Of a stretch of DNA of 64,000 nucleotides, positions 1 to 64,000 are shown piece by piece (position 1 is the stretch's first letter; each line of letters opens with the position of its first letter). The stretch lies in NCBI GenBank assembly GCA_904419785.1, contig CAJFSY010000001.1:389078-453077 (forward strand), written 5' to 3'. The position numbers were made by a program, and so were the translations under genes. Below the pieces are notes generated by a model. The model was not told the origin of the DNA. It did no database searches and saw only the letters and a list, made by a program, of their open reading frames with translations. The stretch comes from an uncultured Neglectibacter sp. (GTDB lineage: Bacteria; Bacillota; Clostridia; Oscillospirales; Acutalibacteraceae).

Positions 1-83
1 TATCTGTCAATGGAAGCACAGGATTTTCCAGATAATTCGACACAAAAGCGTATTACAATATTCTCACAAAATAACGCGATTGA

Positions 84-1427
84 TCACCCATAATACTGAT
101 AGACTTTCCTCAGTTTTACCAGGTAATATACCGAAACCGCAAAGGCCAATGCTTCCGCTACTGGTACAGCCAACCAGATTCCTACCAGTCCCCAGACAAG
201 GGGTAAAACCAGCAGGCAAATCACTAAAAATACAAACGTCCGCAGAAAAGAAAGAATCGCCGATACTTTACCATTGGAGAATGCTGTGAACAAAGCTGAA
301 GCAAAAATATTTACACCAGTAAATAGAAAGCTGATCGAAAAAATTCCAAAGCCATATTTGGCAATTTGAAACACTTCGCTCCCAGAAGGCGCGAAAACAC
401 CCACTACCGGTGTAGAACAAAATTCCGAGACAAAGAATACGATAAGCGAAACAATCAGCACTGTGCGTATGCTGATTCGGAATACTTTGTGAAGCTGGTC
501 TGCGTTAAGCCTGCCATAGTTGTAACTCACAACCGGAGCAATACCGCTGGAAAATCCCATAAACACAGAAGTCATTAAAAACTGGGCATACAGCACAATT
601 GTAATCGCCGCCACCCCAGGCTCGCCTGCGTATTGCAGCATAAGAATGTTAAACAAAAAGGTAGTAATTGCCACCGCCAGATTGTTGACCATTTCAGATG
701 AACCATTGGCGCAGCTATGCAACAGTACGTTTAAGCGAAACACTGGTTTAACAAAATATAAAGTCCCCCGCCGGTTCAGTGCAAAATAAAGAAACCCTGA
801 AATCCCCGGGATAGAGTAACCTATCGCTGTGGCTAAAGCCGCGCCAGATACTCCCATATGGCAAACCGCAATAAAGAAATAGTCCAAAACAATGTTAGCC
901 ACGCCGCCCAATATGGTTAGTACCAGCCCCAAATGGGGTTTGCCCGCTGTTACAAAAAAGTTTTGGAACAGCATTTGAAATACTGAAAGCGGCACAGACA
1001 AAATCAAGATCAACAGATAGTCGTAACAATATGGATAGATCGCCGGAGTTGCCCCCAACAAGCGAATCAATGGGTCAATAAAAATTACGCCTAAAATCAA
1101 AAAGCTTACGCCTAACAGGAAGCCAACCAAAACAATAAATGAAAAATTCTCTTTCGCCTTTCTAGCCTCACCCTCCCCCATATTTCTCGCAATAATGGCG
1201 TTGCCGCCAGTAGCCAGCATAATAGAGACTGCTATTACGATGCTTGGAATCGGATAAACAATATTTAAGGCAGAAAGGGCGTTTTCACCCACAAAATTAG
1301 CTACGAAAACGCCATCTACCATTTGATATAAAGACATAAAAACCAGCATAACCACTGTTGGAGCTGTAAATTTCAACAGTGAAATCACATGAAAATCTTG
1401 GGATAAACGATTGTTTGTGTGTTCCAT
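84..1427 (-). CDS. MATE family multidrug efflux transporter
   Basis: A 447-residue polytopic membrane protein. It has about twelve hydrophobic segments and the typical MATE start, with MYQMVDGVFVANFVG-like residues near 35-45 and a second homologous half around residue 240. MATE proteins export cationic drugs and metabolites using Na+ or H+ gradients. The gene follows the GNAT gene by 16 bases, so the two are probably co-transcribed, away from the divergent MerR regulator. A GGATGAAATAAGG stretch precedes the ATG. The substrate cannot be read from sequence. It lies in an AT-rich block unlike the ribosomal region downstream, which hints at acquisition. Confidence 0.9.
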   Translation of the reverse strand: MEHTNNRLSQDFHVISLLKFTAPTVVMLVFMSLYQMVDGVFVANFVGENALSALNIVYPIPSIVIAVSIMLATGGNAIIARNMGEGEARKAKENFSFIVLVGFLLGVSFLILGVIFIDPLIRLLGATPAIYPYCYDYLLILILSVPLSVFQMLFQNFFVTAGKPHLGLVLTILGGVANIVLDYFFIAVCHMGVSGAALATAIGYSIPGISGFLYFALNRRGTLYFVKPVFRLNVLLHSCANGSSEMVNNLAVAITTFLFNILMLQYAGEPGVAAITIVLYAQFLMTSVFMGFSSGIAPVVSYNYGRLNADQLHKVFRISIRTVLIVSLIVFFVSEFCSTPVVGVFAPSGSEVFQIAKYGFGIFSISFLFTGVNIFASALFTAFSNGKVSAILSFLRTFVFLVICLLVLPLVWGLVGIWLAVPVAEALAFAVSVYYLVKLRKVYQYYG

Positions 1428-1443
1428 ACCTTATTTCATCCTT

Positions 1444-1893
1444 TTAAAAGTGATGCATCATAACCTTTTCTCCATGAATATCCCGTTCCCCGGTAAAAGA
1501 AAAACCAAACTTTTCATAGAGATGAATGGCTGTATTATTGCCTTCTACCACGCTCAAATAAATTTTCTTACGGTGATATTCATTTCGAAGCAGTTTCAGC
1601 AATGCGGATAATGCCGCTTTTCCATATCCCTTTCCTTGATAGCGATAATCTATCAGCAAGCGGTCCAGCCAAACCCTGCCAAATGGAAAATAGGCCCAGA
1701 AGAAACCATACATAGCAAACCCTATCAATACTTCTCCATCATAAATCCCAACAGGCCTCCAGCATTTTTTACAATCGGCCTCTTTCATGCAATCCGCCAC
1801 ACTTTCCACATAGCCACACTGAGAGGGGGCAATCCGCAACGCTTCTGCCTGTTCTCGGTTGGCTTGTGTGACAGGTGTAAAACGCAAACGCAT
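1444..1893 (-). CDS. GNAT family N-acetyltransferase
   Basis: 149 residues with the GNAT fold. The acetyl-CoA loop is visible as YQGKGYGKAAL at about residues 84-94 (Q/RxxGxG/A), followed by the conserved C-terminal NxxAIHLYEKFGF motif at about 119-131. It would transfer an acetyl group from acetyl-CoA to an amine; the substrate is unknown. It is the first gene of a GNAT-MATE pair and has an AAAGGAAG ribosome site. A possible role is acetylation of a toxic amine combined with efflux, but that is inference from the neighbours. Codon and base composition match the surrounding AT-rich block. Confidence 0.85.
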   Translation of the reverse strand: MRLRFTPVTQANREQAEALRIAPSQCGYVESVADCMKEADCKKCWRPVGIYDGEVLIGFAMYGFFWAYFPFGRVWLDRLLIDYRYQGKGYGKAALSALLKLLRNEYHRKKIYLSVVEGNNTAIHLYEKFGFSFTGERDIHGEKVMMHHF

Positions 1894-1915
1894 TTAATAA
1901 CACTTCCTTTCCCCC

Positions 1916-1959
1916 TTGTATCAGGTATATATCTTATGATAAACTATACAGTAACTGTA
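1916..1959 (+). promoter_or_regulatory. merR-type gene promoter with dyad operator
   Basis: A -35 TTGTAT at 1916-1921 and an extended -10 (TGA-TAAACT, hexamer 1940-1945) are separated by 18 bp. A perfect 13-bp dyad, TACAGT-A-ACTGTA, sits at 1947-1959 just after the -10. The dyad lies between the divergent regulator and the GNAT-MATE genes, so binding there could control both. The 18-bp spacer is slightly longer than usual; MerR-regulated promoters are typically 19-20 bp. The role is inferred. Confidence 0.5.
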
Positions 1960-1981
1960 CGATCAAGAGGGAATTTTAAAA

Positions 1982-2800
1982 ATGTCTCAAAATTCTAATC
2001 AACTTTTTTCAATTGGGCAATTTGCATCTATGCATCACATCAATAAAAAAACCTTGATGTGGTACGATGAAATCGGGCTGTTCAAGCCAGCTGTTGTGCG
2101 TGAAAACGGTTATCGTTACTATACCTATCAGCAATGCTATACATTGGAAACGATCCTGATGCTGCGTGAACTGAATATTTCAATCCCTGAAATCCAATCC
2201 TTTATCGAGCATCGCTCTGCGGCTTCCCTTCAAACGGTTCTAAGCGAAAAAGCGGAAGAAATCGACCACACCATTAAGCATTTTACGCAAATCAAAAAAG
2301 CTTTGATCCAGCAAAAACAGGGACTTGAAAATTTGCAGACCATTGATTTGTCGTCTATTAGCCTCATCGAAAAATCAGAGCAAAAATTGGTAATCTTAAG
2401 AAATATTAAAGGCATCTCTCCGGAAGAAGAGACAGAACTGCTCCTCAATGAAGCGCACCGCCATAAAGAATACCGGATGTATGGCATTCTTTATGGGTCG
2501 ATGATTCCTACCTCCAGTTTGTATCGCCATGATTTTGACGATTATCAAGCATTCTTTTTAAAAGTACCTGAAGCGGAGATTACAAAAAATATCCATATAC
2601 AACCCGCTGGAACTTATTTATGCGCTTATTGTCGGGGAAGTTGGGATAAACTTCCCCAAAGATACAGGGAAATCTTAGAATACGCAGCGAACCATCAGAT
2701 TGAACTGGTAGATTATGCTTACGAAACAGGAATTAACGAGATGGTAATCGGCTCTGTGGAAGAATACATTACGCAAATTGAAATACCCATTAAAAAATGA
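1982..2800 (+). CDS. MerR family regulator with GyrI-like effector domain
   Basis: 272 residues. The N-terminal winged-helix domain (about residues 10-75) shows the MerR pattern FSIGQFA...TLMWYDEIGLF...ENGYRYY. A coiled-coil linker follows at about 75-118, and a C-terminal GyrI/AraC effector-binding-like domain at about 125-270 ends in an acidic EEYITQIEIPI stretch. Such proteins bind small, often cationic drugs and activate efflux genes. It is divergent from GNAT-MATE across an 88-bp region that contains a dyad, so control of that pair is likely. The start follows an AAGAGGG site. It is comparable to BmrR-type regulators, but the ligand is unknown. Confidence 0.88.
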   Translation: MSQNSNQLFSIGQFASMHHINKKTLMWYDEIGLFKPAVVRENGYRYYTYQQCYTLETILMLRELNISIPEIQSFIEHRSAASLQTVLSEKAEEIDHTIKHFTQIKKALIQQKQGLENLQTIDLSSISLIEKSEQKLVILRNIKGISPEEETELLLNEAHRHKEYRMYGILYGSMIPTSSLYRHDFDDYQAFFLKVPEAEITKNIHIQPAGTYLCAYCRGSWDKLPQRYREILEYAANHQIELVDYAYETGINEMVIGSVEEYITQIEIPIKK

Positions 2801-2810
2801 AATATCTTAT

Positions 2811-2856
2811 AAAAAATCCTCTAAGCGTGTATTTACCGCTAAGAGGATTTTCTTTG
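2811..2856 (+). terminator. Rho-independent terminator after MerR gene
   Basis: An imperfect hairpin has arms AAAATCCTCT at about 2812-2821 and AGAGGATTTT at about 2842-2851, extended inward by partly paired AAGCG/CGCT bases. A T-rich tail follows. It starts 10 bases after the stop codon. Confidence 0.75.
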
Positions 2857-2918
2857 TTTTAAGGAATATCACAGTATCTCTTCCAAATTTTCAACACTAA
2901 AAATTCACATTTTGCTTA

Positions 2919-2964
2919 TTGACCAATAAGTCTATTTTAAATATAATAGACTTTAAAGTCTATT
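2919..2964 (+). promoter_or_regulatory. TetR gene promoter with overlapping palindromic operator
   Basis: A -35 TTGACC at 2919-2924 and -10 TATAAT at 2942-2947 have 17-bp spacing. A perfect 20-bp palindrome with arms AATAGACTTT/AAAGTCTATT covers 2945-2964, overlapping the -10 and the likely start point. A further AAGTCTATTTT half-site lies at 2928-2938, in the spacer. This arrangement is typical of autorepression by a TetR protein, and the next gene encodes one. Confidence 0.75.
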
Positions 2965-2977
2965 TTGGAGGGACGCC

Positions 2978-3601
2978 ATGAAACAGGAAGAAAAAACAAA
3001 AAGAACACGCCAACGCATTATCGCCGCAGCTCTTGAAGAATTTGGTACAAAAAGTTACGAATCTGCTTCGATTAATGTCATTTGCAGCCGAAGCAAAATT
3101 TCCAAAGGATTACTCTATTACAATTTCAAAAGCAAAGACGAACTGTATTTGCAATGCGTAACCATTTGCTACGATGAAATGACCGGCTTTTTGAAAGCAA
3201 AAAATTTGGAGTTATACGACGCAGAAAAAAGCCTGCAAAAAATATTGGAAACTCGTCAACAGTTTTTCGAGGAAAATCCCTATTTATCCAATATCTTTTT
3301 TAATTCTGTGTTACAGCCGCCAAAACATCTTTTGCTGGATATTCAAAAAATACGGCAGGAATTTGATAAGTTCTATACCGCCTGCTATCGTAACCTATTA
3401 AATCACCTCACTTTAAGAGATGGAATTACCGAAGAAATGGCTATGGAATATTTTTCGATGTTTGTAGAAATGTTTAATGGCTTCTTCCAGCGTAAAGTCG
3501 ATCAAGGAAATGATTATCACGCATTTATCCAGGATCACGAGGGAGCACTCTCAGATATTTTAAAGATTATGCTTTATGGAATTGCACAAGAAAAATCCTA
3601 A
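2978..3601 (+). CDS. TetR family transcriptional regulator
   Basis: 207 residues. The N-terminal helix-turn-helix spans about residues 8-55: RQRIIAAALEEFG, then ISKGLLYYNFKSKDELY. The C-terminal ligand-binding half is helical and poorly conserved. An optimal GGAGGG precedes the ATG by 6 bases. The gene is followed after 17 bases by the antiporter gene and shares its orientation, so it probably represses its own operon through the palindrome that overlaps its promoter. The ligand cannot be inferred. Confidence 0.9.
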   Translation: MKQEEKTKRTRQRIIAAALEEFGTKSYESASINVICSRSKISKGLLYYNFKSKDELYLQCVTICYDEMTGFLKAKNLELYDAEKSLQKILETRQQFFEENPYLSNIFFNSVLQPPKHLLLDIQKIRQEFDKFYTACYRNLLNHLTLRDGITEEMAMEYFSMFVEMFNGFFQRKVDQGNDYHAFIQDHEGALSDILKIMLYGIAQEKS

Positions 3602-3618
3602 AAAGAAAGGTGAATGCC

Positions 3619-4843
3619 ATGATATTTCTCTTTTTTAGATTATGCGCCACAGTTGCCATAGCGTTTTTGACAGGAAAACTCATTGCTAAAATAAAACTTC
3701 CTTCTATTTTAGGTTGGCTGATTACCGGCATGGTTTTAGGGCCCCATGCACTTTCCCTAATGAATCAAGAAATTCTCGACGCACAATGGTATCAAACCAT
3801 CGTCCATATTTTTAGAATGTGCTGTAGGTCTCATGATTGGAACAGAACTGGTATGGAATAAAATGAAGCGATCCGGAGCTTCCATTATTATTACCACTTT
3901 AACCCAATCATTGGGAACCTTTCTACTGGTTTCGTTGGTATTTAGCCTCGTTTTCTACTTTTCAAATATCCCGATCTATCTCGCTTTCATCTTCGGAGGC
4001 ATTGCCCTAGCAACGGCGCCCGCTCCTGCATTGTCAATTGTCCGTGAATTCCGAACGACAGGGCCTGTTACACGCACTCTTATTCCTATGGCGGCGTTAG
4101 ACGATATTGTAGGCTGTGTCGTGTTTTTTACAAGTATTTCCATTGTAGCTGGAAATTTATCGCAAGGGCAACTCCCCATTTATATGATCGCCTTAGTTAT
4201 CGTTCTGCCATTAATAATTGGCATATTCACTGGATGGATTGCGGGAATGTTTTTGAAAAAGAAACGGGAAGCTTCTATTACATTGCTACTCTTAATTTTG
4301 GGTATTCTTTTAGCAGCCGGCGTAGGATTCTTTTTTAACAATTTTGTCATGCCAAGCCCTATTTTAAATTTTATGCTGATAGGTATGGCATTTTCCGCTA
4401 CGTTTGCCAATATGCTTCCTGAGTCCAGACTAGAAGAAATTATGGCAACCTTTAGCCCTATTTTGGGCCTTTCTATGATTGTGGTTATTTTAAATCTAGG
4501 GGCACCACTAGATTACCATTTAATTTTGGGAGCCGGACTCTTTACTGCAGTATATATTCTCGCTCGGGCAATTGGAAAATATTTTGGAGCATACTTTGGA
4601 GCCAGCATCACAAAATCGCCAACAACGGTTAAACGCTTTTTAGGTCTCACTCTTCTCCCCCACTCTGGAGTATCCCTTGTTTTTACGGGTATCGCAGTTT
4701 CTGTATTGAATGGCCCTGCTCCGGAATGTGCAAAAATTTTGCAGGGTACCATAGCTGCCGCAGCGGTTATCAATGAAATAATTGCAGTAATTGTGGCGAA
4801 AAAAGGTTTTGAGTGGGCAGGTGAACTACAGAAAAAGCAGTAA
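3619..4843 (+). pseudogene. Frameshifted cation/proton antiporter (CPA2-like)
   Basis: Two overlapping frames together encode a sodium/proton or potassium/proton antiporter of the CPA2 type. The first (from ATG 3619, site AAAGG) covers the first membrane segments with PSILGWLITGMVLGPHAL. The second resumes at about 3812 with ECAVGLMIGTELVW and continues to the stop at 4843 with ten or so hydrophobic segments. Removing one base from the five-T run at 3809-3813 restores a continuous reading frame of roughly 407 codons. So this is either a recent single-base inactivation or a sequencing error in a homopolymer. It follows the TetR gene in the same operon. The internal ATG at 3833 could yield a shortened product, but that product would lack the first membrane segments. 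Confidence 0.8.
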
Positions 4844-4872
4844 CATCCACAAAATTTTGAAAAATAGCATAC

Positions 4873-4905
4873 AAAAAAGCCGTCCCAAATTGGGACGGCT
4901 TCTTC
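4873..4905. terminator. Bidirectional terminator between antiporter and tuf
   Basis: A near-perfect palindrome, GCCGTCCCAA/TTGGGACGGC, spans 4879-4899. On the minus strand it is followed by six T residues, so it is a strong terminator for tuf. On the plus strand the tail is TTCTTCATTT, weaker but probably usable for the antiporter. Confidence 0.85.
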
Positions 4906-4932
4906 ATTTAAAAGGTAAGTTTCGAAAGAAAC

Positions 4933-6135
4933 TTAGGCGTTAATAGCAGTAACAACGCCGGAACCAACGGTACGGCCACCTTCACGGATAGCGAAACGCA
5001 GGCCCTCTTCAATAGCGATGGGAGTGATCAGCTCAACGTCCATCACAACGTTATCGCCAGGCATGCACATCTCGGTGCCCTCGGGCAGAGAGATAACGCC
5101 AGTAACGTCGGTGGTACGGAAATAGAACTGAGGACGATAGTTGTTGAAGAAGGGAGTATGACGGCCGCCTTCGTCCTTAGTCAGAACGTACACCTGGCCC
5201 TTAAATTTGGTGTGGGGCTTAATGGTGCCGGGCTTAGCCAGAACCTGGCCACGCTCGATATCAGTTCTCTGAATACCACGCAGCAGAACGCCGATGTTGT
5301 CGCCAGCCTCAGCGAAGTCCAGCAACTTACGGAACATTTCGATGCCGGTAACAACAGACTTCTTGGTCTCGTCAGCCAAACCGACAATCTCAACTTCCTC
5401 GCTCATCTTCAGAACGCCACGCTCCACACGGCCGGTAGCAACAGTACCACGGCCAGTGATGGTGAACACGTCCTCAACGGGCATCAGGAAGGGCTGGTCA
5501 GCCTTACGCTCGGGAGTGGGGATATACTCGTCAACAGCGTCCATGAGCTCCAGGATGGGAGCATACTCGGGAGCGTTGATATCGGTAGAAGTGCTCTCCA
5601 GAGCAGCCAGAGCGGAACCCTTGATGATGGGGGTGTCGTCGCCCGGGAACTCATACTCGTTCAGCAGGTCGCGGATTTCCATCTCAACCAGCTCCAGCAG
5701 TTCGGGATCGTCCACCTGGTCGCACTTGTTCATGAACACAACGATATAGGGCACGCCCACCTGACGGGACAGCAGGATGTGCTCGCGAGTCTGAGGCATG
5801 GGGCCGTCAGCAGCAGACACAACCAGGATAGCGCCGTCCATCTGAGCAGCACCAGTGATCATGTTCTTAACATAGTCAGCGTGGCCGGGGCAGTCCACGT
5901 GAGCATAGTGACGCTTATCGGTCTGATACTCAACGTGAGCGGTGTTGATGGTGATGCCGCGCTCTCTCTCTTCGGGAGCCTTATCGATGTTGGCATAATC
6001 CATGAAATCGGCGTCGCCCTTCATGGCCAGAACCTTGGTGATAGCAGCGGTCAGAGTGGTCTTACCGTGGTCAACGTGGCCAATGGTGCCAATGTTAACG
6101 TGCGGTTTGTTTCTTTCGAATTTTTCCTTTGCCAT
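4933..6135 (-). CDS. tuf: Translation elongation factor Tu
   Basis: 400 residues, full length. It delivers aminoacyl-tRNA to the ribosome as a GTP complex. The GTPase motifs are intact: [10 protein letters not shown] at about 18-27, DCPGHADYV at about 81-89, and NKCD at about 136-139. Domains 2 and 3 follow and end in the conserved [11 protein letters not shown]. The start is preceded by AAAGGAGG. It lies 97 bases downstream of fusA but has its own promoter at 6190-6218, so it is probably transcribed both with the str operon and alone. Codon use is strongly biased, as expected for an abundant protein. Confidence 0.98.
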
Positions 6136-6189
6136 TGGGATTTCCTCCTTTAACTTGCAAGAAAAGATTATTCCGGCTTTATAAGCTTC

Positions 6190-6218
6190 ATTTTAACAAT
6201 AAAGCACCGAAAAAGCAA
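6190..6218 (-). promoter_or_regulatory. Promoter for tuf
   Basis: On the minus strand, -35 TTGCTT (6218-6213) and -10 TAAAAT (6195-6190) have 17-bp spacing and a TG just upstream of the -10 (extended -10). The predicted start is about 50 bases before the tuf ATG. Confidence 0.65.
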
Positions 6219-6232
6219 GTGAAATTTTAGTA

Positions 6233-8329
6233 TTATTCAGACTTTTTGCCCCGTTCGGAGATGATCTTCTCAGAAATGTTCTTGGGCACCTCAGCATAGT
6301 GAGCAGGCTCCATGGTATACTGGCCGCGGCCCTGGGTCTTAGACCGCATGTCGGTGGCGTAACCAAACATTTCAGACAGAGGCACTTCGGCGTTGACCTG
6401 CTGAGCGCCGGGAATAGCGTCCATACCCAGGATCATGCCGCGGCGGGAGTTCAGGTCGCCGATAACGTCGCCCATATACTCCTCGGGAGTGATAACAGTA
6501 ACCTTCATGATAGGCTCCATCAGCACGGGATCGGCCTTGCGCATAGCTTCTTTGAAAGCCATAGAACCGGCGATCTTAAATGCCATTTCAGAGGAGTCAA
6601 CTTCATGATAAGAACCATCATACAGAGTGACTTTCACGTCAACAACGTTGTAGCTTGCCAGCACACCGGAGAGCATAGCGCCCTGGATACCCTGGTCAAC
6701 AGCGGGGATATATTCCTTCGGAATAGCGCCGCCCACAACAGCGTTGACAAACTCATAACCCTTGCCGGGATTGGGCTCGATACGAATCTTAACGTGACCG
6801 TACTGACCCTTACCACCGGACTGACGCGCATACTTGGTATCCACATCAGCGTTCTTCCGAATAGTCTCTTTGTAAGCAACCTGAGGCTTACCAACGTTAG
6901 CTTCCACCTTGAACTCACGCATCAAACGGTCAACGATGATTTCCAGGTGCAGCTCGCCCATGCCGGCGATAATGGTCTGACCGGTTTCCTCATCGGTATA
7001 AGCCTTAAAGGTGGGGTCTTCTTCCGCCAGCTTGGCAAGAGCGATACCCATCTTTTCCTGACCAGCCTTGGTCTTGGGCTCAATGGCGACACGGATAACA
7101 GGGTCCGGGAACTCCATGGATTCCAGAATAATGGGATGCTTCTCGTCGCACAAGGTATCACCGGTGGTGGTGTTCTTCAGACCCACAGCAGCGGCGATAT
7201 CGCCTGCGTAAACCTTCTCAATATCTTTACGGTCGTTAGCGTGCATCTGCACGATACGACCCATACGCTCGTTGTTGTCCTTTACGGAGTTGTACACCGT
7301 AGAACCGGCATCGATGGTACCGGAATACACACGGAAGAAGCACAACTTACCAACGAAGGGGTCAGTGGCGATCTTGAACGCCAAAGCGGAGAAGGGCTCT
7401 TCATCGGAAGAGTGCCGCACCTCTTCCTCACCAGTCTCAGGATTGGTGCCCTTGATGGGAGGAATGTCGGTGGGAGCGGGCATATAGTCTACAATCGCGT
7501 CCAGCAGCTTCTGAACGCCCTTGTTCTTATAAGAAGTGCCGCAAGTAACGGGAACCATATGGTTCGCGATGGTGGACTTCCGGATGCAGTCTTTGATCTC
7601 ATTAATGGAAAGTTCCTCGCCAGAGAGATACTTGTCCATCAAAGCATCGTCCTGCTCGGCCACATGCTCCACCATTTCGGTGTGATACTTCTCGGCCAAT
7701 TCCTTCATGTCTTCGGGAATCTCTTCGCAGCGGATATCTTTGCCCAGGTCATCATAATAGACATAAGCTTTCATTTCCACCAGGTCGATGATGCCCTTGA
7801 AGGTATCCTCGCTGCCAATGGGAAGCTGGATCGGAACCGCGTTACACTTAAGGCGGTCCTTCATCATCTGAACGACGCGATAGAAATCGGCGCCCATGAT
7901 GTCCATCTTATTGACATAAGCCATACGGGGAACCTTGTATTCCTCAGCCTGACGCCAAACGGTCTCAGACTGGGGTTCTACGCCGCCTTTAGCGCAGAAC
8001 ACGGTCACGGAACCGTCCAACACACGCAGGGAGCGCTCCACTTCCACGGTAAAGTCCACGTGTCCGGGAGTATCGATAATGTTGATACGGTTCTGCTTGC
8101 CATTGCGGTCCGGCCAGAAACATGTGGTGGCAGCGGACGTAATGGTGATACCACGCTCCTGCTCCTGCGCCATCCAGTCCATTGTAGCGGCACCCTCATG
8201 GGTTTCGCCGATCTTATAGTTGACGCCTGTATAGAACAGAATACGTTCAGTAGTAGTAGTTTTACCGGCATCGATATGGGCCATGATGCCGATGTTTCTG
8301 GTTAATTCCAGTGGTACCTGCCTGGCCAT
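6233..8329 (-). CDS. fusA: Translation elongation factor G
   Basis: 698 residues, the usual length. It drives translocation of tRNA and mRNA by GTP hydrolysis. G1 [18 protein letters not shown] at about 13-30, G3 IDTPGHVDF at about 84-92 and G4 NKMD at about 138-141 are present, followed by domains II-V. The AAGGAGG site is well spaced from the ATG. It lies 21 bases after rpsG and upstream of tuf in the str operon order rpsL-rpsG-fusA-tuf. No insertion or truncation was seen. Confidence 0.98.
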
Positions 8330-8350
8330 AAATTCCTCCTTAACAATACC

Positions 8351-8821
8351 TTACCATCTGTAATGTGCGAAGGCTCTGTTCGCCTCTGCCATCTTGTGTG
8401 TATCTTCACGCTTCTTAGCAGCGCCGCCAGCGCCGTTGATAGCGTCGAGGATCTCGCCGGCCAGTCTTTCTTTCATGGTACGCTCGGAACGGCTTCTGGA
8501 ATAAGAAGTGAGCCAGCGCAGGCCCAAAGTCTGCCGCCGCTCGGGACGCACTTCCATGGGCACCTGATAGGTAGAACCACCAACACGGCGGGCCTTAACC
8601 TCCAGGCTGGGCATCACGTTTTCCATAGCCTGCTCGAACACCTCCAGGGGTTCTTTGCCGGTCTTTTCCTGCACGATCTCAAATGCACCGTACACGATCT
8701 TTTGGGCAACACCCTTCTTGCCGTCCAGCATCACGCTGTTGATCAGACGGGTGACGAGCTTGGAATTATACATAGGATCGGGCAAAACGTCGCGCTTTGC
8801 CACATTGCCTCTTCTTGGCAT
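8351..8821 (-). CDS. rpsG: 30S ribosomal protein S7
   Basis: 156 residues starting [16 protein letters not shown], which matches the family start. The open frame extends 37 codons further upstream, but the start at 8821 has an AAGGAGGGAAG site 5 bases away and is the conserved one. S7 binds the 3' domain of 16S rRNA and nucleates assembly of the 30S head. The core patterns [16 protein letters not shown] and [13 protein letters not shown] are intact. It is separated from rpsL by about 175 bases with no gene and is followed closely by fusA. Confidence 0.97.
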
Positions 8822-8996
8822 GATCTTCCCTCCTTCATAAAATGATATCATCGGTACTCGAAAGCACAAAACTCCCGCTGGCCAATTTGGGCAAATTACG
8901 GTCCCATGGGGATCAAGGTAATATGCCAACAATACCGTGAAACACGGTCAGCCATACGAATTCTGCGATTGAGCGAAAGGAAACAAGCGCTATGGC

Positions 8997-9422
8997 TTAT
9001 TTCTTAGCACCGGCCTTAGGCCGCTTTGCGCCGTACTTGGAACGGCCCTGCATACGCTTGGCAACGCCCTGAGCGTCCAGAGTGCCGCGGATGATGTGAT
9101 AACGCACACCAGGCAGGTCGCGCACACGACCGCCACGGATCATCACCACGCTGTGCTCCTGCAGGTTGTGTCCCACGCCGGGGATGTAGGCCGTGACTTC
9201 GATGCCGTTGGAAAGCCGGACTCTGGCGATTTTACGCAGAGCAGAGTTAGGCTTTTTAGGGGTCTGAGTCTTAACGGTCGTGCACACACCACGCTTTTGG
9301 GGAGAGTCCTGGTCAATGGCGGTTCTCTTCTTGGAGTTCCAGCCCTTGAGCAGGGCAGGCGCTTTGCTCTTCTTTTCCGCAACGGAACGGCCGTTGTGGA
9401 TCAGCTGATTAAAGGTTGGCAT
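8997..9422 (-). CDS. rpsL: 30S ribosomal protein S12
   Basis: 141 residues starting [12 protein letters not shown], the conserved start. S12 lies at the decoding centre. The [11 protein letters not shown] loop (streptomycin site) and the [10 protein letters not shown] / [12 protein letters not shown] segments are wild-type in pattern. Oddly, no Shine-Dalgarno sequence is visible: the 15 bases before the ATG are A/T only, preceded by a GTGC...GCAC hairpin. The gene has its own strong promoter at 9604-9633, and a terminator-like hairpin sits in its leader, so premature termination or structured initiation may regulate it. Confidence 0.97.
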
Positions 9423-9429
9423 AAAATTT

Positions 9430-9453
9430 TTATATGTGCTGGCGTTTGCCTTG
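9430..9453 (-). promoter_or_regulatory. Hairpin just upstream of rpsL start
   Basis: On the minus strand, GTGC-CAA-GGC is followed by AAAC and GCC-A-GCAC. This gives a stem of about seven paired bases with a small internal bulge, ending some 10 bases before the ATG. The usual place for the ribosome binding site holds ATATAAAAATTTT instead. A role in initiation or autoregulation is inferred. Confidence 0.4.
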
Positions 9454-9474
9454 GCACCAAAAAAACGGCGGTTT

Positions 9475-9519
9475 AAAAACAGGAAGCGCCCCGGCAGTTT
9501 CGCCGGAGCGCGGTTTCCT
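9475..9519 (-). terminator. Terminator-like hairpin in rpsL leader (possible attenuator)
   Basis: On the minus strand, a long stem pairs the bases complementary to 9502-9511 and 9486-9495 (GCGCTCCGGC with GCCGGGGCGC, one G-T pair) around a 6-base loop. It is extended by AGGAA/TTCCT and followed by a five-T run at 9479-9475. It lies downstream of the rpsL promoter and upstream of the gene. It could stop leader transcripts as well as read-through from rpoC. Confidence 0.7.
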
Positions 9520-9603
9520 ACGTTTTGACTAGAATTCTAGCTCTTCTTCCCTCTTTCTTTGGAGAATCAGGGCAGAATTCACCCGAAAACCGCTCAGTTG
9601 TTT

Positions 9604-9633
9604 ATTATAGCACTGAGATTTCCGGTTTGTCAA
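9604..9633 (-). promoter_or_regulatory. Promoter for rpsL-rpsG-fusA
   Basis: On the minus strand, a consensus -35 TTGACA (9633-9628), an 18-bp spacer and an extended -10 TGC-TATAAT (hexamer 9609-9604). The predicted start is near 9597, giving a leader of about 175 bases before rpsL. Confidence 0.85.
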
Positions 9634-9678
9634 GCTATTTCCTATTATTTCGAGATTTTAACGCAAATCTAAATTTCA

Positions 9679-12600
9679 TCAAGCACCGGGCTGTTCCAAA
9701 GCTTCATCCTCGGATTCCTCATTCATCTCGTCTTCGGAAAAGTCCTCATCCTCAAAAGCGGTTTCCTCGTCCAAGTCGTCCGCAGTGAAGTCCTCTTCCA
9801 ACGCAGGCTCTTTCTCTTCCTGAGGATCTTTTGGTCCGTCATCTTCGGGTCCATCTATAGACTGGATTTCCACATCGCTGTAGCACTTCATGCCAGTACC
9901 CGCGGGAACCAGCTTACCGATAATGACGTTTTCCTTCAAGCCGATCAAGTTATCTACCTTACCCTTGATAGCGGCATCCGTCAGCACGCGAGTGGTCTCC
10001 TGGAAGGAGGCGGCGGACAGGAAGGATTCCGTGGCCAGAGAAGCCTTGGTGATACCCAGCAGAATGGGCGTATAAGTTGCTTCGCGCAAGGTGGTTTCAC
10101 CGTTGGCAATACGCTCACGGATATCCTCGTTGGCCTGAAGCACTTCGTTCTTATCTGCCAGAGAGCTGACCAGCAAGCCGGTATCGCCAGCGTCATCGAT
10201 ACGCACTTTGCGCAGCATCTGCCGCACGATGATCTCAATGTGCTTATCGTTGATATCCACGCCCTGCATCCGGTAAACACGCTGAACTTCCTGGATCAGA
10301 TAATCCTGAACCTCCTGAGTGCCGCTGATGGCGAGCACGTCATGGGGATTGACAGAACCTTCCGTAATGCGTTTGCCCCGCTTGATATATTCGCCTTCTT
10401 TTACCGTCAAGCGGCTGCCGAAGGGAATCAAATACGAACGGGAATCGCCGGTTTCGTCGTTGGTAACCACCACATGGCGGTTCTTCTTGATCTCCTGGAA
10501 AGTGACCTTGCCGTCGATCTCGTTGATGATCGCCACATGCTTGGGTTTACGGCCTTCGAACAATTCTTCGACACGGGGAAGACCCTGTGTAATATCGTCA
10601 GCACTGGCAACGCCGCCAGTATGGAAGGTACGCATGGTCAGCTGTGTGCCGGGTTCGCCGATAGACTGAGCAGCGATGATACCCACGGCTTCGCCCACGG
10701 TAACAGGCTTGCCGTTGGCCAGAGAAGCACCATAGCACTTGCGGCACACACCGTTCTTGGCGCGGCAGTTCAGCACCGAACGGATCTTAATGCGCTCTAC
10801 CCCATGGCTCACGATCACATCGGCGTCATCGTCATCCATCAGCTTATCTTTGGATACAAGCACGTTCCCGTTTTCGTCGCAGAAATCTTCCACCAGGAAA
10901 CGGCCAACCAAACGCTCCTTCAAAGGCTCGATGGACTCGGGACCCGCTGTGATTTCAAAGACTTCCAAGCCGTCTTTGGTGCCGCAGTCATCTTCCAGAA
11001 TAATGACTTCCTGAGAAACGTCTACCAAACGGCGGGTCAGGTAACCAGAGTCAGCAGTTCGTAGAGCGGTATCGGCCAAGCCTTTCCGGGCGCCTCGAGA
11101 AGAAATGAAGTATTCCAAAATGGTCAAGCCTTCACGATAGTTGGCGCGGATAGGAATTTCGATGGTCTTACCAGAAGTGTTGGAAATGTTGCCGCGCATA
11201 CCAGCCAACTGGTTCAAGTTACTGATACTGCCTCGAGCGCCGGAGTCCGCCATCATAAAGATGGGGTTGTACCGGTCCAAGCCCTTCTGCAACGCGGTGG
11301 CAACATCACGAGTGCACTTATCCCAAACTTTCAGAACAGCCTGATACCGTTCGCTTTCAGACAGGAAACCTTCGTTATACTCGGCGCGGATCTCATCCAC
11401 TTCCGCGTCGGCGGCTTTCAGCATTTCCGCCTTTTCTTTCGGGATGGTAGCGTCGCACACGGCAACGGTGATGCCGCTGATCGTAGAATATTTATAGCCC
11501 TGGGCTTTTACATCGTCCAGCACGGACGCGGTACGCTCGGTGCCATGGACTTTAATGCAGCGGTCGATGATTTTACCCAGCTGCTTCTTGCCTACCAGGA
11601 AGTCGATCTCGAATTTCAAAGCCTCTTCCGGTGTAGAACGATCCACATACCCCAAATCCTGAGGGATGGGCCGGTTGAAGATCATGCGGCCCATCGTGGT
11701 CTCTACCAGGCCGGTAACCGGTGTGCCGTGGAAATCCACCGTGCGGCGGACTTTGATCTTGGCGTGCAGGGAAATGACTTTGGCGTCATAAGCAGCCATG
11801 GCCTCATCCATATCCCGGAACACTTTCCCTTCGCCAATTTCCCCGTCTTTGTCCAAAGTCAGGTAATAAGAGCCCAGCACCATATCCTGGGTAGGCACTG
11901 CCACAGGACGGCCATCGGAAGGCTTCAACAGGTTGTTGGCAGCCAGCATCAAGAACCGGGCTTCCGCCTGGGCCTCGGCAGACAAGGGAACGTGCACAGC
12001 CATCTGGTCACCGTCGAAGTCGGCGTTATAAGCGGTACACACCAGGGGATGCAATTTCAAAGCGCGGCCTTCCACCAGCACAGGCTCGAACGCCTGAATG
12101 CCCAACCGGTGCAGCGTAGGCGCGCGGTTCAGCAGAACGGGATGGTTCTTGATGACCACTTCCAAAGCGTCCCAAACCTCGGGCTTGGCGCGCTCTACAG
12201 ACTTGCGGGCAGCTTTGATGTTGCCCACAGCCCCAGTCTCCACCAAACGCTTCATCACAAAGGGCTTGAAAAGTTCCAAAGCCATTTCTTTGGGCAGGCC
12301 GCACTGATACATTTTCAGTTCGGGGCCTACAACGATAACGGAACGGCCGGAATAGTCAACACGTTTGCCCAGCAGGTTCTGACGGAAACGTCCCTGCTTG
12401 CCCTTGAGCATATCGGACAAAGACTTCAAAGGACGGTTGTTAGGGCCTGTGACAGGACGGCCCCGGCGGCCATTGTCGATCAAAGCGTCCACAGCTTCCT
12501 GGAGCATACGCTTTTCGTTGCGCACAATGATATCCGGAGCGCCCAACTCCAACAGCCGCTTCAAACGGTTGTTACGGTTGATCACCCGGCGGTACAAGTC

Positions 12601-13365
12601 GTTCAAGTCACTGGTGGCAAACCGGCCGCCGTCCAACTGCACCATGGGGCGGATATCCGGAGGGCACACGGGAACCGCGTCCAGCACCATCCACTCAGGG
12701 CGGTTGCCGGAAACCCGGAACGCCTCCACCACTTCCAGCCGCTTCAAGATGCGGACACGCTTCTGCCCAGAGGCGGTCTCCAGCTCTTCTTTCAGCTCTT
12801 TGCTGGTCTTTTCCACGTCGATCTCTTCCAAAAGCTTTTTGATGGCTTCGGCGCCCATGCTGGCCTCAAAGTCATCCTCATATTTTTCCCGCAGATCACG
12901 GTACTCTTTTTCAGTGAGGGTCTGCATTTTGGAAAGTTCACGCACATTGCCCGGATCGGTGACAATATACATAGAGAAGTAGAGCACTCGCTCCAACACC
13001 CGGGGGGACAAATCCAGGATCAGGCCCATCCGGGAAGGAATGCCTTTAAAATACCAAATATGGGATACGGGGGCCGCCAGCTCGATGTGGCCCATACGCT
13101 CGCGGCGCACTTTGCTCCGAGTAACTTCCACACCGCAGCGGTCGCAGATTTTCCCTTTATAGCGGATTCGCTTATATTTGCCGCAGTGGCATTCCCAGTC
13201 CTTAGTAGGTCCAAAAATGCGTTCGCAGAACAAGCCGTCCCGCTCGGGCTTCAAGGTGCGGTAGTTGATAGTCTCGGGCTTTTTTACCTCGCCGTGGGAC
13301 CACTCGCGGATCTGGTCGGGAGAAGCCAGGCCGATTTTGATCGATTCAAAGGTGTTAAATTCCAT
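9679..13365 (-). CDS. rpoC: DNA-directed RNA polymerase subunit beta'
   Basis: 1228 residues. The N-terminal zinc site (CHCG...CDRCG, about residues 58-78), the catalytic NADFDGDQ motif and the second zinc site ([11 protein letters not shown]) are all intact, with the bridge helix and trigger loop between. It pairs with rpoB, ending 18 bases upstream. The last 60 or so residues are an extra acidic tail rich in D and E, beyond the conserved end of the fold (about [10 protein letters not shown]). The start is preceded by AAGGGAG. No terminator is visible between its stop and the rpsL promoter. Confidence 0.98.
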
Positions 13366-13383
13366 AACTTTGTTTCTCCCTTC

Positions 13384-16300
13384 TTATAACAAATCGTCGT
13401 CGTCACCGCTGCCAAAGTCGAAATCATCATCCTCGTAGCCGTCGTCTTCATCCTCCAGAAGAGGCTCGCCATCCTCGTCTTCCATGGAATAGCCATCCAG
13501 ATCGTCAGCCACATTCTGCTCGTCGAACACGTCGTCATCATGATGGAAGCCCATATCGTCGTCATCGTCGAAGTTCTGTTTCAAGTCGATTTCCTGATTG
13601 TCCTGATCCAGCACCTTCACATCCAGGCCCAAGGACTGCAATTCCTTGATCAGAACCTTGAAGGATTCGGGGATACCGGGCTTGGGAATATTCTGGCCCT
13701 TGACGATAGCCTCATAAGTCTTGACACGGCCCACCACGTCGTCGGACTTCACCGTGAGGATCTCCTGCAAGGTGTAAGCCGCGCCGTAAGCTTCCAGGGC
13801 CCAAACTTCCATTTCGCCGAAACGCTGGCCGCCGAACTGGGCTTTACCGCCCAAAGGCTGCTGGGTAACCAGAGAGTAAGGACCAGTAGAACGCGCGTGA
13901 ATCTTATCGTCAACCAGATGGTGCAGCTTCAAATAGTACATATAACCAACGGTAACGGGATTATCGAAATACTCGCCGGTACGGCCATCGCGCAGACGGA
14001 ACTTGCCATCCTCGTTCAAGCCGGCCATGCGGAAGCATTCCCGGATATCGGCTTCGTGAGCGCCGTCGAACACAGGGGTCATGATCTTCCAGCCCAAAGC
14101 TCTGGCAGCCATGCCCAAGTGGACTTCCAGCACCTGTCCGATATTCATACGGGAAGGCACGCCCAAGGGGTTCAGCACGATATCCAAGGGAGTACCATCC
14201 GGCAGGAAGGGCATCTCCTCTTCCGGAAGGATACGGGAAACAACACCCTTGTTGCCGTGGCGGCCTGCCATCTTATCGCCCACAGAAATCTTACGTTTCT
14301 GAGCGATATAGCAGCGCACCACTTTGTTGACGCCGGGAGAAAGCTCGTCATGGCTGTTCTCTCTGGTGAACACCTTCACGTCCACTACCACGCCATATTC
14401 GCCGTGGGGCACACGCAGAGAAGTGTCACGGACTTCCCGGGCCTTTTCGCCGAAGATGGCGCGCAGCAAGCGCTCTTCCGCGGTAAGCTCGGTTTCGCCC
14501 TTGGGAGTGACCTTGCCCACCAGGATATCGCCGGCACGGACATCCGCGCCAACACGGATGATGCCCCGGTCGTCCAAGTCTTTCAGAAGCTCTTCGTTGA
14601 CATTGGGGATATCCCGAGTGATCTCTTCCGGCCCCAGCTTGGTGTCACGAGCTTCGATCTCATATTCCTCGATGTGAATGGAAGTATACACATCGTTGCG
14701 CACGATTTTTTCGTTCAGAAGGACGGCGTCCTCGTAGTTGTAACCTTCCCAGGTCATAAAGCCGATCAAGGCATTTTTGCCCAAGCTGATCTCGCCGTTC
14801 TTAATGGCGGGGCCGTCGGCAATGACATCGCCCTCTTCCACACGTTCCCCAACGGAAACCACAGGCACCTGGTTGATGCAAGTGCTCTGGTTGGAACGCA
14901 TGAACTTGATGATCTGGTAATCGTCAATATCGCCGTTGTCGGCAGTGACGCGCACCAGGTTTGCGCTGACAGACTTCACCACGCCGGCACGCTTAGCCAG
15001 CACGCACACGCCGGAGTCCACGCCGGCTTTGTATTCCATACCGGTGCCCACCACCGGGCTCTCGGTGCGCAGCAGCGGCACAGCCTGCTTCTGCATGTTG
15101 GAACCCATCAAAGCGCGGTTGGCGTCGTCGTTTTCCAAGAAGGGGATCATGGCTGTAGCCACAGACACTACCATTCGGGGACTGATATCCATGTAGTCAG
15201 CCTGGGAAGCAGGAACTTCCACGAACTCATCCCGGTGACGGCCGACAACTCGGCTGTGGACAAAATGGCCTTCCTCATCCAAAGGCTCATTGGCCTGGGC
15301 CACAATGAAATTGTCCTCCATATCCGCGGTCATGTAGACCACTTCGTTGGTCACGCGGCCGGTTTCCTTATCCACTTTGCGGTAAGGGGACTCGATGAAG
15401 CCATATTCATTGATACGGGCAAACGTAGCCAGATAAGAGATCAAACCGATGTTGGGGCCTTCTGGCGTTTCGATGGGGCACATACGGCCATAGTGAGTAT
15501 AGTGTACGTCACGCACTTCGAAACTGGCCCGGTCACGAGACAGACCGCCGGGGCCCAGAGCGGAAAGACGCCGCTTGTGAGTCAGCTCAGACAAGGGGTT
15601 GGTCTGGTCCATGAACTGGGACAAAGGCGAAGAACCAAAGAACTCTTTGATCGCCGCCACCACAGGCCGGATATTGATCAAGCTGTGGGGAGTCAAAGTC
15701 TCCAGATCCTGCGCTTGCAGGGTCATGCGCTCCCGGATGACGCGCTCCAAACGGGAGAAACCGATGCGGAACTGGTTCTGCAGCAACTCGCCTACAGAAC
15801 GGATACGCCGGTTGCCCAAATGGTCAATATCGTCGGTAACGCCCAAACCTTCGGCCAGGCAGTTCATATAGTTGATGGATGCGAAAATGTCATCCACGGT
15901 GATATGATTGGGGATCAAGTCCGCATAACGGGCGCGAATAGCAGCCTTCAGCTCTTCCTCGCTCTGGGCAGATTCCAAAATCTCCGCCAGGACCCGGTAG
16001 CAAACCCGCTCGTTGATGCCGCACTCGGCCTTGGCGTCGAAATCCACATACTTCTGGATATCCACCATGCCGTTGGAAATGATCTTGACCTCTTTTTCAT
16101 TCAAGGTGACCACTGCCACTGTAACGCCGGCGTCATCCATAGCGTCGGCCAGCTCTTTGGTGACCGTGTCGCCGGCAGCGGCCATCATTTCCCCGGTAGA
16201 GGGGTTGGCCACAGGCTGTGCCAGCACCTGGCCTACCAAACGGCCTTCCAGACGCAGCTTTTTGTTGTATTTGTAACGGCCCACACGAGAAAGATCATAC

Positions 16301-17094
16301 CGGCGGGGATCGAAGAACAAGCCGTTGATATGTGCCTGGGCGCTCTCAATGGTAGGCGGCTCGCTGGGACGCAGTTTGCGGTAGATCTCAAACAGCGCCT
16401 CTTCCATGGTTTTACAGGTATCTTTTTCAATGGTGGCGCGCATCCTATCGTCGTCGCCGAAAAAGTCCAGAATCTCCTGGTCGGTGCCAAGCCCCAGGCA
16501 GCGCACGAACACCGTAATGGGGATCTTCCGGTTTTTATCGATGCGCACATAGAACACATCGTTCACGTCGTTTTCATATTCCAGCCAGGCGCCCCGGTTG
16601 GGGATGATGGTAGAGCTGAACAGCTCCTTGCCGGAGCGGTCGTAGTCCATCTTGTAATACACACCGGGAGAACGCACCAACTGCGAGACAATGACACGCT
16701 CGGCGCCGTTGATGACAAAAGTGCCGCTGGGAGTCATCAGCGGGAAATCTCCCATAAATACTTCCGACTCCTTGATCTCGCCAGTCTCCTTATTGAGCAG
16801 GCGCGCGGTTACCCGTAGTGCAGCCGCGTAAGTGGCGTCTCGCTCCTTGCACTCGGATACGCTGTAATTGGGCTTATCGTCGAGCTTGTAATCTACGAAA
16901 TCGAGCACTAGGTTGTTATTAAAGTCTGTAATGCCTGAGACATCCAAAAAGACCTCTTTCAAGCCCTCTTTCAAGAACCAATCGTAAGAGTTTTTCTGGA
17001 TTTCGATGAGGTTCGGCATTTTCAAGACTTCCTCGATCTTGCCAAAGCTCATTCGAGTATTCTTGCCCAATTGAACCGGTTTCACATTCACCAT
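13384..17094 (-). CDS. rpoB: DNA-directed RNA polymerase subunit beta
   Basis: 1236 residues from [17 protein letters not shown]; the frame stays open 37 codons further, but homology starts here and a GGAGTGG precedes it. It catalyses RNA synthesis with beta'. The rifampicin region reads [16 protein letters not shown]...[12 protein letters not shown], with the usual D, H and S residues, so no classic resistance change is seen. The protein ends in an unusually acidic tail of about 60 residues (many D/E, HHDDD) after the conserved C-terminus. The gene begins its own operon from a strong promoter; rplK-A-J-L is not upstream. Confidence 0.98.
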
Positions 17095-17299
17095 TTGGTT
17101 CAGCCACTCCAATCCTTTTAGTTTTGAATTGCCCGCGGCCCCGCCGTCACCCGGCCGCCGCTTCCCAACTTGATGAGAAAGAGCATTTTCCACAAAAAAA
17201 CACATTTTTTACATTACGCACTTGATTCTTGCGAAACCCTGTGCTATACTTTACAAAAATGTATGAGGGATACTCCTACCCATGATGATGCAGTGTATT

Positions 17300-17328
17300 A
17301 GTATAATGCAAGTTTTTCCTTTTGTCAA
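17300..17328 (-). promoter_or_regulatory. Promoter for rpoBC
   Basis: On the minus strand, a perfect -35 TTGACA (17328-17323), a 17-bp spacer and -10 TATACT (17305-17300). It gives a leader of about 200 bases before rpoB that contains a GC-rich GCGGCC/GGCCGC stem. The stretch 17095-17447 holds only this promoter, the leader and the plus-strand hairpin at 17347. Confidence 0.85.
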
Positions 17329-17346
17329 GTATCTTTTGTAAAGTTT

Positions 17347-17368
17347 CCGCCTTTTCGGCGGTTTTTTT
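17347..17368 (+). terminator. Plus-strand terminator without an obvious upstream gene
   Basis: CCGCC-TTTTC-GGCGG is followed by seven T residues, a compact intrinsic terminator on the plus strand. No plus-strand gene lies just upstream, as rpoB runs the other way. It may insulate the next gene, act as a leader attenuator for it, or end a small RNA. Confidence 0.6.
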
Positions 17369-17447
17369 ATTTTCCAGATCATGTACTCCTCTCTCCCCTA
17401 ATGGTTCGGCTTTTTATATCGCTGAAATTTCCAAAGCAATCTTAAAA

Positions 17448-18137
17448 ATGAAGAAGGCGATCACGCTGTTTCTGCTCTATGGTATTGTTGCGGATTTGCT
17501 GCTTGCTACCCCGCTTCTGACAATCGGTGTGGGTATATCTTTGGCTTTTTCAAGAAACCACAGCATTCTCCGAGGACTAAAGTTCTGCTTCTACATATTG
17601 TTTTCTCTTTGTCTCATCTGGCCGCTTTTTCTTCTAACCATTTGGCTGCTTTTCCCCAGCTACGAGTTTATGATAGGAACGTGGGGAACTGAATTTACTT
17701 TTCAACGTGTGCTCAATGCCCTGGCATTCCTTTGTGGAACGCTGCTGGGAATTTTTCGATTTAGAGAGACAGCTCGGCGCCTTATCCATTGCATTGCCTT
17801 GGGGTCGGTTATCATAGGGCTGGCAGTCTTACTCATTATTTCCAATAGCCTCATCCTTCTTTTAGATGACCGCGATATTTACAGTTTTTCTTCGCCGGAC
17901 AACAGCCATACAATCGCCGTCAGCGAAACCAGCTTTCTGCAAAGCGGAAATGTAACAGTTTACGAGAGGGTTTCCCCCTTCTTTGTCTATTTGAAAGAAA
18001 GCAAAGTAACCGACGACGGTTACAGACCCATTGGCAATAAGGATTATTCAGTTGTGTGGAACAAAAACGACGTCACTGTTTCCTTTGGCAATGGGACGGG
18101 GCAAACAGAGAGCATAACTGTTACCTTTGATGGATAG
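17448..18137 (+). CDS. Hypothetical membrane protein
   Basis: 229 residues if the start is MKKAITLF; the frame is open further upstream but passes through the terminator and promoter region. Four hydrophobic segments lie within the first 145 residues. A roughly 85-residue beta-rich domain follows (YSFSSPDNSHTIAV...DYSVVWNKNDVTVSF), probably extracellular. The tail resembles small domains of unknown function such as DUF5412, but this is a weak impression. No strong ribosome site is visible. The gene is alone, between rpoB (divergent) and a convergent Rrf2 gene. Function unknown. Confidence 0.6.
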   Translation: MKKAITLFLLYGIVADLLLATPLLTIGVGISLAFSRNHSILRGLKFCFYILFSLCLIWPLFLLTIWLLFPSYEFMIGTWGTEFTFQRVLNALAFLCGTLLGIFRFRETARRLIHCIALGSVIIGLAVLLIISNSLILLLDDRDIYSFSSPDNSHTIAVSETSFLQSGNVTVYERVSPFFVYLKESKVTDDGYRPIGNKDYSVVWNKNDVTVSFGNGTGQTESITVTFDG

Positions 18138-18215
18138 AAGCGCTGCACATAAACGGGAAAGCCTGTTTTGTCAATAGCCGCCATCCCATCGCACTTTTTA
18201 CAACAAAAGCGAAAA

Positions 18216-18248
18216 AGCACGGAACACCATGGTTTCCGTGCCTTTTTT
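18216..18248. terminator. Bidirectional terminator
   Basis: Stem GCACGGAA (18217-18224) pairs with TTCCGTGC (18234-18241). Seven T follow on the plus strand and CTTTTT-type bases on the minus strand. It serves the membrane protein gene and the convergent Rrf2 gene, overlapping the latter's stop region. Confidence 0.8.
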
Positions 18249-18679
18249 TATGTTTCTTTTTCGTCCTCACCATCGCAATGGCAAGACGGCTGGGCGCAAA
18301 TCATCGCGAAGGTGTACGAGTCCAACTCACGCCGGACATCTTGGGAAATCTTTTCATAAATGGTGTGCAGGCAGCAATGCTCCCGCCCGCAGCTGTATTC
18401 TTCCTTTTGGCAGCGGCTGAGCATGTATGGCCCTTCTACCAGTTCGATGATCTGCCGCAGGGTGATCTCTTCCGGGGGCTTTGCCAAAGTGTATCCGCCT
18501 TTCGCCCCTTTAAAAGAGCATACAAACCCCTCTGCTACCAGTTCCCGCAAAATTTTCAATGAGAACCGCAGTGGAATCTGGGTCTCTTCCGAAATGCGGC
18601 GGGCATCCCGGCGCTCCGGGTGTTTGGTCAGATACTCTACGATGCGTACCGCGTAATCCGCCTCCAATGTCATTACCAT
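18248..18679 (-). CDS. Rrf2 family transcriptional regulator
   Basis: 143 residues. The winged-helix DNA-binding domain has DYAVRIVEYLTKH at about 8-20 and the conserved KGAKGGYTLAKPPEEITL at about 57-74. Cysteines C90, C97 and C102 (plus C103) fit the three-cysteine iron-sulfur ligand set of IscR/NsrR/RsrR-type members. It may therefore sense iron-sulfur status, redox stress or nitric oxide. Extra C-terminal cysteines occur in PSCHC. The gene stands alone upstream of rpoD, with no isc genes nearby, so the targets are unknown. Confidence 0.88.
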   Translation of the reverse strand: MVMTLEADYAVRIVEYLTKHPERRDARRISEETQIPLRFSLKILRELVAEGFVCSFKGAKGGYTLAKPPEEITLRQIIELVEGPYMLSRCQKEEYSCGREHCCLHTIYEKISQDVRRELDSYTFAMICAQPSCHCDGEDEKET

Positions 18680-18746
18680 ATATTCTTACTCCATTGTTCC
18701 ACAGGCGGCGGCGCCGCCCCATTCGGTCCTTTCTTTCTCAGGCGCT

Positions 18747-19841
18747 TCAATCCAGAAAATCCTTCAGCTTTTTGCTGCGGCTGGGATGGCGCAGTTTCCG
18801 CAGGGCCTTGGCTTCGATCTGCCGGATGCGCTCGCGGGTAACATTGAACTCTTTGCCCACCTCTTCCAAAGTGCGGGAACGGCCGTCTTCCAGTCCAAAG
18901 CGCAGACGAAGCACTTTTTCCTCACGGGGGGTAAGAGAATCCAGCACACTGCCCAAAGTCTCCTTCAACAAAGTGTGAGAGGCGGCGTCTGCCGGAGCGG
19001 GAGCGTCGTCATCGGGGATAAAATCGCCCAAATGGCTGTCCTCTTCCTCGCCGATAGGCGTTTCCAAAGAAACCGGTTCTTGAGCGACACGCATGATTTC
19101 CCGCACCTTTTCCACGGGCATGTCCAGTTCTTCCGCCACTTCCTCAGCGCTGGGCTCACGGCCGTTGGCATGGAGCAGCTGGCTGGAAACTTTTTTCACC
19201 TTGTTGATGGTCTCCACCATATGCACCGGAATTCGGATCGTCCGTGCCTGGTCAGCGATAGCTCTGGTAATGGCCTGGCGTATCCACCAAGTAGCGTAGG
19301 TGGAAAATTTAAAGCCTTTGGTATAATCGAACTTCTCAACCGCCTTGATCAAGCCCAGGTTGCCCTCTTGGATCAAGTCCAAGAACTGCATTCCCCGGCC
19401 CAGATAGCGCTTGGCAATACTGACCACCAAACGCAGGTTGGCTTCGGAAAGACGCTTTTTCGCCGCTTCATCCCCGTTGGAGATGCGCACGGCCAAATCG
19501 ATTTCCTCTTCCGGTGTAAGCAGCGGTACACGGCCGATCTCCTTCAAATAGACTTTTACCGGGTCATCGATGGAAACACCGTCCGCGCCCAAGCCCGGCT
19601 CAAAGCTCTCGAGACCTTCAGCTTTGACCAATTCCTCATCGTCAATGGTGATATCGTCAAAATCTTCTACGATCTCTACTCCCTGGGATTCCAGCGTATC
19701 GTAGAATTTTTCGATTTGCTCCGGGTCGAAGTCCAATTCTCCCAAAGCATCCAAAATCTCCTTGGTGCTGAGCTGGCCTTTGCTTTTGCCCAGTTCCAGA
19801 AGGTCTTTGATCACAGTTCTTTTATCTGGTTGTGCCGCCAT
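18747..19841 (-). CDS. rpoD: RNA polymerase primary sigma factor RpoD/SigA
   Basis: 364 residues from [11 protein letters not shown]. An ATG four codons earlier abuts its AAAGGA directly, so the later start fits better. Region 2 ([28 protein letters not shown]...[12 protein letters not shown]) and regions 3-4 ([25 protein letters not shown]...[16 protein letters not shown]) are intact. Region 1.1 is short, as in Firmicutes. It directs transcription from TTGACA/TATAAT promoters such as those throughout this window. It lies 40 bases downstream of dnaG, in the classic dnaG-rpoD order. Confidence 0.97.
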
Positions 19842-19881
19842 ATTTTTAACCATTCCTTTCTTGCGTCCAGTTAGATTTCCC

Positions 19882-21642
19882 TTATTTTCGGCGTTTTAAT
19901 TCTTGCAAATATTGAAAAATCTCATCCTCAGAAGCGTCCCGGATTTTCTGCGGGTCATTGAATTCGCCTTCTTCCTGGATGATCCTGCAATATTCCTCTA
20001 TGTCCTCCCATGAAGGAGGCACTTCCCGGTAATTTGCCAATACCCGGGTCAATTCAGAAAGCTCATCGGCGGTCAGTTCTCCTGCAAGCCCAGATAAGGT
20101 GATCTCGCCGTGTATAGTCTTTCCCAATATAAGGGCGTATACTCTGCGCCCCCAGGGCGTCACACATTTTTCGGGAGGCAGACGTTCTTCCAACACCTTC
20201 GCTTTATCCTGATTGCGGAACAAAAAAGCGATCACGCCTTCTTCCGCCAATGCCGCCCGCATATGACGCTTCTTCTCCGGATTCGCCACTGTTCGGGTCG
20301 CCACCACTTCCTGCTGCGCCCGTAGTTCTTCCCGCCGGCGCTGCTTTCCCTGTATCGCCGCGGCCCGCCGGACAGATTCCAAAATGCTGTCTTTTTTTAC
20401 ATTGGCTTCTTCAGAAAGCTTTCCGGCGTAGATATCCAGCTCCACGCTGTCCCGGATCGGCGCCAGCACTTTGGCCACTGCCTCCTGCAAGTAACGCTTT
20501 CGTCCGTCCTCTGTGGATAGGTCGTACTTTTCCCGGACCCCGTTCAAACGGTACTCCGTATCGTTGCCGCTCTGCTGGATCAGCCTTTTGAACCGGGCAG
20601 GGCCATCCTTTGGGTCAGACCGGAAAAACTCGTCCGGATCTTTTCCACCGGGTACAGTAATTACCCGCACATCCAGCCCAGCGTTTTTCAAAATAGGGAT
20701 GGCCCGCTGGGTCGCCCGCCTTCCCGCTTCGTCAGAGTCGTAACAGATGATCACTTCTTCCGCGTAACGCCGCATGATCCTAGCCTGTTCTTCCGTAAGC
20801 GCCGTGCCCAAAGAAGCGATGGCGTTTGTGAAACCCATCCGGTGCAGAGCGATCACATCCATATAGCCCTCTGCCAAAATCAGCTGCTGGGAACCGGAAT
20901 TCTTCGCAAAATTCATAGCGAACAAGCCGCTGCTTTTATGATACACCGGGGTATCGGAAGTATTGATATATTTGGGCTTTTCATCGGTGAGGATACGCCC
21001 GCCGAAAGCCACTACGTTTCCCCGCAGGTCAAAAATGGGAAACATCACCCGGCCACGATACCGATCAAACAAGTATCCTTTTTTTGAACGGCGAACCATA
21101 TCCGACTGCACCAATTCCTCTTCCGTAAATCCTTTTCCCCGCAAATGGTTCACCAAAGCGAAACCACTGTCCGGCGAATACCCCAGCCCAAAACGCCGGA
21201 TGGTCTTAGCGTCCAGTCCACGGCGCCGGAAATACTCCAAACCTGGCTGTCCCTCCGGCTTGGAGAGCATCCCAAAATAGAAACGGCCTGATTCCCGGTT
21301 GATCTCTAAAACGCGGGTACGCAGCCGGGACATGCTCAGGTCCGCTCCTTCCTCCGGAAGGGCCATGCCCGCGCGCTGGGCTAAAAATTTAACAGCCTCG
21401 GAAAAATCCAGTTTCTCCACGCCCATGATAAAGTTGATCACATCTCCGCCTTTGTTGCAGCCAAAACAATAGTAGGAGTTATTTTCCGGATAGATGCAAA
21501 AAGAAGGGGTCTTTTCATTGTGAAACGGGCACAATCCCACCAGATTCTTCCCGCGCCTGCGCAGGTTCACATAAGAAGCAGCGATGTCCTCAATCCTGCT
21601 GCGTTCTCCCAACTCCCGCAGGAATTCCGGCGGAAACGGCAT
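19882..21642 (-). CDS. dnaG: DNA primase
   Basis: 586 residues. The N-terminal zinc finger (CPFH...YCFGC, about residues 39-62), the catalytic core with the Toprim motifs [10 protein letters not shown] and [11 protein letters not shown], and a C-terminal helicase-binding region are in order. It makes RNA primers for replication. AAAGGAGGG precedes the ATG. It lies between the dGTPase-like gene upstream and rpoD downstream, as in other Firmicutes. Confidence 0.97.
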
Positions 21643-21690
21643 AGTTCTGATCCCTCCTTTTCACAATGACCGCGATAAGTTCAAAAAGCC

Positions 21691-22701
21691 TCAACCATTG
21701 TTCAGCCCCAAGTTCCATGCTTTGGGGATGAACAATTCCTGATAACAGGCTACGGCATAATGGTCCGTCATGCCCGCCACATAATCGCAGGCGGCGGTAT
21801 CCACGCCTTCCTCCTCGGCGATCCGTTTCATATAGTCCGGCAAATGGTCCGGATTGCGGAAATACAGGAACAGGCTGTGAATGATATTCGGCACTTTCCG
21901 TTCCTCTTTTTTAGCGTACTCGTTCAAATACACTGCCTGATACATAAAGTCGCTCAATTCTTCGTAAGCCCGGAAAGTCTCGGGGGCCATTTGGATGACG
22001 CCGTTGCGGCTGTTTTCCACCACCGAACTGATCAGAGCCGTGATCCGCTTTGTTTTGGAATCTCCCAGCACTTTTGTGATAGACTGAGGGATATCCTCTT
22101 CGCGAAGCACTCCGGCCCGGATAGCGTCATCAATATCATGGTTCATATAAGCGATCTTATCCGCCCAGCGGATGACCCGGCCTTCGGCTGTATCAGCTTC
22201 CATACCTGTAGTATGACACAAAATGCCGTTTCGCACCTCGTATGTAAGGTTTAACCCCCTGCCTTCTTTTTCCAGCCGTTCCACCACCCGCACACTTTGC
22301 TCGTAATGGCGGAAACCCTGGGGCAGCATTGCGTTCAGCGCCCGCTCCCCCGCATGGCCGAAAGGCGTATGCCCCAAATCATGGGCAAGGGCCACCGCTT
22401 CAGTCAGATCCTCGTTTAAGCGCAATGCCCTGGCAATGGTCCGGGCAATTTGAGAGACCTCCAGGGTGTGGGTAAGCCGCGTTCGGTAATGATCCCCTTC
22501 TGGGGAAAGGAACACCTGGGTCTTATGCTTTAAGCGGCGAAAGGACTTGCAGTGGATGATCCTGTCACGGTCCCGCTGATAAGGAGTGCGCATCTTACAC
22601 TCTTCTTCCAGACGCTCACGCCCCTTCGTATCGGCAGAAAAAGCCGCGTAAGGAGCTAAGATTTCTCGTTCCAACTGCTGGGCCTGTTCTCGGATAGTCA
22701 T
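21691..22701 (-). CDS. dgt: dGTPase-like HD-domain nucleotide hydrolase
   Basis: 336 residues. The HD-domain motif ALAHDLGHTPFGHAGE at about 105-120 and the upstream R...THTLEVSQIARTIAR residues match dGTP triphosphohydrolase-like proteins, which cut dNTPs to nucleoside and triphosphate. CKSFRRLKHKTQVF near residue 50 is also typical. It heads the dgt-dnaG-rpoD cluster, with 48 bases to dnaG. The AAGGAAGGG site is somewhat far from the ATG. The exact nucleotide specificity is not readable. Confidence 0.9.
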   Translation of the reverse strand: MTIREQAQQLEREILAPYAAFSADTKGRERLEEECKMRTPYQRDRDRIIHCKSFRRLKHKTQVFLSPEGDHYRTRLTHTLEVSQIARTIARALRLNEDLTEAVALAHDLGHTPFGHAGERALNAMLPQGFRHYEQSVRVVERLEKEGRGLNLTYEVRNGILCHTTGMEADTAEGRVIRWADKIAYMNHDIDDAIRAGVLREEDIPQSITKVLGDSKTKRITALISSVVENSRNGVIQMAPETFRAYEELSDFMYQAVYLNEYAKKEERKVPNIIHSLFLYFRNPDHLPDYMKRIAEEEGVDTAACDYVAGMTDHYAVACYQELFIPKAWNLGLNNG

Positions 22702-22834
22702 ACCATTTCACACCCTTCCTTATGCTGTTATCCCTGATCTTTCGGTTTTTTATCCTCCTTAATGGAAGCCTAAAATGGCTTCTGTTAGTATATACGCTCT
22801 TTTTTGGAAAATTACTTTTATTTTTTCAAAAAAA

Positions 22835-23461
22835 TCAAGCTAACTCAAAAGGAAAATACCGCTTGCCTTCTTCCACCACGGCACATCGTCCGCTGGTGGC
22901 GTCGGCCAGGCGCTTCTCCAGGGCTGGCAGCAGTGTTGGGTCCAAATGGAACCGCAGCCGGACGCGCTCTAAAAATTCCGTGTCATCCACCACGCCACCG
23001 TTTTCCGGCACAATCCCAGCCACTTTTCCATAAGAGGAATAATCACAGGAAACGCTGAGCAGCAAACACTCGCGCATAGCGACTTTCTTTGCCGCCGCCA
23101 ACGCGATGGACGCTGTATGGGAGTAAGCACGTATCAAACCGCCGCCCCCCAAAAGGATGCCCCCAAAATAGCGCGTAGCCACGATCACAGCATCCACTAC
23201 GCCCGCTTTTTTCAAGGTATCGATCACCGGGATGCCAGCTGTCCCTTGGGGCTCTCCATCATCTGAAAACCGCTGAATGCCGTTTTCACGCAAAATATAA
23301 GCGTAGACATTATGGCTGGCATCCCAATATTGAGATTTCAGCCGGTCGATGAATTCCAGCGCTTCTTCCTCGGTTTTTACCGGACGGCACGTACCTATAA
23401 AACGGGACTTTTTCTCCACAAACTCATCGGCGGCTTCCTTTTCCACGGTGACGTATTCCAC
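22835..23461 (-). CDS. YigZ/IMPACT family protein
   Basis: 208 residues from a GTG start at 23461; GGGGAGAAGG lies 4 bases before it. The open frame extends upstream through rpmE and its terminator, which is not credible. The N-terminal UPF0029 domain has KKSRFIG, HNVYAYIL and the family signature FSDDGEPQGTAGIPVI...VVDAVIVATRYFGGILLGGGGLIRAYS. A C-terminal ferredoxin-like domain follows. The family is linked to translation control (yeast IMPACT) but its bacterial function is unsettled. It sits downstream of rpmE, separated by a terminator. Confidence 0.92.
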   Translation of the reverse strand: MEYVTVEKEAADEFVEKKSRFIGTCRPVKTEEEALEFIDRLKSQYWDASHNVYAYILRENGIQRFSDDGEPQGTAGIPVIDTLKKAGVVDAVIVATRYFGGILLGGGGLIRAYSHTASIALAAAKKVAMRECLLLSVSCDYSSYGKVAGIVPENGGVVDDTEFLERVRLRFHLDPTLLPALEKRLADATSGRCAVVEEGKRYFPFELA

Positions 23462-23483
23462 AACGCCTTCTCCCCTTTCCGCT

Positions 23484-23519
23484 GTGTAAACAAAGACAGG
23501 CGGTGCGAACCGCACCGCC
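23484..23519 (-). terminator. Terminator of rpmE
   Basis: A perfect 9-bp stem GGCGGTGCG/CGCACCGCC (499-507 with 511-519 of kb 23) has a 3-base loop. On the minus strand it is followed by TGTCTTTGTTT. It lies between rpmE and the YigZ gene. Confidence 0.7.
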
Positions 23520-23574
23520 CATCCCGGGGCACAAGGCCCACTATTTTGCCGATCAAACCTCAGCCGCAAGCAGC

Positions 23575-23781
23575 TTATTTGTCCTGCAAGCCATAGCGCT
23601 TCTTGAACATATCCACGCGGCCGCTGGTATCTACCAGCTTCTGCTTGCCCGTAAAGAACGGGTGGCATTTTGAACATATTTCGACTTTGATATCCTTCTT
23701 AGTAGACCGGGTGTGGATCACGTTGCCGCAGGCACAGGTGATAGTGGTCTCCTGATAGTCGGGATGTATATTCTGCTTCAT
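23575..23781 (-). CDS. rpmE: 50S ribosomal protein L31 (zinc-binding type)
   Basis: 68 residues with the full family pattern MKQNIHPDY...CACGN...[32 protein letters not shown]16 and C18 with C37-x2-C40 form the zinc site, so it is the zinc-containing (C+) type rather than the zinc-independent paralogue. It is part of the large subunit. It has its own promoter at 23832-23860 and its own terminator, so it is monocistronic. Confidence 0.97.
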
Positions 23782-23831
23782 CTTCGTTTCACCTCTTTAC
23801 GGTTGGGAGATTTCAAACTCAATCGCAAAAT

Positions 23832-23860
23832 ATTGTAGCACATGTTCTGCAAAAATGCAA
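23832..23860 (-). promoter_or_regulatory. Promoter for rpmE
   Basis: On the minus strand, -35 TTGCAT (23860-23855) and extended -10 TGC-TACAAT (hexamer 23837-23832) have 17-bp spacing. It lies about 50 bases before the rpmE ATG. Confidence 0.75.
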
Positions 23861-23888
23861 GGGAAAGTTTTATTTTTCCAAATATAAT

Positions 23889-24776
23889 TTATTGGCTATT
23901 CAGATAGCTGATGTATTCCTCCAAGCACAGAGACCGCTGCTGCATGGCTATGGCATGATTGCTCCCCACATAGCGGATGACTGTATAATCCTCCGAACAG
24001 CCGGTATAGTCTTTTTTCCCTTCCGGATACCGGAACACGAACCCATATTTACCCATATTGGACCGAAGCCAGGTAAAGGTGCGGGAATCGGTAAATGTTT
24101 CAGGGTCTCCTTGGACGCGGACACACATGCCCGTTTGCATATCGCTTTCCCCTGCCCTGGGCACCACCAAACGGGCCTGGGTGCGGGCCATGACCGTAGT
24201 CAGCCCCTCGGATTCCATCAATTCGGTTACTTTGGCTTCATAACGTTCTTCTTGTTCCTCATAAGAAACATATCCCTCTGTAAACACCAACGCCAAGCCG
24301 TCTTCTTTGGCCGCTTCCATCAACATTTCCAAAGCGCTGACAATGTGCGCTTCCACCTGCACGCCTTCCACCTCAATGGTATTGGGCACATAAGAAGCGT
24401 CCTGGGGAGAGTTCTCATTGATCACAAACAGGCTGACTTCATTGGAATACAGCGGCAAGCCCATATCGTCATAGACAGGTATTTCCGTCTGGCTCAACAA
24501 AGAATTTTCCCGCACCTGAGAACCACTGGAACTTTCTAAAGAGATTTCTTTCTGAAAATAAGGCACCATATAAAAAGCAATGAACATGCCTACACCGGCC
24601 GCCACCAATAAAACGACCAAGGCCATCACGCCTCGCATCCACAGCATGATATGCTTAGCCTGTCGGGATTGAAGCTGTTTATCTCGGGATATGAACAGAT
24701 TCCGCCCCGCAGGACCAATATTTATGCGATGGTCAGTGCGACTGAGCACCACCCGCTTTTTCCGTTTCTTTGGCAA
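23889..24776 (-). CDS. VanY-like M15 protein lacking catalytic residues
   Basis: 295 residues: a basic cytoplasmic N-terminus, one membrane segment at about 46-69, then an extracytoplasmic domain that aligns with M15B D,D-carboxypeptidases. The usual SGYRSYEEQ reads TEGYVSYEEQ (168-175). The zinc motif SEHQTGLAVD reads SDMQTGMCVR (211-220), so the H and D ligands are M213 and R220. The later EPWHxRYVG reads DYTVIRYVG (263-271), so the catalytic E and third H are absent. The fold appears kept (KYGFVFRYPEGK, RYVG) but the enzyme should be inactive. It may be a peptidoglycan-binding or regulatory pseudoenzyme. Confidence 0.8.
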   Translation of the reverse strand: MPKKRKKRVVLSRTDHRINIGPAGRNLFISRDKQLQSRQAKHIMLWMRGVMALVVLLVAAGVGMFIAFYMVPYFQKEISLESSSGSQVRENSLLSQTEIPVYDDMGLPLYSNEVSLFVINENSPQDASYVPNTIEVEGVQVEAHIVSALEMLMEAAKEDGLALVFTEGYVSYEEQEERYEAKVTELMESEGLTTVMARTQARLVVPRAGESDMQTGMCVRVQGDPETFTDSRTFTWLRSNMGKYGFVFRYPEGKKDYTGCSEDYTVIRYVGSNHAIAMQQRSLCLEEYISYLNSQ

Positions 24777-24847
24777 AAGATTCCCTCACATTCCATATCT
24801 GCAACACAGCCTAAAAGGCTGCTGTTATTTAATGATACTAACAAATT

Positions 24848-24853
24848 ATTATA
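24848..24853 (-). promoter_or_regulatory. Probable -10 box for the VanY-like gene
   Basis: A consensus TATAAT on the minus strand lies about 70 bases before the ATG. The matching -35 (TTTCTT at 17 bp) is weak. A small hairpin (CAGCC/GGCTG) lies in the leader at about 24806-24822. Confidence 0.4.
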
Positions 24854-24909
24854 CACAAGTTTTCTGGAAAAAGAAATGGGGAAAAACAAAAAAACCGTCT
24901 TCTTCTGTC

Positions 24910-24938
24910 TGGACTTTTAGAATAGTCAATGCTAGAAT
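24910..24938 (+). promoter_or_regulatory. Promoter for the NCS2 permease
   Basis: -35 TGGACT at 24910-24915 and extended -10 TGC-TAGAAT (hexamer 24933-24938), 17-bp spacing. The leader of about 55 bases is too short and lacks the conserved core for a purine riboswitch. Confidence 0.5.
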
Positions 24939-25001
24939 GATGTGGAAGTTTATCAAAGGCGGGAAAACACCCCCGTTCAAATCCGCAGTGGAGGAAACCA
25001 T

Positions 25002-26423
25002 ATGAACATTTTTTCCAAGATCAACCGCTTCCTGTTCCCTTATTCCACGGAATATGAGAAGCTGGGTACCAAAAGGGCTCTGGCGTTAGGCTTTCAGCAT
25101 GCTTTCGCCATGAGCTGCGCCACCATCCTGGTACCCTTGCTCACCGGCCTTGACGTAGGCGTGGCATTGTTCTGCGCAGGCTGCGGCACTCTGATTTTCC
25201 ATCTGTGCACCGGCGGCAGAATGCCCACCTTCTTGGGCAGCTCCTTTGCCTTTATCTCTGCTTTAGCCGGAGTTATCGGCAACAACGCGTTTGGCGCCAC
25301 CAAAGACGAGCAGATTTCGGCGGCAATGGGCGGAATCATCGTGGCCGGCGCGTTTTACCTGTTGCTTGCCTTGATTATCAAGGTCTTTGGCAAAGGCCTG
25401 ATCGACAAGCTTTTCCCACCCGTCGTACGGGGCGTGGGCATCACCTTGATCGGACTGAATCTTTCCACCAGCGCTATCAATAACATCCAAACCCAGTATG
25501 GGCCCGATGGCAGCACCCTCACCTTATTCGGGGAAGGCTTTTCCATGTCCGCGTATGTTTGGGCCTGGGTGATTGCCGGTATTGTCTGCCTGTTGGCTGT
25601 TTTCCTTTCCAGCTGCGGAAAAGGCATGGTAAAAATGTCCTCCATTGTGATTGCTTTGGTGACCGGCTATGTTTTCACACTGCTGGTGACCCGTTTGGGG
25701 TTGGCTCCCGCTTCTTTGATGGACACGGGGGTCATCGCCACTTACAACTGGATTCAAGTCCCCCATTTTGTGCTGCCCAGCTTTAATATCACCGCTATCG
25801 GCATGATCGCCCCCATCGCTATCGTTACCTGTGTGGAACACGTAGGCGATGTATACGCCAACGGCGCTGTAGTCGGCAAAAAGTTCACCCGTAAGCCCGG
25901 CTTGCACCGCACCATGATGGGCGATGGTTTGGCCACTGTCTTTGCCGGTTTGGTGGGCGGCCCTCCCAACACCACCTATTCTGAAAACACAGCGGTTCTG
26001 GCGGCTACAGGCAACTATAACCCCGCTTCCCTGCGCATTGCTGCCTTGATCGCCATCGTGGTCAGCTTTTTCGGCAAAGGCATTGGAGTAATCCAATCTG
26101 TACCCAACTGCGTGCTGGGCGGAGCCTGCATTGTGCTCTACGGCATGATCGCTTCTGTAGGTCTGCGCACCTTGGTGGAGAACCATGTGGATTTCACCAA
26201 GAACCGGAACCTTTGCATCGCCGCAGTGATGCTGGTCTTGGCAATCGGCGGCGCGGTTATCGGCAACGCGGTATTCAGCTTCTCCAACATCGGACTGGGA
26301 ATCATCGTAGGTATTATCTTGAACCTGATCATCCCTGACAAAGAGCCCGACGGAAAAGGAATGGTCGCTCATACTGTGGAGGAAAAAGAAGTTTCTCCCG
26401 AACGCAGCGACAAAAACGATTGA
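25002..26423 (+). CDS. NCS2 family uracil/xanthine permease
   Basis: 473 residues from MNIFSKINR; AGTGGAGGAA precedes this ATG, and the frame extension upstream has no site. There are about 14 hydrophobic segments. The NCS2 signature GGPPNTTYSENTAVLAATG lies near residue 320, after the substrate-binding VEHVGDVYANG region. It imports uracil or a related nucleobase with protons. The pattern is closer to UraA than to xanthine permeases, but the substrate is not certain. The gene is monocistronic, with its own promoter and a strong terminator. Confidence 0.9.
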   Translation: MNIFSKINRFLFPYSTEYEKLGTKRALALGFQHAFAMSCATILVPLLTGLDVGVALFCAGCGTLIFHLCTGGRMPTFLGSSFAFISALAGVIGNNAFGATKDEQISAAMGGIIVAGAFYLLLALIIKVFGKGLIDKLFPPVVRGVGITLIGLNLSTSAINNIQTQYGPDGSTLTLFGEGFSMSAYVWAWVIAGIVCLLAVFLSSCGKGMVKMSSIVIALVTGYVFTLLVTRLGLAPASLMDTGVIATYNWIQVPHFVLPSFNITAIGMIAPIAIVTCVEHVGDVYANGAVVGKKFTRKPGLHRTMMGDGLATVFAGLVGGPPNTTYSENTAVLAATGNYNPASLRIAALIAIVVSFFGKGIGVIQSVPNCVLGGACIVLYGMIASVGLRTLVENHVDFTKNRNLCIAAVMLVLAIGGAVIGNAVFSFSNIGLGIIVGIILNLIIPDKEPDGKGMVAHTVEEKEVSPERSDKND

Positions 26424-26449
26424 CCGCTCATCTTGTCCATTAACAATAC

Positions 26450-26486
26450 AAATGGCCCCCGGCTTTCGCCGGGGGCCATTTTTTTA
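26450..26486 (+). terminator. Strong terminator after the NCS2 permease
   Basis: Stem ATGGCCCCCGGC/GCCGGGGGCCAT at about 26451-26480, loop TTTC, followed by seven T. It also lies just past the convergent aminopeptidase stop. Confidence 0.9.
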
Positions 26487-26495
26487 GAATCTTAA

Positions 26496-27908
26496 TTATT
26501 CCGCTTCAAAGTAGGACTTGAAGGCTTTAAACGCCATATATACATCCAGTTTGGAAACCACCTCAAAAGGAGAGTGCATGGAAAGTACCGGCACGCCTAC
26601 GTCAATGACATCGGCATTCATGCGGGAGATATCCAAAGCCACGGTTCCGCCGCCGCCCTGATCGACTTTGCCCAGTTCACCGATCTGCCACAACACGTCG
26701 TTGTCTTCAAAAATGCGGCGAACCTGGCCCACAAACTCGGCGTTGGCGTCATTGCTGCCGCCCTTGCCCCGGGAGCCGGTATACTTGGCCACGCCAACGC
26801 CCCGGTTCAGATAGCAGGAATTGCCTGCTTCAAAAGCGGAGGCATAGGTGGGATCATACGCGGCGGTAACGTCCGCAGAAAGGCAGGTAGACTGGGAATA
26901 CACATGGCGGGCCTCCAAGTCTTCCGCAGCGGCCAGATCTGCCACAAAATAGTTGAGGAATTCAGAGGCCAAGCCCGTGTTGCCCACACTGCCGATCTCT
27001 TCTTTATCCGCCAGCACTGTGATGGCGGTATACTCGGGAGTCTTGCACTTGAAGATAGCCTCCAACGCGGGATAGGCGCACACGCGGTCATCGTGGCCAT
27101 AAGCGCCGATCATGCTGCGGTCAAAGCCGATATCTACCGCTTTGAAAGCAGGCACGAATTCCAGCTCGGCAGAGATCAGGTCGCTCTCTACGATACCATA
27201 CTGCTGATGCAGGATGTTCATGATATTCAGCTTGAACAGCTGCTCCCCTTCTCCGTCGGTCAGAGGCAGGCTGCCCACCAGCACATTCAAATCCTCACCC
27301 ATAATGGCCTCGCCCAGTTTCTTGCCCATCTGGTCCTTGCCCAGGTGGGGCAGGATATCTGTAATGCAGAACTGAGGATCTTCGGGCTGCTCTCCTACGT
27401 TCACCGTCACTTCGCTGCCGTCTTTGCGGATGATTTTTCCGTGCATGGACAGCGGGATAGCGGTCCACTGATATTTCTTAATGCCGCCGTAATAATGGGT
27501 CTTTAACAAGGCCAGCTCATTGGCTTCATACAGAGGGATGGGCTTCAGGTCGATACGGGGGCTGTCGATATGGGCCGCGGCGATGCGCACACCCTTTTTC
27601 GCGCCCTTCTTGCCGATCACCGCCAGGCACATGGCCTTGCCCCGGTTGTTGTAATAAACCTTATCCCCGGCTTCGTACTTTTTCTTCGGGTCAAACGGCA
27701 CGAAACCAGCTTCCTCAGCGGCTTTTACCGCCCAGGTGACAGTTTCCCGCTCTGTCTTGGCCGCGTTCAGAAACTCTTTGTAGCCTTCCGCAAATTTATC
27801 GGCTTTAGAAAGTTCTTTAGCGCCAACTTTGGCCGCACCGTGAGTGCGGTCGTTGAGAAGCTCTTTCGCCAGCTCCTTAGCGTCGATCTTTTCCTCTTTT
27901 TTAGACAT
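26496..27908 (-). CDS. M18 family aminopeptidase
   Basis: 470 residues. The dinuclear zinc peptidase motifs are visible: AAHIDSPRIDLKP (first ligand H and D), VLADKEEIGSVGNTG (catalytic E pair), GAYGHDDRVCAYPALEA, and a late VPVLSMHSPFE carrying the final H. M18 enzymes remove acidic or neutral N-terminal residues in the cytoplasm and form dodecamers. Length and motifs fit the bacterial M18 type 1 group. The ATG has an optimal AGGAGG. It has its own promoter at 27998-28026 and converges on the permease gene. Confidence 0.93.
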   Translation of the reverse strand: MSKKEEKIDAKELAKELLNDRTHGAAKVGAKELSKADKFAEGYKEFLNAAKTERETVTWAVKAAEEAGFVPFDPKKKYEAGDKVYYNNRGKAMCLAVIGKKGAKKGVRIAAAHIDSPRIDLKPIPLYEANELALLKTHYYGGIKKYQWTAIPLSMHGKIIRKDGSEVTVNVGEQPEDPQFCITDILPHLGKDQMGKKLGEAIMGEDLNVLVGSLPLTDGEGEQLFKLNIMNILHQQYGIVESDLISAELEFVPAFKAVDIGFDRSMIGAYGHDDRVCAYPALEAIFKCKTPEYTAITVLADKEEIGSVGNTGLASEFLNYFVADLAAAEDLEARHVYSQSTCLSADVTAAYDPTYASAFEAGNSCYLNRGVGVAKYTGSRGKGGSNDANAEFVGQVRRIFEDNDVLWQIGELGKVDQGGGGTVALDISRMNADVIDVGVPVLSMHSPFEVVSKLDVYMAFKAFKSYFEAE

Positions 27909-27997
27909 TGTTTTGACCTCCTATATAAAATATTTTTCAAAATGACAAATTCACATCTCGATGGAAACTTATAAATAAACATGATCGGACAAAAAAC

Positions 27998-28026
27998 ACT
28001 GTACCATGAAATCACACAGAAAGCAA
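27998..28026 (-). promoter_or_regulatory. Promoter for the M18 aminopeptidase
   Basis: On the minus strand, -35 TTGCTT (28026-28021), a 17-bp spacer and extended -10 TGG-TACAGT (hexamer 28003-27998). It lies about 95 bases before the ATG, just past the transglycosylase stop. Confidence 0.5.
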
Positions 28027-28039
28027 TGGATTTCTTTCG

Positions 28040-28597
28040 TTAGGGATAAAGCTTTTGATAGATTTTCAACGCCTGCTGGACTTTCTTTACATAGGCGTCG
28101 GTTTCCGGGTAAGGGATGGTATGCAGCGTTTCCCCATCGTGGGAATAGTCACCGCTTTCAAGCCATCCCGACACGTTGCCCATACCCGCATTATAAGCAG
28201 CCAGGGCCACATCCACACTGCCATACTGGTCCAGCAGCAGCCGCAACAGCGCGCAGCCACAATGGATATTATCCCCAGGGTCGAATACATTTCCCCCGCC
28301 ATTTTCCGGCGGGTAGAGAGAGCCGATCCATTCAAACGTTTCCTGAGTCAGCTGCATCAACCCTTGAGCATCGGCACGGGAACGGGCTTGAGGATCAAAT
28401 CCGCTTTCCGTCTTTATCACCGCGTAAATCAGATCTGGGTCCAGGTGGAATTCAGCGGCTTCACGCTCTACCAGTTCCGAGTAAGACTGAGGATACAAAA
28501 ACTTCATCCCCGCCTCCCACAGACGCGGCCCGGCAAAAACCAGCACTGCCGCCAAGATCACCGCCAGCAGTACCACTGTAATACAGCCTTTTTTCAT
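28040..28597 (-). CDS. Membrane-anchored lytic transglycosylase (SLT domain)
   Basis: 185 residues from MKKGCITVV. The start overlaps the stop of the upstream fusion gene as ATGA, which implies translational coupling and excludes the longer open frame. One N-terminal hydrophobic segment (about 5-25) anchors it. The SLT domain then shows the catalytic glutamate in IYAVIKTESGFDPQA, followed by GLMQLTQETFEWIG and ALAAYNAGMGNVSGWL. It cleaves peptidoglycan between MurNAc and GlcNAc. It resembles Slt/YjbJ-type proteins next to coaE in other Clostridia. Confidence 0.93.
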   Translation of the reverse strand: MKKGCITVVLLAVILAAVLVFAGPRLWEAGMKFLYPQSYSELVEREAAEFHLDPDLIYAVIKTESGFDPQARSRADAQGLMQLTQETFEWIGSLYPPENGGGNVFDPGDNIHCGCALLRLLLDQYGSVDVALAAYNAGMGNVSGWLESGDYSHDGETLHTIPYPETDAYVKKVQQALKIYQKLYP

Positions 28598-30219
28598 AGG
28601 CGATTGCTCCCCGGCTCTTCCGCCAAATCTTCCAAAAACTCTCTCAAAGCTCCACTGGTCTGGACACCCGGACCGTTTTCCACTACCCAATCTGCCCGGG
28701 AAGTGTAGAAATCCTCAGAAGGCTGAGCCTCCAACCGCCGGAGCGCCGCTTCCTGGGAAATACCATCCCGCTTTAAGACGCGCGCCAGCCGTTCCTCTTT
28801 GGGGGCGTTTACCACCAAAATACGGGAACAGGCGCTATCCAATCCCGATTCAAACAGAGTAGGAGCATCCAGCACCAGCACGCGGTACCCTTTTTCCCTG
28901 CCTTCCGCCAGCAGTTCCCGCACCCGGCGGAGAATCCGTGGGAACGTGATCTGCCCTAAAAGGCTCCGGGCCTGCTCAGAAGCGAAAGCACGCCGGGCCA
29001 ATTCTCCCCGGTCCAGCACACCATCTTGAAATATCTCGGGACCAAAAGCCTCTGAGAGCTCTTGCAAGCAAGGCGGGTCATATACCTGGGGACTGCGGGT
29101 TACTTGGTCGCAGTCAATCACAAAGCAGCCTTCCTTCCGCAGGATATCGCCTACCGTGGATTTTCCCGCGCCTGTAGGGCCTGTCAACCCTATCACATGG
29201 CATCCCACGGGATTGACAACTTGAAACGCCGCTGCTCGGATCAAACGGTTATATACAGCTAAACCTACCCCCCGCTTGGAAGGCATACGGGCATAGGCTT
29301 TCTTGGCGCCCACCTCATCCAGGCTATGCAGCGCGTCAAACAAATGGCGGGCCTGAGATTCCCCGTCATACCGGGAACCATACGCCACGCTGGGGACTTG
29401 CAGGAACGGAACATCTTCCTCGAAGCAAAGAGCCCAGCCATCGCCCTTTTGGTTCACGTAGCGAACATACTCTTCCGGGGAAGCATCCAGGATGACCACA
29501 TCCGCAGAAGGGGAATAGTGTTTATACTTCATACCAGGGGATGCCGCCCGCTTTCCTTCTCCCAACTGATGCAAAACGGCTGGGTCGACCTCTACCTCTC
29601 CCAGCACCGAACGGAGCTGGGCCAGAGTGATCCCGCCAGGCCGAAGGATACGGGGAACATCTTGGGCCAATGTCAGCACCGTGGATTCCACTCCTACCGT
29701 GCAATCCCCCCCATCTAACAGGGCGTCTACCCTGCCGGTCAAATCTTCCTGCACATGCCGGAAGGTCGTAGGGCTGGGCTTTCCGGAAAGATTGGCGGAA
29801 GGCGCCGCCAAGGGAACTCCCGCGGCATCGATGACAGCCCGGGCCGTAGGATGGGACGGACAGCGCACCGCCACTGTGTCCAAGCCCCCGTTGGTGGCTG
29901 ATGGCACCAAGTCGGACTTGGGCAAAATAATGGTCAGCGGACCAGGCCAGAAAGCCGCTGCCAGCCGTTTGGCAGCCTCAGAAACTTCCCGAACCAGGGG
30001 CGCAAGCTGGGAAACATCACTGATATGGACGATCAAGGGATTATCAGATGGCCTGCCTTTGGCTTGATAAATCCGTTTTACCGCGTCGCTGTCCAGCGCG
30101 TTGGCAGCTAAGCCATATACCGTTTCCGTGGGGATCGCCACTAATCCACCCCGGCGGAGAATCTCCCCAGCCCGGCAAATATCCCCGGAACAGCGGTCAC
30201 TTAAGAGTAAAGTCTCCAT
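28594..30219 (-). CDS. Fused Sua5 threonylcarbamoyl-AMP synthase and dephospho-CoA kinase
   Basis: 541 residues with two complete enzymes in one frame. Residues 1-333 are Sua5: the YrdC core with PTETVYGLA (30-38) and KGRPSDNPL (54-62), then a Sua5 C-terminal domain. It makes threonylcarbamoyl-AMP for t6A37 in tRNA. Residues about 338-541 are CoaE: P-loop GLTGPTGAGKST (344-355), VIDCDQVTR and DAPTLFESG; it makes CoA from dephospho-CoA. No stop, start with ribosome site, or frame change lies at the junction (about 29208-29220). The gene follows prfA by 12 bases and overlaps the transglycosylase start. Confidence 0.93.
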   Translation of the reverse strand: METLLLSDRCSGDICRAGEILRRGGLVAIPTETVYGLAANALDSDAVKRIYQAKGRPSDNPLIVHISDVSQLAPLVREVSEAAKRLAAAFWPGPLTIILPKSDLVPSATNGGLDTVAVRCPSHPTARAVIDAAGVPLAAPSANLSGKPSPTTFRHVQEDLTGRVDALLDGGDCTVGVESTVLTLAQDVPRILRPGGITLAQLRSVLGEVEVDPAVLHQLGEGKRAASPGMKYKHYSPSADVVILDASPEEYVRYVNQKGDGWALCFEEDVPFLQVPSVAYGSRYDGESQARHLFDALHSLDEVGAKKAYARMPSKRGVGLAVYNRLIRAAAFQVVNPVGCHVIGLTGPTGAGKSTVGDILRKEGCFVIDCDQVTRSPQVYDPPCLQELSEAFGPEIFQDGVLDRGELARRAFASEQARSLLGQITFPRILRRVRELLAEGREKGYRVLVLDAPTLFESGLDSACSRILVVNAPKEERLARVLKRDGISQEAALRRLEAQPSEDFYTSRADWVVENGPGVQTSGALREFLEDLAEEPGSNRL

Positions 30220-30231
30220 TTTGTCTCCTCC

Positions 30232-31305
30232 TTATCCTTGCTGGGAGGCTTCTAATTGGGCGGCACGGTCGGCGGCCACAAGGCTGTCGATGACCTCATC
30301 CAAAGAACCGCTCAATATCTCATCCAACTTGTAAAGGGTCAAGCCAATGCGGTGATCTGTCACTCTGGCTTGGGGAAAATTATAGGTGCGTATCCGTTCG
30401 GAACGGTCACCGGTACCCACCTGGCTTCGGCGCTCTTGGGCTACCTGCTCGTTGGCTTTCTTCTGCTCCTGGTCCAGCAACCTGGCCCGCAGCACTTTCA
30501 ACGCTTTGTCTTTATTTTTGTACTGGCTCCGTTCATCCTGGCATTCCACTACCATGCCAGTAGGCAGATGGGTCACGCGGATGGCGGAGGATGTTTTGTT
30601 GATATGCTGGCCTCCCGCGCCGCTTGAACGGAACGTATCGATCTGCAAATCTTTCGGGTCGATCTCCACATCTACCTCTTCCGCTTCCGGAAGCACCGCC
30701 ACGGTAGCGGTGGAAGTATGGATCCGGCCTTGGGCTTCTGTTTCGGGCACGCGCTGCACCCGATGGACGCCGCTCTCATATTTTAACCGGGAATAGGCCC
30801 CTTCCCCATCGATGAGGAAGCTGACCTCTTTAAAACCGCCCAATTCGGTTTCGTTCAAGCTCACGATCTCCGTTTTCCAACCTTTTTTCTCGGCATACAT
30901 GGTATACATCCGATAAAGGTTATACGCGAACAGGGCGGCTTCCTCCCCGCCAGCGCCACCGCGGATCTCTACGATCACGTTCTTTTCATCATTGGGATCT
31001 TTTGGCAAAAGCAAGAGCTTCAACCGCTCTTCCAGTTCTGCAAGTTCCTCTCCTTTTTCCCGAACTTCCTGCTGGGCCATCTCTCGCAATTCTCGTTGTC
31101 CAGCTTCTTCCAGCAATTCTTTGGCTCCTGCCAAGTCTTCCTGGCATTTCCGGTAAGCCCGGTAGGTTTCCACAATCGGTTCCAGCTCTTTATGCTCTTT
31201 CATCAAAGCGGCATACAGTTCCCGCTGGCTGGCAGTAACCGGGTCATACAGCTTTAAGTTCAATTCTTCAAAACGGTTTTCAAACACCTGCAAATTTTCA
31301 AACAC
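30232..31305 (-). CDS. prfA: Peptide chain release factor 1
   Basis: 357 residues from the GTG at 31305, giving [16 protein letters not shown], which matches the family start; AAAGG is 11 bases upstream. A GTG three codons earlier is possible but too close to that site. It recognises UAA and UAG. The codon-recognition segment, the GGQ motif ([18 protein letters not shown] at about 225-242) and the C-terminal domain are intact. It is followed by the Sua5 domain, matching the common prfA-sua5 linkage; the usual prmC between them is absent here. Confidence 0.96.
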
Positions 31306-31353
31306 AACTAACACAGCCTTTCTAAAAAATAAAATACTCTTTTAGAAAAACCG

Positions 31354-31545
31354 CTACTCTTCGCCTTCCGCGCGGAGGACCTTCTTGATATTCTTTTCAC
31401 ACTTCAAACGGGGAATCATCACTTCCCGGCCGCAGCCATTGCAGCGAATCTTAAAATCCATCCCCACCCGCAGCACTGTAAACTCAAAACTGCCACAGGG
31501 ATGGGGCTTTTTCATACGAAGCACGTCGCCTACCTGGACGTCCAT
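31354..31545 (-). CDS. DUF951 small protein
   Basis: 63 residues from MDVQVGDVLRMKKPHPCGS; GGAAAGGA is 8 bases upstream, and the longer open frame begins inside the cdaR terminator. The DUF951 pattern is complete: KKPHPCGS...EFTVLRVG.DFKIRC..CG..VMIPR. The cysteines C17, C37 and C40 could bind metal. The function is unknown; in Firmicutes it often neighbours translation or chromosome-partition genes. It lies 48 bases upstream of prfA. Confidence 0.9.
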   Translation of the reverse strand: MDVQVGDVLRMKKPHPCGSFEFTVLRVGMDFKIRCNGCGREVMIPRLKCEKNIKKVLRAEGEE

Positions 31546-31640
31546 AACTCTCATCCTTTCCTGTAGGGAATCGTATTTCAAACCTTTTGCCACGCTAAAA
31601 CACAAAACTGGTTTATTATTATACACCAATGCTGGGAATT

Positions 31641-31686
31641 TTGCAAAGAAAAGAGCGCCTAGAAGAAAAATCCTTCTAAGGCGCTC
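31641..31686 (-). terminator. Terminator of cdaA-cdaR
   Basis: On the minus strand, GAGCGCCTTAGAAG pairs with CTTCTAGGCGCTC (arms 31686-31673 and 31665-31653, one bulged base) and is followed by TTTTCTTTGC. It starts 14 bases after the cdaR stop. Confidence 0.85.
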
Positions 31687-31699
31687 AAAAATGCCTTTA

Positions 31700-33121
31700 C
31701 TATTCCTGCGGCATAGCCGCCAGACCGTCCTTTTCTTTTTCATCCGGATTTATGCGGGCCATGGCCACCGCTTGGGACGCGGATATGGTAACAGATACTG
31801 TATATTCCCCTGTCACCCAACAGGAATCTCCCGTGCCACTGGTCAATGTAACTGTGGCGGGCACGTTCACCGTACCGGTCTGATTTTGGAAATTGCTCAA
31901 ATCGACTTGCACCGCTACCGAATCTCCCGTGAGCTTCGTCACCTGGGCTTCCGGTCCCATCACCGTTACAGGAAGAATACTGGTAGCCAGATCCACTTTC
32001 ATACCCGAGGGCGGATTGATAATTTGAATGTTCGTAGAAGCCACCGTGACAGGCACTTCCTCATATCCATTCAAATTGATGCTCACCGTAGCCTGGCTGG
32101 GAGTATCCCCCACCGCGCTGATATTACGCACACCGGAAGGCAGAGGGATATCCATTGTGAATGTATTAGTTGTGCCAGCTTTCAACTGGGCAAAGTCAAT
32201 GGCCTTATCCAACTGAATTTCGCTGATGCCAGAAAGCACTTCCGTGGAGCCTGCAATCGTGATCTCTGCCGGTTCAATTTGAATACGGTCCTGCACAAAA
32301 CCTTCCGGCTGGTGCAAAGTAGAGGCCACTAAGCTGACGGTTTTTACCGGTGAAACAGGAATCGTCACATCTACCGTATCCACATTCATGGTAAGACACA
32401 GATCGGAAATATTGGTGATTTCCTGATTTCCTTTATCATACAGAACAAGGGGACAGGAAAACTGCGCTTCCTGCTTTAACGGGGATTCCACTTTATATTC
32501 CACCGCTACCTTGCTAATCCTGTTCACCGAGGATTCCGGACCGGAAATAGTCACATTATCGGAAGACAAGATCGGTGTAGAAGCATAATATCCACTTCCG
32601 GAACTATACTGGATGTTACTCTCAATTTTGAAATTAGTTTCCTGATAACGGTCATACTCCAGTGTAACCTCTTCCGGGTTGACCTGGGTAATCTCAAAAT
32701 TCGCCAAAGAATTCGCCTTTACAGCTTGTACTTCTGCGGTAAGCTTTTGCATGGTATTGCCTGCCAACGTTGTGGATGTAGGGTTTAATGTTACGGCTAC
32801 GTCAAAATCATTGGCTGTTAACTGGCTGGTGATCAAAGTGTTGCCAGTTACCTGCAAATCCACCGTATCGCTGGATTTATTAAACACTTTTAGCCCGGCC
32901 TCTTCCGCTGCGGAGGAATACCGCACCTCTATGGGTACATCCTCTATGATTACGCCCCGATCGGAACTGTTGGCAGACATGAGAAACCACGAAACCACTG
33001 CCACAACAAAAGAGAAGATCAGCACAAACGTATTGTGGTAAAAAATCTTTCCCAAGGAAAATTTCTTTTTTCGGGATGAATTTGCTTTTGATTCTTCCGG
33101 GCGCTTTTTTTCTTCGCTCAT
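31700..33121 (-). CDS. cdaR: YbbR-domain protein, CdaA regulator
   Basis: 473 residues. A basic cytoplasmic tail and one membrane helix (about 30-50, FVLIFSFVVAVVSWFLM) precede several extracytoplasmic YbbR repeats of about 80 residues. Recurrent patterns such as VTISGPESSVNRISKV, ITIAGSTEVLSGISEI and VTVMGPEAQVTKLTG each mark a repeat. CdaR-type proteins modulate the diadenylate cyclase CdaA at the membrane. The start overlaps the cdaA stop as ATGA. The glmM gene that usually follows is absent; a terminator follows instead. Confidence 0.92.
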   Translation of the reverse strand: MSEEKKRPEESKANSSRKKKFSLGKIFYHNTFVLIFSFVVAVVSWFLMSANSSDRGVIIEDVPIEVRYSSAAEEAGLKVFNKSSDTVDLQVTGNTLITSQLTANDFDVAVTLNPTSTTLAGNTMQKLTAEVQAVKANSLANFEITQVNPEEVTLEYDRYQETNFKIESNIQYSSGSGYYASTPILSSDNVTISGPESSVNRISKVAVEYKVESPLKQEAQFSCPLVLYDKGNQEITNISDLCLTMNVDTVDVTIPVSPVKTVSLVASTLHQPEGFVQDRIQIEPAEITIAGSTEVLSGISEIQLDKAIDFAQLKAGTTNTFTMDIPLPSGVRNISAVGDTPSQATVSINLNGYEEVPVTVASTNIQIINPPSGMKVDLATSILPVTVMGPEAQVTKLTGDSVAVQVDLSNFQNQTGTVNVPATVTLTSGTGDSCWVTGEYTVSVTISASQAVAMARINPDEKEKDGLAAMPQE

Positions 33122-34026
33122 CTCCGCTCCCCCTTTCTGGCGGTGCCGGAGCTCAAACCCAGCTTGCCCAAAATGCGTTTGCCGTTGGAAGCCTCCTCCG
33201 GGACGCCGATTAATGTTTTCTCCAACACTTCACGAAGGGTGACCCGATTGTAATTACGGGTAAGCTTCCCTTCCATGGCGATAGAAATCTGGCCTGTTTC
33301 CTCAGAAACGACCACTACCATAGCGTCGGAATTTTCACTGATACCTAAAGCCGCGCGGTGGCGGGTACCCAATTCGGCGCTGACGTTCTCATTGCTGGTA
33401 AGAGGTAAAATACAGCCCGCCGCGTAAACCTGGCCTTCCCGAATGATCATGGCTCCATCATGCAAGGGCGCCTTGTTGAAAAAGATATTGGCAATCAACT
33501 GGGAAGAAGGCGAAGCCTCCAACACTGTGCCTGTAGCAACGATCTCCCCCAATTTTGTCTGGCGCTCGAACACGATCAAAGCTCCCATGCGCAGCTGCTG
33601 CAATATTTGGGTAGCGTCTACCACGCCCTCAATCGCTTTACGCGTTTTGGTCTTGTCTTCCCGGTCTTTAACCGCTACGGCACTGACCAGCGATTGGGCT
33701 ACTTTGCTGTGCCCCACTTGTTCCAAAGCTTTGCGTATTTCCGGCTGGAACAAGATGACTACAATCACAATACCAGACTGGAGGAACATCCTCAAAATGG
33801 CGTTGAGCATCAACAGATCAATCTGAGAAGAGATCACGAAGAGGACGATCAATAAAATGATTCCCTTTACCAACTGACCCGCCCGGGTCTCGCGCACCAA
33901 CTTGATGGCGCTGTAGAGAAGCACCGTTACGATAAGCACGTCCACAGCGTCTTTGAAGGTGAACTGACGGGCCAAATTCAGAATCAACTCGCCCGTCTGG
34001 GCAATATACTCCATTGCGGAGTTCAT
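33118..34026 (-). CDS. cdaA: Membrane diadenylate cyclase CdaA
   Basis: 302 residues from the ATG at 34026, which is 8 bases after AAAGGGG; an in-frame GTG three codons earlier overlaps that site. Three N-terminal membrane helices are followed by the DAC domain. The catalytic DGA (APLHDGAMIIREG) and RHR (GTRHRAALGISE) motifs are intact. It makes cyclic di-AMP from two ATP, a second messenger for turgor, potassium and cell-wall control. It forms an operon with cdaR. Confidence 0.95.
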   Translation of the reverse strand: MNSAMEYIAQTGELILNLARQFTFKDAVDVLIVTVLLYSAIKLVRETRAGQLVKGIILLIVLFVISSQIDLLMLNAILRMFLQSGIVIVVILFQPEIRKALEQVGHSKVAQSLVSAVAVKDREDKTKTRKAIEGVVDATQILQQLRMGALIVFERQTKLGEIVATGTVLEASPSSQLIANIFFNKAPLHDGAMIIREGQVYAAGCILPLTSNENVSAELGTRHRAALGISENSDAMVVVVSEETGQISIAMEGKLTRNYNRVTLREVLEKTLIGVPEEASNGKRILGKLGLSSGTARKGERR

Positions 34027-34174
34027 GACCTTCACCCCTTTCCGTTTAACTTTCTTAAAAGCATTGTAAATGCCGTGGGATAGATTCCCGCGGCATTTCG
34101 CAGCAAGCTTTTCCAGAATTCATTTTATCATAAACATCCCGCAAATAAAAGCGGTTTTTCTAGATTCTCTGAAA

Positions 34175-35317
34175 TTATTCCTTCCAGTGGGAAATTCGCA
34201 GCACTAACGCGTCCATGTCTTCTTTTCGGGTAAATACCGAAGGCGATACCCGCACCGTGCCCGTTTCCAAAGTGCCCAGTTTCTCATGGGCTAAAGGAGC
34301 GCAATGCAGGCCGCAGCGCACGGCGATCCCCCCTTTGGCCAGGAATTCCCCCACCCGCTCGCTGGGGACTCCCTCCAAATTGAACGACAACACCGGCACG
34401 AACCAAGGTTCCTCCGGAGAAGGCGTATAAAGCCTGACCTTCCCCATTCTGGAAAGCCGGCTGTGAAGATAACGCAGCTTTTGCAGTTCTTCCCGGCAGA
34501 TTCGTTTCGGGCCACGCCGGCGGACAAATTCTATGCCCGCTCCCAATCCCAGAATCCCTGGGACATTCAAAGTGCCGCTCTCATACCGTTCCGGGGCTTC
34601 CTCAGGTTGATGAAGGTCTCTGGACTGGGTGCCCGTTCCACCTTCCACAAGAGTACCCAAAAGCTCTTCCGGCTCCCGGAGAATAAGCAGTCCCGTGCCC
34701 ATGGGCCCATAAAGCCCTTTGTGCCCCGCGCAGCACAAATAATCGATGCCGCTTTCCCCCATCCGGATAGGAATCAGACCCGCTCCCTGGGCTGCGTCCA
34801 CACAGACTTTCACCCCATACTGATGGGCCAAAGCGGTGATCCGCTCTACCGGCACCCGGATTCCAAACACATTGGACGCCATGGTGCAGACCACCAATCT
34901 GGTTTTGGGACCAAAGGCTTGGCGAAAAGCTTCCAAAGTGGCGTCGTTGTCGCCAGGAGTCACCTTCGCCACGGTATACGTAATCCCCCGGTTCTCCAGT
35001 GCCGTGAGCGGACGCATGACCGCGTTGTGCTCCAAATCTGAGACAACCACATGATCCCCTGGTTTGAGCGCCCCTTTCAGCACCAGGTTCAGCGCCTGGG
35101 TGCAACTTGGCTGGAACAATACACACTCAGGCCCCGGTGCTCCGAAAAAATCCGCTGCAAGCTTTCGGCAGTCGTAAACAGCCTGGGTGGTGCGCAGGCA
35201 CATCCCGTAACCGCTGCGTCCCGGATTCGCCCCATACTCCACCAGCGCCCGGTGCATGGTCTGACGCACCCCCTGGGGCTTTGGAAAGGTGGTGGCGCTG
35301 TTGTCAAGATAGATCAT
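34175..35317 (-). CDS. Class V aminotransferase / cysteine desulfurase-like protein
   Basis: 380 residues with PLP fold type I. Pattern MIYLDNSATTFPKP at the start, VDAAQGAGLIPI with the PLP-contacting D and Q, and the Schiff-base lysine in CCAGHKGLYGPMGTG. A C-terminal RCGLHCAPLAHEKLGT carries the cysteine expected for sulfur or selenium transfer. It resembles the SufS/CsdA-like group often paired with DUF3343. The start overlaps the DUF3343 stop as ATGA, so the two are translationally coupled. Substrate could be cysteine or selenocysteine; this is inference. Confidence 0.88.
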   Translation of the reverse strand: MIYLDNSATTFPKPQGVRQTMHRALVEYGANPGRSGYGMCLRTTQAVYDCRKLAADFFGAPGPECVLFQPSCTQALNLVLKGALKPGDHVVVSDLEHNAVMRPLTALENRGITYTVAKVTPGDNDATLEAFRQAFGPKTRLVVCTMASNVFGIRVPVERITALAHQYGVKVCVDAAQGAGLIPIRMGESGIDYLCCAGHKGLYGPMGTGLLILREPEELLGTLVEGGTGTQSRDLHQPEEAPERYESGTLNVPGILGLGAGIEFVRRRGPKRICREELQKLRYLHSRLSRMGKVRLYTPSPEEPWFVPVLSFNLEGVPSERVGEFLAKGGIAVRCGLHCAPLAHEKLGTLETGTVRVSPSVFTRKEDMDALVLRISHWKE

Positions 35318-35544
35318 GGCAGATCACCATCCTGTTCCATACGCCGAAGCACACGAATGTGATTTTCTATTAAAATACGCTCTGCCGCGTCTGCCCCATT
35401 TGGAACGTAAATACCATACCCACAGCCTGTATTTTCTGTTTTAGGAATGCGTTGCACATATCCTTTGATGCCATGACGGAACAGCAGATCACGGCCTTTC
35501 ATTGCGTAAGTCACCGAACTTACTACGATCAAAGGCTTGCCCAT
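35314..35544 (-). CDS. DUF3343 protein, putative Se/S carrier
   Basis: 76 residues: VVSSVTYAMKGRDLLFRHGIKGYVQRIPK and ENTGCGYGIYVPNG match DUF3343, a small family proposed to carry selenium or sulfur through the conserved cysteine in the GCGYG turn. The ribosome site is GAGGTGG. It overlaps the aminotransferase gene by four bases. The enzyme could load sulfur onto this cysteine; no selD, yedE or other selenium gene is visible here to support the selenium option. Confidence 0.85.
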   Translation of the reverse strand: MGKPLIVVSSVTYAMKGRDLLFRHGIKGYVQRIPKTENTGCGYGIYVPNGADAAERILIENHIRVLRRMEQDGDLP

Positions 35545-35630
35545 ACTACCACCTCATTACTCTTCCACGAAATGACGACTCAGTTCATTCTATGCGTAAG
35601 AGCGCTTCCGGTGACCAGTTCCACGCCAAC

Positions 35631-35657
35631 AAAAAAGAAGGCTCCCCTAAGAGCCTT
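35631..35657 (-). terminator. Terminator of uxaC-ispDF
   Basis: On the minus strand, AAGGCTC-TTAGGG-GAGCCTT, followed by CTTTTTT. It starts a few bases after the ispDF stop. Confidence 0.85.
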
Positions 35658-35663
35658 CTCTAG

Positions 35664-36827
35664 TTATTGTTCCAAAAGACAGACCGCCGAGGACGCGATG
35701 CCCTGGCCGCTGCCGGTAAAACCCAACCCTTCTTCTGTGGTGGCTTTCACGCTGACCCGGCAAACATCCACACCACAGGCTTTCGCCAGATTTTCCCGCA
35801 TTTGCGGGATATAAGGCGCCAGCTTGGGCCGCTGGGCAATGACAGTGGCATCCACATTGCCGATGGCAAAGCCCTTTTCTTCCAAAAGCGACCGGACACG
35901 GCCCAAAAGCACCAGGCTGTCGGCCCCTTCATAAGCTGGGTCGGTATCGGGGAAAAGCTTGCCGATATCTCCCAAAGCGGCGGCTCCCAGCAAAGCGTCC
36001 GCAATGGCGTGGGCCAGCACGTCCGCGTCGGAATGGCCTAAAAGCCCTTTCTCATAGGGGATTTCCACCCCGCCAAGGATCAGCTTTCTGCCTTCTACCA
36101 GTTTGTGCACGTCATAACCAGATCCAATACGCATCGTATGCTTCTCCTTTTCTAGATATGCTTGAGCGGCCAAACGGTCCTCGGGAGTGGTAAGCTTGAT
36201 GTTGCGGTAATCTCCGGGAGTCAGACGCACCTGGCCGCCCGCCGCCTCAATAAGCTGGCAATCATCCGTATAGGATATCCCTGTCCCCATGGCTTTGCGG
36301 GCAGCGTAAAGATACATCTCCCGCTCAAAAGCCTGAGGAGTCTGCACAGCCATCAGCCGCTCCCGGGCAGGGGTAGACTCCACAAAACCATGGCCGTCCG
36401 AAAGCTTGCAGGTGTCTTTCGCGGGGACTGCCGCAGTGGACGCGCCATACGCCACCGCATCCCGGCAGACGGCGTCTGATGTCTCGGGGGTGACAAAAGG
36501 CCTGGCGCCATCGTGGATGAGCAGATAAGACCGCTCTGGGGAAAGGGCGTTCACCCCTGCCAAAACGGAATCCTGCCGCTCTTTTCCACCGGGGACCACA
36601 GTTACCGGTTTGTCCGTTTTCCCAGATAAAAGAGTTTCAATGCGCTGTTGGTCCTCTTCCCGGCAAACCACGCAAAGTTCCCCTATCCAGGGACACTGGG
36701 CCAGCACCTGGAAAGAATATAGCAGCACAGGCTTACCTCCAAGATTTTCCAGCACTTTGGAACCTTTTCCGCCCATGCGGCTGGAACTGCCGGCAGCCAC
36801 GATCACTGCGCCAAATTGCCCGTTCAC
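35664..36827 (-). CDS. ispDF: Bifunctional IspD-IspF isoprenoid enzyme
   Basis: 387 residues from a GTG at 36827, preceded by AAAGGAGGAAA; the frame is open 12 codons earlier without a site. Residues 1-228 are IspD, MEP cytidylyltransferase ([30 protein letters not shown]). Residues 232-387 are IspF, which makes the 2,4-cyclodiphosphate ([38 protein letters not shown]). They catalyse steps 3 and 5 of the MEP pathway. It lies 32 bases downstream of uxaC and probably shares its promoter, an unexpected pairing. Confidence 0.95.
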
Positions 36828-36859
36828 TGTGTTTCCTCCTTTACGGCCTGAAAGCCCCT

Positions 36860-38272
36860 TCATACTTTCTCAAGTGGAAAACCGAAAAATTCCACCGCGT
36901 TATTGTAACAGATCCCTTTCACTATTTTTTCCAAAGCCTTTCCATCGGCAGGATATTCCCCGTTTTCCACCCAGCCGCCTATCAGCTGGCACAGGATGCG
37001 CCGGAAGTACTCGTGGCGAGGATAAGAAAGGAAACTGCGGGAATCGGTAAGCATTCCGATAAAATTCCCCAGCAGGCCAGCGTTGGCAAAAGAGGTCAGC
37101 TGCTTTGTAATGCCTGCCTTATGGTCGTTGAACCACCATGCGGACCCTTGCTGCACACGTCCCAAAGGCGTACCGTCCTGGAAAGACCCCAGCACAGAAT
37201 TGATCCCATCATCATCGTTGGAGTTCAAGCTGTAGCAAACCATCCGGGGCAATGCGTCATGGTCGTTGAGCAAGTTCAGAAATTCCGCCAATTTCAAAGA
37301 AGGCACGCCTTGAAGCACGCAGTCGTATCCTGTATCACGCCCTACCTTCTCAAACATCTTGGTATTCGTGTTGCGCCGGCACCCATAGTGCAGCTGCATC
37401 ACCCACCCCAGCTTATTGTATTCCCCAGCCACGAAAGTAAGGAAACCGGTCTGGAACGCCTCGATCTCTTCTTGGGTAAGCCTTTGGCCTTCCACACCTT
37501 TCTGGAATACGCGCTCCAATTCTTCATCGCTGACAGGCCGGCAGACAGCCTGCGTGATCCCGTGATCGCTGGCCCGGCATCCCATAGCGTCAAATTCCGC
37601 CATGCGGCGCTTTAAAGCTTCTTTCAAATCTTCAAAGCTTTTGATCTCCATCCCGGCAGCATGGCCCAGACGCTCCAAATACGCCGGATAATCGGGCTTC
37701 TCCAGACCCATGGCATTGTCGGGGCGCCACGCGGGCAGCACCTTTACCGGGAAACTCTCATCATCCCGCAAGGCTTTATGCCAGCGCAGATCATCCGCGG
37801 GATCATCTGTAGTGCAAAGCAATGTTACCCCAGAGTTAAGGATCAAATTCCGGGCGCTCATGCCGGGCTGAGACAACTTTTCCTGGGTGAGCTGCCACAC
37901 TTCTTCCGCGGTTTCGCCGTTTAGCACACCTTCATAGCCAAAATACCGACGAAGCTCCAAATGGCTCCAATGGTACAGCGGATTTCCAATGGCCACTTCC
38001 AAAGTTTCCGCCCATTTTTGGAATTTCTCCCGGTCAGGAGCATCCCCTGTGACCCAGAACTCATCTACGCCATTGGCCCGCATCAGCCGCCATTTGTAGT
38101 GGTCCCCACCCAGCCACACCTGGGTGATGTTCTCAAAACGCCGGTCCTGGGCAATCTCCTTGGGGTCGATATGGCAGTGATAGTCCAGAATCGGCATGGA
38201 CTTTGCCACCTGATACAGCTCTTTCGCCGTAGGGGTGGTCAGCAAAAAATCATCATCGAGAAAAGGTTTCAT
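36860..38272 (-). CDS. uxaC: Uronate isomerase
   Basis: 470 residues from [17 protein letters not shown] lies 10 bases upstream, and the longer frame lacks a site. It interconverts glucuronate or galacturonate with fructuronate or tagaturonate. Metal-site and core patterns of the amidohydrolase fold are present: [17 protein letters not shown] (about 26-42) and the later [16 protein letters not shown] and [16 protein letters not shown]. No other uronate genes (uxaA, uxaB, kdgK) are nearby. A strong promoter lies at 38312-38340. Confidence 0.96.
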
Positions 38273-38311
38273 AATACAACATCCTCCTAAATTGAAAGGC
38301 ACTTTGCTCTC

Positions 38312-38340
38312 ATTATAGTGTGACGCTCTCTTCAAGTCAA
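38312..38340 (-). promoter_or_regulatory. Promoter for uxaC-ispDF
   Basis: On the minus strand, -35 TTGACT (38340-38335), a 17-bp spacer and a consensus -10 TATAAT (38317-38312). It lies 40 bases before the uxaC ATG. No operator dyad is obvious. Confidence 0.8.
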
Positions 38341-38411
38341 CGCTTTCCCCATGGAAAGAAACCAGCTTTCCTCTACGCTGAGAAAGACCACCAAACGCTT
38401 TTGCAGAGCTC

Positions 38412-39302
38412 TTATAAATCTCCCAAAAGCTTTAAAAAAGCTTCTTCCGGCAAGATAGTGGGTCCGTTTTTTCCGGGGATGGCTTCTTTTCCCGCTGCGG
38501 GAATCACAAGAAAATCTGTTGTTTCCGTGACTTCCCGGTCGAGCTTGGCTCCTGCCTGTGCGGCGCGGTCGGCGGCTTGTTCTCGCGAAAGAGTTTTCAG
38601 CCCACCTGCAAAGGCCAAGTGCTTGCCATAAAACGGATGCCCGGGAATCCCTGGATACCGTGGCTTTTTCTTCTTCTCGAACAGCCGGAGAAAATCTTCT
38701 TCTGTCCCTTGAGAAAGCGCCAAGGCCCGCAGCTTTTCATAGCACGCATATGTGATCCGGCAATCGTTTAAAGCGCGGTGCGCCCCCTCATACGGGACCC
38801 CTAAAGCTGCCGCCACATCTCCCAGCTTGTGATGGGGAAGTTCCGGCAAAAGCTTGCGGGCAATACGCAAATGATCTAGTGAATCGTTGCGGCAGGGCCG
38901 GCCTAAGTATTTTTGAAAGGAATCATACAGAAAAGCCATATCGAACCCCACATTATGGCCCAGCAGCAAGTCATCCCCCAAAAACTTTTCCACTTGAGGC
39001 AAAGCATCCTGGGGAAAAGGCGCGTCTTGCAGCATTTCGTCAGTGATCCCTGTCAGTTCTTGGATAAAATCATCCACATAGCCTTCGGTCCATTCCCCAT
39101 TCCGCTGCACCTCACGCCAAGGGGGGCGAACTAACGTTGAGAAAGTTTCCACAACATCCCCTCCCCGCACCCGCAGCGCCGAGACCTCGATCAAATCACA
39201 GTTTTCACTGGAAAGCCCTGTGGTCTCCGTATCCACCACCACATAATCCCGGGGAAGGCAGAGCCGGCTTTCCCCTTTCCCCGGACGCTGGATTTTGGCC
39301 AT
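38412..39302 (-). CDS. DnaQ-like 3'-5' exonuclease with BRCT-like domain
   Basis: 296 residues from MAKIQRPG; GGCGGGAG precedes it. The exonuclease domain has all DEDDh positions: VVVDTETTGL (D, E), GHNVGFDMAF (D) and GAHRALNDC (H, D). The C-terminal 75 residues (GKHLAFAGGLKTLSREQAADRAAQAGAKLDREVTETTDFLV) look like a BRCT module as in PolC-type epsilon-like proteins and DNA ligase. It may act in DNA repair or proofreading; the partner is unknown. The gene stands alone. Confidence 0.88.
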   Translation of the reverse strand: MAKIQRPGKGESRLCLPRDYVVVDTETTGLSSENCDLIEVSALRVRGGDVVETFSTLVRPPWREVQRNGEWTEGYVDDFIQELTGITDEMLQDAPFPQDALPQVEKFLGDDLLLGHNVGFDMAFLYDSFQKYLGRPCRNDSLDHLRIARKLLPELPHHKLGDVAAALGVPYEGAHRALNDCRITYACYEKLRALALSQGTEEDFLRLFEKKKKPRYPGIPGHPFYGKHLAFAGGLKTLSREQAADRAAQAGAKLDREVTETTDFLVIPAAGKEAIPGKNGPTILPEEAFLKLLGDL

Positions 39303-39362
39303 AAACTCCCGCCTTTCTGCCTTTTCCCCTATTTTACCCTCTTCCACCTTGTTACGCAAGAC

Positions 39363-39389
39363 GAAAAAACGCGGGAACCAGTCCCGCGT
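39363..39389 (-). terminator. Terminator of the DUF2325 gene
   Basis: On the minus strand, ACGCGGGA-CTGG-TTCCCGCGT at 39389-39369 is followed by six T. Confidence 0.85.
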
Positions 39390-39423
39390 CTTTCTGTAAT
39401 GTCATATCACGATTGGATATGTT

Positions 39424-39708
39424 TTAACCCACCGTCCATTCTGTCAGAGCTGCCCGAAGGGCTGTGGCGCTGCTGGTTGGGATGCGCGCTACCGGGATTT
39501 GGTTTTTCTTCGCTTCCTGGGTCACGCTGATCACCATCTTATGCGACACCGTGCCGATAAAAAGAATCAACAAATCCGGGCTTCCCAGCTTACGCTTTAG
39601 GGAACCGTTCTCTTTGGTGAACACTTTCGCTTTACAGCCGTGCTCTTTACAGATACCCTCATATTGGGATGCCATCCGTTCGTTCCCTCCAACAATCACA
39701 ACACTCAT
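39424..39708 (-). CDS. DUF2325 protein
   Basis: 94 residues with the DUF2325 pattern: MSVVIVGGNERM at the start, DLLILFIGTVSHKMV in the middle, IPVARIPTSSATALRAAL at the end. It has a Rossmann-like alternation of strands and helices. The function is not known. AAAAGGAGAG precedes the ATG. Its 200-base leader is unusual: promoter, two palindromes, extra half-sites and a hairpin, so it is probably tightly regulated. Members of this family are sometimes near iron-transport genes; none is visible here. Confidence 0.85.
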   Translation of the reverse strand: MSVVIVGGNERMASQYEGICKEHGCKAKVFTKENGSLKRKLGSPDLLILFIGTVSHKMVISVTQEAKKNQIPVARIPTSSATALRAALTEWTVG

Positions 39709-39812
39709 ACGCGCTCTCCTTTTCTATTTGGACTATGGGCTTCGCCTGTTTGGCACTCTCACCGGAACACGCCCTCTAAAACCCGTAGCGAAATCCGGAT
39801 ATGCTTTGTGAG

Positions 39813-39901
39813 TTAGTTTTAACTAATCTTGTAAGAAGAAAAAAGCGCTGCCGAAAGCGCAATTTTTTCTAACTAACAAATATAAGTTAGTTCCAACTAA
39901 C
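39813..39901. promoter_or_regulatory. Paired TTAGTT-N2-AACTAA operators around a hairpin
   Basis: Perfect palindrome GTTAGTT-CC-AACTAAC at 39886-39901, palindrome TTAGTT-TT-AACTAA at 39813-39826, and direct half-sites CTAACTAAC at 39870-39878. Between them is a stem GCGCT/AGCGC (39845-39860) with T-runs on both sides that could terminate either way. The sites lie just downstream of the minus-strand promoter, the expected place for a repressor. The pattern recalls DtxR/MntR-like operators; this is inference. Confidence 0.6.
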
Positions 39902-39908
39902 AATCCAT

Positions 39909-39937
39909 AGTTTACACGATTTTCCCTGCCCCGTCAA
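39909..39937 (-). promoter_or_regulatory. Promoter for the DUF2325 gene
   Basis: On the minus strand, -35 TTGACG (39937-39932), a 17-bp spacer and -10 TAAACT (39914-39909). The predicted start falls inside or beside the upstream palindrome. Confidence 0.75.
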
Positions 39938-39987
39938 GAGAAATGAGCAATAAATTTCGCTGTTTTCTTTTAAAAAGTATGCTTTGC

Positions 39988-40016
39988 TTGTATCTCTTGA
40001 AAAGGAATGGTATACT
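39988..40016 (+). promoter_or_regulatory. Promoter for the ACT-like small protein
   Basis: -35 TTGTAT at 39988-39993 and extended -10 TGG-TATACT (hexamer 40011-40016), 17-bp spacing. It lies 50 bases before the ATG. Confidence 0.6.
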
Positions 40017-40065
40017 AACTGTAACGACCGGGGTATCCGGAATCAAAGAAAAGCGAGGGATTGTT

Positions 40066-40320
40066 ATGAACTGCTATTATATCATCGGCCTGCGGGTGGA
40101 CCACCGCCATGCCAACGCCCTGAACCTGCAAAAGGCCCTGACTGAATTTGGCTGCAACATCAAGCTGCGGGTAGGCCTCCACGAGACCGGCGAGGATTTC
40201 TGCTCGGACGACGGAGTGATCATGCTGCAAGCTTGCGGCGAAAAAGAAACCATCGACCGGATGCTGGATGCCTTCAACGCTTTGGAAGGCGTAAACGCCA
40301 AGCTGCTGGACCTGAACTGA
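40066..40320 (+). CDS. Small ACT-like (TM1266-type) protein
   Basis: 84 residues from MNCYYIIGLRVD; GAGGGA is 5 bases upstream, and the longer frame crosses the promoter. The alternating strand-helix layout (YIIGLRVDHR, KALTEFGCNIKLRVGLHE, DDGVIMLQACGEKETIDRMLDAFNALEGVNAKLL) fits a beta-alpha-beta-beta-alpha-beta ferredoxin/ACT fold. It resembles the small putative regulators found with iron-only hydrogenases. It lacks a DNA-binding helix-turn-helix. The ligand and role are unknown. It is monocistronic with its own promoter and terminator. Confidence 0.55.
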   Translation: MNCYYIIGLRVDHRHANALNLQKALTEFGCNIKLRVGLHETGEDFCSDDGVIMLQACGEKETIDRMLDAFNALEGVNAKLLDLN

Positions 40321-40328
40321 CCTCATAG

Positions 40329-40366
40329 AAAGCGCTCCCTTTCAAACGGTTTTGGGAGCGCTTTTT
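40329..40366 (+). terminator. Terminator
   Basis: Stem AAAGCGCTCCC (40329-40339) with GGGAGCGCTTT (40354-40364), followed by TTTC. It ends 15 bases before the next gene's ribosome site. Confidence 0.85.
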
Positions 40367-40384
40367 CTGTAGAAAGGAATGCTT

Positions 40385-41101
40385 ATGGATACCCCTTTTT
40401 CACAAAAAACATTAGATTTCCTTTTTGAAAACAAAATGCAGGACAGCCGTTCCTGGTTTTGGGAACACAAAAAGGAATACCAGACTTTGGTAATAGAACC
40501 GCTGCGCCAACTGGTGATGGATCTTTCCCCCGCCATGCTGGAACTAGACCCGGAATTTCAAACGGAGCCCAGAGTCGATAAAACGATCTGCCGCATTTGG
40601 CGGGACACCCGTTATACGAAAGACCCCTCCCTTTACAGGGATCACATGTGGATCATCTTCAAACGGGGCGGGAGGATGCACGGCACGGATTATCCGGGAC
40701 TCTATTTTGAGATAAATCTGGATGGTTTCTCTTACGGCTGCGGATTTTACCACGCTTCCACTGCTTACATGAATCAACTGCGGGCAAAAATCTTAAATGG
40801 CGATCTGGAATTTCAAAAGGCGCAAAAGGCTTATCTTGGCCAAAAACTCTTCCATATGGAAGGCGATTGTTTTAAACGCCCCCGCTATGGAAGCCGAACA
40901 CCGGAAGAGCAGACATGGCTGGAACGGAGAAACATCAGTTTTAACGCCGACAGCCACGACTTTTCCCTTCTTTTTTCCAAAGAGCTGCCTCAAAAGCTGG
41001 TCAAAGACTTACGGCTCCTATTCCCTATTTACCGGTTTTTAGTCTCTACTGCGGAAGAAACCCTCCGTCTGGAAACGGAACGGGAATTGGCTCAACGATA
41101 A
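40385..41101 (+). CDS. DUF2461 (TIGR02453) family protein
   Basis: 238 residues from the ATG at 40385; AAAGGA abuts an earlier ATG at 40379, so the second start is better spaced. It matches DUF2461: FLFENKMQDSRSWFWEHKKEYQ, then the family core TICRIWRDTRYTKDPSLYRDHMWI and PGLYFEINLDGFSYGCGFYH. The family is widespread but uncharacterised. It lies behind a terminator, so expression is either read-through or from an unseen promoter. Confidence 0.88.
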   Translation: MDTPFSQKTLDFLFENKMQDSRSWFWEHKKEYQTLVIEPLRQLVMDLSPAMLELDPEFQTEPRVDKTICRIWRDTRYTKDPSLYRDHMWIIFKRGGRMHGTDYPGLYFEINLDGFSYGCGFYHASTAYMNQLRAKILNGDLEFQKAQKAYLGQKLFHMEGDCFKRPRYGSRTPEEQTWLERRNISFNADSHDFSLLFSKELPQKLVKDLRLLFPIYRFLVSTAEETLRLETERELAQR

Positions 41102-41122
41102 TCCCGACCACCCAAAACGCGC

Positions 41123-41156
41123 AAAAAAGGCCGTGAGAAACTCACGGCCTTTTTTA
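41123..41156. terminator. Bidirectional terminator
   Basis: Stem AAAAAAGGCCGTGAG with CTCACGGCCTTTTTT around an AAA loop. T-runs flank it on both strands, so it serves DUF2461 (plus) and the oxidoreductase gene (minus). Confidence 0.92.
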
Positions 41157-41171
41157 TTTACTCCCCAGCGG

Positions 41172-42455
41172 TCAGCGGTCTTTAAACTCTGTCAACTGGA
41201 TGACTTTTCCCCCGTTGAGCCTAGATTCCTCCGCTGCCAAAGCGATAAAATGGCTTTCCATGGAATGCTCTAACGTGGTCGTACGCTCGTTGGGTTCGGC
41301 GCCGCTCAAAAGCATCTCCAGAAAATCTTTTACGATGCCGCTGTCGCCGCCGCCATGGCCCTTCAAGTCTGCGGACAGCTTGCCCACATCGATGGTTTCT
41401 TCCCCTTTGCCAAACTCACGAACATGAATCACATTGGATTTCATATCCGCCTCGATCTCGCCTTTGGTACCCATGGCTTTGAAATAACGGTAACAATCCT
41501 CAGTGAAAGCGCACATGGTAAAGCTGATGGTGGAACCATCTTCCATGAGAAGGTTTGTCTGCTGATGATCTACCACATCGTTGTCGCAATGGTAAACGCA
41601 CCGGCCATAAGGGCCTTCCCGCAGCGCCTGGTAGGTGCTTTCCAAGGTGTTTTCCACACTGAGCACCGAGCTGATCCAGCTATCACCATTGGCACGTCCT
41701 GTTTTGGGGCTGGTGACATAAATCTTCTCCGCGTCGAACGGGCAGGAGTCTTTCACTTTGCAGCCATCCAAACAGCGAAGCGCCGCCCCCTCGGGAGCAC
41801 GTTCCGGCTTGAACAGCTGGGTGCTGCCGAAAGATGAAACCGACACGCATTTTTTGCCCAAAAGCCAAGTGAGGATGTCCATATCATGGCAGGACTTTTG
41901 CAGGATCATGGGGCTTGTTTGGGTGGAATTCCGCCAGTTGCCCCGCACGAAAGAGTGAGCCTGGTGCCAGTACCCCACATTCTCATTGGCGCAAATGGTG
42001 ACCACATCGCCAATGCGGCCGCTTTGGATCAATTCTTTCAGCTGGTTGTAAAACGCTGTATATCGCAGCACATGGCAAACTATGATCTTCCCCGGGCATT
42101 CTGAGGCCACCTGCAAAATCTCTTTGCATTTGGCAAGTTCCGGCGAAATAGGCTTTTCCATCAGGATATTGTATCCTTTCCGCAGGGCGGGAATAGCATG
42201 GCCCACATGCTGCCGGTCCATGGTGGAGACCACCATCACATCCGCCAGCTTATCATGCTCCAGCATTTCTTCGGCACTGGCAAAGCAGTTTTCCTGGGGA
42301 ATGTTGTAAAGCCGTCTGGCTTTCTCCACCTTAGCAGGGTCCAAATCTGCCACGGCAACTACTTTCATCTTGTCAGGGAACAGATTTTGCATGGAAGCAT
42401 AGGTGCTGCCACGGTCACCAAAACCCGCAATCGCAAAAGTAACAGGCGCTTGCAT
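41172..42455 (-). CDS. Gfo/Idh/MocA family oxidoreductase
   Basis: 428 residues from MQAPVTFAIAGFGDRGS; AGAAGG lies 6 bases from this ATG. The Rossmann motif GFGDRGS (about 11-17), the EKP dehydrogenase signature (ILMEKPISPELAKC, about 105-118) and the C-terminal beta-sheet domain are present. These enzymes oxidise sugars or their derivatives with NAD(P). Four cysteines occur in RCLDGCKVKDSCPFD, possibly a structural metal site. It follows the epimerase/ligase fusion gene but a terminator separates them. The substrate is unknown. Confidence 0.88.
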   Translation of the reverse strand: MQAPVTFAIAGFGDRGSTYASMQNLFPDKMKVVAVADLDPAKVEKARRLYNIPQENCFASAEEMLEHDKLADVMVVSTMDRQHVGHAIPALRKGYNILMEKPISPELAKCKEILQVASECPGKIIVCHVLRYTAFYNQLKELIQSGRIGDVVTICANENVGYWHQAHSFVRGNWRNSTQTSPMILQKSCHDMDILTWLLGKKCVSVSSFGSTQLFKPERAPEGAALRCLDGCKVKDSCPFDAEKIYVTSPKTGRANGDSWISSVLSVENTLESTYQALREGPYGRCVYHCDNDVVDHQQTNLLMEDGSTISFTMCAFTEDCYRYFKAMGTKGEIEADMKSNVIHVREFGKGEETIDVGKLSADLKGHGGGDSGIVKDFLEMLLSGAEPNERTTTLEHSMESHFIALAAEESRLNGGKVIQLTEFKDR

Positions 42456-42578
42456 AAACATCCTTCTTTCTGAATTTTTATCTTCGCCCCGGAACGTTTC
42501 GATCCATGCCGACACGCTCTTTCGGGGAAACTTTTCCCATCTTCTTCCGGCTTCCTTTCTGTTCTAGGAAACTGGCGA

Positions 42579-42610
42579 GAAAAACGGGAAAGAGCCATCC
42601 CTTTCCCGTT
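42579..42610 (-). terminator. Terminator of the epimerase/acyl-CoA-ligase gene
   Basis: On the minus strand, AACGGGAAAG-(8 bases)-CTTTCCCGTT at 42610-42583, followed by TTTTC. Confidence 0.85.
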
Positions 42611-42633
42611 CCCATTCTTCTGTCCAGTGTTAT

Positions 42634-45165
42634 TTACGCTGTAACAATGGCCTCTGCGCTTTGCAGCTTCAAGAGTTCCACAGCGTTCTCACGCATTTTA
42701 TATTTCAATATCTTGCCGGCGGCGTTCATGGGGAACTGTTCCACAAAGGCCACATAGCGGGGCACTTTGTGTTTCGCCATGTGGGAACGAACATAATCTT
42801 TGATCTCCTCTTCGGAAGAGGTTTCCCCTTCTTTGAGGATCACACAAGCCATGATCTCCTCGCCATATTGCTCATCCGGCACGCCGATCACCTGCACATC
42901 GCGGACCTTGGGATGCGTGTAGATGAAATCCTCGATCTCCTTGGGATAAATGTTCTCGCCGCCGCGGATGATCATATCCTTGATGCGTCCCGTGATCTTA
43001 TAGTTGCCTTCCGGCGTCCGGCGGGCCAGGTCGCCTGTATGGAGCCAGCCTTCTTTATCGATGGCTGCCGCTGTAGCCTCGGGCATCTTATAGTATCCCT
43101 TCATGATGTTGTAACCCTTGGCCACGAACTCGCCGTCCACATTGTCGGGCAGGTCTTCGCCGGTCTCCGGGTCAACGATTTTGCACTCAACGCCAAACAT
43201 AGCGCCACCCACAGTGTTGACGCGAACATCAAGGGAATCAGTAGTCTTAGACATGGTGCAGCCAGGCGAAGCCTCTGTCTGACCGTATGTAATGCAGATC
43301 TCGGACATGTGCATTTTATCCACCACATCCTGCATCACCTTTACCGGACAGGGAGAGCCTGCCATGATACCGGTACGCATATGGGAAAAATCGGTTTTCT
43401 CGAAATCCGGGTGTTCCAGCATGGCGATAAACATGGTGGGCACGCCGTGGAACGCGGTGATCTTTTCCTGGTCGATGCAGTGCAGGCCCTTTTTGGGAGA
43501 AAAAGCCGTAATGGGGCACATAGTCGTGCCGTGGGTCATGGAAGCGGTCATGGCCAGCACCATGCCGAAACAATGGAACATGGGCACCTGAATCATCAGC
43601 TTATCGGCAGTGGAAAGGTCCATGCAGTCACCGATGGCCTTGCCGTTGTTCACCACATTGTAATGGGTAAGCATAACGCCCTTGGGGAAACCGGTGGTTC
43701 CAGAAGTATACTGCATATTGCACACATCGTCTTTATGGATGTGACGGCGGCGGTTCTCCACCTCGGTGGGAGGAACAGAATCGCCCAAACCCATGGCATG
43801 TTCCCAAGTGTAGCAGCCTTTCTGCTGACTGTCAATGGTGATGATGTTCCGAAGCACCGGCAGCCGCTTGCTGTGAAGTTTGCCGGGCAAGCTGTCTTGC
43901 AGTTCGGGGCAAAGCTCTTTCATGATCCCCACATAATCGGAGTCTTTGAAACCGTCGATCATCACCAGCGTATGAGTGTCCGACTGGCGCAGCAAATATT
44001 CTGCCTCGTGGATCTTATAAGCGGTATTCACCGTAACCAGCACCGCGCCGATCTTGGTAGTGGCCCAGAAGGTGATATACCACTGGGGCACGTTGGTGGC
44101 CCAAATGGCTACGTGGTCCCCTTTCTTCACGCCCATAGCGATAAGCGCACGGGCAAACTGGTCCACGTCATCCCGGAACTCGGAATAAGTACGGGTATAA
44201 TCCAGTTCTGTATAGCGGAAGCAAAGCTGGTCCGGGAACTCCTTGACCATGCGGTCCAACACATCGGGGAACGTGGCGTCGATCAAAGTCTCTTTGGGCC
44301 AGACATACTTTCCAGTATGGGTCCGGTTATCTTGAAGTTCTCCCTCTTTCATGGAAAGGCCGGAGAAATAGTCGTTCATGTAATTGGCAAACTGTGGGAA
44401 CACCACGCCGGCGTCGGAAAGCTCTTCCGCCCAGCGCTTCACCCATTCCAGGGAGATATAACCGTCATAGCCTATATCCACCAGCGCATCCAGCATTTCG
44501 GGGATGGGCAGGTCGCCCTCGCCCATCATGCGGTACTCCACCTTGCCGTCTTTCATGACGCTGTCTTTTACGTGTACATACTTGATATACGAACCCAAGT
44601 GGCTCACTGTTTCACGGGGAGATTCCCCACCGTAACGGTAAGGATGGTGCATATCCCACAGCGCGGCCACAGAAGGCATATTCACTTTGTCCAACAGAGA
44701 ACGCAGCCGCCGGGTATCACAATAGACACCGTTGGTTTCCACCAGCAGACACACGCCAAAGCCTTGAGCGATGGTGCCCAGAAGCTTTAACGCTTCCGCA
44801 ACGAAATCGTCATCCACTTCCCCTTCCGGCCGGGGATACCGGTCACCCAGCACCCGAATAAAGGGGGTTTGAAGCTTTTTAGCAAGCACGATATACTGGG
44901 TGATCTCTGAAATGTTCTTGTCGAAGTCTTCCTTGTATTTCAGACCACAGCCGGATGCCAGGCAGGGAATCTCTAGCCCTAGGGAGCGCAGCTTTTCCAG
45001 GGTCTTAGGCAGCTGGGCATCGGTAAAGGGGCTGGCATTCACGGCAAAGATTTCTTCCCCTAGCCCGCGAACCTCAATACCACCAAAGCCTAGGTCTTTC
45101 GCCATGGAGTAAATATCGGTCCAGGTAAAATCAGGACAAGCCAGGGTTGAAAAACTGATCTTCAT
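42634..45165 (-). CDS. Fusion of sugar-phosphate epimerase-like TIM barrel and acyl-CoA ligase
   Basis: 843 residues from MKISFSTLAC; GAGGTGG precedes the ATG, and the longer frame crosses the promoter. Residues about 1-270 are an AP-endonuclease-2/xylose-isomerase-like TIM barrel that keeps its metal ligands: E143 (LLVETNG), D171 and H173/H174 (LWDMHHP), H198 (YVHVKD), E240 (SLEW). Residues about 285-843 are an AMP-binding acyl-CoA ligase with YTSGTTGFPKG (486-496), YGQTE (627-631), HTGD (709-712) and the catalytic lysine K818 (NAAGKIL). Both halves look active and there is no frame break. The joint substrate is unknown. It lies downstream of purD with its own promoter. Confidence 0.9.
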   Translation of the reverse strand: MKISFSTLACPDFTWTDIYSMAKDLGFGGIEVRGLGEEIFAVNASPFTDAQLPKTLEKLRSLGLEIPCLASGCGLKYKEDFDKNISEITQYIVLAKKLQTPFIRVLGDRYPRPEGEVDDDFVAEALKLLGTIAQGFGVCLLVETNGVYCDTRRLRSLLDKVNMPSVAALWDMHHPYRYGGESPRETVSHLGSYIKYVHVKDSVMKDGKVEYRMMGEGDLPIPEMLDALVDIGYDGYISLEWVKRWAEELSDAGVVFPQFANYMNDYFSGLSMKEGELQDNRTHTGKYVWPKETLIDATFPDVLDRMVKEFPDQLCFRYTELDYTRTYSEFRDDVDQFARALIAMGVKKGDHVAIWATNVPQWYITFWATTKIGAVLVTVNTAYKIHEAEYLLRQSDTHTLVMIDGFKDSDYVGIMKELCPELQDSLPGKLHSKRLPVLRNIITIDSQQKGCYTWEHAMGLGDSVPPTEVENRRRHIHKDDVCNMQYTSGTTGFPKGVMLTHYNVVNNGKAIGDCMDLSTADKLMIQVPMFHCFGMVLAMTASMTHGTTMCPITAFSPKKGLHCIDQEKITAFHGVPTMFIAMLEHPDFEKTDFSHMRTGIMAGSPCPVKVMQDVVDKMHMSEICITYGQTEASPGCTMSKTTDSLDVRVNTVGGAMFGVECKIVDPETGEDLPDNVDGEFVAKGYNIMKGYYKMPEATAAAIDKEGWLHTGDLARRTPEGNYKITGRIKDMIIRGGENIYPKEIEDFIYTHPKVRDVQVIGVPDEQYGEEIMACVILKEGETSSEEEIKDYVRSHMAKHKVPRYVAFVEQFPMNAAGKILKYKMRENAVELLKLQSAEAIVTA

Positions 45166-45204
45166 ACAAATATCCACCTCGTCTTTTTGATAGTATGTTG
45201 TATT

Positions 45205-45242
45205 ATTATACAGCGCCCCCTGGCGTAAAGCAAGGGGGCGCT
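45205..45242 (-). promoter_or_regulatory. Promoter embedded in a hairpin, upstream of the fusion gene
   Basis: On the minus strand, -35 TTGCTT (45233-45228), a 17-bp spacer and -10 TATAAT (45210-45205). A perfect 10-bp inverted repeat, AGCGCCCCCT/AGGGGGCGCT (45212-45221 and 45233-45242), encloses the -35. No T-run follows, so it is not a standard terminator of purD. It may be an operator. Confidence 0.65.
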
Positions 45243-45282
45243 GCAATTTTTTGATTTAATCCGTCATTTTTTTGAAAAAGCG

Positions 45283-46557
45283 TTACTTTAGCGAATAAGC
45301 GCGGCCGATATCCTTCCGATACATGGCGCCTTCAAAAGAGATCTTCTCCACACCGGCATAAGCCTTGTCTAATGCCTGTTCCAAGGTATCTCCCAAAGCT
45401 GTTAAGCCCAGCACACGGCCGCCGTTTGTGAGGAATTTTCCTCCCTCCAACTTTGTGCCGGCATGATATACCGTGACGCCGGAAGCTTGTCCCATTTCAT
45501 CCAGGCCGTGAATCTCAATGCCCTTAGGATAGCTTCCTGGATATCCGCCGCTGGCCATGACCACGCAAGCGCTGGCTTTCGGGCTCCAGCGAATCTCTAT
45601 TTCAGAAAGCCGCTCTTCCGCGACAGCTTTTACAATTTCTGCAAAATCTGTTTCCAGCCGGGGCAGGACTACCTGGGTCTCCGGGTCGCCAAAGCGGGAG
45701 TTATATTCGATCACCTTGGGCCCTTGGGCGGTAAGCATCAACCCAAAATACAGGCAGCCTTTGAAAGGCCGGCCTTCGGCATTCATGGCGTGCATGGTGG
45801 GCAGGAAGATTTTCTCCATACACTCTTTGGCAACCTCTTCCGTATAGAAAGGGTTGGGACTGATAGTGCCCATGCCGCCGGTATTGGGGCCCTTGTTGCC
45901 GTCATAGGCCCGCTTGTGGTCCATTGAAGATACCATGGGGCACAGAGTCTTGCCGTCGGTAAAAGCCAGCACGGAAACTTCCGGCCCAGTGAGGAATTCT
46001 TCCACCACCACCTGGCTTCCGGATTCCCCAAATATTTTATCTTCCATAATGGAATGCAGGGCGTCTTTGGCTTCTTCTTCGTTTTGAGCGATCACAACGC
46101 CCTTGCCTAACGCCAGGCCGTCCGCCTTAACCACCGCGGGATATGTTCCCTGTTCCCGAATATAGGCGAGCGCTTCCGCCGGATCGGAAAACACCTCATA
46201 CCCCGCCGTGGGAATCCCATACTTTTTCATCAAGTTTTTGGAAAACACCTTGCTGCTTTCGATCTCCGCCGCTTTCGCGTTGGGACCAAAACAAGGGAAT
46301 CCGGCAGCTTCCAGGAAATCCACCATGCCGGCCGCCAACGGATCATCAGGCGCCACGAACACCAGATCCACCTGCTTCTCACGGGCCAAAGCCAACATAC
46401 CTTCTTTGTCCATTACATTTACAGGACTGCACTCCGCGTCCCTGGAAATGCCGCCATTGCCGGGAGCGCAATAAAGCGCGTCGACTTGGGGGCTTTCCTT
46501 CAATTTGCGGACAATGGCGTGCTCCCGGCCGCCGCTGCCGATCACCAGAATTTTCAT
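45283..46557 (-). CDS. purD: Phosphoribosylamine-glycine ligase
   Basis: 424 residues, full length. It makes GAR from phosphoribosylamine, glycine and ATP, the second step of purine synthesis. MKILVIGSGGREHAI starts the N domain; the ATP-grasp core follows with AVVKADGLALGKGV, SVLAFTDGKTLCPM and NTGGMGTISP, then YVEYNSRFGDPETQ-like residues. AGAAAGGAA precedes the ATG. It is the last purine gene of the cluster, 33 bases after the HAD gene. Confidence 0.97.
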   Translation of the reverse strand: MKILVIGSGGREHAIVRKLKESPQVDALYCAPGNGGISRDAECSPVNVMDKEGMLALAREKQVDLVFVAPDDPLAAGMVDFLEAAGFPCFGPNAKAAEIESSKVFSKNLMKKYGIPTAGYEVFSDPAEALAYIREQGTYPAVVKADGLALGKGVVIAQNEEEAKDALHSIMEDKIFGESGSQVVVEEFLTGPEVSVLAFTDGKTLCPMVSSMDHKRAYDGNKGPNTGGMGTISPNPFYTEEVAKECMEKIFLPTMHAMNAEGRPFKGCLYFGLMLTAQGPKVIEYNSRFGDPETQVVLPRLETDFAEIVKAVAEERLSEIEIRWSPKASACVVMASGGYPGSYPKGIEIHGLDEMGQASGVTVYHAGTKLEGGKFLTNGGRVLGLTALGDTLEQALDKAYAGVEKISFEGAMYRKDIGRAYSLK

Positions 46558-46590
46558 CGTGTTATTCCTTTCTTCAGGAGATTTCTAAAC

Positions 46591-47271
46591 TTACAGATGA
46601 CGGACGACCTCTGTCAAAGTAGTGCAGCAAAGGTCTGCCCCACAATTGTTTTCTTCCCGATGCACCAGCACCGAATGCCACCCGGCGGATTTCGCCCCGG
46701 CAATATCCGCGTTGGGGTTGTCCCCCACCATCCAGATCATGCTGGGAAAGCTGGCAGCCAGCTCTGCTTTTCGAAAGAGCTTCACATTGGGTTTGTTCAG
46801 CCCCACCACGCCGGATACCACGCACGCCGTAAAAAACTGCCGCAAATACAGGCGTTCCAGCAGCCCTTCCAGCTCTGGGAAATTATCGGACAACAAATAG
46901 TTCTTATAGCCCTTATAGGCGCACAGTGCCAGCGCGGCTGAAGCGTCCGGGTAGACTTGGTATTTTTTGGGGTCTAAAATTCTTTCCCGCACAGAGCTGG
47001 CCGCTTTTTCCGCCAGATTTTCCGGCACCCCAAAGCTTTTGTAAGCGGCGGTGAATTTTAAGACCCGGTCTTTCCACCAGTCATCCCCCGTCACAGAGGG
47101 ATTCCCATCGGGATGCCAAGGGAACCCCTTGGCCAAAAACGGCCGCAGCTTATCAAAAGTGATGCCGTATTCCCCAGCGAAAGGGGCCGCGGCCTCCAGC
47201 ACCGTCTGGGTCCACATGGGATAGGAACGGGTGAGGGTACCGTCAAAATCCCAAAAGATCGCCTTTCTCAT
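46591..47271 (-). CDS. HAD family hydrolase
   Basis: 226 residues. Motif I is FWDFDGTLTRSY (about 6-17) with the nucleophile and acid aspartates, motif II is LLSDNFPE, and the late motif is MVGDNPNADIAGAKSAGW with both acidic residues. It is a phosphoglycolate-phosphatase-like phosphatase. Its position between the AICAR transformylase and purD suggests a nucleotide or phosphate-housekeeping role in purine metabolism, perhaps phosphatase action on an intermediate. This is inference. AAGGGAA precedes the ATG. Confidence 0.85.
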   Translation of the reverse strand: MRKAIFWDFDGTLTRSYPMWTQTVLEAAAPFAGEYGITFDKLRPFLAKGFPWHPDGNPSVTGDDWWKDRVLKFTAAYKSFGVPENLAEKAASSVRERILDPKKYQVYPDASAALALCAYKGYKNYLLSDNFPELEGLLERLYLRQFFTACVVSGVVGLNKPNVKLFRKAELAASFPSMIWMVGDNPNADIAGAKSAGWHSVLVHREENNCGADLCCTTLTEVVRHL

Positions 47272-47330
47272 CCGTTCCCTTCCCTTTCGTCACAAAGTTT
47301 CCAACAAAGGGGGATATCCCCCTAAACCGT

Positions 47331-48509
47331 TTAATGATGGAACAGCCGGATACCTGTAAAGGCCATGGCAATGTTATATTTATCACAGGTTTCTATCACA
47401 TGGTCGTCACGGATGGAACCGCCGGGCTGGGCAATGAATTCCACGCCGCTCTTATGGGCCCGCTCAATATTGTCGCCAAAGGGGAAGAACGCGTCGCTGC
47501 CAAGAGCCACACCGGTCATGCCGTCCAGCCAGGCCCGGCGCTCTTCCCGTGTAAACACTTCCGGCTTCTCGGTGAAGAACTGTTCCCACTGACCGTCCGC
47601 CAGCACGTCCATGCACTCATCGGAAATATATACATCGATGGTATTGTCACGGTCAGCCCGGCGGATGTCGGGCTTAAAGGGCAATCCCAACACTTTAGGA
47701 CATTGGCGCAAATACCAGTTGTCTGCCTTGTTGCCGGCAAGACGAGTGCAGTGGACGCGGCTCTGCTGGCCGGCTCCTACACCGATAGCCTGTCCGTTCT
47801 TCACGTAGCACACCGAATTGGACTGGGTATATTTCAAAGTGATAAGGGATACGATCAAATCCCGTTTCGCCTCGGGGGTGAGATTCTTGTTGGCGGTGGG
47901 CAGATTCTCCAGCAGGCTCTCGTCGATCTTCAACTCGTTGCGGCCCTGCTCAAAGGTCACGCCGAACACGTCTTTATGCTCTACAGGGGCGGGAACATAG
48001 TTGGGATCGATCTTCACAACATTATAGCTGCCCTTGCGCTTGGCTTTGAGGATCTCCAGAGCTTCGTCTGTGTAGCCGGGGGCGATAACGCCGTCGGAGA
48101 CTTCCCGCTTTAAGAGCAATGCTGTCTCTTTATCGCACACGTCGGACAACGCTGCCCAATCGCCGTAGGAGGACATACGGTCCGCGCCCCGGGCGGCGGC
48201 ATACGCCGAAGCAATGGGAGAAAGCTCCAAATCGTCCACAAAGTAGATCTTCTTCAAAGTGTCGGAAAGGGGCACATACACGGCAGCGCCAGCGGGGCTT
48301 ACGTGTTTAAAGGAAGCGGCTGCGGGCAAGCCGGTAGCCGCTTTCAGTTCTTTGACGAGCTGCCAGCTGTTAAGAGCATCCAAGAAATTGATGTAACCGG
48401 GTTTGCCGTTCAAAACTTCTACCGGCAGCTGCGATCCGTCCTTCATGAAAATGCGGGAGGGCTTTTGATTGGGGTTGCAGCCATATTTCAAGAGCAATTC
48501 ATTGGCCAT
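47331..48509 (-). CDS. Stand-alone AICAR transformylase (PurH C-terminal type)
   Basis: 392 residues from MANELLLKYGCNPNQKPS; AAAGGA lies 11 bases upstream. It matches only the transformylase half of PurH. The catalytic K-H pair is in AASFKHVSPAGAA (about 66-78), with SNSVCYVKNGQAIGVGAGQQSRVHC and SDAFFPFGDNIERA downstream. It transfers a formyl group from 10-formyl-THF to AICAR. The N-terminal IMP cyclohydrolase (MGS-like) domain of normal PurH, about 200 residues, is missing. The next gene upstream supplies that step. Confidence 0.93.
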   Translation of the reverse strand: MANELLLKYGCNPNQKPSRIFMKDGSQLPVEVLNGKPGYINFLDALNSWQLVKELKAATGLPAAASFKHVSPAGAAVYVPLSDTLKKIYFVDDLELSPIASAYAAARGADRMSSYGDWAALSDVCDKETALLLKREVSDGVIAPGYTDEALEILKAKRKGSYNVVKIDPNYVPAPVEHKDVFGVTFEQGRNELKIDESLLENLPTANKNLTPEAKRDLIVSLITLKYTQSNSVCYVKNGQAIGVGAGQQSRVHCTRLAGNKADNWYLRQCPKVLGLPFKPDIRRADRDNTIDVYISDECMDVLADGQWEQFFTEKPEVFTREERRAWLDGMTGVALGSDAFFPFGDNIERAHKSGVEFIAQPGGSIRDDHVIETCDKYNIAMAFTGIRLFHH

Positions 48510-48534
48510 AGTTTGATCTATCCTTTCCACAAGC

Positions 48535-49245
48535 TTACTGATTCTTGTTGATAATTCGGGTCTCCGCTTTTCCAGCTGCGGGATCGATATACCTTACAAA
48601 CAGAGAAACCTTGTTCTCGCTGTTCAGGTTTTCCCACAAACCGGCGGCAAACTGATCGATATCCCCCTCGATCTCCACAGGAGTGGGCTCGCCTTCATAA
48701 GAAGGGATGGGATTACCGTCACACTTATAGGTATGAATGAAATGGCCCAAACCAGCCTTGGGCTCATACTCGAAGAAGAAGCGCTGGGCCTGGCTGGGGT
48801 CGCCGTCGGTGCTCTTCAAGATGGAGAGCTTATAGGTAAATCCCCCTTCTTTCCGGCTGACGATACCGGAAATGCGAGGGGTATAGTTGGGACCGTCAGG
48901 CTCGAAAGTACGGGTGCGCAAGGCTTCCTCAAAAGTCTTGCCCTCTTTGAGAAAATCGTATACTGTATCGGTCTGGTCGCCGTTGGTGACGATGGTGTCC
49001 TCCCCAAACACGCGCACGGGAGCATAGATCACCAATGAAGGATCGCTGAGTTTGGCCGGGTCAAAGGCCTGGGTGCGGATGCCCTCCCCATCTTCCACAA
49101 ACACACGGTTACGGCTGTTCTCACTGCGCCCCATGATGAAATAGGCGATGACCGCCTGTTTACCATCCTGGCTCTGGCCGATGACAATGCCGCGGCCGGG
49201 GTAGCTGTTCCCCGCCAGGTCCTGTTTGATATCTACTGGTTTCAT
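48535..49245 (-). CDS. purO: PurO-type IMP cyclohydrolase
   Basis: 236 residues. LAGNSYPGRGIVIGQSQDGKQAVIAYFIMGRSENSRNRVF near the start is the signature of the archaeal-type IMP cyclohydrolase family, and GLGHFIHTYKCDGNPIPSYEGEP follows later. It closes FAICAR to IMP, the last step of purine synthesis, and is unrelated to the PurH cyclohydrolase domain. It lies 25 bases upstream of the stand-alone transformylase. Together they replace bifunctional PurH. GAGAGGAAG precedes the ATG. Confidence 0.9.
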   Translation of the reverse strand: MKPVDIKQDLAGNSYPGRGIVIGQSQDGKQAVIAYFIMGRSENSRNRVFVEDGEGIRTQAFDPAKLSDPSLVIYAPVRVFGEDTIVTNGDQTDTVYDFLKEGKTFEEALRTRTFEPDGPNYTPRISGIVSRKEGGFTYKLSILKSTDGDPSQAQRFFFEYEPKAGLGHFIHTYKCDGNPIPSYEGEPTPVEIEGDIDQFAAGLWENLNSENKVSLFVRYIDPAAGKAETRIINKNQ

Positions 49246-49287
49246 GCTGCTCTTCCTCTCTTTCCCATATCCGGGTTTTCTTTCAGT

Positions 49288-49914
49288 TTATTCCGCAATG
49301 TGCACCACGCCGTCCTCCACGGAAAGCTTTCCCTGGCAGAACAAGGAAACCGCTTTGGGCAGCAAGAGCCACTCGGCTTCTTCCATCACCCGTTTTTGCA
49401 AAGTCTCGGGAGTATCCCCTTCCTGTACGGCCACAGCCTTTTGCAGGATGATGGGACCGCCGTCGCATACTTCATTGACAAAGTGCACCGTAGCGCCGGT
49501 AACTTTCACGCCTCTGGCCAAAGCGGCCTCGTGGACGTGGAGCCCGTAATAGCCTTTGCCCCCAAAAGAAGGCAAAAGCGCCGGATGTACATTGATGATC
49601 TTATTCCGAAAAGCTTCTACGAAGTTATCCCCGGTAATGGTAAGGAACCCGGCCAGCACTACCAAATCCACCTGACGCTCCCGAAGCGCATCTATCAGCG
49701 CTTGGCTGTAAGACTCCACGGAGTCGTAGTCTTTCCGCCGCAAGGTTGCGGTTTCAATACCCGCCTTTTGGGCCCGTTCCAAAGCATAAGCATCCGGACG
49801 GCTGGAAATCACCACCCGCAGCTTGCCGTTTACAATCTCTCCAGCTTGTTCCGCGTCGATGAGCTTTTGCAGGTTCGTACCGCCGCCGGACACCAACACG
49901 CCGATATTTAGCAT
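49288..49914 (-). CDS. purN: Phosphoribosylglycinamide formyltransferase
   Basis: 208 residues. It formylates GAR using 10-formyl-THF. [14 protein letters not shown] at the start (phosphate loop), the catalytic N[22 protein letters not shown] segment (about 107-130) and the D in [12 protein letters not shown] are intact. Its start overlaps the purM stop by seven bases, with GAGGGGG inside purM as the ribosome site. Confidence 0.97.
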
Positions 49915-50942
49915 AGCACGACCCCCTCGTCGCCCTGGGTGACTTCACCCAGGACCACGGCCTCTTCCCCAGCGGCACGGAAAGCGTTCACAGCTTTTTG
50001 GGCGGTATCTTTGGAAACCGCCACACACAGGCCGACGCCCATGTTGAAGGTGTTATACATATCGCGCTCAGGGATATTCCCTACCTTTTGCAGCAAGGGG
50101 AAAATAGGAAGCACAGGCACAGCCGCCTTCTCAATTTTAGCTGTCATGCCGTCTTTGAGCATACGGGGGATATTCTCATAGAACCCGCCGCCGGTAATAT
50201 GGGAGATGGCTTTCACGTCCGCGGCCTGGATCGCTTCCAAAACCGGCTTCACATAAATGCGGGTGGGAGTAAGCAAAGTCTCGCCCAAGGTAGCGCCCAA
50301 TTCGTTGTAATATTTGTTCACGTTTTTCTCGTCGATGCCGAACACTTTGCGCACCAAAGAAAAACCGTTGGAGTGAACGCCGGAGGACTTCACGCCCAGC
50401 AGCACGTCCCCAGCTTCCAGGCGGGAACCGTCGATGATCTTCTTCTTATCCACCACGCCCACGGTAAAGCCCGCCAGATCGTAATCCTCCTCGGGCATCA
50501 TGCCGGGATGTTCCGCTGTCTCGCCGCCGATCAGCGCGCAGCCTGCCTGCACGCAGCCTTCCGCCACGCCAGCCACGATCTGGGCGATCTTTTCGGGAAA
50601 GTTTTTCCCGCAGGCGATGTAATCCAGGAAAAACAAAGGCTTGGCGCCGCAGCACACCACGTCGTTGACGCACATAGCCACCGCGTCGATGCCGATGGTG
50701 TCGTGCTTGTCCAACAGCATGGCGATTTTCAGCTTGGTGCCCACGCCGTCGGTGCCGGAAACCAGCACAGGCTCTTCCATACCGGAAAGGTCAGGCTGGA
50801 ACAGACCGCCAAAACCGCCGATCCCCGAAACCACTCCGGGAATAACGGTGCGCTTTACATGCTTTTTCATCAGTTCTACGGATTCGTACCCCGCGGTGAC
50901 ATCCACGCCCGCGGCTTTATAGCTGTCGCTGTAGCTTTTCAT
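49908..50942 (-). CDS. purM: Phosphoribosylformylglycinamidine cyclo-ligase
   Basis: 344 residues from [23 protein letters not shown] precedes it, and the longer frame overlaps the upstream gene without a site. It makes AIR from FGAM with [24 protein letters not shown], the [11 protein letters not shown] segment and [13 protein letters not shown] are the family signatures. It lies between the M29 peptidase gene and purN. No purL, purF or purC is in this window. Confidence 0.97.
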
Positions 50943-50979
50943 TGGTTTTACCACTCCCAAACGTTTTGTATCACAGGTG

Positions 50980-52209
50980 TTAAATGGCCCAGCTGCCATT
51001 TTGGAAGATCTTTACCGCTTTGCCGTCACGGGTATAGCCGGTGATATCCAAATCACGGCAGCCGATCATAAAATCAACATGGATGATGGAATCGTTGATG
51101 CCCCGGGCTTTCAGCTCTTCGTTGCTCATGTTCTCAAAGCCGGGGATCACTTCGTTGAAGCCCCGCCCCAGCGCAACATGGCAGGCGGCGTTTTCATCGA
51201 ACAACGTATTGTAGAAAAGGATACCCTCTTGGAAGATCGGGGATTCCACCGGCACCAAAGCCAATTCTCCCAGCATGGCCGCGCCTTCGTCCACAGAGAC
51301 CATCTTTTCCAGCAGTTCCTGGCCTTGCTCGGCTTTACAGGAGACCACTTTGCCGTTCTCAAACGTAACGGAAAAATGATCGATCAGGTTGCCCTGATAA
51401 GAAAGAGGCATGGTGGCAACCAGCGTTCCCTCACACCGCCCGCGCATGGGAGAAGTGAACGCTTCTTCCGTGGGCATATTGGGGTTGAAGAAGGTGCCAT
51501 CCGGCAAGGTGTCGCCGCCGCCGTGCCACTGGGCGCCGGGAATCAGCCAGCATTTGAAATCCGTGCCGTTGGGCGCCTGATAATGGACGTAATCCAAATC
51601 CAACGCGTTCAGCTTATCGCAATGGGCTTTCAGCCGCTGGTTGTGGGCGTCCCACTCGGCCACCGGATCGTTGTCCTCGGTCACACGCACTGTCTTTAAT
51701 ATGGACTGCCACAGCTTTTCTACCGCTGTGCTGGTACGCTCTCCGGGGAATACCTTTTTGGCCCACTTTTTAGAGGGAACTGCTACAATGGTCCACTGGT
51801 TCTTGTTGTCCATGGCCTCGCGGTAAGGCTTGAACACCGCCCCACGGGCTGCGCTGGATTTTTGCAGCTTCTCCACATTGACCCCCTTCAATCCGTCCGG
51901 GTCCTCAGAAGAGATGTAGATCATCGCGGGCAGCGTATCCACCAAATGCTGCTGCCGGGCTTTTTCCCACTCTGCCACCTGCGAAAGCTGCGTCAAGGTC
52001 TCATGCCGGTATTTGAGTTTGGTAAAAACCTGGTCGCTCCACTGCATCATTACCCATTTTGCCCCGGCACGGTAAGCCTCTTCCGCTACCATTTCGGCAA
52101 ACTCATGCTGTTCCACTTCCGACACGATCAAACAGCCCTGGCCTTTTTTCAAGGCGGCGCCGCAGCGCACCGTTAACTGAGCGTACTTGCGAATTACTGA
52201 CTTCTTCAT
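50980..52209 (-). CDS. M29 family aminopeptidase
   Basis: 409 residues matching thermophilic aminopeptidase T/Amp[23 protein letters not shown] lies at the N-terminus. The metal ligands appear in [17 protein letters not shown] (E), [15 protein letters not shown] (E, E), and [16 protein letters not shown] and [11 protein letters not shown] (H and D). It cleaves N-terminal residues from peptides. AAAGGGGAAG precedes the ATG. It sits inside the purine operon between purE and purM, an unusual place with no obvious biochemical link. Confidence 0.93.
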
Positions 52210-52268
52210 GGACGCTTCCCCTTTCCCGCCCCGCCGCGAAAGGGGGCGACTCCATTTTCTTTTCGGTT

Positions 52269-52769
52269 TTACAGTTCGTTAACCTTCTCCTGCAAGGCGG
52301 CGTTCTTTTTCACCACCCCGTCTGCCATATCTTTTTTCATGGTTTCCAAACGCTCTGCCAGCATCTCGTCAGAAAGGGCCAGCATCTGGCAAGCCAAAAT
52401 GGCCGCGTTGTCTGCGCCATCGATGGCCACAGTGGCCACAGGAATGCCGGAAGGCATCTGCACAGTGGCCAGCAAGGCGTCCAAACCGTCCAGAGTAGAG
52501 GACTTTACCGGAATCCCGATCACAGGCAGAGTGGTGTGGGCCGCCAGCACGCCGCCCAAATGGGCCGCTTTCCCCGCTGCGGCAATAATCACGCCGAAGC
52601 CTTCCGCCTTGGCGTTCTTAGAGAACTCCGCGGCCAAATCGGGAGTACGGTGAGCGGACATGACCCGCACTTCCACGGGGATGCCAAAGCTCTTCAAACG
52701 TTTAACAGCAGGAGCCACTACCGGGAAGTCGCTGTCGCTGCCCATGATTACCGCTACTTTTTTACTCAT
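52269..52769 (-). CDS. purE: N5-carboxyaminoimidazole ribonucleotide mutase
   Basis: 166 residues, full-length PurE. AVIMGSDSDFPV at the start, MSAHRTPDLAAEF with the catalytic histidine, and AAAGKAAHLGGVLAAHT...IPV are intact. It interconverts N5-CAIR and CAIR, or carboxylates AIR directly in class II enzymes. Without purK in view the class is open. It is first in the operon, right after the promoter at 52831-52859. Confidence 0.96.
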   Translation of the reverse strand: MSKKVAVIMGSDSDFPVVAPAVKRLKSFGIPVEVRVMSAHRTPDLAAEFSKNAKAEGFGVIIAAAGKAAHLGGVLAAHTTLPVIGIPVKSSTLDGLDALLATVQMPSGIPVATVAIDGADNAAILACQMLALSDEMLAERLETMKKDMADGVVKKNAALQEKVNEL

Positions 52770-52830
52770 ATCGATCCCATCCTTTCCAAAAACAAAGGCG
52801 CACCGTCACAAAGGGGCGCTATACAGCAAA

Positions 52831-52859
52831 AGTATACACTGAAACAGAAAAAAGTGCAA
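52831..52859 (-). promoter_or_regulatory. Promoter of the purine operon
   Basis: On the minus strand, -35 TTGCAC (52859-52854), a 17-bp spacer and -10 TATACT (52836-52831). The leader of about 60 bases contains a GCGCC/GTGCGC hairpin. No classic PurR box or purine riboswitch core was recognised. The rest of 52860-53127 shows no gene or recognisable element. Confidence 0.8.
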
Positions 52860-53127
52860 GGTGTGCCCCCTATCCATATAAAAAAGAGCAGGCAATATTT
52901 GGTGGCCTCGAAACAGGAAAATACAGTATTTATCGAAACAGACATAACCGAAATTATATCCGTTCCGTTTTTATCAGTTTATCCAGAAGGATGAAGCCCA
53001 CAAGGTCATATTTAATATGTATCCTCTGCTTCCGCGTGCCGCTGAACTTGCCGGAGCCTTTCACAAGTTCCCAGAGAACACATAGAGCTAACACCATTCA
53101 ATGTTCAGAAAGTGTGAAACCATGATT

Positions 53128-53922
53128 TCACGAATCCCCCCATTCCAATTCCGTTTTATGGATGTGTTGCCGTATCTCTTTTTCATGGGAAACACAATAC
53201 GCATAGCTTTCTCGCATAAACTCAGAAATTGTCATAGTTTTATACAGATCAGCCAGTGTATCCAGAATTAACCTGCTCTCGATTTCCATTGTAAAAAAGT
53301 ATGGATACACGCACCCTCCGTTTTCCCTCGGAAAATATGGATTGATTGAGGACAAACGCTCATCACGCATAATTGGCTCGACAACCATCTCGCTCAAAAT
53401 CCATTTAAGAGAAGGCGCTTCATATTCCTCATAAGAATCTCCAAATAGTTGATTCCAAACATAAAACCAAACAAAATGGATTATCTCATGGATTGCCAAG
53501 CCGAGCGCCCCCCGCTCACTATTCAAATAAAAAATATCAAAAGAATGTGTTTCTAAAAATCGGGGACAGATGGGATTCATGGAAATATTGCATACCATAT
53601 CATCCAAGATGGTAGTACAATCCATCCCAAAGGCCTCAGACAAAGCAGCTATGATTTGCCCCTTATACTTTTCCCAGTGGATTGTATATTGTCTGATTTT
53701 TTCGTCAATTGTGGCCTGTTGGTCAATATATATTTGCCGGAGTATCTTCCCGATATATCGCTTTCTATCCTCAAACACCAGTGAAAGCGCATATTCTCTA
53801 TCTAGTTGAGGATAGAAATGATACAGAGGGGCTTTCCAAAAATCTGTGGCATCATCTTTCTGAAAATCCATAATTCTTTCAATCATATAATCAATACCGG
53901 GGTTAATAACTTGTAGCTGCAT
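53128..53922 (-). CDS. Hypothetical protein with HExxH metal motif
   Basis: 264 residues from MQLQVINPG; GGAGG is 5 bases before this ATG. No signal peptide is seen. A zincin-type motif GLAIHEIIHFVW places H145, E146 and H149, with a possible third ligand E178 in ILSEMVVEP, about 29 residues later as in gluzincins. This suggests a metallopeptidase, but I do not recognise the family. The base composition is AT-rich against both neighbours, and there is no visible partner, so it may be an acquired gene. It could also be a non-peptidase structural relative. Confidence 0.7.
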   Translation of the reverse strand: MQLQVINPGIDYMIERIMDFQKDDATDFWKAPLYHFYPQLDREYALSLVFEDRKRYIGKILRQIYIDQQATIDEKIRQYTIHWEKYKGQIIAALSEAFGMDCTTILDDMVCNISMNPICPRFLETHSFDIFYLNSERGALGLAIHEIIHFVWFYVWNQLFGDSYEEYEAPSLKWILSEMVVEPIMRDERLSSINPYFPRENGGCVYPYFFTMEIESRLILDTLADLYKTMTISEFMRESYAYCVSHEKEIRQHIHKTELEWGDS

Positions 53923-54080
53923 AATTACCTCCAATTTAATTGCTTATACTTCACGCTATCGCCCTCTTGTGCCCATTACTTTCAGTCAACCATTGTCATG
54001 GATGATTTCTAAAAAGCCTACTGACAAGTAAACTTGCCATGCAGATACTTCGGGGCTGGCAAATTCAAAATCATTAACAA

Positions 54081-54120
54081 AGCAAGAGCTCCTCTGCTAA
54101 ATAGTAGAGGAGCTCTTGCT
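54081..54120. terminator. Long perfect inverted repeat, probable terminator
   Basis: A 15-bp perfect stem, AGCAAGAGCTCCTCT with its complement, surrounds a 10-base loop. The minus-strand tail is TTTGTTAATG, only modestly T-rich. It lies 38 bases past the SPFH stop, so termination of that operon is likely. Confidence 0.6.
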
Positions 54121-54157
54121 ACAAAAACCTCTGTCGCAATAATCGGTTCTTTTCCTG

Positions 54158-55087
54158 TTACTTTTCTCCCTGGGGCGTTTCCGTTACCAACTCCTTGAGG
54201 GAGGTGGCAAGCCCTGCCAAGCTTTGAATATTGGAAGGAATAATGATCTTCGTGGCCTTGCCGTCGGCAGCTTTCTCAAACGCTTCCAGACTCTTCAAAG
54301 CAATGACCTGGTCCGTGGGCGCAGCTTCGTTCATCAGCCGGATGGCGTCGGCCATAGCTTTCTGCACAGACAGAATCGCTTCCGCCTCGCCCTGGGCTTC
54401 CCGGATTTTCGTCTCTTTAATGGCTTCCGCACGCAGCACCGCGGACTCTTTCTGGCCCTCGGCGATCAAGATAGCGCTGCGCTTCTCGCCTTCCGCATCC
54501 AAGATTTTCGCGCGGCGCTCCCGCTCGGCTTTCATCTGCTTCTCCATGGAATCCTGAATTTCTGCGGGCGGGATGATATTTTTCAATTCCACACGGTTCA
54601 CTTTGATGCCCCAAGGGTCTGTGGCCTCGTCCAAGATCACCCGGATCTTGGAATTGATCACGTCTCGGGAAGTCAAGGTGTGGTCCAGTTCCATCTCACC
54701 AATGATGTTCCGCAGCGTGGTGGCGGTCAGGTTCTCAATGGCGGAAATGGGATTTTCCACCCCGTAAGCATACAGCTTGGGATCGGTGATCTGAAAATAC
54801 ACCACCGTGTCGATCTGCATGGTAACATTATCTTTTGTGATAACGGGCTGAGGGGGAAAATCGATCACTTGCTCTTTTAAACTCACCTTTTTCGCAATAC
54901 GATCCAAAAACGGGATTTTTACATGAAGCCCGGTTCCCCAGGCGGCATGGAACGCTCCCAGACGTTCCACTACATAAGCGTGGGCCTGGGGTACCACTTT
55001 GATATTGGCTACAATCACAGCCAAAACAAACACGATCAAAATTATCACAAGCAAAGCGGTTGTTAACAAAGTAGATTCTACTGGCAT
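54158..55087 (-). CDS. SPFH/band 7 membrane protein
   Basis: 309 residues. An N-terminal membrane segment (about 8-28) is followed by the band 7 domain: VVPQAHAYVVERLGAFH, then VITKDNVTMQIDTVVYFQITDP and RNIIGEMELDHTLTSRDVIN. A coiled-coil AEREAKI-rich helix and a C-terminal oligomerisation part follow. It belongs to the paraslipin/QmcA group, which forms ring scaffolds in the membrane. AAAGGAGAG precedes the start. It pairs with the NfeD gene 18 bases upstream, the standard arrangement. Confidence 0.93.
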   Translation of the reverse strand: MPVESTLLTTALLVIILIVFVLAVIVANIKVVPQAHAYVVERLGAFHAAWGTGLHVKIPFLDRIAKKVSLKEQVIDFPPQPVITKDNVTMQIDTVVYFQITDPKLYAYGVENPISAIENLTATTLRNIIGEMELDHTLTSRDVINSKIRVILDEATDPWGIKVNRVELKNIIPPAEIQDSMEKQMKAERERRAKILDAEGEKRSAILIAEGQKESAVLRAEAIKETKIREAQGEAEAILSVQKAMADAIRLMNEAAPTDQVIALKSLEAFEKAADGKATKIIIPSNIQSLAGLATSLKELVTETPQGEK

Positions 55088-55105
55088 AATCTCATTCTCT
55101 CCTTT

Positions 55106-55558
55106 TTATTTTTCAGCAGCGGTCGTTATAGGCGCGACCATCAACTTTACCCCTTCGATACGTTCAATCCGCACTCTCGTCCCCGCCGCGATTTTCCCAT
55201 CGGGTTCAACGGAACGGGCTGACCAGCTGTTTCCCATTACAATAACGCGGCCGGCAGCCATCACATTGTCAATATCCTGGATGACAATCCCCACCGCTCC
55301 CACTACGCGGTCGGCATTTGTATACTCCCGGCGGCGATCCAAGAATTTTTTCGCAAGCGGCCTTGTAAAAGCCAGCGCAACTAGTGACACCGCTAAAAAC
55401 AGCAGGATTTGAAGCCAGATGGGACCTCCCATTAAGCTGACCACCAACGCCGCCAAACCACCCGGTACAAACCATACCGAAACCAGACTTGGCACAATCG
55501 CCTCTACTATCGCGGCCAGCACAGCTACTCCCAGCCACACAAAATCCATGACATTCAT
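55106..55558 (-). CDS. NfeD family membrane protein
   Basis: 150 residues from the second ATG (MNVMDFVWLG), since AAAGGGG abuts the first. Four hydrophobic segments are followed by the C-terminal OB-fold domain with VGAVGIVIQDIDNVMAAGRVIVMGNSWSARS and RVRIERIEGVKLMV. It is the short (NfeD1b-like) form without the ClpP-like protease domain. It partners the SPFH protein encoded next. It has its own promoter at 55615-55643. Confidence 0.92.
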   Translation of the reverse strand: MNVMDFVWLGVAVLAAIVEAIVPSLVSVWFVPGGLAALVVSLMGGPIWLQILLFLAVSLVALAFTRPLAKKFLDRRREYTNADRVVGAVGIVIQDIDNVMAAGRVIVMGNSWSARSVEPDGKIAAGTRVRIERIEGVKLMVAPITTAAEK

Positions 55559-55614
55559 AGGCATTCCCCTTTTCCTGCTTCATTCCCAAAATATCTATGC
55601 AGGCTGTTGAGTTT

Positions 55615-55643
55615 ACTATACACTATTTACAGCGCAAAAGCAA
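55615..55643 (-). promoter_or_regulatory. Promoter for nfeD-SPFH
   Basis: On the minus strand, -35 TTGCTT (55643-55638), a 17-bp spacer and -10 TATAGT (55620-55615). It lies about 55 bases before the NfeD start. Confidence 0.7.
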
Positions 55644-55684
55644 GAAAAAAAAGGTGAACTCCCACTATCTACCACAATATTTAG

Positions 55685-55722
55685 AAAAACCGCCTGTTTT
55701 CGAAAGGAAATCAGGCGGTTTT
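55685..55722 (-). terminator. Terminator of the collagen-like gene
   Basis: On the minus strand, AAAACCGCCTG pairs with CAGGCGGTTTTT around a loop of about 15 bases. It starts just after the stop codon. Confidence 0.8.
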
Positions 55723-55725
55723 CAA

Positions 55726-56673
55726 TTAAGGGTCCTGACGCAGGCGGAGGAACGTCAAATTGACCTCCCCGTTTCTGGCAGTAATATTTCCGGAATAATT
55801 TAGAAAGAAAGTGGTGGCAGCCGGCGCTTGAATAATAAAATTAGCAGACCCCACAGCGCTTGACCCGTTGGTGGTAGTTGCAAAATACACGCCGTCCTCC
55901 AGATGCGGAACCCCATTGTAGTAAGGCGTCACCTGCAAGTACGCTGCTTGGTTCAATGTGGCCGAAACTTTATAAGAGGTCAAATAATTCCCCGGTTCTA
56001 AAGCAATCCGCTGACTATCCTGCTGGGTAATATTCCCGGTCGGGTCCACCGCGCCAGGCAAAAGATCTAAATTTTGCCCCGGCGTAAACAAAGCTTCGTA
56101 ACTGTAAAAGGAAGCCGCGCTGTCTTGGGGCAAAACTCCTGTTGGGCCAGTGGCTCCCGTCGCGCCAGTTGGGCCTGTGATACCTTGGGGGCCTTGGGGA
56201 CCGGTAGCCCCCGTTGTGCCCGCCGGTCCCGGAATCCCTTGAGGACCTTGGGAACCGGTGGCTCCCGTTGCTCCTGCCGGGCCTGCAATCCCTTGGGGAC
56301 CTTGGGGTCCGGTGGCCCCCGTTGCTCCTGCCGGGCCTGCAATCCCTTGGGGACCTTGGGGGCCGGTGGCTCCCGTTGCTCCTGCCGGGCCTGCGATCCC
56401 CTGAGGGCCTTGGGGACCGGTGGCTCCCGTTGCTCCTGCCGGGCCTGCAATCCCTTGGGGACCTTGGGGTCCGGTGGCTCCCGTTGCTCCTGCCGGGCCT
56501 GCGATCCCCTGAGGGCCTTGGGGACCGGTGGCTCCCGTTGCTCCTGCCGGACCTGCGATCCCCTGAGGGCCTTGGGGACCGGTGGCTCCCATTGCTCCTG
56601 CCGGACCCGGAATTCCCTGAGGGCCTGGTGGGCCAGAACAGCAACAGCAGCGCCTATAATATATGTGATCCAT
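55726..56673 (-). CDS. Collagen-like surface protein with BclA-type C-terminus
   Basis: 315 residues from [27 protein letters not shown] precedes the start. There are four adjacent cysteines at 9-12, then about 170 residues of Gly-X-Y triplets, mostly [18 protein letters not shown] in 18-residue repeats. The C-terminal globular domain of about 130 residues has [12 protein letters not shown]...[16 protein letters not shown] and ends [13 protein letters not shown], like the trimer-forming head of BclA. Such proteins form filaments on spores or the cell surface. There is no signal peptide. A spore-coat location is plausible but not shown. Confidence 0.88.
56137..56633 (-). repeat. 54-bp tandem repeats encoding Gly-X-Y triplets
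   Basis: About eight to nine imperfect copies of a 54-bp unit (18 residues) lie within the collagen-like gene. Copies differ at single bases, mostly third codon positions. Such repeats expand and contract by slippage, and all strands stay open in several frames, which explains the false open frames here. Confidence 0.85.
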
Positions 56674-56740
56674 TTTGTCCACTCCTTTTTCGCGCAATCC
56701 ACGCAATACAGTGTACGTCTTACTTGTGGAAAGGGTGAAC

Positions 56741-56767
56741 AAAAAAACCTCCGGCAACGCCAGAGGT
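56741..56767 (-). terminator. Terminator of prfB
   Basis: On the minus strand, ACCTCTGGC-GTT-GCCGGAGGT (56767-56747, one G-T pair), followed by seven T. Confidence 0.9.
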
Positions 56768-56783
56768 CTTTTTCACAAAAAGA

Positions 56784-57911
56784 TTATTCGATATTTTCTC
56801 CCAAAGTACCTTGGCTCTGGGCCGTAAGATAAGCATTGATAAAGCCGTCCAAATCGCCATCCATCACGCCGTTGACATTACCGGTTTCATAACCGGTGCG
56901 ATGGTCTTTTACCATCGTGTAAGGCATGAACACATAAGAACGTATCTGGCTGCCCCAAGTGATCTCCTTCTGCTCGCCTTTGATATCGGAAATCTTCTCC
57001 AAATTCTCCCGTTCTTTGATCTCCACCAATTTGGAGATCAGCATCTTCATAGCTACTTCCCGGTTCTGATACTGGCTTCGCTCCACCTGACAGGAAACCA
57101 CAATGCCGGTGGGGATGTGGATCAAACGCACAGCGGAAGAAGTCTTGTTGACCTTCTGGCCGCCGGCGCCGCTGGCACGATACACTTCCATCTTGATATC
57201 CTCGGGAGGAATCTCCACCGTGTTATCCAGCTCCATTTCCGGCATGACCTCCAATGAAGAGAAGGAGGTATGGCGGCGGCCGGCCGCGTCAAAGGGAGAC
57301 ACACGCACCAGGCGGTGGACGCCGGCCTCACTTTTCAGATAGCCATAAGCGTTTTCGCCTTCCACCAGGATGGACGCACTTTTCAAGCCTGCTTCGTCCC
57401 CATCCAGATAGTCCAGTGTGGAAACTTTAAAACCGTGCCGTTCCGCCCAACGGTTATACATGCGGAACAGCATCTCCGCCCAATCCTGGGCCTCTGTGCC
57501 GCCGGAACCGGCGTGGAACGTCAAAATGGCGTTGTTCCTGTCATACTCCCCGGTAAGCAGCGTAGAGAGCCGCATGGTCTCGATCTCTTGCTGGATAGAC
57601 TTGATCTCTTCCTGGGCTTCCGGCAGCAAAGAGAGGTCTTCCGCCTCATCCCCCATCTCGATCAGGGCCATACAATCGCCGGCACGGCTTTGCAGCTTTT
57701 GATAAGCCGCGTCCTTATCTTTTAGGGCAGCCATCCGCTGGGTGACTTTTTGGGCTTGCTCCATATTATCCCAAAAGCCCGGTTCCGCGGATTTGTGCTC
57801 CAACATATCCACCTCTTCCCGCAGCTTTTCCAAACCCAGGGCCTGGCCCAGTTCCTCCAAAGCCTTTTCCTGCTCTTCCAGCTCCCGTTTCAATTCTTCA
57901 AATTGCAGCAT
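56784..57911 (-). CDS. prfB: Peptide chain release factor 2
   Basis: 375 residues from MLQFEELKRELEEQE; AAGGAAAGG precedes this ATG. The frame stays open 66 codons further, through the promoter, and is ignored. It recognises UGA and UAA. The helical N domain, the GGQ motif (RASGAGGQKVNKTSSAVR at about 245-262) and the C-terminal domain are complete. The usual programmed +1 frameshift with an in-frame UGA near codon 25 is absent; the frame reads straight through. It has its own promoter and terminator. Confidence 0.96.
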   Translation of the reverse strand: MLQFEELKRELEEQEKALEELGQALGLEKLREEVDMLEHKSAEPGFWDNMEQAQKVTQRMAALKDKDAAYQKLQSRAGDCMALIEMGDEAEDLSLLPEAQEEIKSIQQEIETMRLSTLLTGEYDRNNAILTFHAGSGGTEAQDWAEMLFRMYNRWAERHGFKVSTLDYLDGDEAGLKSASILVEGENAYGYLKSEAGVHRLVRVSPFDAAGRRHTSFSSLEVMPEMELDNTVEIPPEDIKMEVYRASGAGGQKVNKTSSAVRLIHIPTGIVVSCQVERSQYQNREVAMKMLISKLVEIKERENLEKISDIKGEQKEITWGSQIRSYVFMPYTMVKDHRTGYETGNVNGVMDGDLDGFINAYLTAQSQGTLGENIE

Positions 57912-57945
57912 AGCGACCTTTCCTTCATCAAGATATTCTTTCGCT

Positions 57946-57974
57946 ATTATACTGGAAACAGCAAAAAAATGCAA
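57946..57974 (-). promoter_or_regulatory. Promoter for prfB
   Basis: On the minus strand, -35 TTGCAT (57974-57969), a 17-bp spacer and a consensus -10 TATAAT (57951-57946). The predicted start is about 30 bases before the ATG. Confidence 0.85.
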
Positions 57975-58068
57975 ACCATAATCTTTCACAGCATGCAAAA
58001 CCTTTCGCGGCCCAAGTGCGGCTAAATTGTAAAAAATATTAACAGTCTGAAAATTAAAAGGGATTTCG

Positions 58069-58097
58069 TTGCGCTTTGGCAAAGAATCGTGTAAAAT
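58069..58097 (+). promoter_or_regulatory. Promoter for the RING/DUF2628 gene
   Basis: -35 TTGCGC at 58069-58074 and -10 TAAAAT at 58092-58097, with 17-bp spacing. It lies 40 bases before the ATG. Confidence 0.55.
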
Positions 58098-58136
58098 AAG
58101 TACAATCATATTTTTCGGAAAAGGAAAGGATCACTT

Positions 58137-59222
58137 ATGCTGGATTATACTGGGATCAAGTGCCCTGTGTGCGGAGTGCCCTTCCGCTCTGGGGATGATA
58201 TCGTCGTTTGCCCCGAATGCGGCGCCCCCTACCATCGGGCTTGCTATCAGGAAAAAGGCAAGTGCATCTTCGACGACCTGCACAAAGAGGGCAAGGACTG
58301 GCAGCCTCCCGCCCCGCCCAAAGCGCCCGACCCCCGCACGGAGATCAAAGACCAGGAGTGCCCGGTCTGCGGCACGCTCAACGCCCATAGCGCGCTTTTC
58401 TGCAACCGGTGCGGCGCCTCCCTCTCCGGGCAACCGCAGCAATACCGCAACTCCAACACTGCCAGAAATCAAGAAAACAGCGCCTACAACCAGGAAACGC
58501 CCCCGCCTTCCGGCAGTTTCTGGGGCTTTGGAGGCTTCACCCCTCCTCAAACCGGTTTTGGCGGCGCTGTGCCCCCCTTCGCTTTCGACTCTATGGGAGG
58601 CGTTTCCCCTGCGGAGGTTTTAGACGTGAACGTCACATTCGGGGATGCTTCCAAACTGGTGAAACAGAACACCGCCTATTACATGCCGGTGTTCCGCTAC
58701 ATGAAACAGACCGGCCGGAACAAATTCAGCTTTATGGCGTTTTTGTTTTCCGGCGCCTGGATGCTTTACCGGAAACAATACAAGTGGGGCGCCATCGTAA
58801 CGGCCATCATGTTCGCGCTTTATATCGGCTATTTGTGCTCCAGCGTTTTCGTGGCCAACCCTCTGCTGATGGATTTGATGAAACAGATCGGCATGGATAC
58901 CACGCAGTTGGTCTATCCCTCCAACGAGCAAATGATCGCCATCACTCAAATTCTGATGGAAGACCCCAAGCTGTATCTGTACCTGTTCCTGCCTTGGCTG
59001 TGCCTGTTGGGCATGCTGATCGTTATGATCATCATAGGCATACGGGGCAACAAGATGTATATGCGCCACTGCATCCGCACTGTGCAGCAGGTAAAGGTTT
59101 CCGGCAACGACGGAGACCCCAACATGACTTTGGACTCCAAAGGCGGGGTGAACACTTCTATCGCCATCTGCCTGTTTGTGTGCTACATGATCGTGGTCAA
59201 CATTCCCCTGTGGCTGCTATGA
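58137..59222 (+). CDS. Membrane protein with RING-type zinc domain, zinc ribbon and DUF2628
   Basis: 361 residues. The N-terminus is a prokaryotic RING-family 1 domain: C9-x2-C12, C25-x2-C28, H33, C36, C43. A zinc ribbon follows at C75-x2-C78 and C89-x2-C92. A proline/glutamine-rich linker leads to a DUF2628-like membrane part (about 190-361) with four hydrophobic segments; FMAFLFSGAWMLYRKQYKWG is the typical entry. The cytoplasmic zinc domains may bind proteins or target membrane quality control, but no function is established. GGAAAGGA precedes the ATG. It lies 31 bases upstream of galU. Confidence 0.85.
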   Translation: MLDYTGIKCPVCGVPFRSGDDIVVCPECGAPYHRACYQEKGKCIFDDLHKEGKDWQPPAPPKAPDPRTEIKDQECPVCGTLNAHSALFCNRCGASLSGQPQQYRNSNTARNQENSAYNQETPPPSGSFWGFGGFTPPQTGFGGAVPPFAFDSMGGVSPAEVLDVNVTFGDASKLVKQNTAYYMPVFRYMKQTGRNKFSFMAFLFSGAWMLYRKQYKWGAIVTAIMFALYIGYLCSSVFVANPLLMDLMKQIGMDTTQLVYPSNEQMIAITQILMEDPKLYLYLFLPWLCLLGMLIVMIIIGIRGNKMYMRHCIRTVQQVKVSGNDGDPNMTLDSKGGVNTSIAICLFVCYMIVVNIPLWLL

Positions 59223-59253
59223 GCCGGAAACGCCTTTTAGGAGGAGATTTGTT

Positions 59254-60114
59254 ATGAAAAGAGTACGCAAAGCGGTCATTCCCGCGGCAGGGCTAGGCAC
59301 CCGAGTACTGCCCGCCACGAAGGTAATGCCCAAAGAGATGCTCCCCATCGTAGATAAGCCCGCTATCCAATATATTGTAGAGGAAGCCGCCGCTTCCGGG
59401 ATCGAGGATATCCTCATCATCACCAACCGGGGCAAGGGCCTTTTAGAAGATCATTTCGACCGGGCCCCGGAACTGGAACGCAGGCTCTCCGACGACCCTC
59501 AGAAAGAACCCATCTTGCAGGAGATCATGAACATCTCAAAACTGGCGAATATCTTTTATGTGCGTCAGAAAGAAACAAAAGGACTGGGCCATGCCATCGG
59601 CTGCGCCAGAGAATTTATCGGCAACGAGCCCTTTGCCGTGCTTTACGGCGACGACGTGATTTTGGGCGAAGACCCTGCCTGCGGCCAGCTTATCCGGGCG
59701 TATGAGCAATTCGGAAACGGCGTGGTGGGCGTAAAGGAAGTTTCCCCCCAAGCGATCTCCAAATATTCTTCCCTAAAAGTGGAGCCCATAGGAGAAAACT
59801 ATTTCCGGTGCACCGACATGATCGAGAAACCTAAGCCCGGTGAAGAGCTTTCCCTGTATTCCATCCTTGGCAGGTGCGTGCTGCCCCCGGAGATTTTCGA
59901 TATTTTGGACAAAACTCCTCCCGGGGCCGGCGGGGAGATTCAGCTTACCGACGCCATGCGCACCCTTGCCCGCCGCGACGGCATGACCGCTGTGGATTTT
60001 ACCGGCAAACGCTATGACATGGGCAACAAGCTGGGCATCATGCAGGCAGGTGTGGAAGTGGCATTGAACCACCCGTTCCGAGCCTATTTAAAAGAACTTT
60101 GTAAAACCCTATAA
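59254..60114 (+). CDS. galU: UTP-glucose-1-phosphate uridylyltransferase
   Basis: 286 residues. It makes UDP-glucose from UTP and glucose 1-phosphate for glycans and glycolipids. KAVIPAAGLGTRVLPATKVMPKEMLPI at the start is the nucleotide-binding signature, with VGVKEVSPQAISKYS and GEIQLTDAMRTLA further on. AGGAGG precedes the ATG. It is transcribed with the RING/DUF2628 gene and ends at a terminator. Confidence 0.97.
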   Translation: MKRVRKAVIPAAGLGTRVLPATKVMPKEMLPIVDKPAIQYIVEEAAASGIEDILIITNRGKGLLEDHFDRAPELERRLSDDPQKEPILQEIMNISKLANIFYVRQKETKGLGHAIGCAREFIGNEPFAVLYGDDVILGEDPACGQLIRAYEQFGNGVVGVKEVSPQAISKYSSLKVEPIGENYFRCTDMIEKPKPGEELSLYSILGRCVLPPEIFDILDKTPPGAGGEIQLTDAMRTLARRDGMTAVDFTGKRYDMGNKLGIMQAGVEVALNHPFRAYLKELCKTL

Positions 60115-60137
60115 TTATTTTATTGCCGCAAGCAGGA

Positions 60138-60165
60138 GCCGGTGGGATTTCCCACCGGCCCTTTT
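60138..60165 (+). terminator. Terminator of galU
   Basis: Stem GCCGGTGGG (60138-60146) with CCCACCGGC (60151-60159), followed by CCTTTTT. Confidence 0.88.
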
Positions 60166-60205
60166 TCCCAATTTTGCAGCAACTTGTGTGGAAGGAGGAA
60201 TTTTT

Positions 60206-60751
60206 ATGGAGCTATGGGACCTATACGACGAACAACGACGGCTGGTGGGAACTGACCATGTTCGAGGAGAGGAACTTCCGGACAACTGTTTCCATCTCGT
60301 GGTCCACGTCTGGATTCGGAATCGCCATGGGCAGTACCTGATTTCCCAAAGAGCAGCTGACCGCCCTACCTTTCCCCTTTTATGGGAATGTGTTGGGGGT
60401 TCTGTCCTCAAAGGGGAAAACAGTTTGCAGGGAGCACTCCGTGAAGTGAAAGAAGAAGTGGGGCTTGATCTGGACGCACGTACTGGGAAAGTTCTCTTCA
60501 CCAAAACCCGCAAAACTGTTAACCTAAAAAAGAGTAACAACATCAAAAAACATAACGACATCATGGATGTGTGGCTGTTCCCCTACGATGGAGAAGTGCT
60601 TTTAGAACGAGCCACCACCCGGGAAGTTGCCCAGACCAAGTGGGCTTCCCGTGAGGAAATCCGGCAGCTGTGGGATAATAAGCTGCTTGTTCCAACGCTG
60701 GGGTATTTCTTTTCCTTTAATGACACACAGACAAAGGAGGGATATGTATGA
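60206..60751 (+). CDS. Nudix hydrolase
   Basis: 181 residues from MELWDLYDEQ; AAGGAGGAA lies 5 bases before this ATG. The Nudix box GGSVLKGENSLQGALREVKEEVGL is complete and fits the GX5EX7REUXEEXGU pattern. The start (LYDEQRRLVGTDHVRGEELPDNCFHLVVHVWI) resembles the isopentenyl-diphosphate isomerase-like/NUDT group. The substrate is unknown. Its stop overlaps the next start as ATGA, so the two proteins are made together. Confidence 0.92.
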   Translation: MELWDLYDEQRRLVGTDHVRGEELPDNCFHLVVHVWIRNRHGQYLISQRAADRPTFPLLWECVGGSVLKGENSLQGALREVKEEVGLDLDARTGKVLFTKTRKTVNLKKSNNIKKHNDIMDVWLFPYDGEVLLERATTREVAQTKWASREEIRQLWDNKLLVPTLGYFFSFNDTQTKEGYV

Positions 60752-61392
60752 ATGAAATCTATTTTCCCAGTTGCAACTTTAACAAAGCCAGTCCCGAAGC
60801 CGCAAAAAGGCTGCGTTCTTATTTGAAAGAGAAAATGCCGGTAGCCGGATGCTGCCGTTATGATAAAACTCCTTGGGAAACCGGCTCCATTGGGCTCTAT
60901 TTTTGCCAAGCTTGCCGGGAGACTTTGGAATCCAACCCAGATAACGTATTGCTGCCGGAAAACCTGTTTGTCTGGTTAGACCGCCAAACTGATTTTCCCT
61001 GGCCGGACTACCACGGCTTAGTGGTAAACGTTCAGGACTGTTGGCGTGATCGAGCACATCCTGAGATTTTTGACGCGGTTCGCTCCACGCTTAAAAAAAT
61101 GGGGGTAACCATTCTGGAATTGGAAGAAAATCGCGAAAAATCAACATTTTGCGGAAATCTCCACTTTGAGCCCAAACGTCCGGAAAACATAGATTTTCTT
61201 GCCAAACATCCCGGAATGCCACTGTACCAATTTTCAGAAGAAGAGCAAAGACGGCTCATGGCAGAACAAGTTGAAACCTATACAGCCCCCCTAACGGTAA
61301 CTTACTGCAACAGATGTACCTCAGGGATTATTCTTGGGGGAGGCAAGGGCGTTCATTTAATGGAATTATGTATGGGGACCTTTTCAGACTAA
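60748..61392 (+). CDS. CCG-domain-like cysteine-rich protein
   Basis: 214 residues. The N-terminus has PSC9 followed by G-C35-C36 and C53-x2-C56, the C/CC/CxxC layout of the CCG domain in heterodisulfide-reductase HdrB and related iron-sulfur proteins, though with shorter spacings than the standard consensus. It may bind a [4Fe-4S] cluster. A later CNRCTSGIILGG adds another CxxC. The rest is not recognised. It is translationally coupled to the Nudix gene, so both probably serve one pathway; which is unknown. Confidence in the domain is moderate. Confidence 0.55.
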   Translation: MNEIYFPSCNFNKASPEAAKRLRSYLKEKMPVAGCCRYDKTPWETGSIGLYFCQACRETLESNPDNVLLPENLFVWLDRQTDFPWPDYHGLVVNVQDCWRDRAHPEIFDAVRSTLKKMGVTILELEENREKSTFCGNLHFEPKRPENIDFLAKHPGMPLYQFSEEEQRRLMAEQVETYTAPLTVTYCNRCTSGIILGGGKGVHLMELCMGTFSD

Positions 61393-61415
61393 CTCTCTCA
61401 ATTTAGAGAATTTTC

Positions 61416-61443
61416 TTGACTTTTCCGGGATTCATGCTATAAT
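61416..61443 (+). promoter_or_regulatory. Promoter for rpsF-ssb-rpsR
   Basis: -35 TTGACT at 61416-61421 and extended -10 TGC-TATAAT (hexamer 61438-61443), with a 16-bp spacer. It gives a leader of about 85 bases. Confidence 0.8.
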
Positions 61444-61449
61444 ATTACC

Positions 61450-61525
61450 CGTTGATTTTCGTTAGTTTCTAACGATTTTTCATCCTTGCTCCGCGACAAA
61501 TCAACTGCGCGGGGCCAAAAGACCA
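61450..61525 (+). promoter_or_regulatory. rpsF leader, possible S6:S18 autoregulatory RNA
   Basis: A small stem CGTTAG/CTAACG with a T-run sits at about 61459-61478, and a second stem around CCGCG/CGCGG is at about 61492-61514. Firmicutes and other bacteria control this operon by S6-S18 binding to a leader stem with a CCG motif. The match here is suggestive only. Confidence 0.35.
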
Positions 61526-61842
61526 AAAGGAGGTGCAATACAAATACTGTTGAAAGTGTTGACGATTGGGGGAAGCGCCGCTTCGCCTATCCCATCCAGA
61601 AGCAGACCGAGGGTTACTACACCCTGATCAACTTCGAGAGCAATCCGGAGTTTACCGCCGAGCTGGACAGACGGTATCAGATCACTGATGGCATCCTGCG
61701 CACGATCATCATCAAGCGGGACCCCCGTCATGTGAATGCTGTGAAGGCTCAGAAAGCCCAGAAGGCTGAAGAGAACAACATCGATGTGGAAGCAATCGCC
61801 GTGGAAGCTGTTGAGGCTCCCGCCGCGGAATCCGCAGAGTGA
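61526..61842 (+). pseudogene. rpsF: Ribosomal protein S6, N-terminus missing
   Basis: The ribosome site AAAGGAGG at 61526-61533 is perfect, but no start codon follows in the S6 frame. From about 61546 the frame reads TVESVDDWGKRRFAYPIQ and continues with normal S6 (EGYYTLINF, ITDGILRTIIIKRD, then an acidic-alanine tail). The first 35 or so residues (MxxYE...VFKxLI) that form strand 1 and helix 1 are absent. The longer open frame begins with a TTG at 61486 and reads through the ribosome site, which is unlikely to be a real start. An internal deletion of about 100 bases or an assembly error explains this. ssb and rpsR follow normally. Confidence 0.85.
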
Positions 61843-61868
61843 TCTTACGGAAAGCGAGTGCTTAAAAA

Positions 61869-62354
61869 ATGCTGAATGTTGCCGCTATTGTGGGAAGGCT
61901 CGCCGCCGACCCAGAATTGAGACACACCCCTTCCGGCGTGGCTGTAACATCCTTTACATTGGCTGTTGACCGCAGCTATGCCAAGGCCGGTACGGAACGT
62001 CAAACCGACTGGATTGATGTGGTGGCCTGGAGATCTACCGCAGAGTTTATCTGCAAATACTTCACCAAAGGCCAGATGATGGCGGTTACCGGCTCTCTGC
62101 AAACCAGGAGCTACGAGGACCGCAACGGCAGCAAGCGCAAGGCCATGGAGATCGTGGCCAACGACGTGAGCTTTGTGGGCTCTAAGCGGGAAAATGGTTC
62201 CGTTGGCGGAGATTATGGCCAGGCATACGGTCAGCCATCCTCCCCCGCCCCCCAGCAGCGTCCTGCCGCGTTCAGCGAGCCTGCTCCCGCTTATTCCAGC
62301 GGAAGCAGTGAGGATTTTGAAGAGATCCTGGGGGACGACGATCTCCCCTTCTGA
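61869..62354 (+). CDS. ssb: Single-stranded DNA-binding protein
   Basis: 161 residues. The OB-fold is intact: MLNVAAIVGRLAADPELRHTPSG, FTLAVDRSY, TDWIDVVAWRSTAEFICKY, GSLQTRSYEDRNGSKRKAMEIVANDVSF. A flexible glutamine/proline/serine-rich linker leads to the acidic DDDLPF tip that binds partner proteins. It coats single-stranded DNA in replication and repair. It lies between rpsF and rpsR, the conserved order. The ribosome site is weak. Confidence 0.97.
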   Translation: MLNVAAIVGRLAADPELRHTPSGVAVTSFTLAVDRSYAKAGTERQTDWIDVVAWRSTAEFICKYFTKGQMMAVTGSLQTRSYEDRNGSKRKAMEIVANDVSFVGSKRENGSVGGDYGQAYGQPSSPAPQQRPAAFSEPAPAYSSGSSEDFEEILGDDDLPF

Positions 62355-62411
62355 TGGCTTTCACCGGAAGAAAACCTCTTCACCTATATTTTGTAAAGGA
62401 GGCTTTTTGGC

Positions 62412-62663
62412 ATGGCAGATAGACCCGAAAGAGAAGTCCGCCGCGGCGGGCGTAAGGGACGCAAAAAGGTGTGCAGCTTCTGCGTAGACAGAGCTGAGTT
62501 CATCGATTACAAGGACGTGGCCAAGCTGCGCCGTTTCATCTCCGAGAGAGGTAAGATCCTCCCCCGCCGTGTGACCGGCACCTGCGCGTATCATCAGCGC
62601 GCTCTGACTGTGGCTATCAAGCGCGCACGTCATCTGGCGCTGCTCCCCTACACTTCTGACTGA
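62412..62663 (+). CDS. rpsR: 30S ribosomal protein S18
   Basis: 83 residues: [66 protein letters not shown] is the complete family pattern. CSFC and a later C could bind zinc (C+ type). S18 pairs with S6 in the 30S platform. AAAGGAGG precedes the ATG. A terminator follows. Confidence 0.97.
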
Positions 62664-62680
62664 TTTGTGAGAATGTATTC

Positions 62681-62719
62681 GAGACTTTTCGCTTCGGCGG
62701 AAAGTCTCTTTTCTCTTTT
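62681..62719 (+). terminator. Terminator of the rpsF-ssb-rpsR operon
   Basis: Stem GAGACTTT (62681-62688) with AAAGTCTC (62701-62708), extended by TCGC/GGCGG bases, followed by TTTTCTCTTTT. Confidence 0.85.
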
Positions 62720-62737
62720 ACCCAGAAAGGAACCACT

Positions 62738-63538
62738 ATGAAATACTTTGATACACACATTCACTTTTTTCCGGATAAGCTGGCAGGAAAGGCCCTTCCC
62801 CATCTCCATGATATTTGCCACTGTCCCTACTATAGCGACGGCACACGAGCCGGCACCTTGAAAAACTTAGAAGACTGGGGATGCGTTGGCGGCATGGCTC
62901 TGCACATCACCACAAACGCCCATCAGCAGACTTCGGTAAACAACTTTGCCAAGGAATCTCAACACGATAACATTTATTGCTTTGGCAGCGTGTATCCCTT
63001 TGCGGAAAACGCTGTGGAAGAGATCCATCGAGTCAAAGAAATGGGGCTCTATGGGTTAAAACTTCACCCTGATTATCAGGAATTCTTCATTGGCGACGAA
63101 GCCGCAATGCCCATTTACGCTGAGGCTGAAAAACTTGGTATGGTCCTCGCTTTCCATACCGGCCGGGACCCTTACTCCCCCAATCTGGTGCATTGCCCGC
63201 CGGATGTCTTAGGGAAGATCGCGGATTTATTCCCAAAGCTGACCATCATAGCAGCCCACATGGGCGGCATGGACATGCCTCAAGAAGCGGCAAAGCATTT
63301 AGCCGGAAAGAAAAACGTCTATTTTGATACGGCTTTTGCTTCTCATTTTCTCAATCCCAAAGAATTTGAAGAACTGGTCCACTTGCACGGCACCGACAAA
63401 GTATTATTCGCCACAGATTGCCCCTGGAGCACTCTTCCCGCTGAAAAGGCGCTTTTAGACGCCGCTGGGCTGACTGGTTCCGAACGGGAACAGATCGCTT
63501 ATAAAAACGCGGAAAAGCTTTTCGGCATCACTGTTTGA
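62738..63538 (+). CDS. Amidohydrolase-family TIM-barrel hydrolase
   Basis: 266 residues. YFDTHIHFFPDKLAGKALP at the start carries the HxH metal pair, LKLHPDYQEFFIGDE and IIAAHMGGMDMPQEA carry further ligands, and LFATDCPWST carries the late D. This pattern fits the amidohydrolase-2/metal-dependent TIM-barrel group. The substrate is not identifiable. AGAAAGGAA precedes the ATG. It follows rpsR behind a terminator. Confidence 0.88.
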   Translation: MKYFDTHIHFFPDKLAGKALPHLHDICHCPYYSDGTRAGTLKNLEDWGCVGGMALHITTNAHQQTSVNNFAKESQHDNIYCFGSVYPFAENAVEEIHRVKEMGLYGLKLHPDYQEFFIGDEAAMPIYAEAEKLGMVLAFHTGRDPYSPNLVHCPPDVLGKIADLFPKLTIIAAHMGGMDMPQEAAKHLAGKKNVYFDTAFASHFLNPKEFEELVHLHGTDKVLFATDCPWSTLPAEKALLDAAGLTGSEREQIAYKNAEKLFGITV

Positions 63539-63596
63539 CTTTTTCCTCGAAACCGGGTAGAATAAGAGAAACTCTCCCGTGAAAAGGAGCACTATC

Positions 63597-64000
63597 ATGA
63601 AAAAAGCCATTTCTTTGTTGCTTGCCACCGCTTTGTGCGCTTTTTGTACCGGATGTTCCCAGCCGGACTCTCTCACGTTGGATCTTTCCCAGGGATATGG
63701 TGAGCACGTAAAGTTACTCCATGTAAACGCCAGCACTGCTGAAAAGGAAGAACGCTTGGCGGCTTTCGCCCAAGTGTTGGAAGAAGCCGACCCACTGGAC
63801 AAAGATTTTTCGCTGTTCGCCTACTATCCTGACTATTTTCTGGAACTGCAGGACAATGGAAAACATTCCGCGGCAGTAGTAGACGTAAACGGGGAATTTG
63901 TGGATTTCTACTATTTAGGAGAAGATGTGGCCGAGACTCCTCAGCTGTACCGTTCCCATACAACAGCAGACGAATTTCGCAAGCTGGTTCACTGGAAATA
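63597..64000 (+). CDS. Putative lipoprotein, C-terminus at window edge
   Basis: 134 codons visible. AAAAGGAG precedes the ATG. A signal peptide MKKAISLLLATALCAF leads to a lipobox-like CTGC with cysteine at about residue 20, so it is probably a membrane lipoprotein. The mature part has no recognised domain. The window ends with the codon AAA and then TA, which may be the start of a TAA or TAG stop, so the protein may be almost complete. The end is not certain. Confidence 0.7.
   Translation, partial: MKKAISLLLATALCAFCTGCSQPDSLTLDLSQGYGEHVKLLHVNASTAEKEERLAAFAQVLEEADPLDKDFSLFAYYPDYFLELQDNGKHSAAVVDVNGEFVDFYYLGEDVAETPQLYRSHTTADEFRKLVHWK

Follow-up and report, generated by a model that had tools for sequence, protein, structure and literature searches.

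S6 knockouts of some bacteria are viable, and laboratory rpsF null alleles are expected to give no S6 protein. In Firmicutes, the gene for bS6 is found in an rpsF-ssb-rpsR operon. Passages of two published sources describe a leader RNA of the rpsF mRNA that binds S6:S18 (PMC10931766, PMC4647458); the review of the two also gives a bulged CCG bound by S18. In C. difficile, 52 of the 55 annotated ribosomal proteins were scored as essential, and the passages concerned do not name the other three (PMC12548448). A literature search for ribosomal proteins of Neglectibacter or Acutalibacter returned no papers.

The operon described here lies in a 64,000-nucleotide stretch of DNA (the window; G000:C1:389078-453077) from a 2.23 Mb draft genome that consists of 38 contigs and is 98.34% complete. 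The evidence base is the assembled sequence of one genome of the species. The near relatives of this genome are Neglectibacter- and Acutalibacter-type Clostridia, several of them from gut samples, and the nearest, G013 (contig G013:C42), was used as the reference for the deletion, codon, and fold comparisons. The closest locus is L032 (CALWCD010000042.1, uncultured Clostridia bacterium isolate BRZ_AG__bin39), whose S6 translation is the same as that of L003.

From residue 39 on, the protein encoded by the window copy of rpsF is like that of the Firmicutes operon, and so are the gene order, promoter, leader, and ribosome site; the window copy has no start codon and no residues 1-38. The missing piece, its edges, the lack of another S6 gene in the assembly, and the intact leader and neighboring genes are the basis for the likeliest reading, to which a probability of about 0.5 is assigned, that the sequenced strain lost the function of the one rpsF gene known in it through a single deletion of 112 bases. 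The expected outcome is that of the laboratory null alleles; unlike those alleles, the present case is a putative one that comes from a draft genome.

Organization of the rpsF Locus

The features of the locus are collected in Table 1. The rpsF remnant was matched by TIGR00166 with 64.0 bits (cut-off 42.9) over profile positions 36-94 of 95, and by PF01250 with 74.6 bits (cut-off 27) over positions 32-90 of 90; positions 1-35 and 1-31, respectively, are missing. The remnant thus scores above the curated cut-off for bS6 and is found in an operon with ssb and rpsR, but it lacks the full fold from strand 1 to strand 4 and has no start codon close enough to the ribosome site to be used. The promoter aligns with similar sites in most of 20 relatives, as judged by eye in a multiple alignment. 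A preliminary description of this DNA had called the ribosome site perfect and the promoter, ssb, and rpsR normal. The presence of AAAGGAGG, together with the consensus and profile matches and an S18 protein identical to that of G013, bears this out.

Table 1. Coordinates of Features at the rpsF Locus in the Window
Feature	Position	Strand	Evidence or remark
Sigma-70-type promoter of rpsF-ssb-rpsR, TTGACT-16 nt-TG-TATAAT	61416..61443	+	11/12 consensus matches
Predicted leader hairpin; TCCTT (61483-61487) pairs with AAGGA (61527-61531) of the ribosome site, inner stem between	61483..61531	+	fold, covariation
Shine-Dalgarno sequence AAAGGAGG, intact	61526..61533	+	same place in relatives
Deletion junction, 112 bases absent relative to G013	61545..61546	+	BLASTN and multiple alignment; placed to within one base
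rpsF remnant, codon 39 to stop (strand 2 onward and acidic tail), startless	61546..61842	+	TIGR00166, PF01250
ssb, intact	61869..62354	+	TIGR00621 over profile 3-165 of 165
rpsR (S18), intact	62412..62663	+	83/83 residues identical to G013

The S6 frame here reads AGG TGC AAT ACA AAT ACT GTT GAA and, beyond the ribosome site, resumes at codon 39 with no start. The earliest in-frame ATG, GTG, or TTG 3' of the ribosome site is a GTG at 61732. Six canonical or near-cognate codons (ATA, CTG, TTG, and GTG types) are present at 61534-61559, all of them in the +1 frame, which reaches a stop at 61625. The earlier statement that no in-frame start occurs at a usable distance therefore holds.

Extent and Edges of the Missing Segment

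In a BLASTN comparison with contig G013:C42, window positions 61407-61545 correspond to 15924-16063 and positions 61545-63992 to 16175-18623, so that the two pieces meet at 61545. The additional DNA in G013 amounts to 112 bases at 16064-16175 (the placement may shift left by one base) within otherwise collinear DNA, and no extra DNA is found at the junction in this comparison. The lost segment extends from the third base of the ATG start codon through the end of codon 38 and encodes residues 1-38. An alignment of rpsF from close relatives, a check that had been proposed with the preliminary description, revealed the segment in 20 of 20 relatives and its absence here. The original estimate of about 100 missing bases was close to the mark; that of about 35 lost residues was too low.

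The edges of the deletion share one base (T) when the G013 sequence stands in for that of the species before the deletion. Slippage between short AAT repeats, as initially suggested, was considered and rejected: the idea is unsupported because codon 38, at the downstream edge, encodes glycine (GGT, GGC, or GGG) in all 20 aligned relatives and because only the single T is shared with the nearest of them. The junction is internal to contig C1, at approximately base 450,620. Its exact sequence had 0 matches in viral contigs, as expected for a chromosomal gene.

The S6 of G013 was modeled with AlphaFold2 from a 38-row alignment that included the window remnant (mean pLDDT 80.8, pTM 0.66, and 93-96 for residues 11-90). 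The predicted elements are E6-15, H16-37, E38-55, E58-70, H72-84, and E88-95. On this model, the deletion removes strand 1, helix 1, and one residue of strand 2, and because strand 1 and helix 1 are lost, the remaining part is unlikely to fold as S6.

The 97 codons of the remnant were compared with those of G013: 82 are identical, 13 differ synonymously, and 2 differ nonsynonymously (95/97 residues identical). For rpsR, the corresponding numbers are 69, 14, and 0. Under a simple neutral model, approximately 45 nonsynonymous changes would be expected in an unconstrained remnant over the whole path, compared with the 2 seen (upper limit 7.2). The time without constraint is thereby bounded to roughly 16% of the path that separates the remnant from G013, a rough figure because synonymous change may be held down by codon bias. 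The undecayed remnant and the unchanged S18 protein therefore point to a deletion that is very recent, or absent from the organism itself.

S6 in the Genome and Its Relatives

The possibility of a full rpsF elsewhere in the genome, raised at the outset, was pursued in the assembly, and no second S6 gene was found; the PF01250 profile matched S6 once, lacking profile positions 1-31. A search of the genome for the N-terminal piece of S6 elsewhere gave 0 places, and the same search was positive in three of three control genomes.

The PF01250 survey covered 395 genomes of the order that are at least 90% complete, the window genome included, and was judged on the best E-value per genome rather than on the coordinates of each match, a resolution at which small internal cuts elsewhere would be missed. 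S6 was matched in 383 of them. The weakest best E-value belongs to the window genome (1.2e-20), followed by G093 (5.8e-21), whose S6 gene is cut by a contig end and starts at base 5; the other 381 genomes gave 3.1e-24 or better. By these per-genome scores, two S6 genes look cut among the 383, and no other disrupted rpsF was found in the order. The 12 genomes silent for S6 look like assembly gaps, because 11 of them also lack S18 and in the remaining one the S18 match begins at base 382 of a contig. Loss of rpsF as a general trend in the order was rejected on the same observations, together with the position of the G093 gene at a contig end.

Within the genus, S6 was matched in 25 of 28 genomes, and the translations of all 25 include the N-terminal part. 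The three genomes with no match are 82, 63, and 60% complete. One genome searched for S18 in addition to the 12 silent ones, G003 (82% complete), gave no S18 match either. Among the matches listed, an N-terminal part homologous to MAEGKNLYETVIVTSAKLGEEGSAELVNKFKALIAEHG (by eye) is present in at least 77 rows of relatives, the three rows of the window itself not counted; many rows of that listing are one species present in two collections.

Leader RNA of rpsF

The leader at 61483-61531 is common to many Clostridia. Its predicted fold has a z score of -2.41, with 2 of 200 shuffles as good. The window leader was aligned with 57 of 66 listed leaders (omitting L025, L026, L079, and L096-L101); outside the 66 are 15 loci in minus orientation, 19 loci that lack the motifs used in the search, and exact duplicates. 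In the resulting 58 leaders, pairing extends to 90.3% of 743 cells (shuffles, 81.4; 0/500), two-sided changes occur in 70 cells (21.8 in shuffles, 0/500), and the covariation score is 0.279 (0.132 shuffled, 0/500 as high). Two measures are weaker: a count of 6 pairs with two-sided changes was also attained in 23 of 500 shuffles and in three of the six slid versions, and two slid versions equaled the observed number of pair types. The leaders were chosen by their TCCTTG and GGAGG motifs, and this selection accounts in part for the 100% pairing seen in the outer helix. The covariation support therefore applies to the inner stem, to which all six pairs with two-sided changes belong. A compensating C-G/G-C exchange distinguishes the window leader from that of G013.

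This is where the S6:S18 autoregulatory motif described in passages of PMC10931766 and PMC4647458 would be expected, and the leader is a candidate for it. It resembles that motif as a structured RNA directly 5' of rpsF, here predicted to pair with the ribosome site. It differs in that the Rfam search of 61380-62760 (E up to 1) found nothing. The predicted inner stem includes a CCG, which may or may not be the counterpart of the bulged CCG bound by S18. A small terminator-like hairpin followed by a T-run is present at 61459-61475, between the promoter and the leader; several relatives carry a different hairpin-like sequence at this place, as judged by eye in the alignment.

Possible Origin and Consequences of the Deletion

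The sequence data cannot separate a real mutation at the level of the strain from an artefact. In the latter case the organism would have a normal rpsF, the 112 bases having dropped out during assembly, gap closing, scaffolding, or consensus calling, or a minority haplotype with the deletion having been taken for the assembly. Such an artefact is a serious contender that falls somewhat short of an even chance. It accords with the 38-contig draft state of the assembly, with the retained leader and ribosome site, and with the window copy being, by per-genome scores, the sole S6 gene in the 383 genomes with S6 that is cut at a place other than a contig end. The undecayed remnant and the unchanged S18, on neither of which relaxed selection is seen, fit an artefact equally well, and these points, with no other disrupted rpsF found in the order, weigh against a real deletion. 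However, a repeat-driven misjoin is unlikely given edges that share a single base, which should be too little to mislead a k-mer assembler, and the genes neighboring rpsF align well to G013. The assembly does not appear to be generally torn in the window, because 7 of 10 other window proteins scanned (rpoD, dnaG, M18 aminopeptidase, cdaA, ispDF, purD, and AICAR formyltransferase) cover nearly the entire family profile or domain model; of the remaining three, two carry additional or fused parts and one has no family match at E up to 1e-30.

Production of a shortened, working S6 is improbable. In its favor, a mechanical 118-residue frame opens at an in-frame TTG at 61486 and continues to 61842, and the remnant has no nonsense mutation and almost no amino acid change. 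Against this, the TTG is part of the leader hairpin and, by eye, is not preceded by a separate ribosome site, no in-frame start follows the ribosome site until 61732 and the near-cognate codons there are all in the +1 frame, and a product without strand 1 and helix 1 is unlikely to fold as S6. An old and stable loss of S6 in the lineage, compensated elsewhere, is hardly credible: nothing beyond the missing part of the gene was found to suggest it, the remnant has not decayed, S18 is identical to that of G013, and the N-terminal part is retained in all 25 matched genomes of the 28 searched in the genus. It is also unlikely, if less so than either of these, that a natural population, and not one sequenced clone alone, stably carries the deletion, as a gut Clostridium with S6-less ribosomes (or an N-terminally cut S6 made from a non-standard start) and with the feedback of the S6-SSB-S18 operon lost.

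If a strain-level deletion is assumed, it would be very recent and would have arisen by end-joining or by slippage with almost no homology. Transcription would still initiate, and ribosomes may bind the ribosome site; with the adjacent start-like codons out of frame, no S6 would be produced, and the strain would live with S6-less ribosomes. S18 and SSB, which have separate starts on this mRNA, would be made from these, and the leader would no longer be subject to S6:S18 feedback. Confirmation by reads would establish a natural S6-null strain in a group with no other disrupted rpsF found, useful for asking what the role of S6 is. As it stands, the locus is a warning that gene losses seen in single draft genomes need reads.

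Additional Features of the Window

Two further open reading frames on the minus strand were noted. The 541-residue frame at 28594-30219 matches threonylcarbamoyladenylate synthase (residues 14-206) and dephospho-CoA kinase (residues 343-516) and is an apparent fusion. The frame at 42634-45246 encodes an acyl-CoA ligase, of which approximately the first 317 residues are uncovered by the best 25 of 74 matching families.
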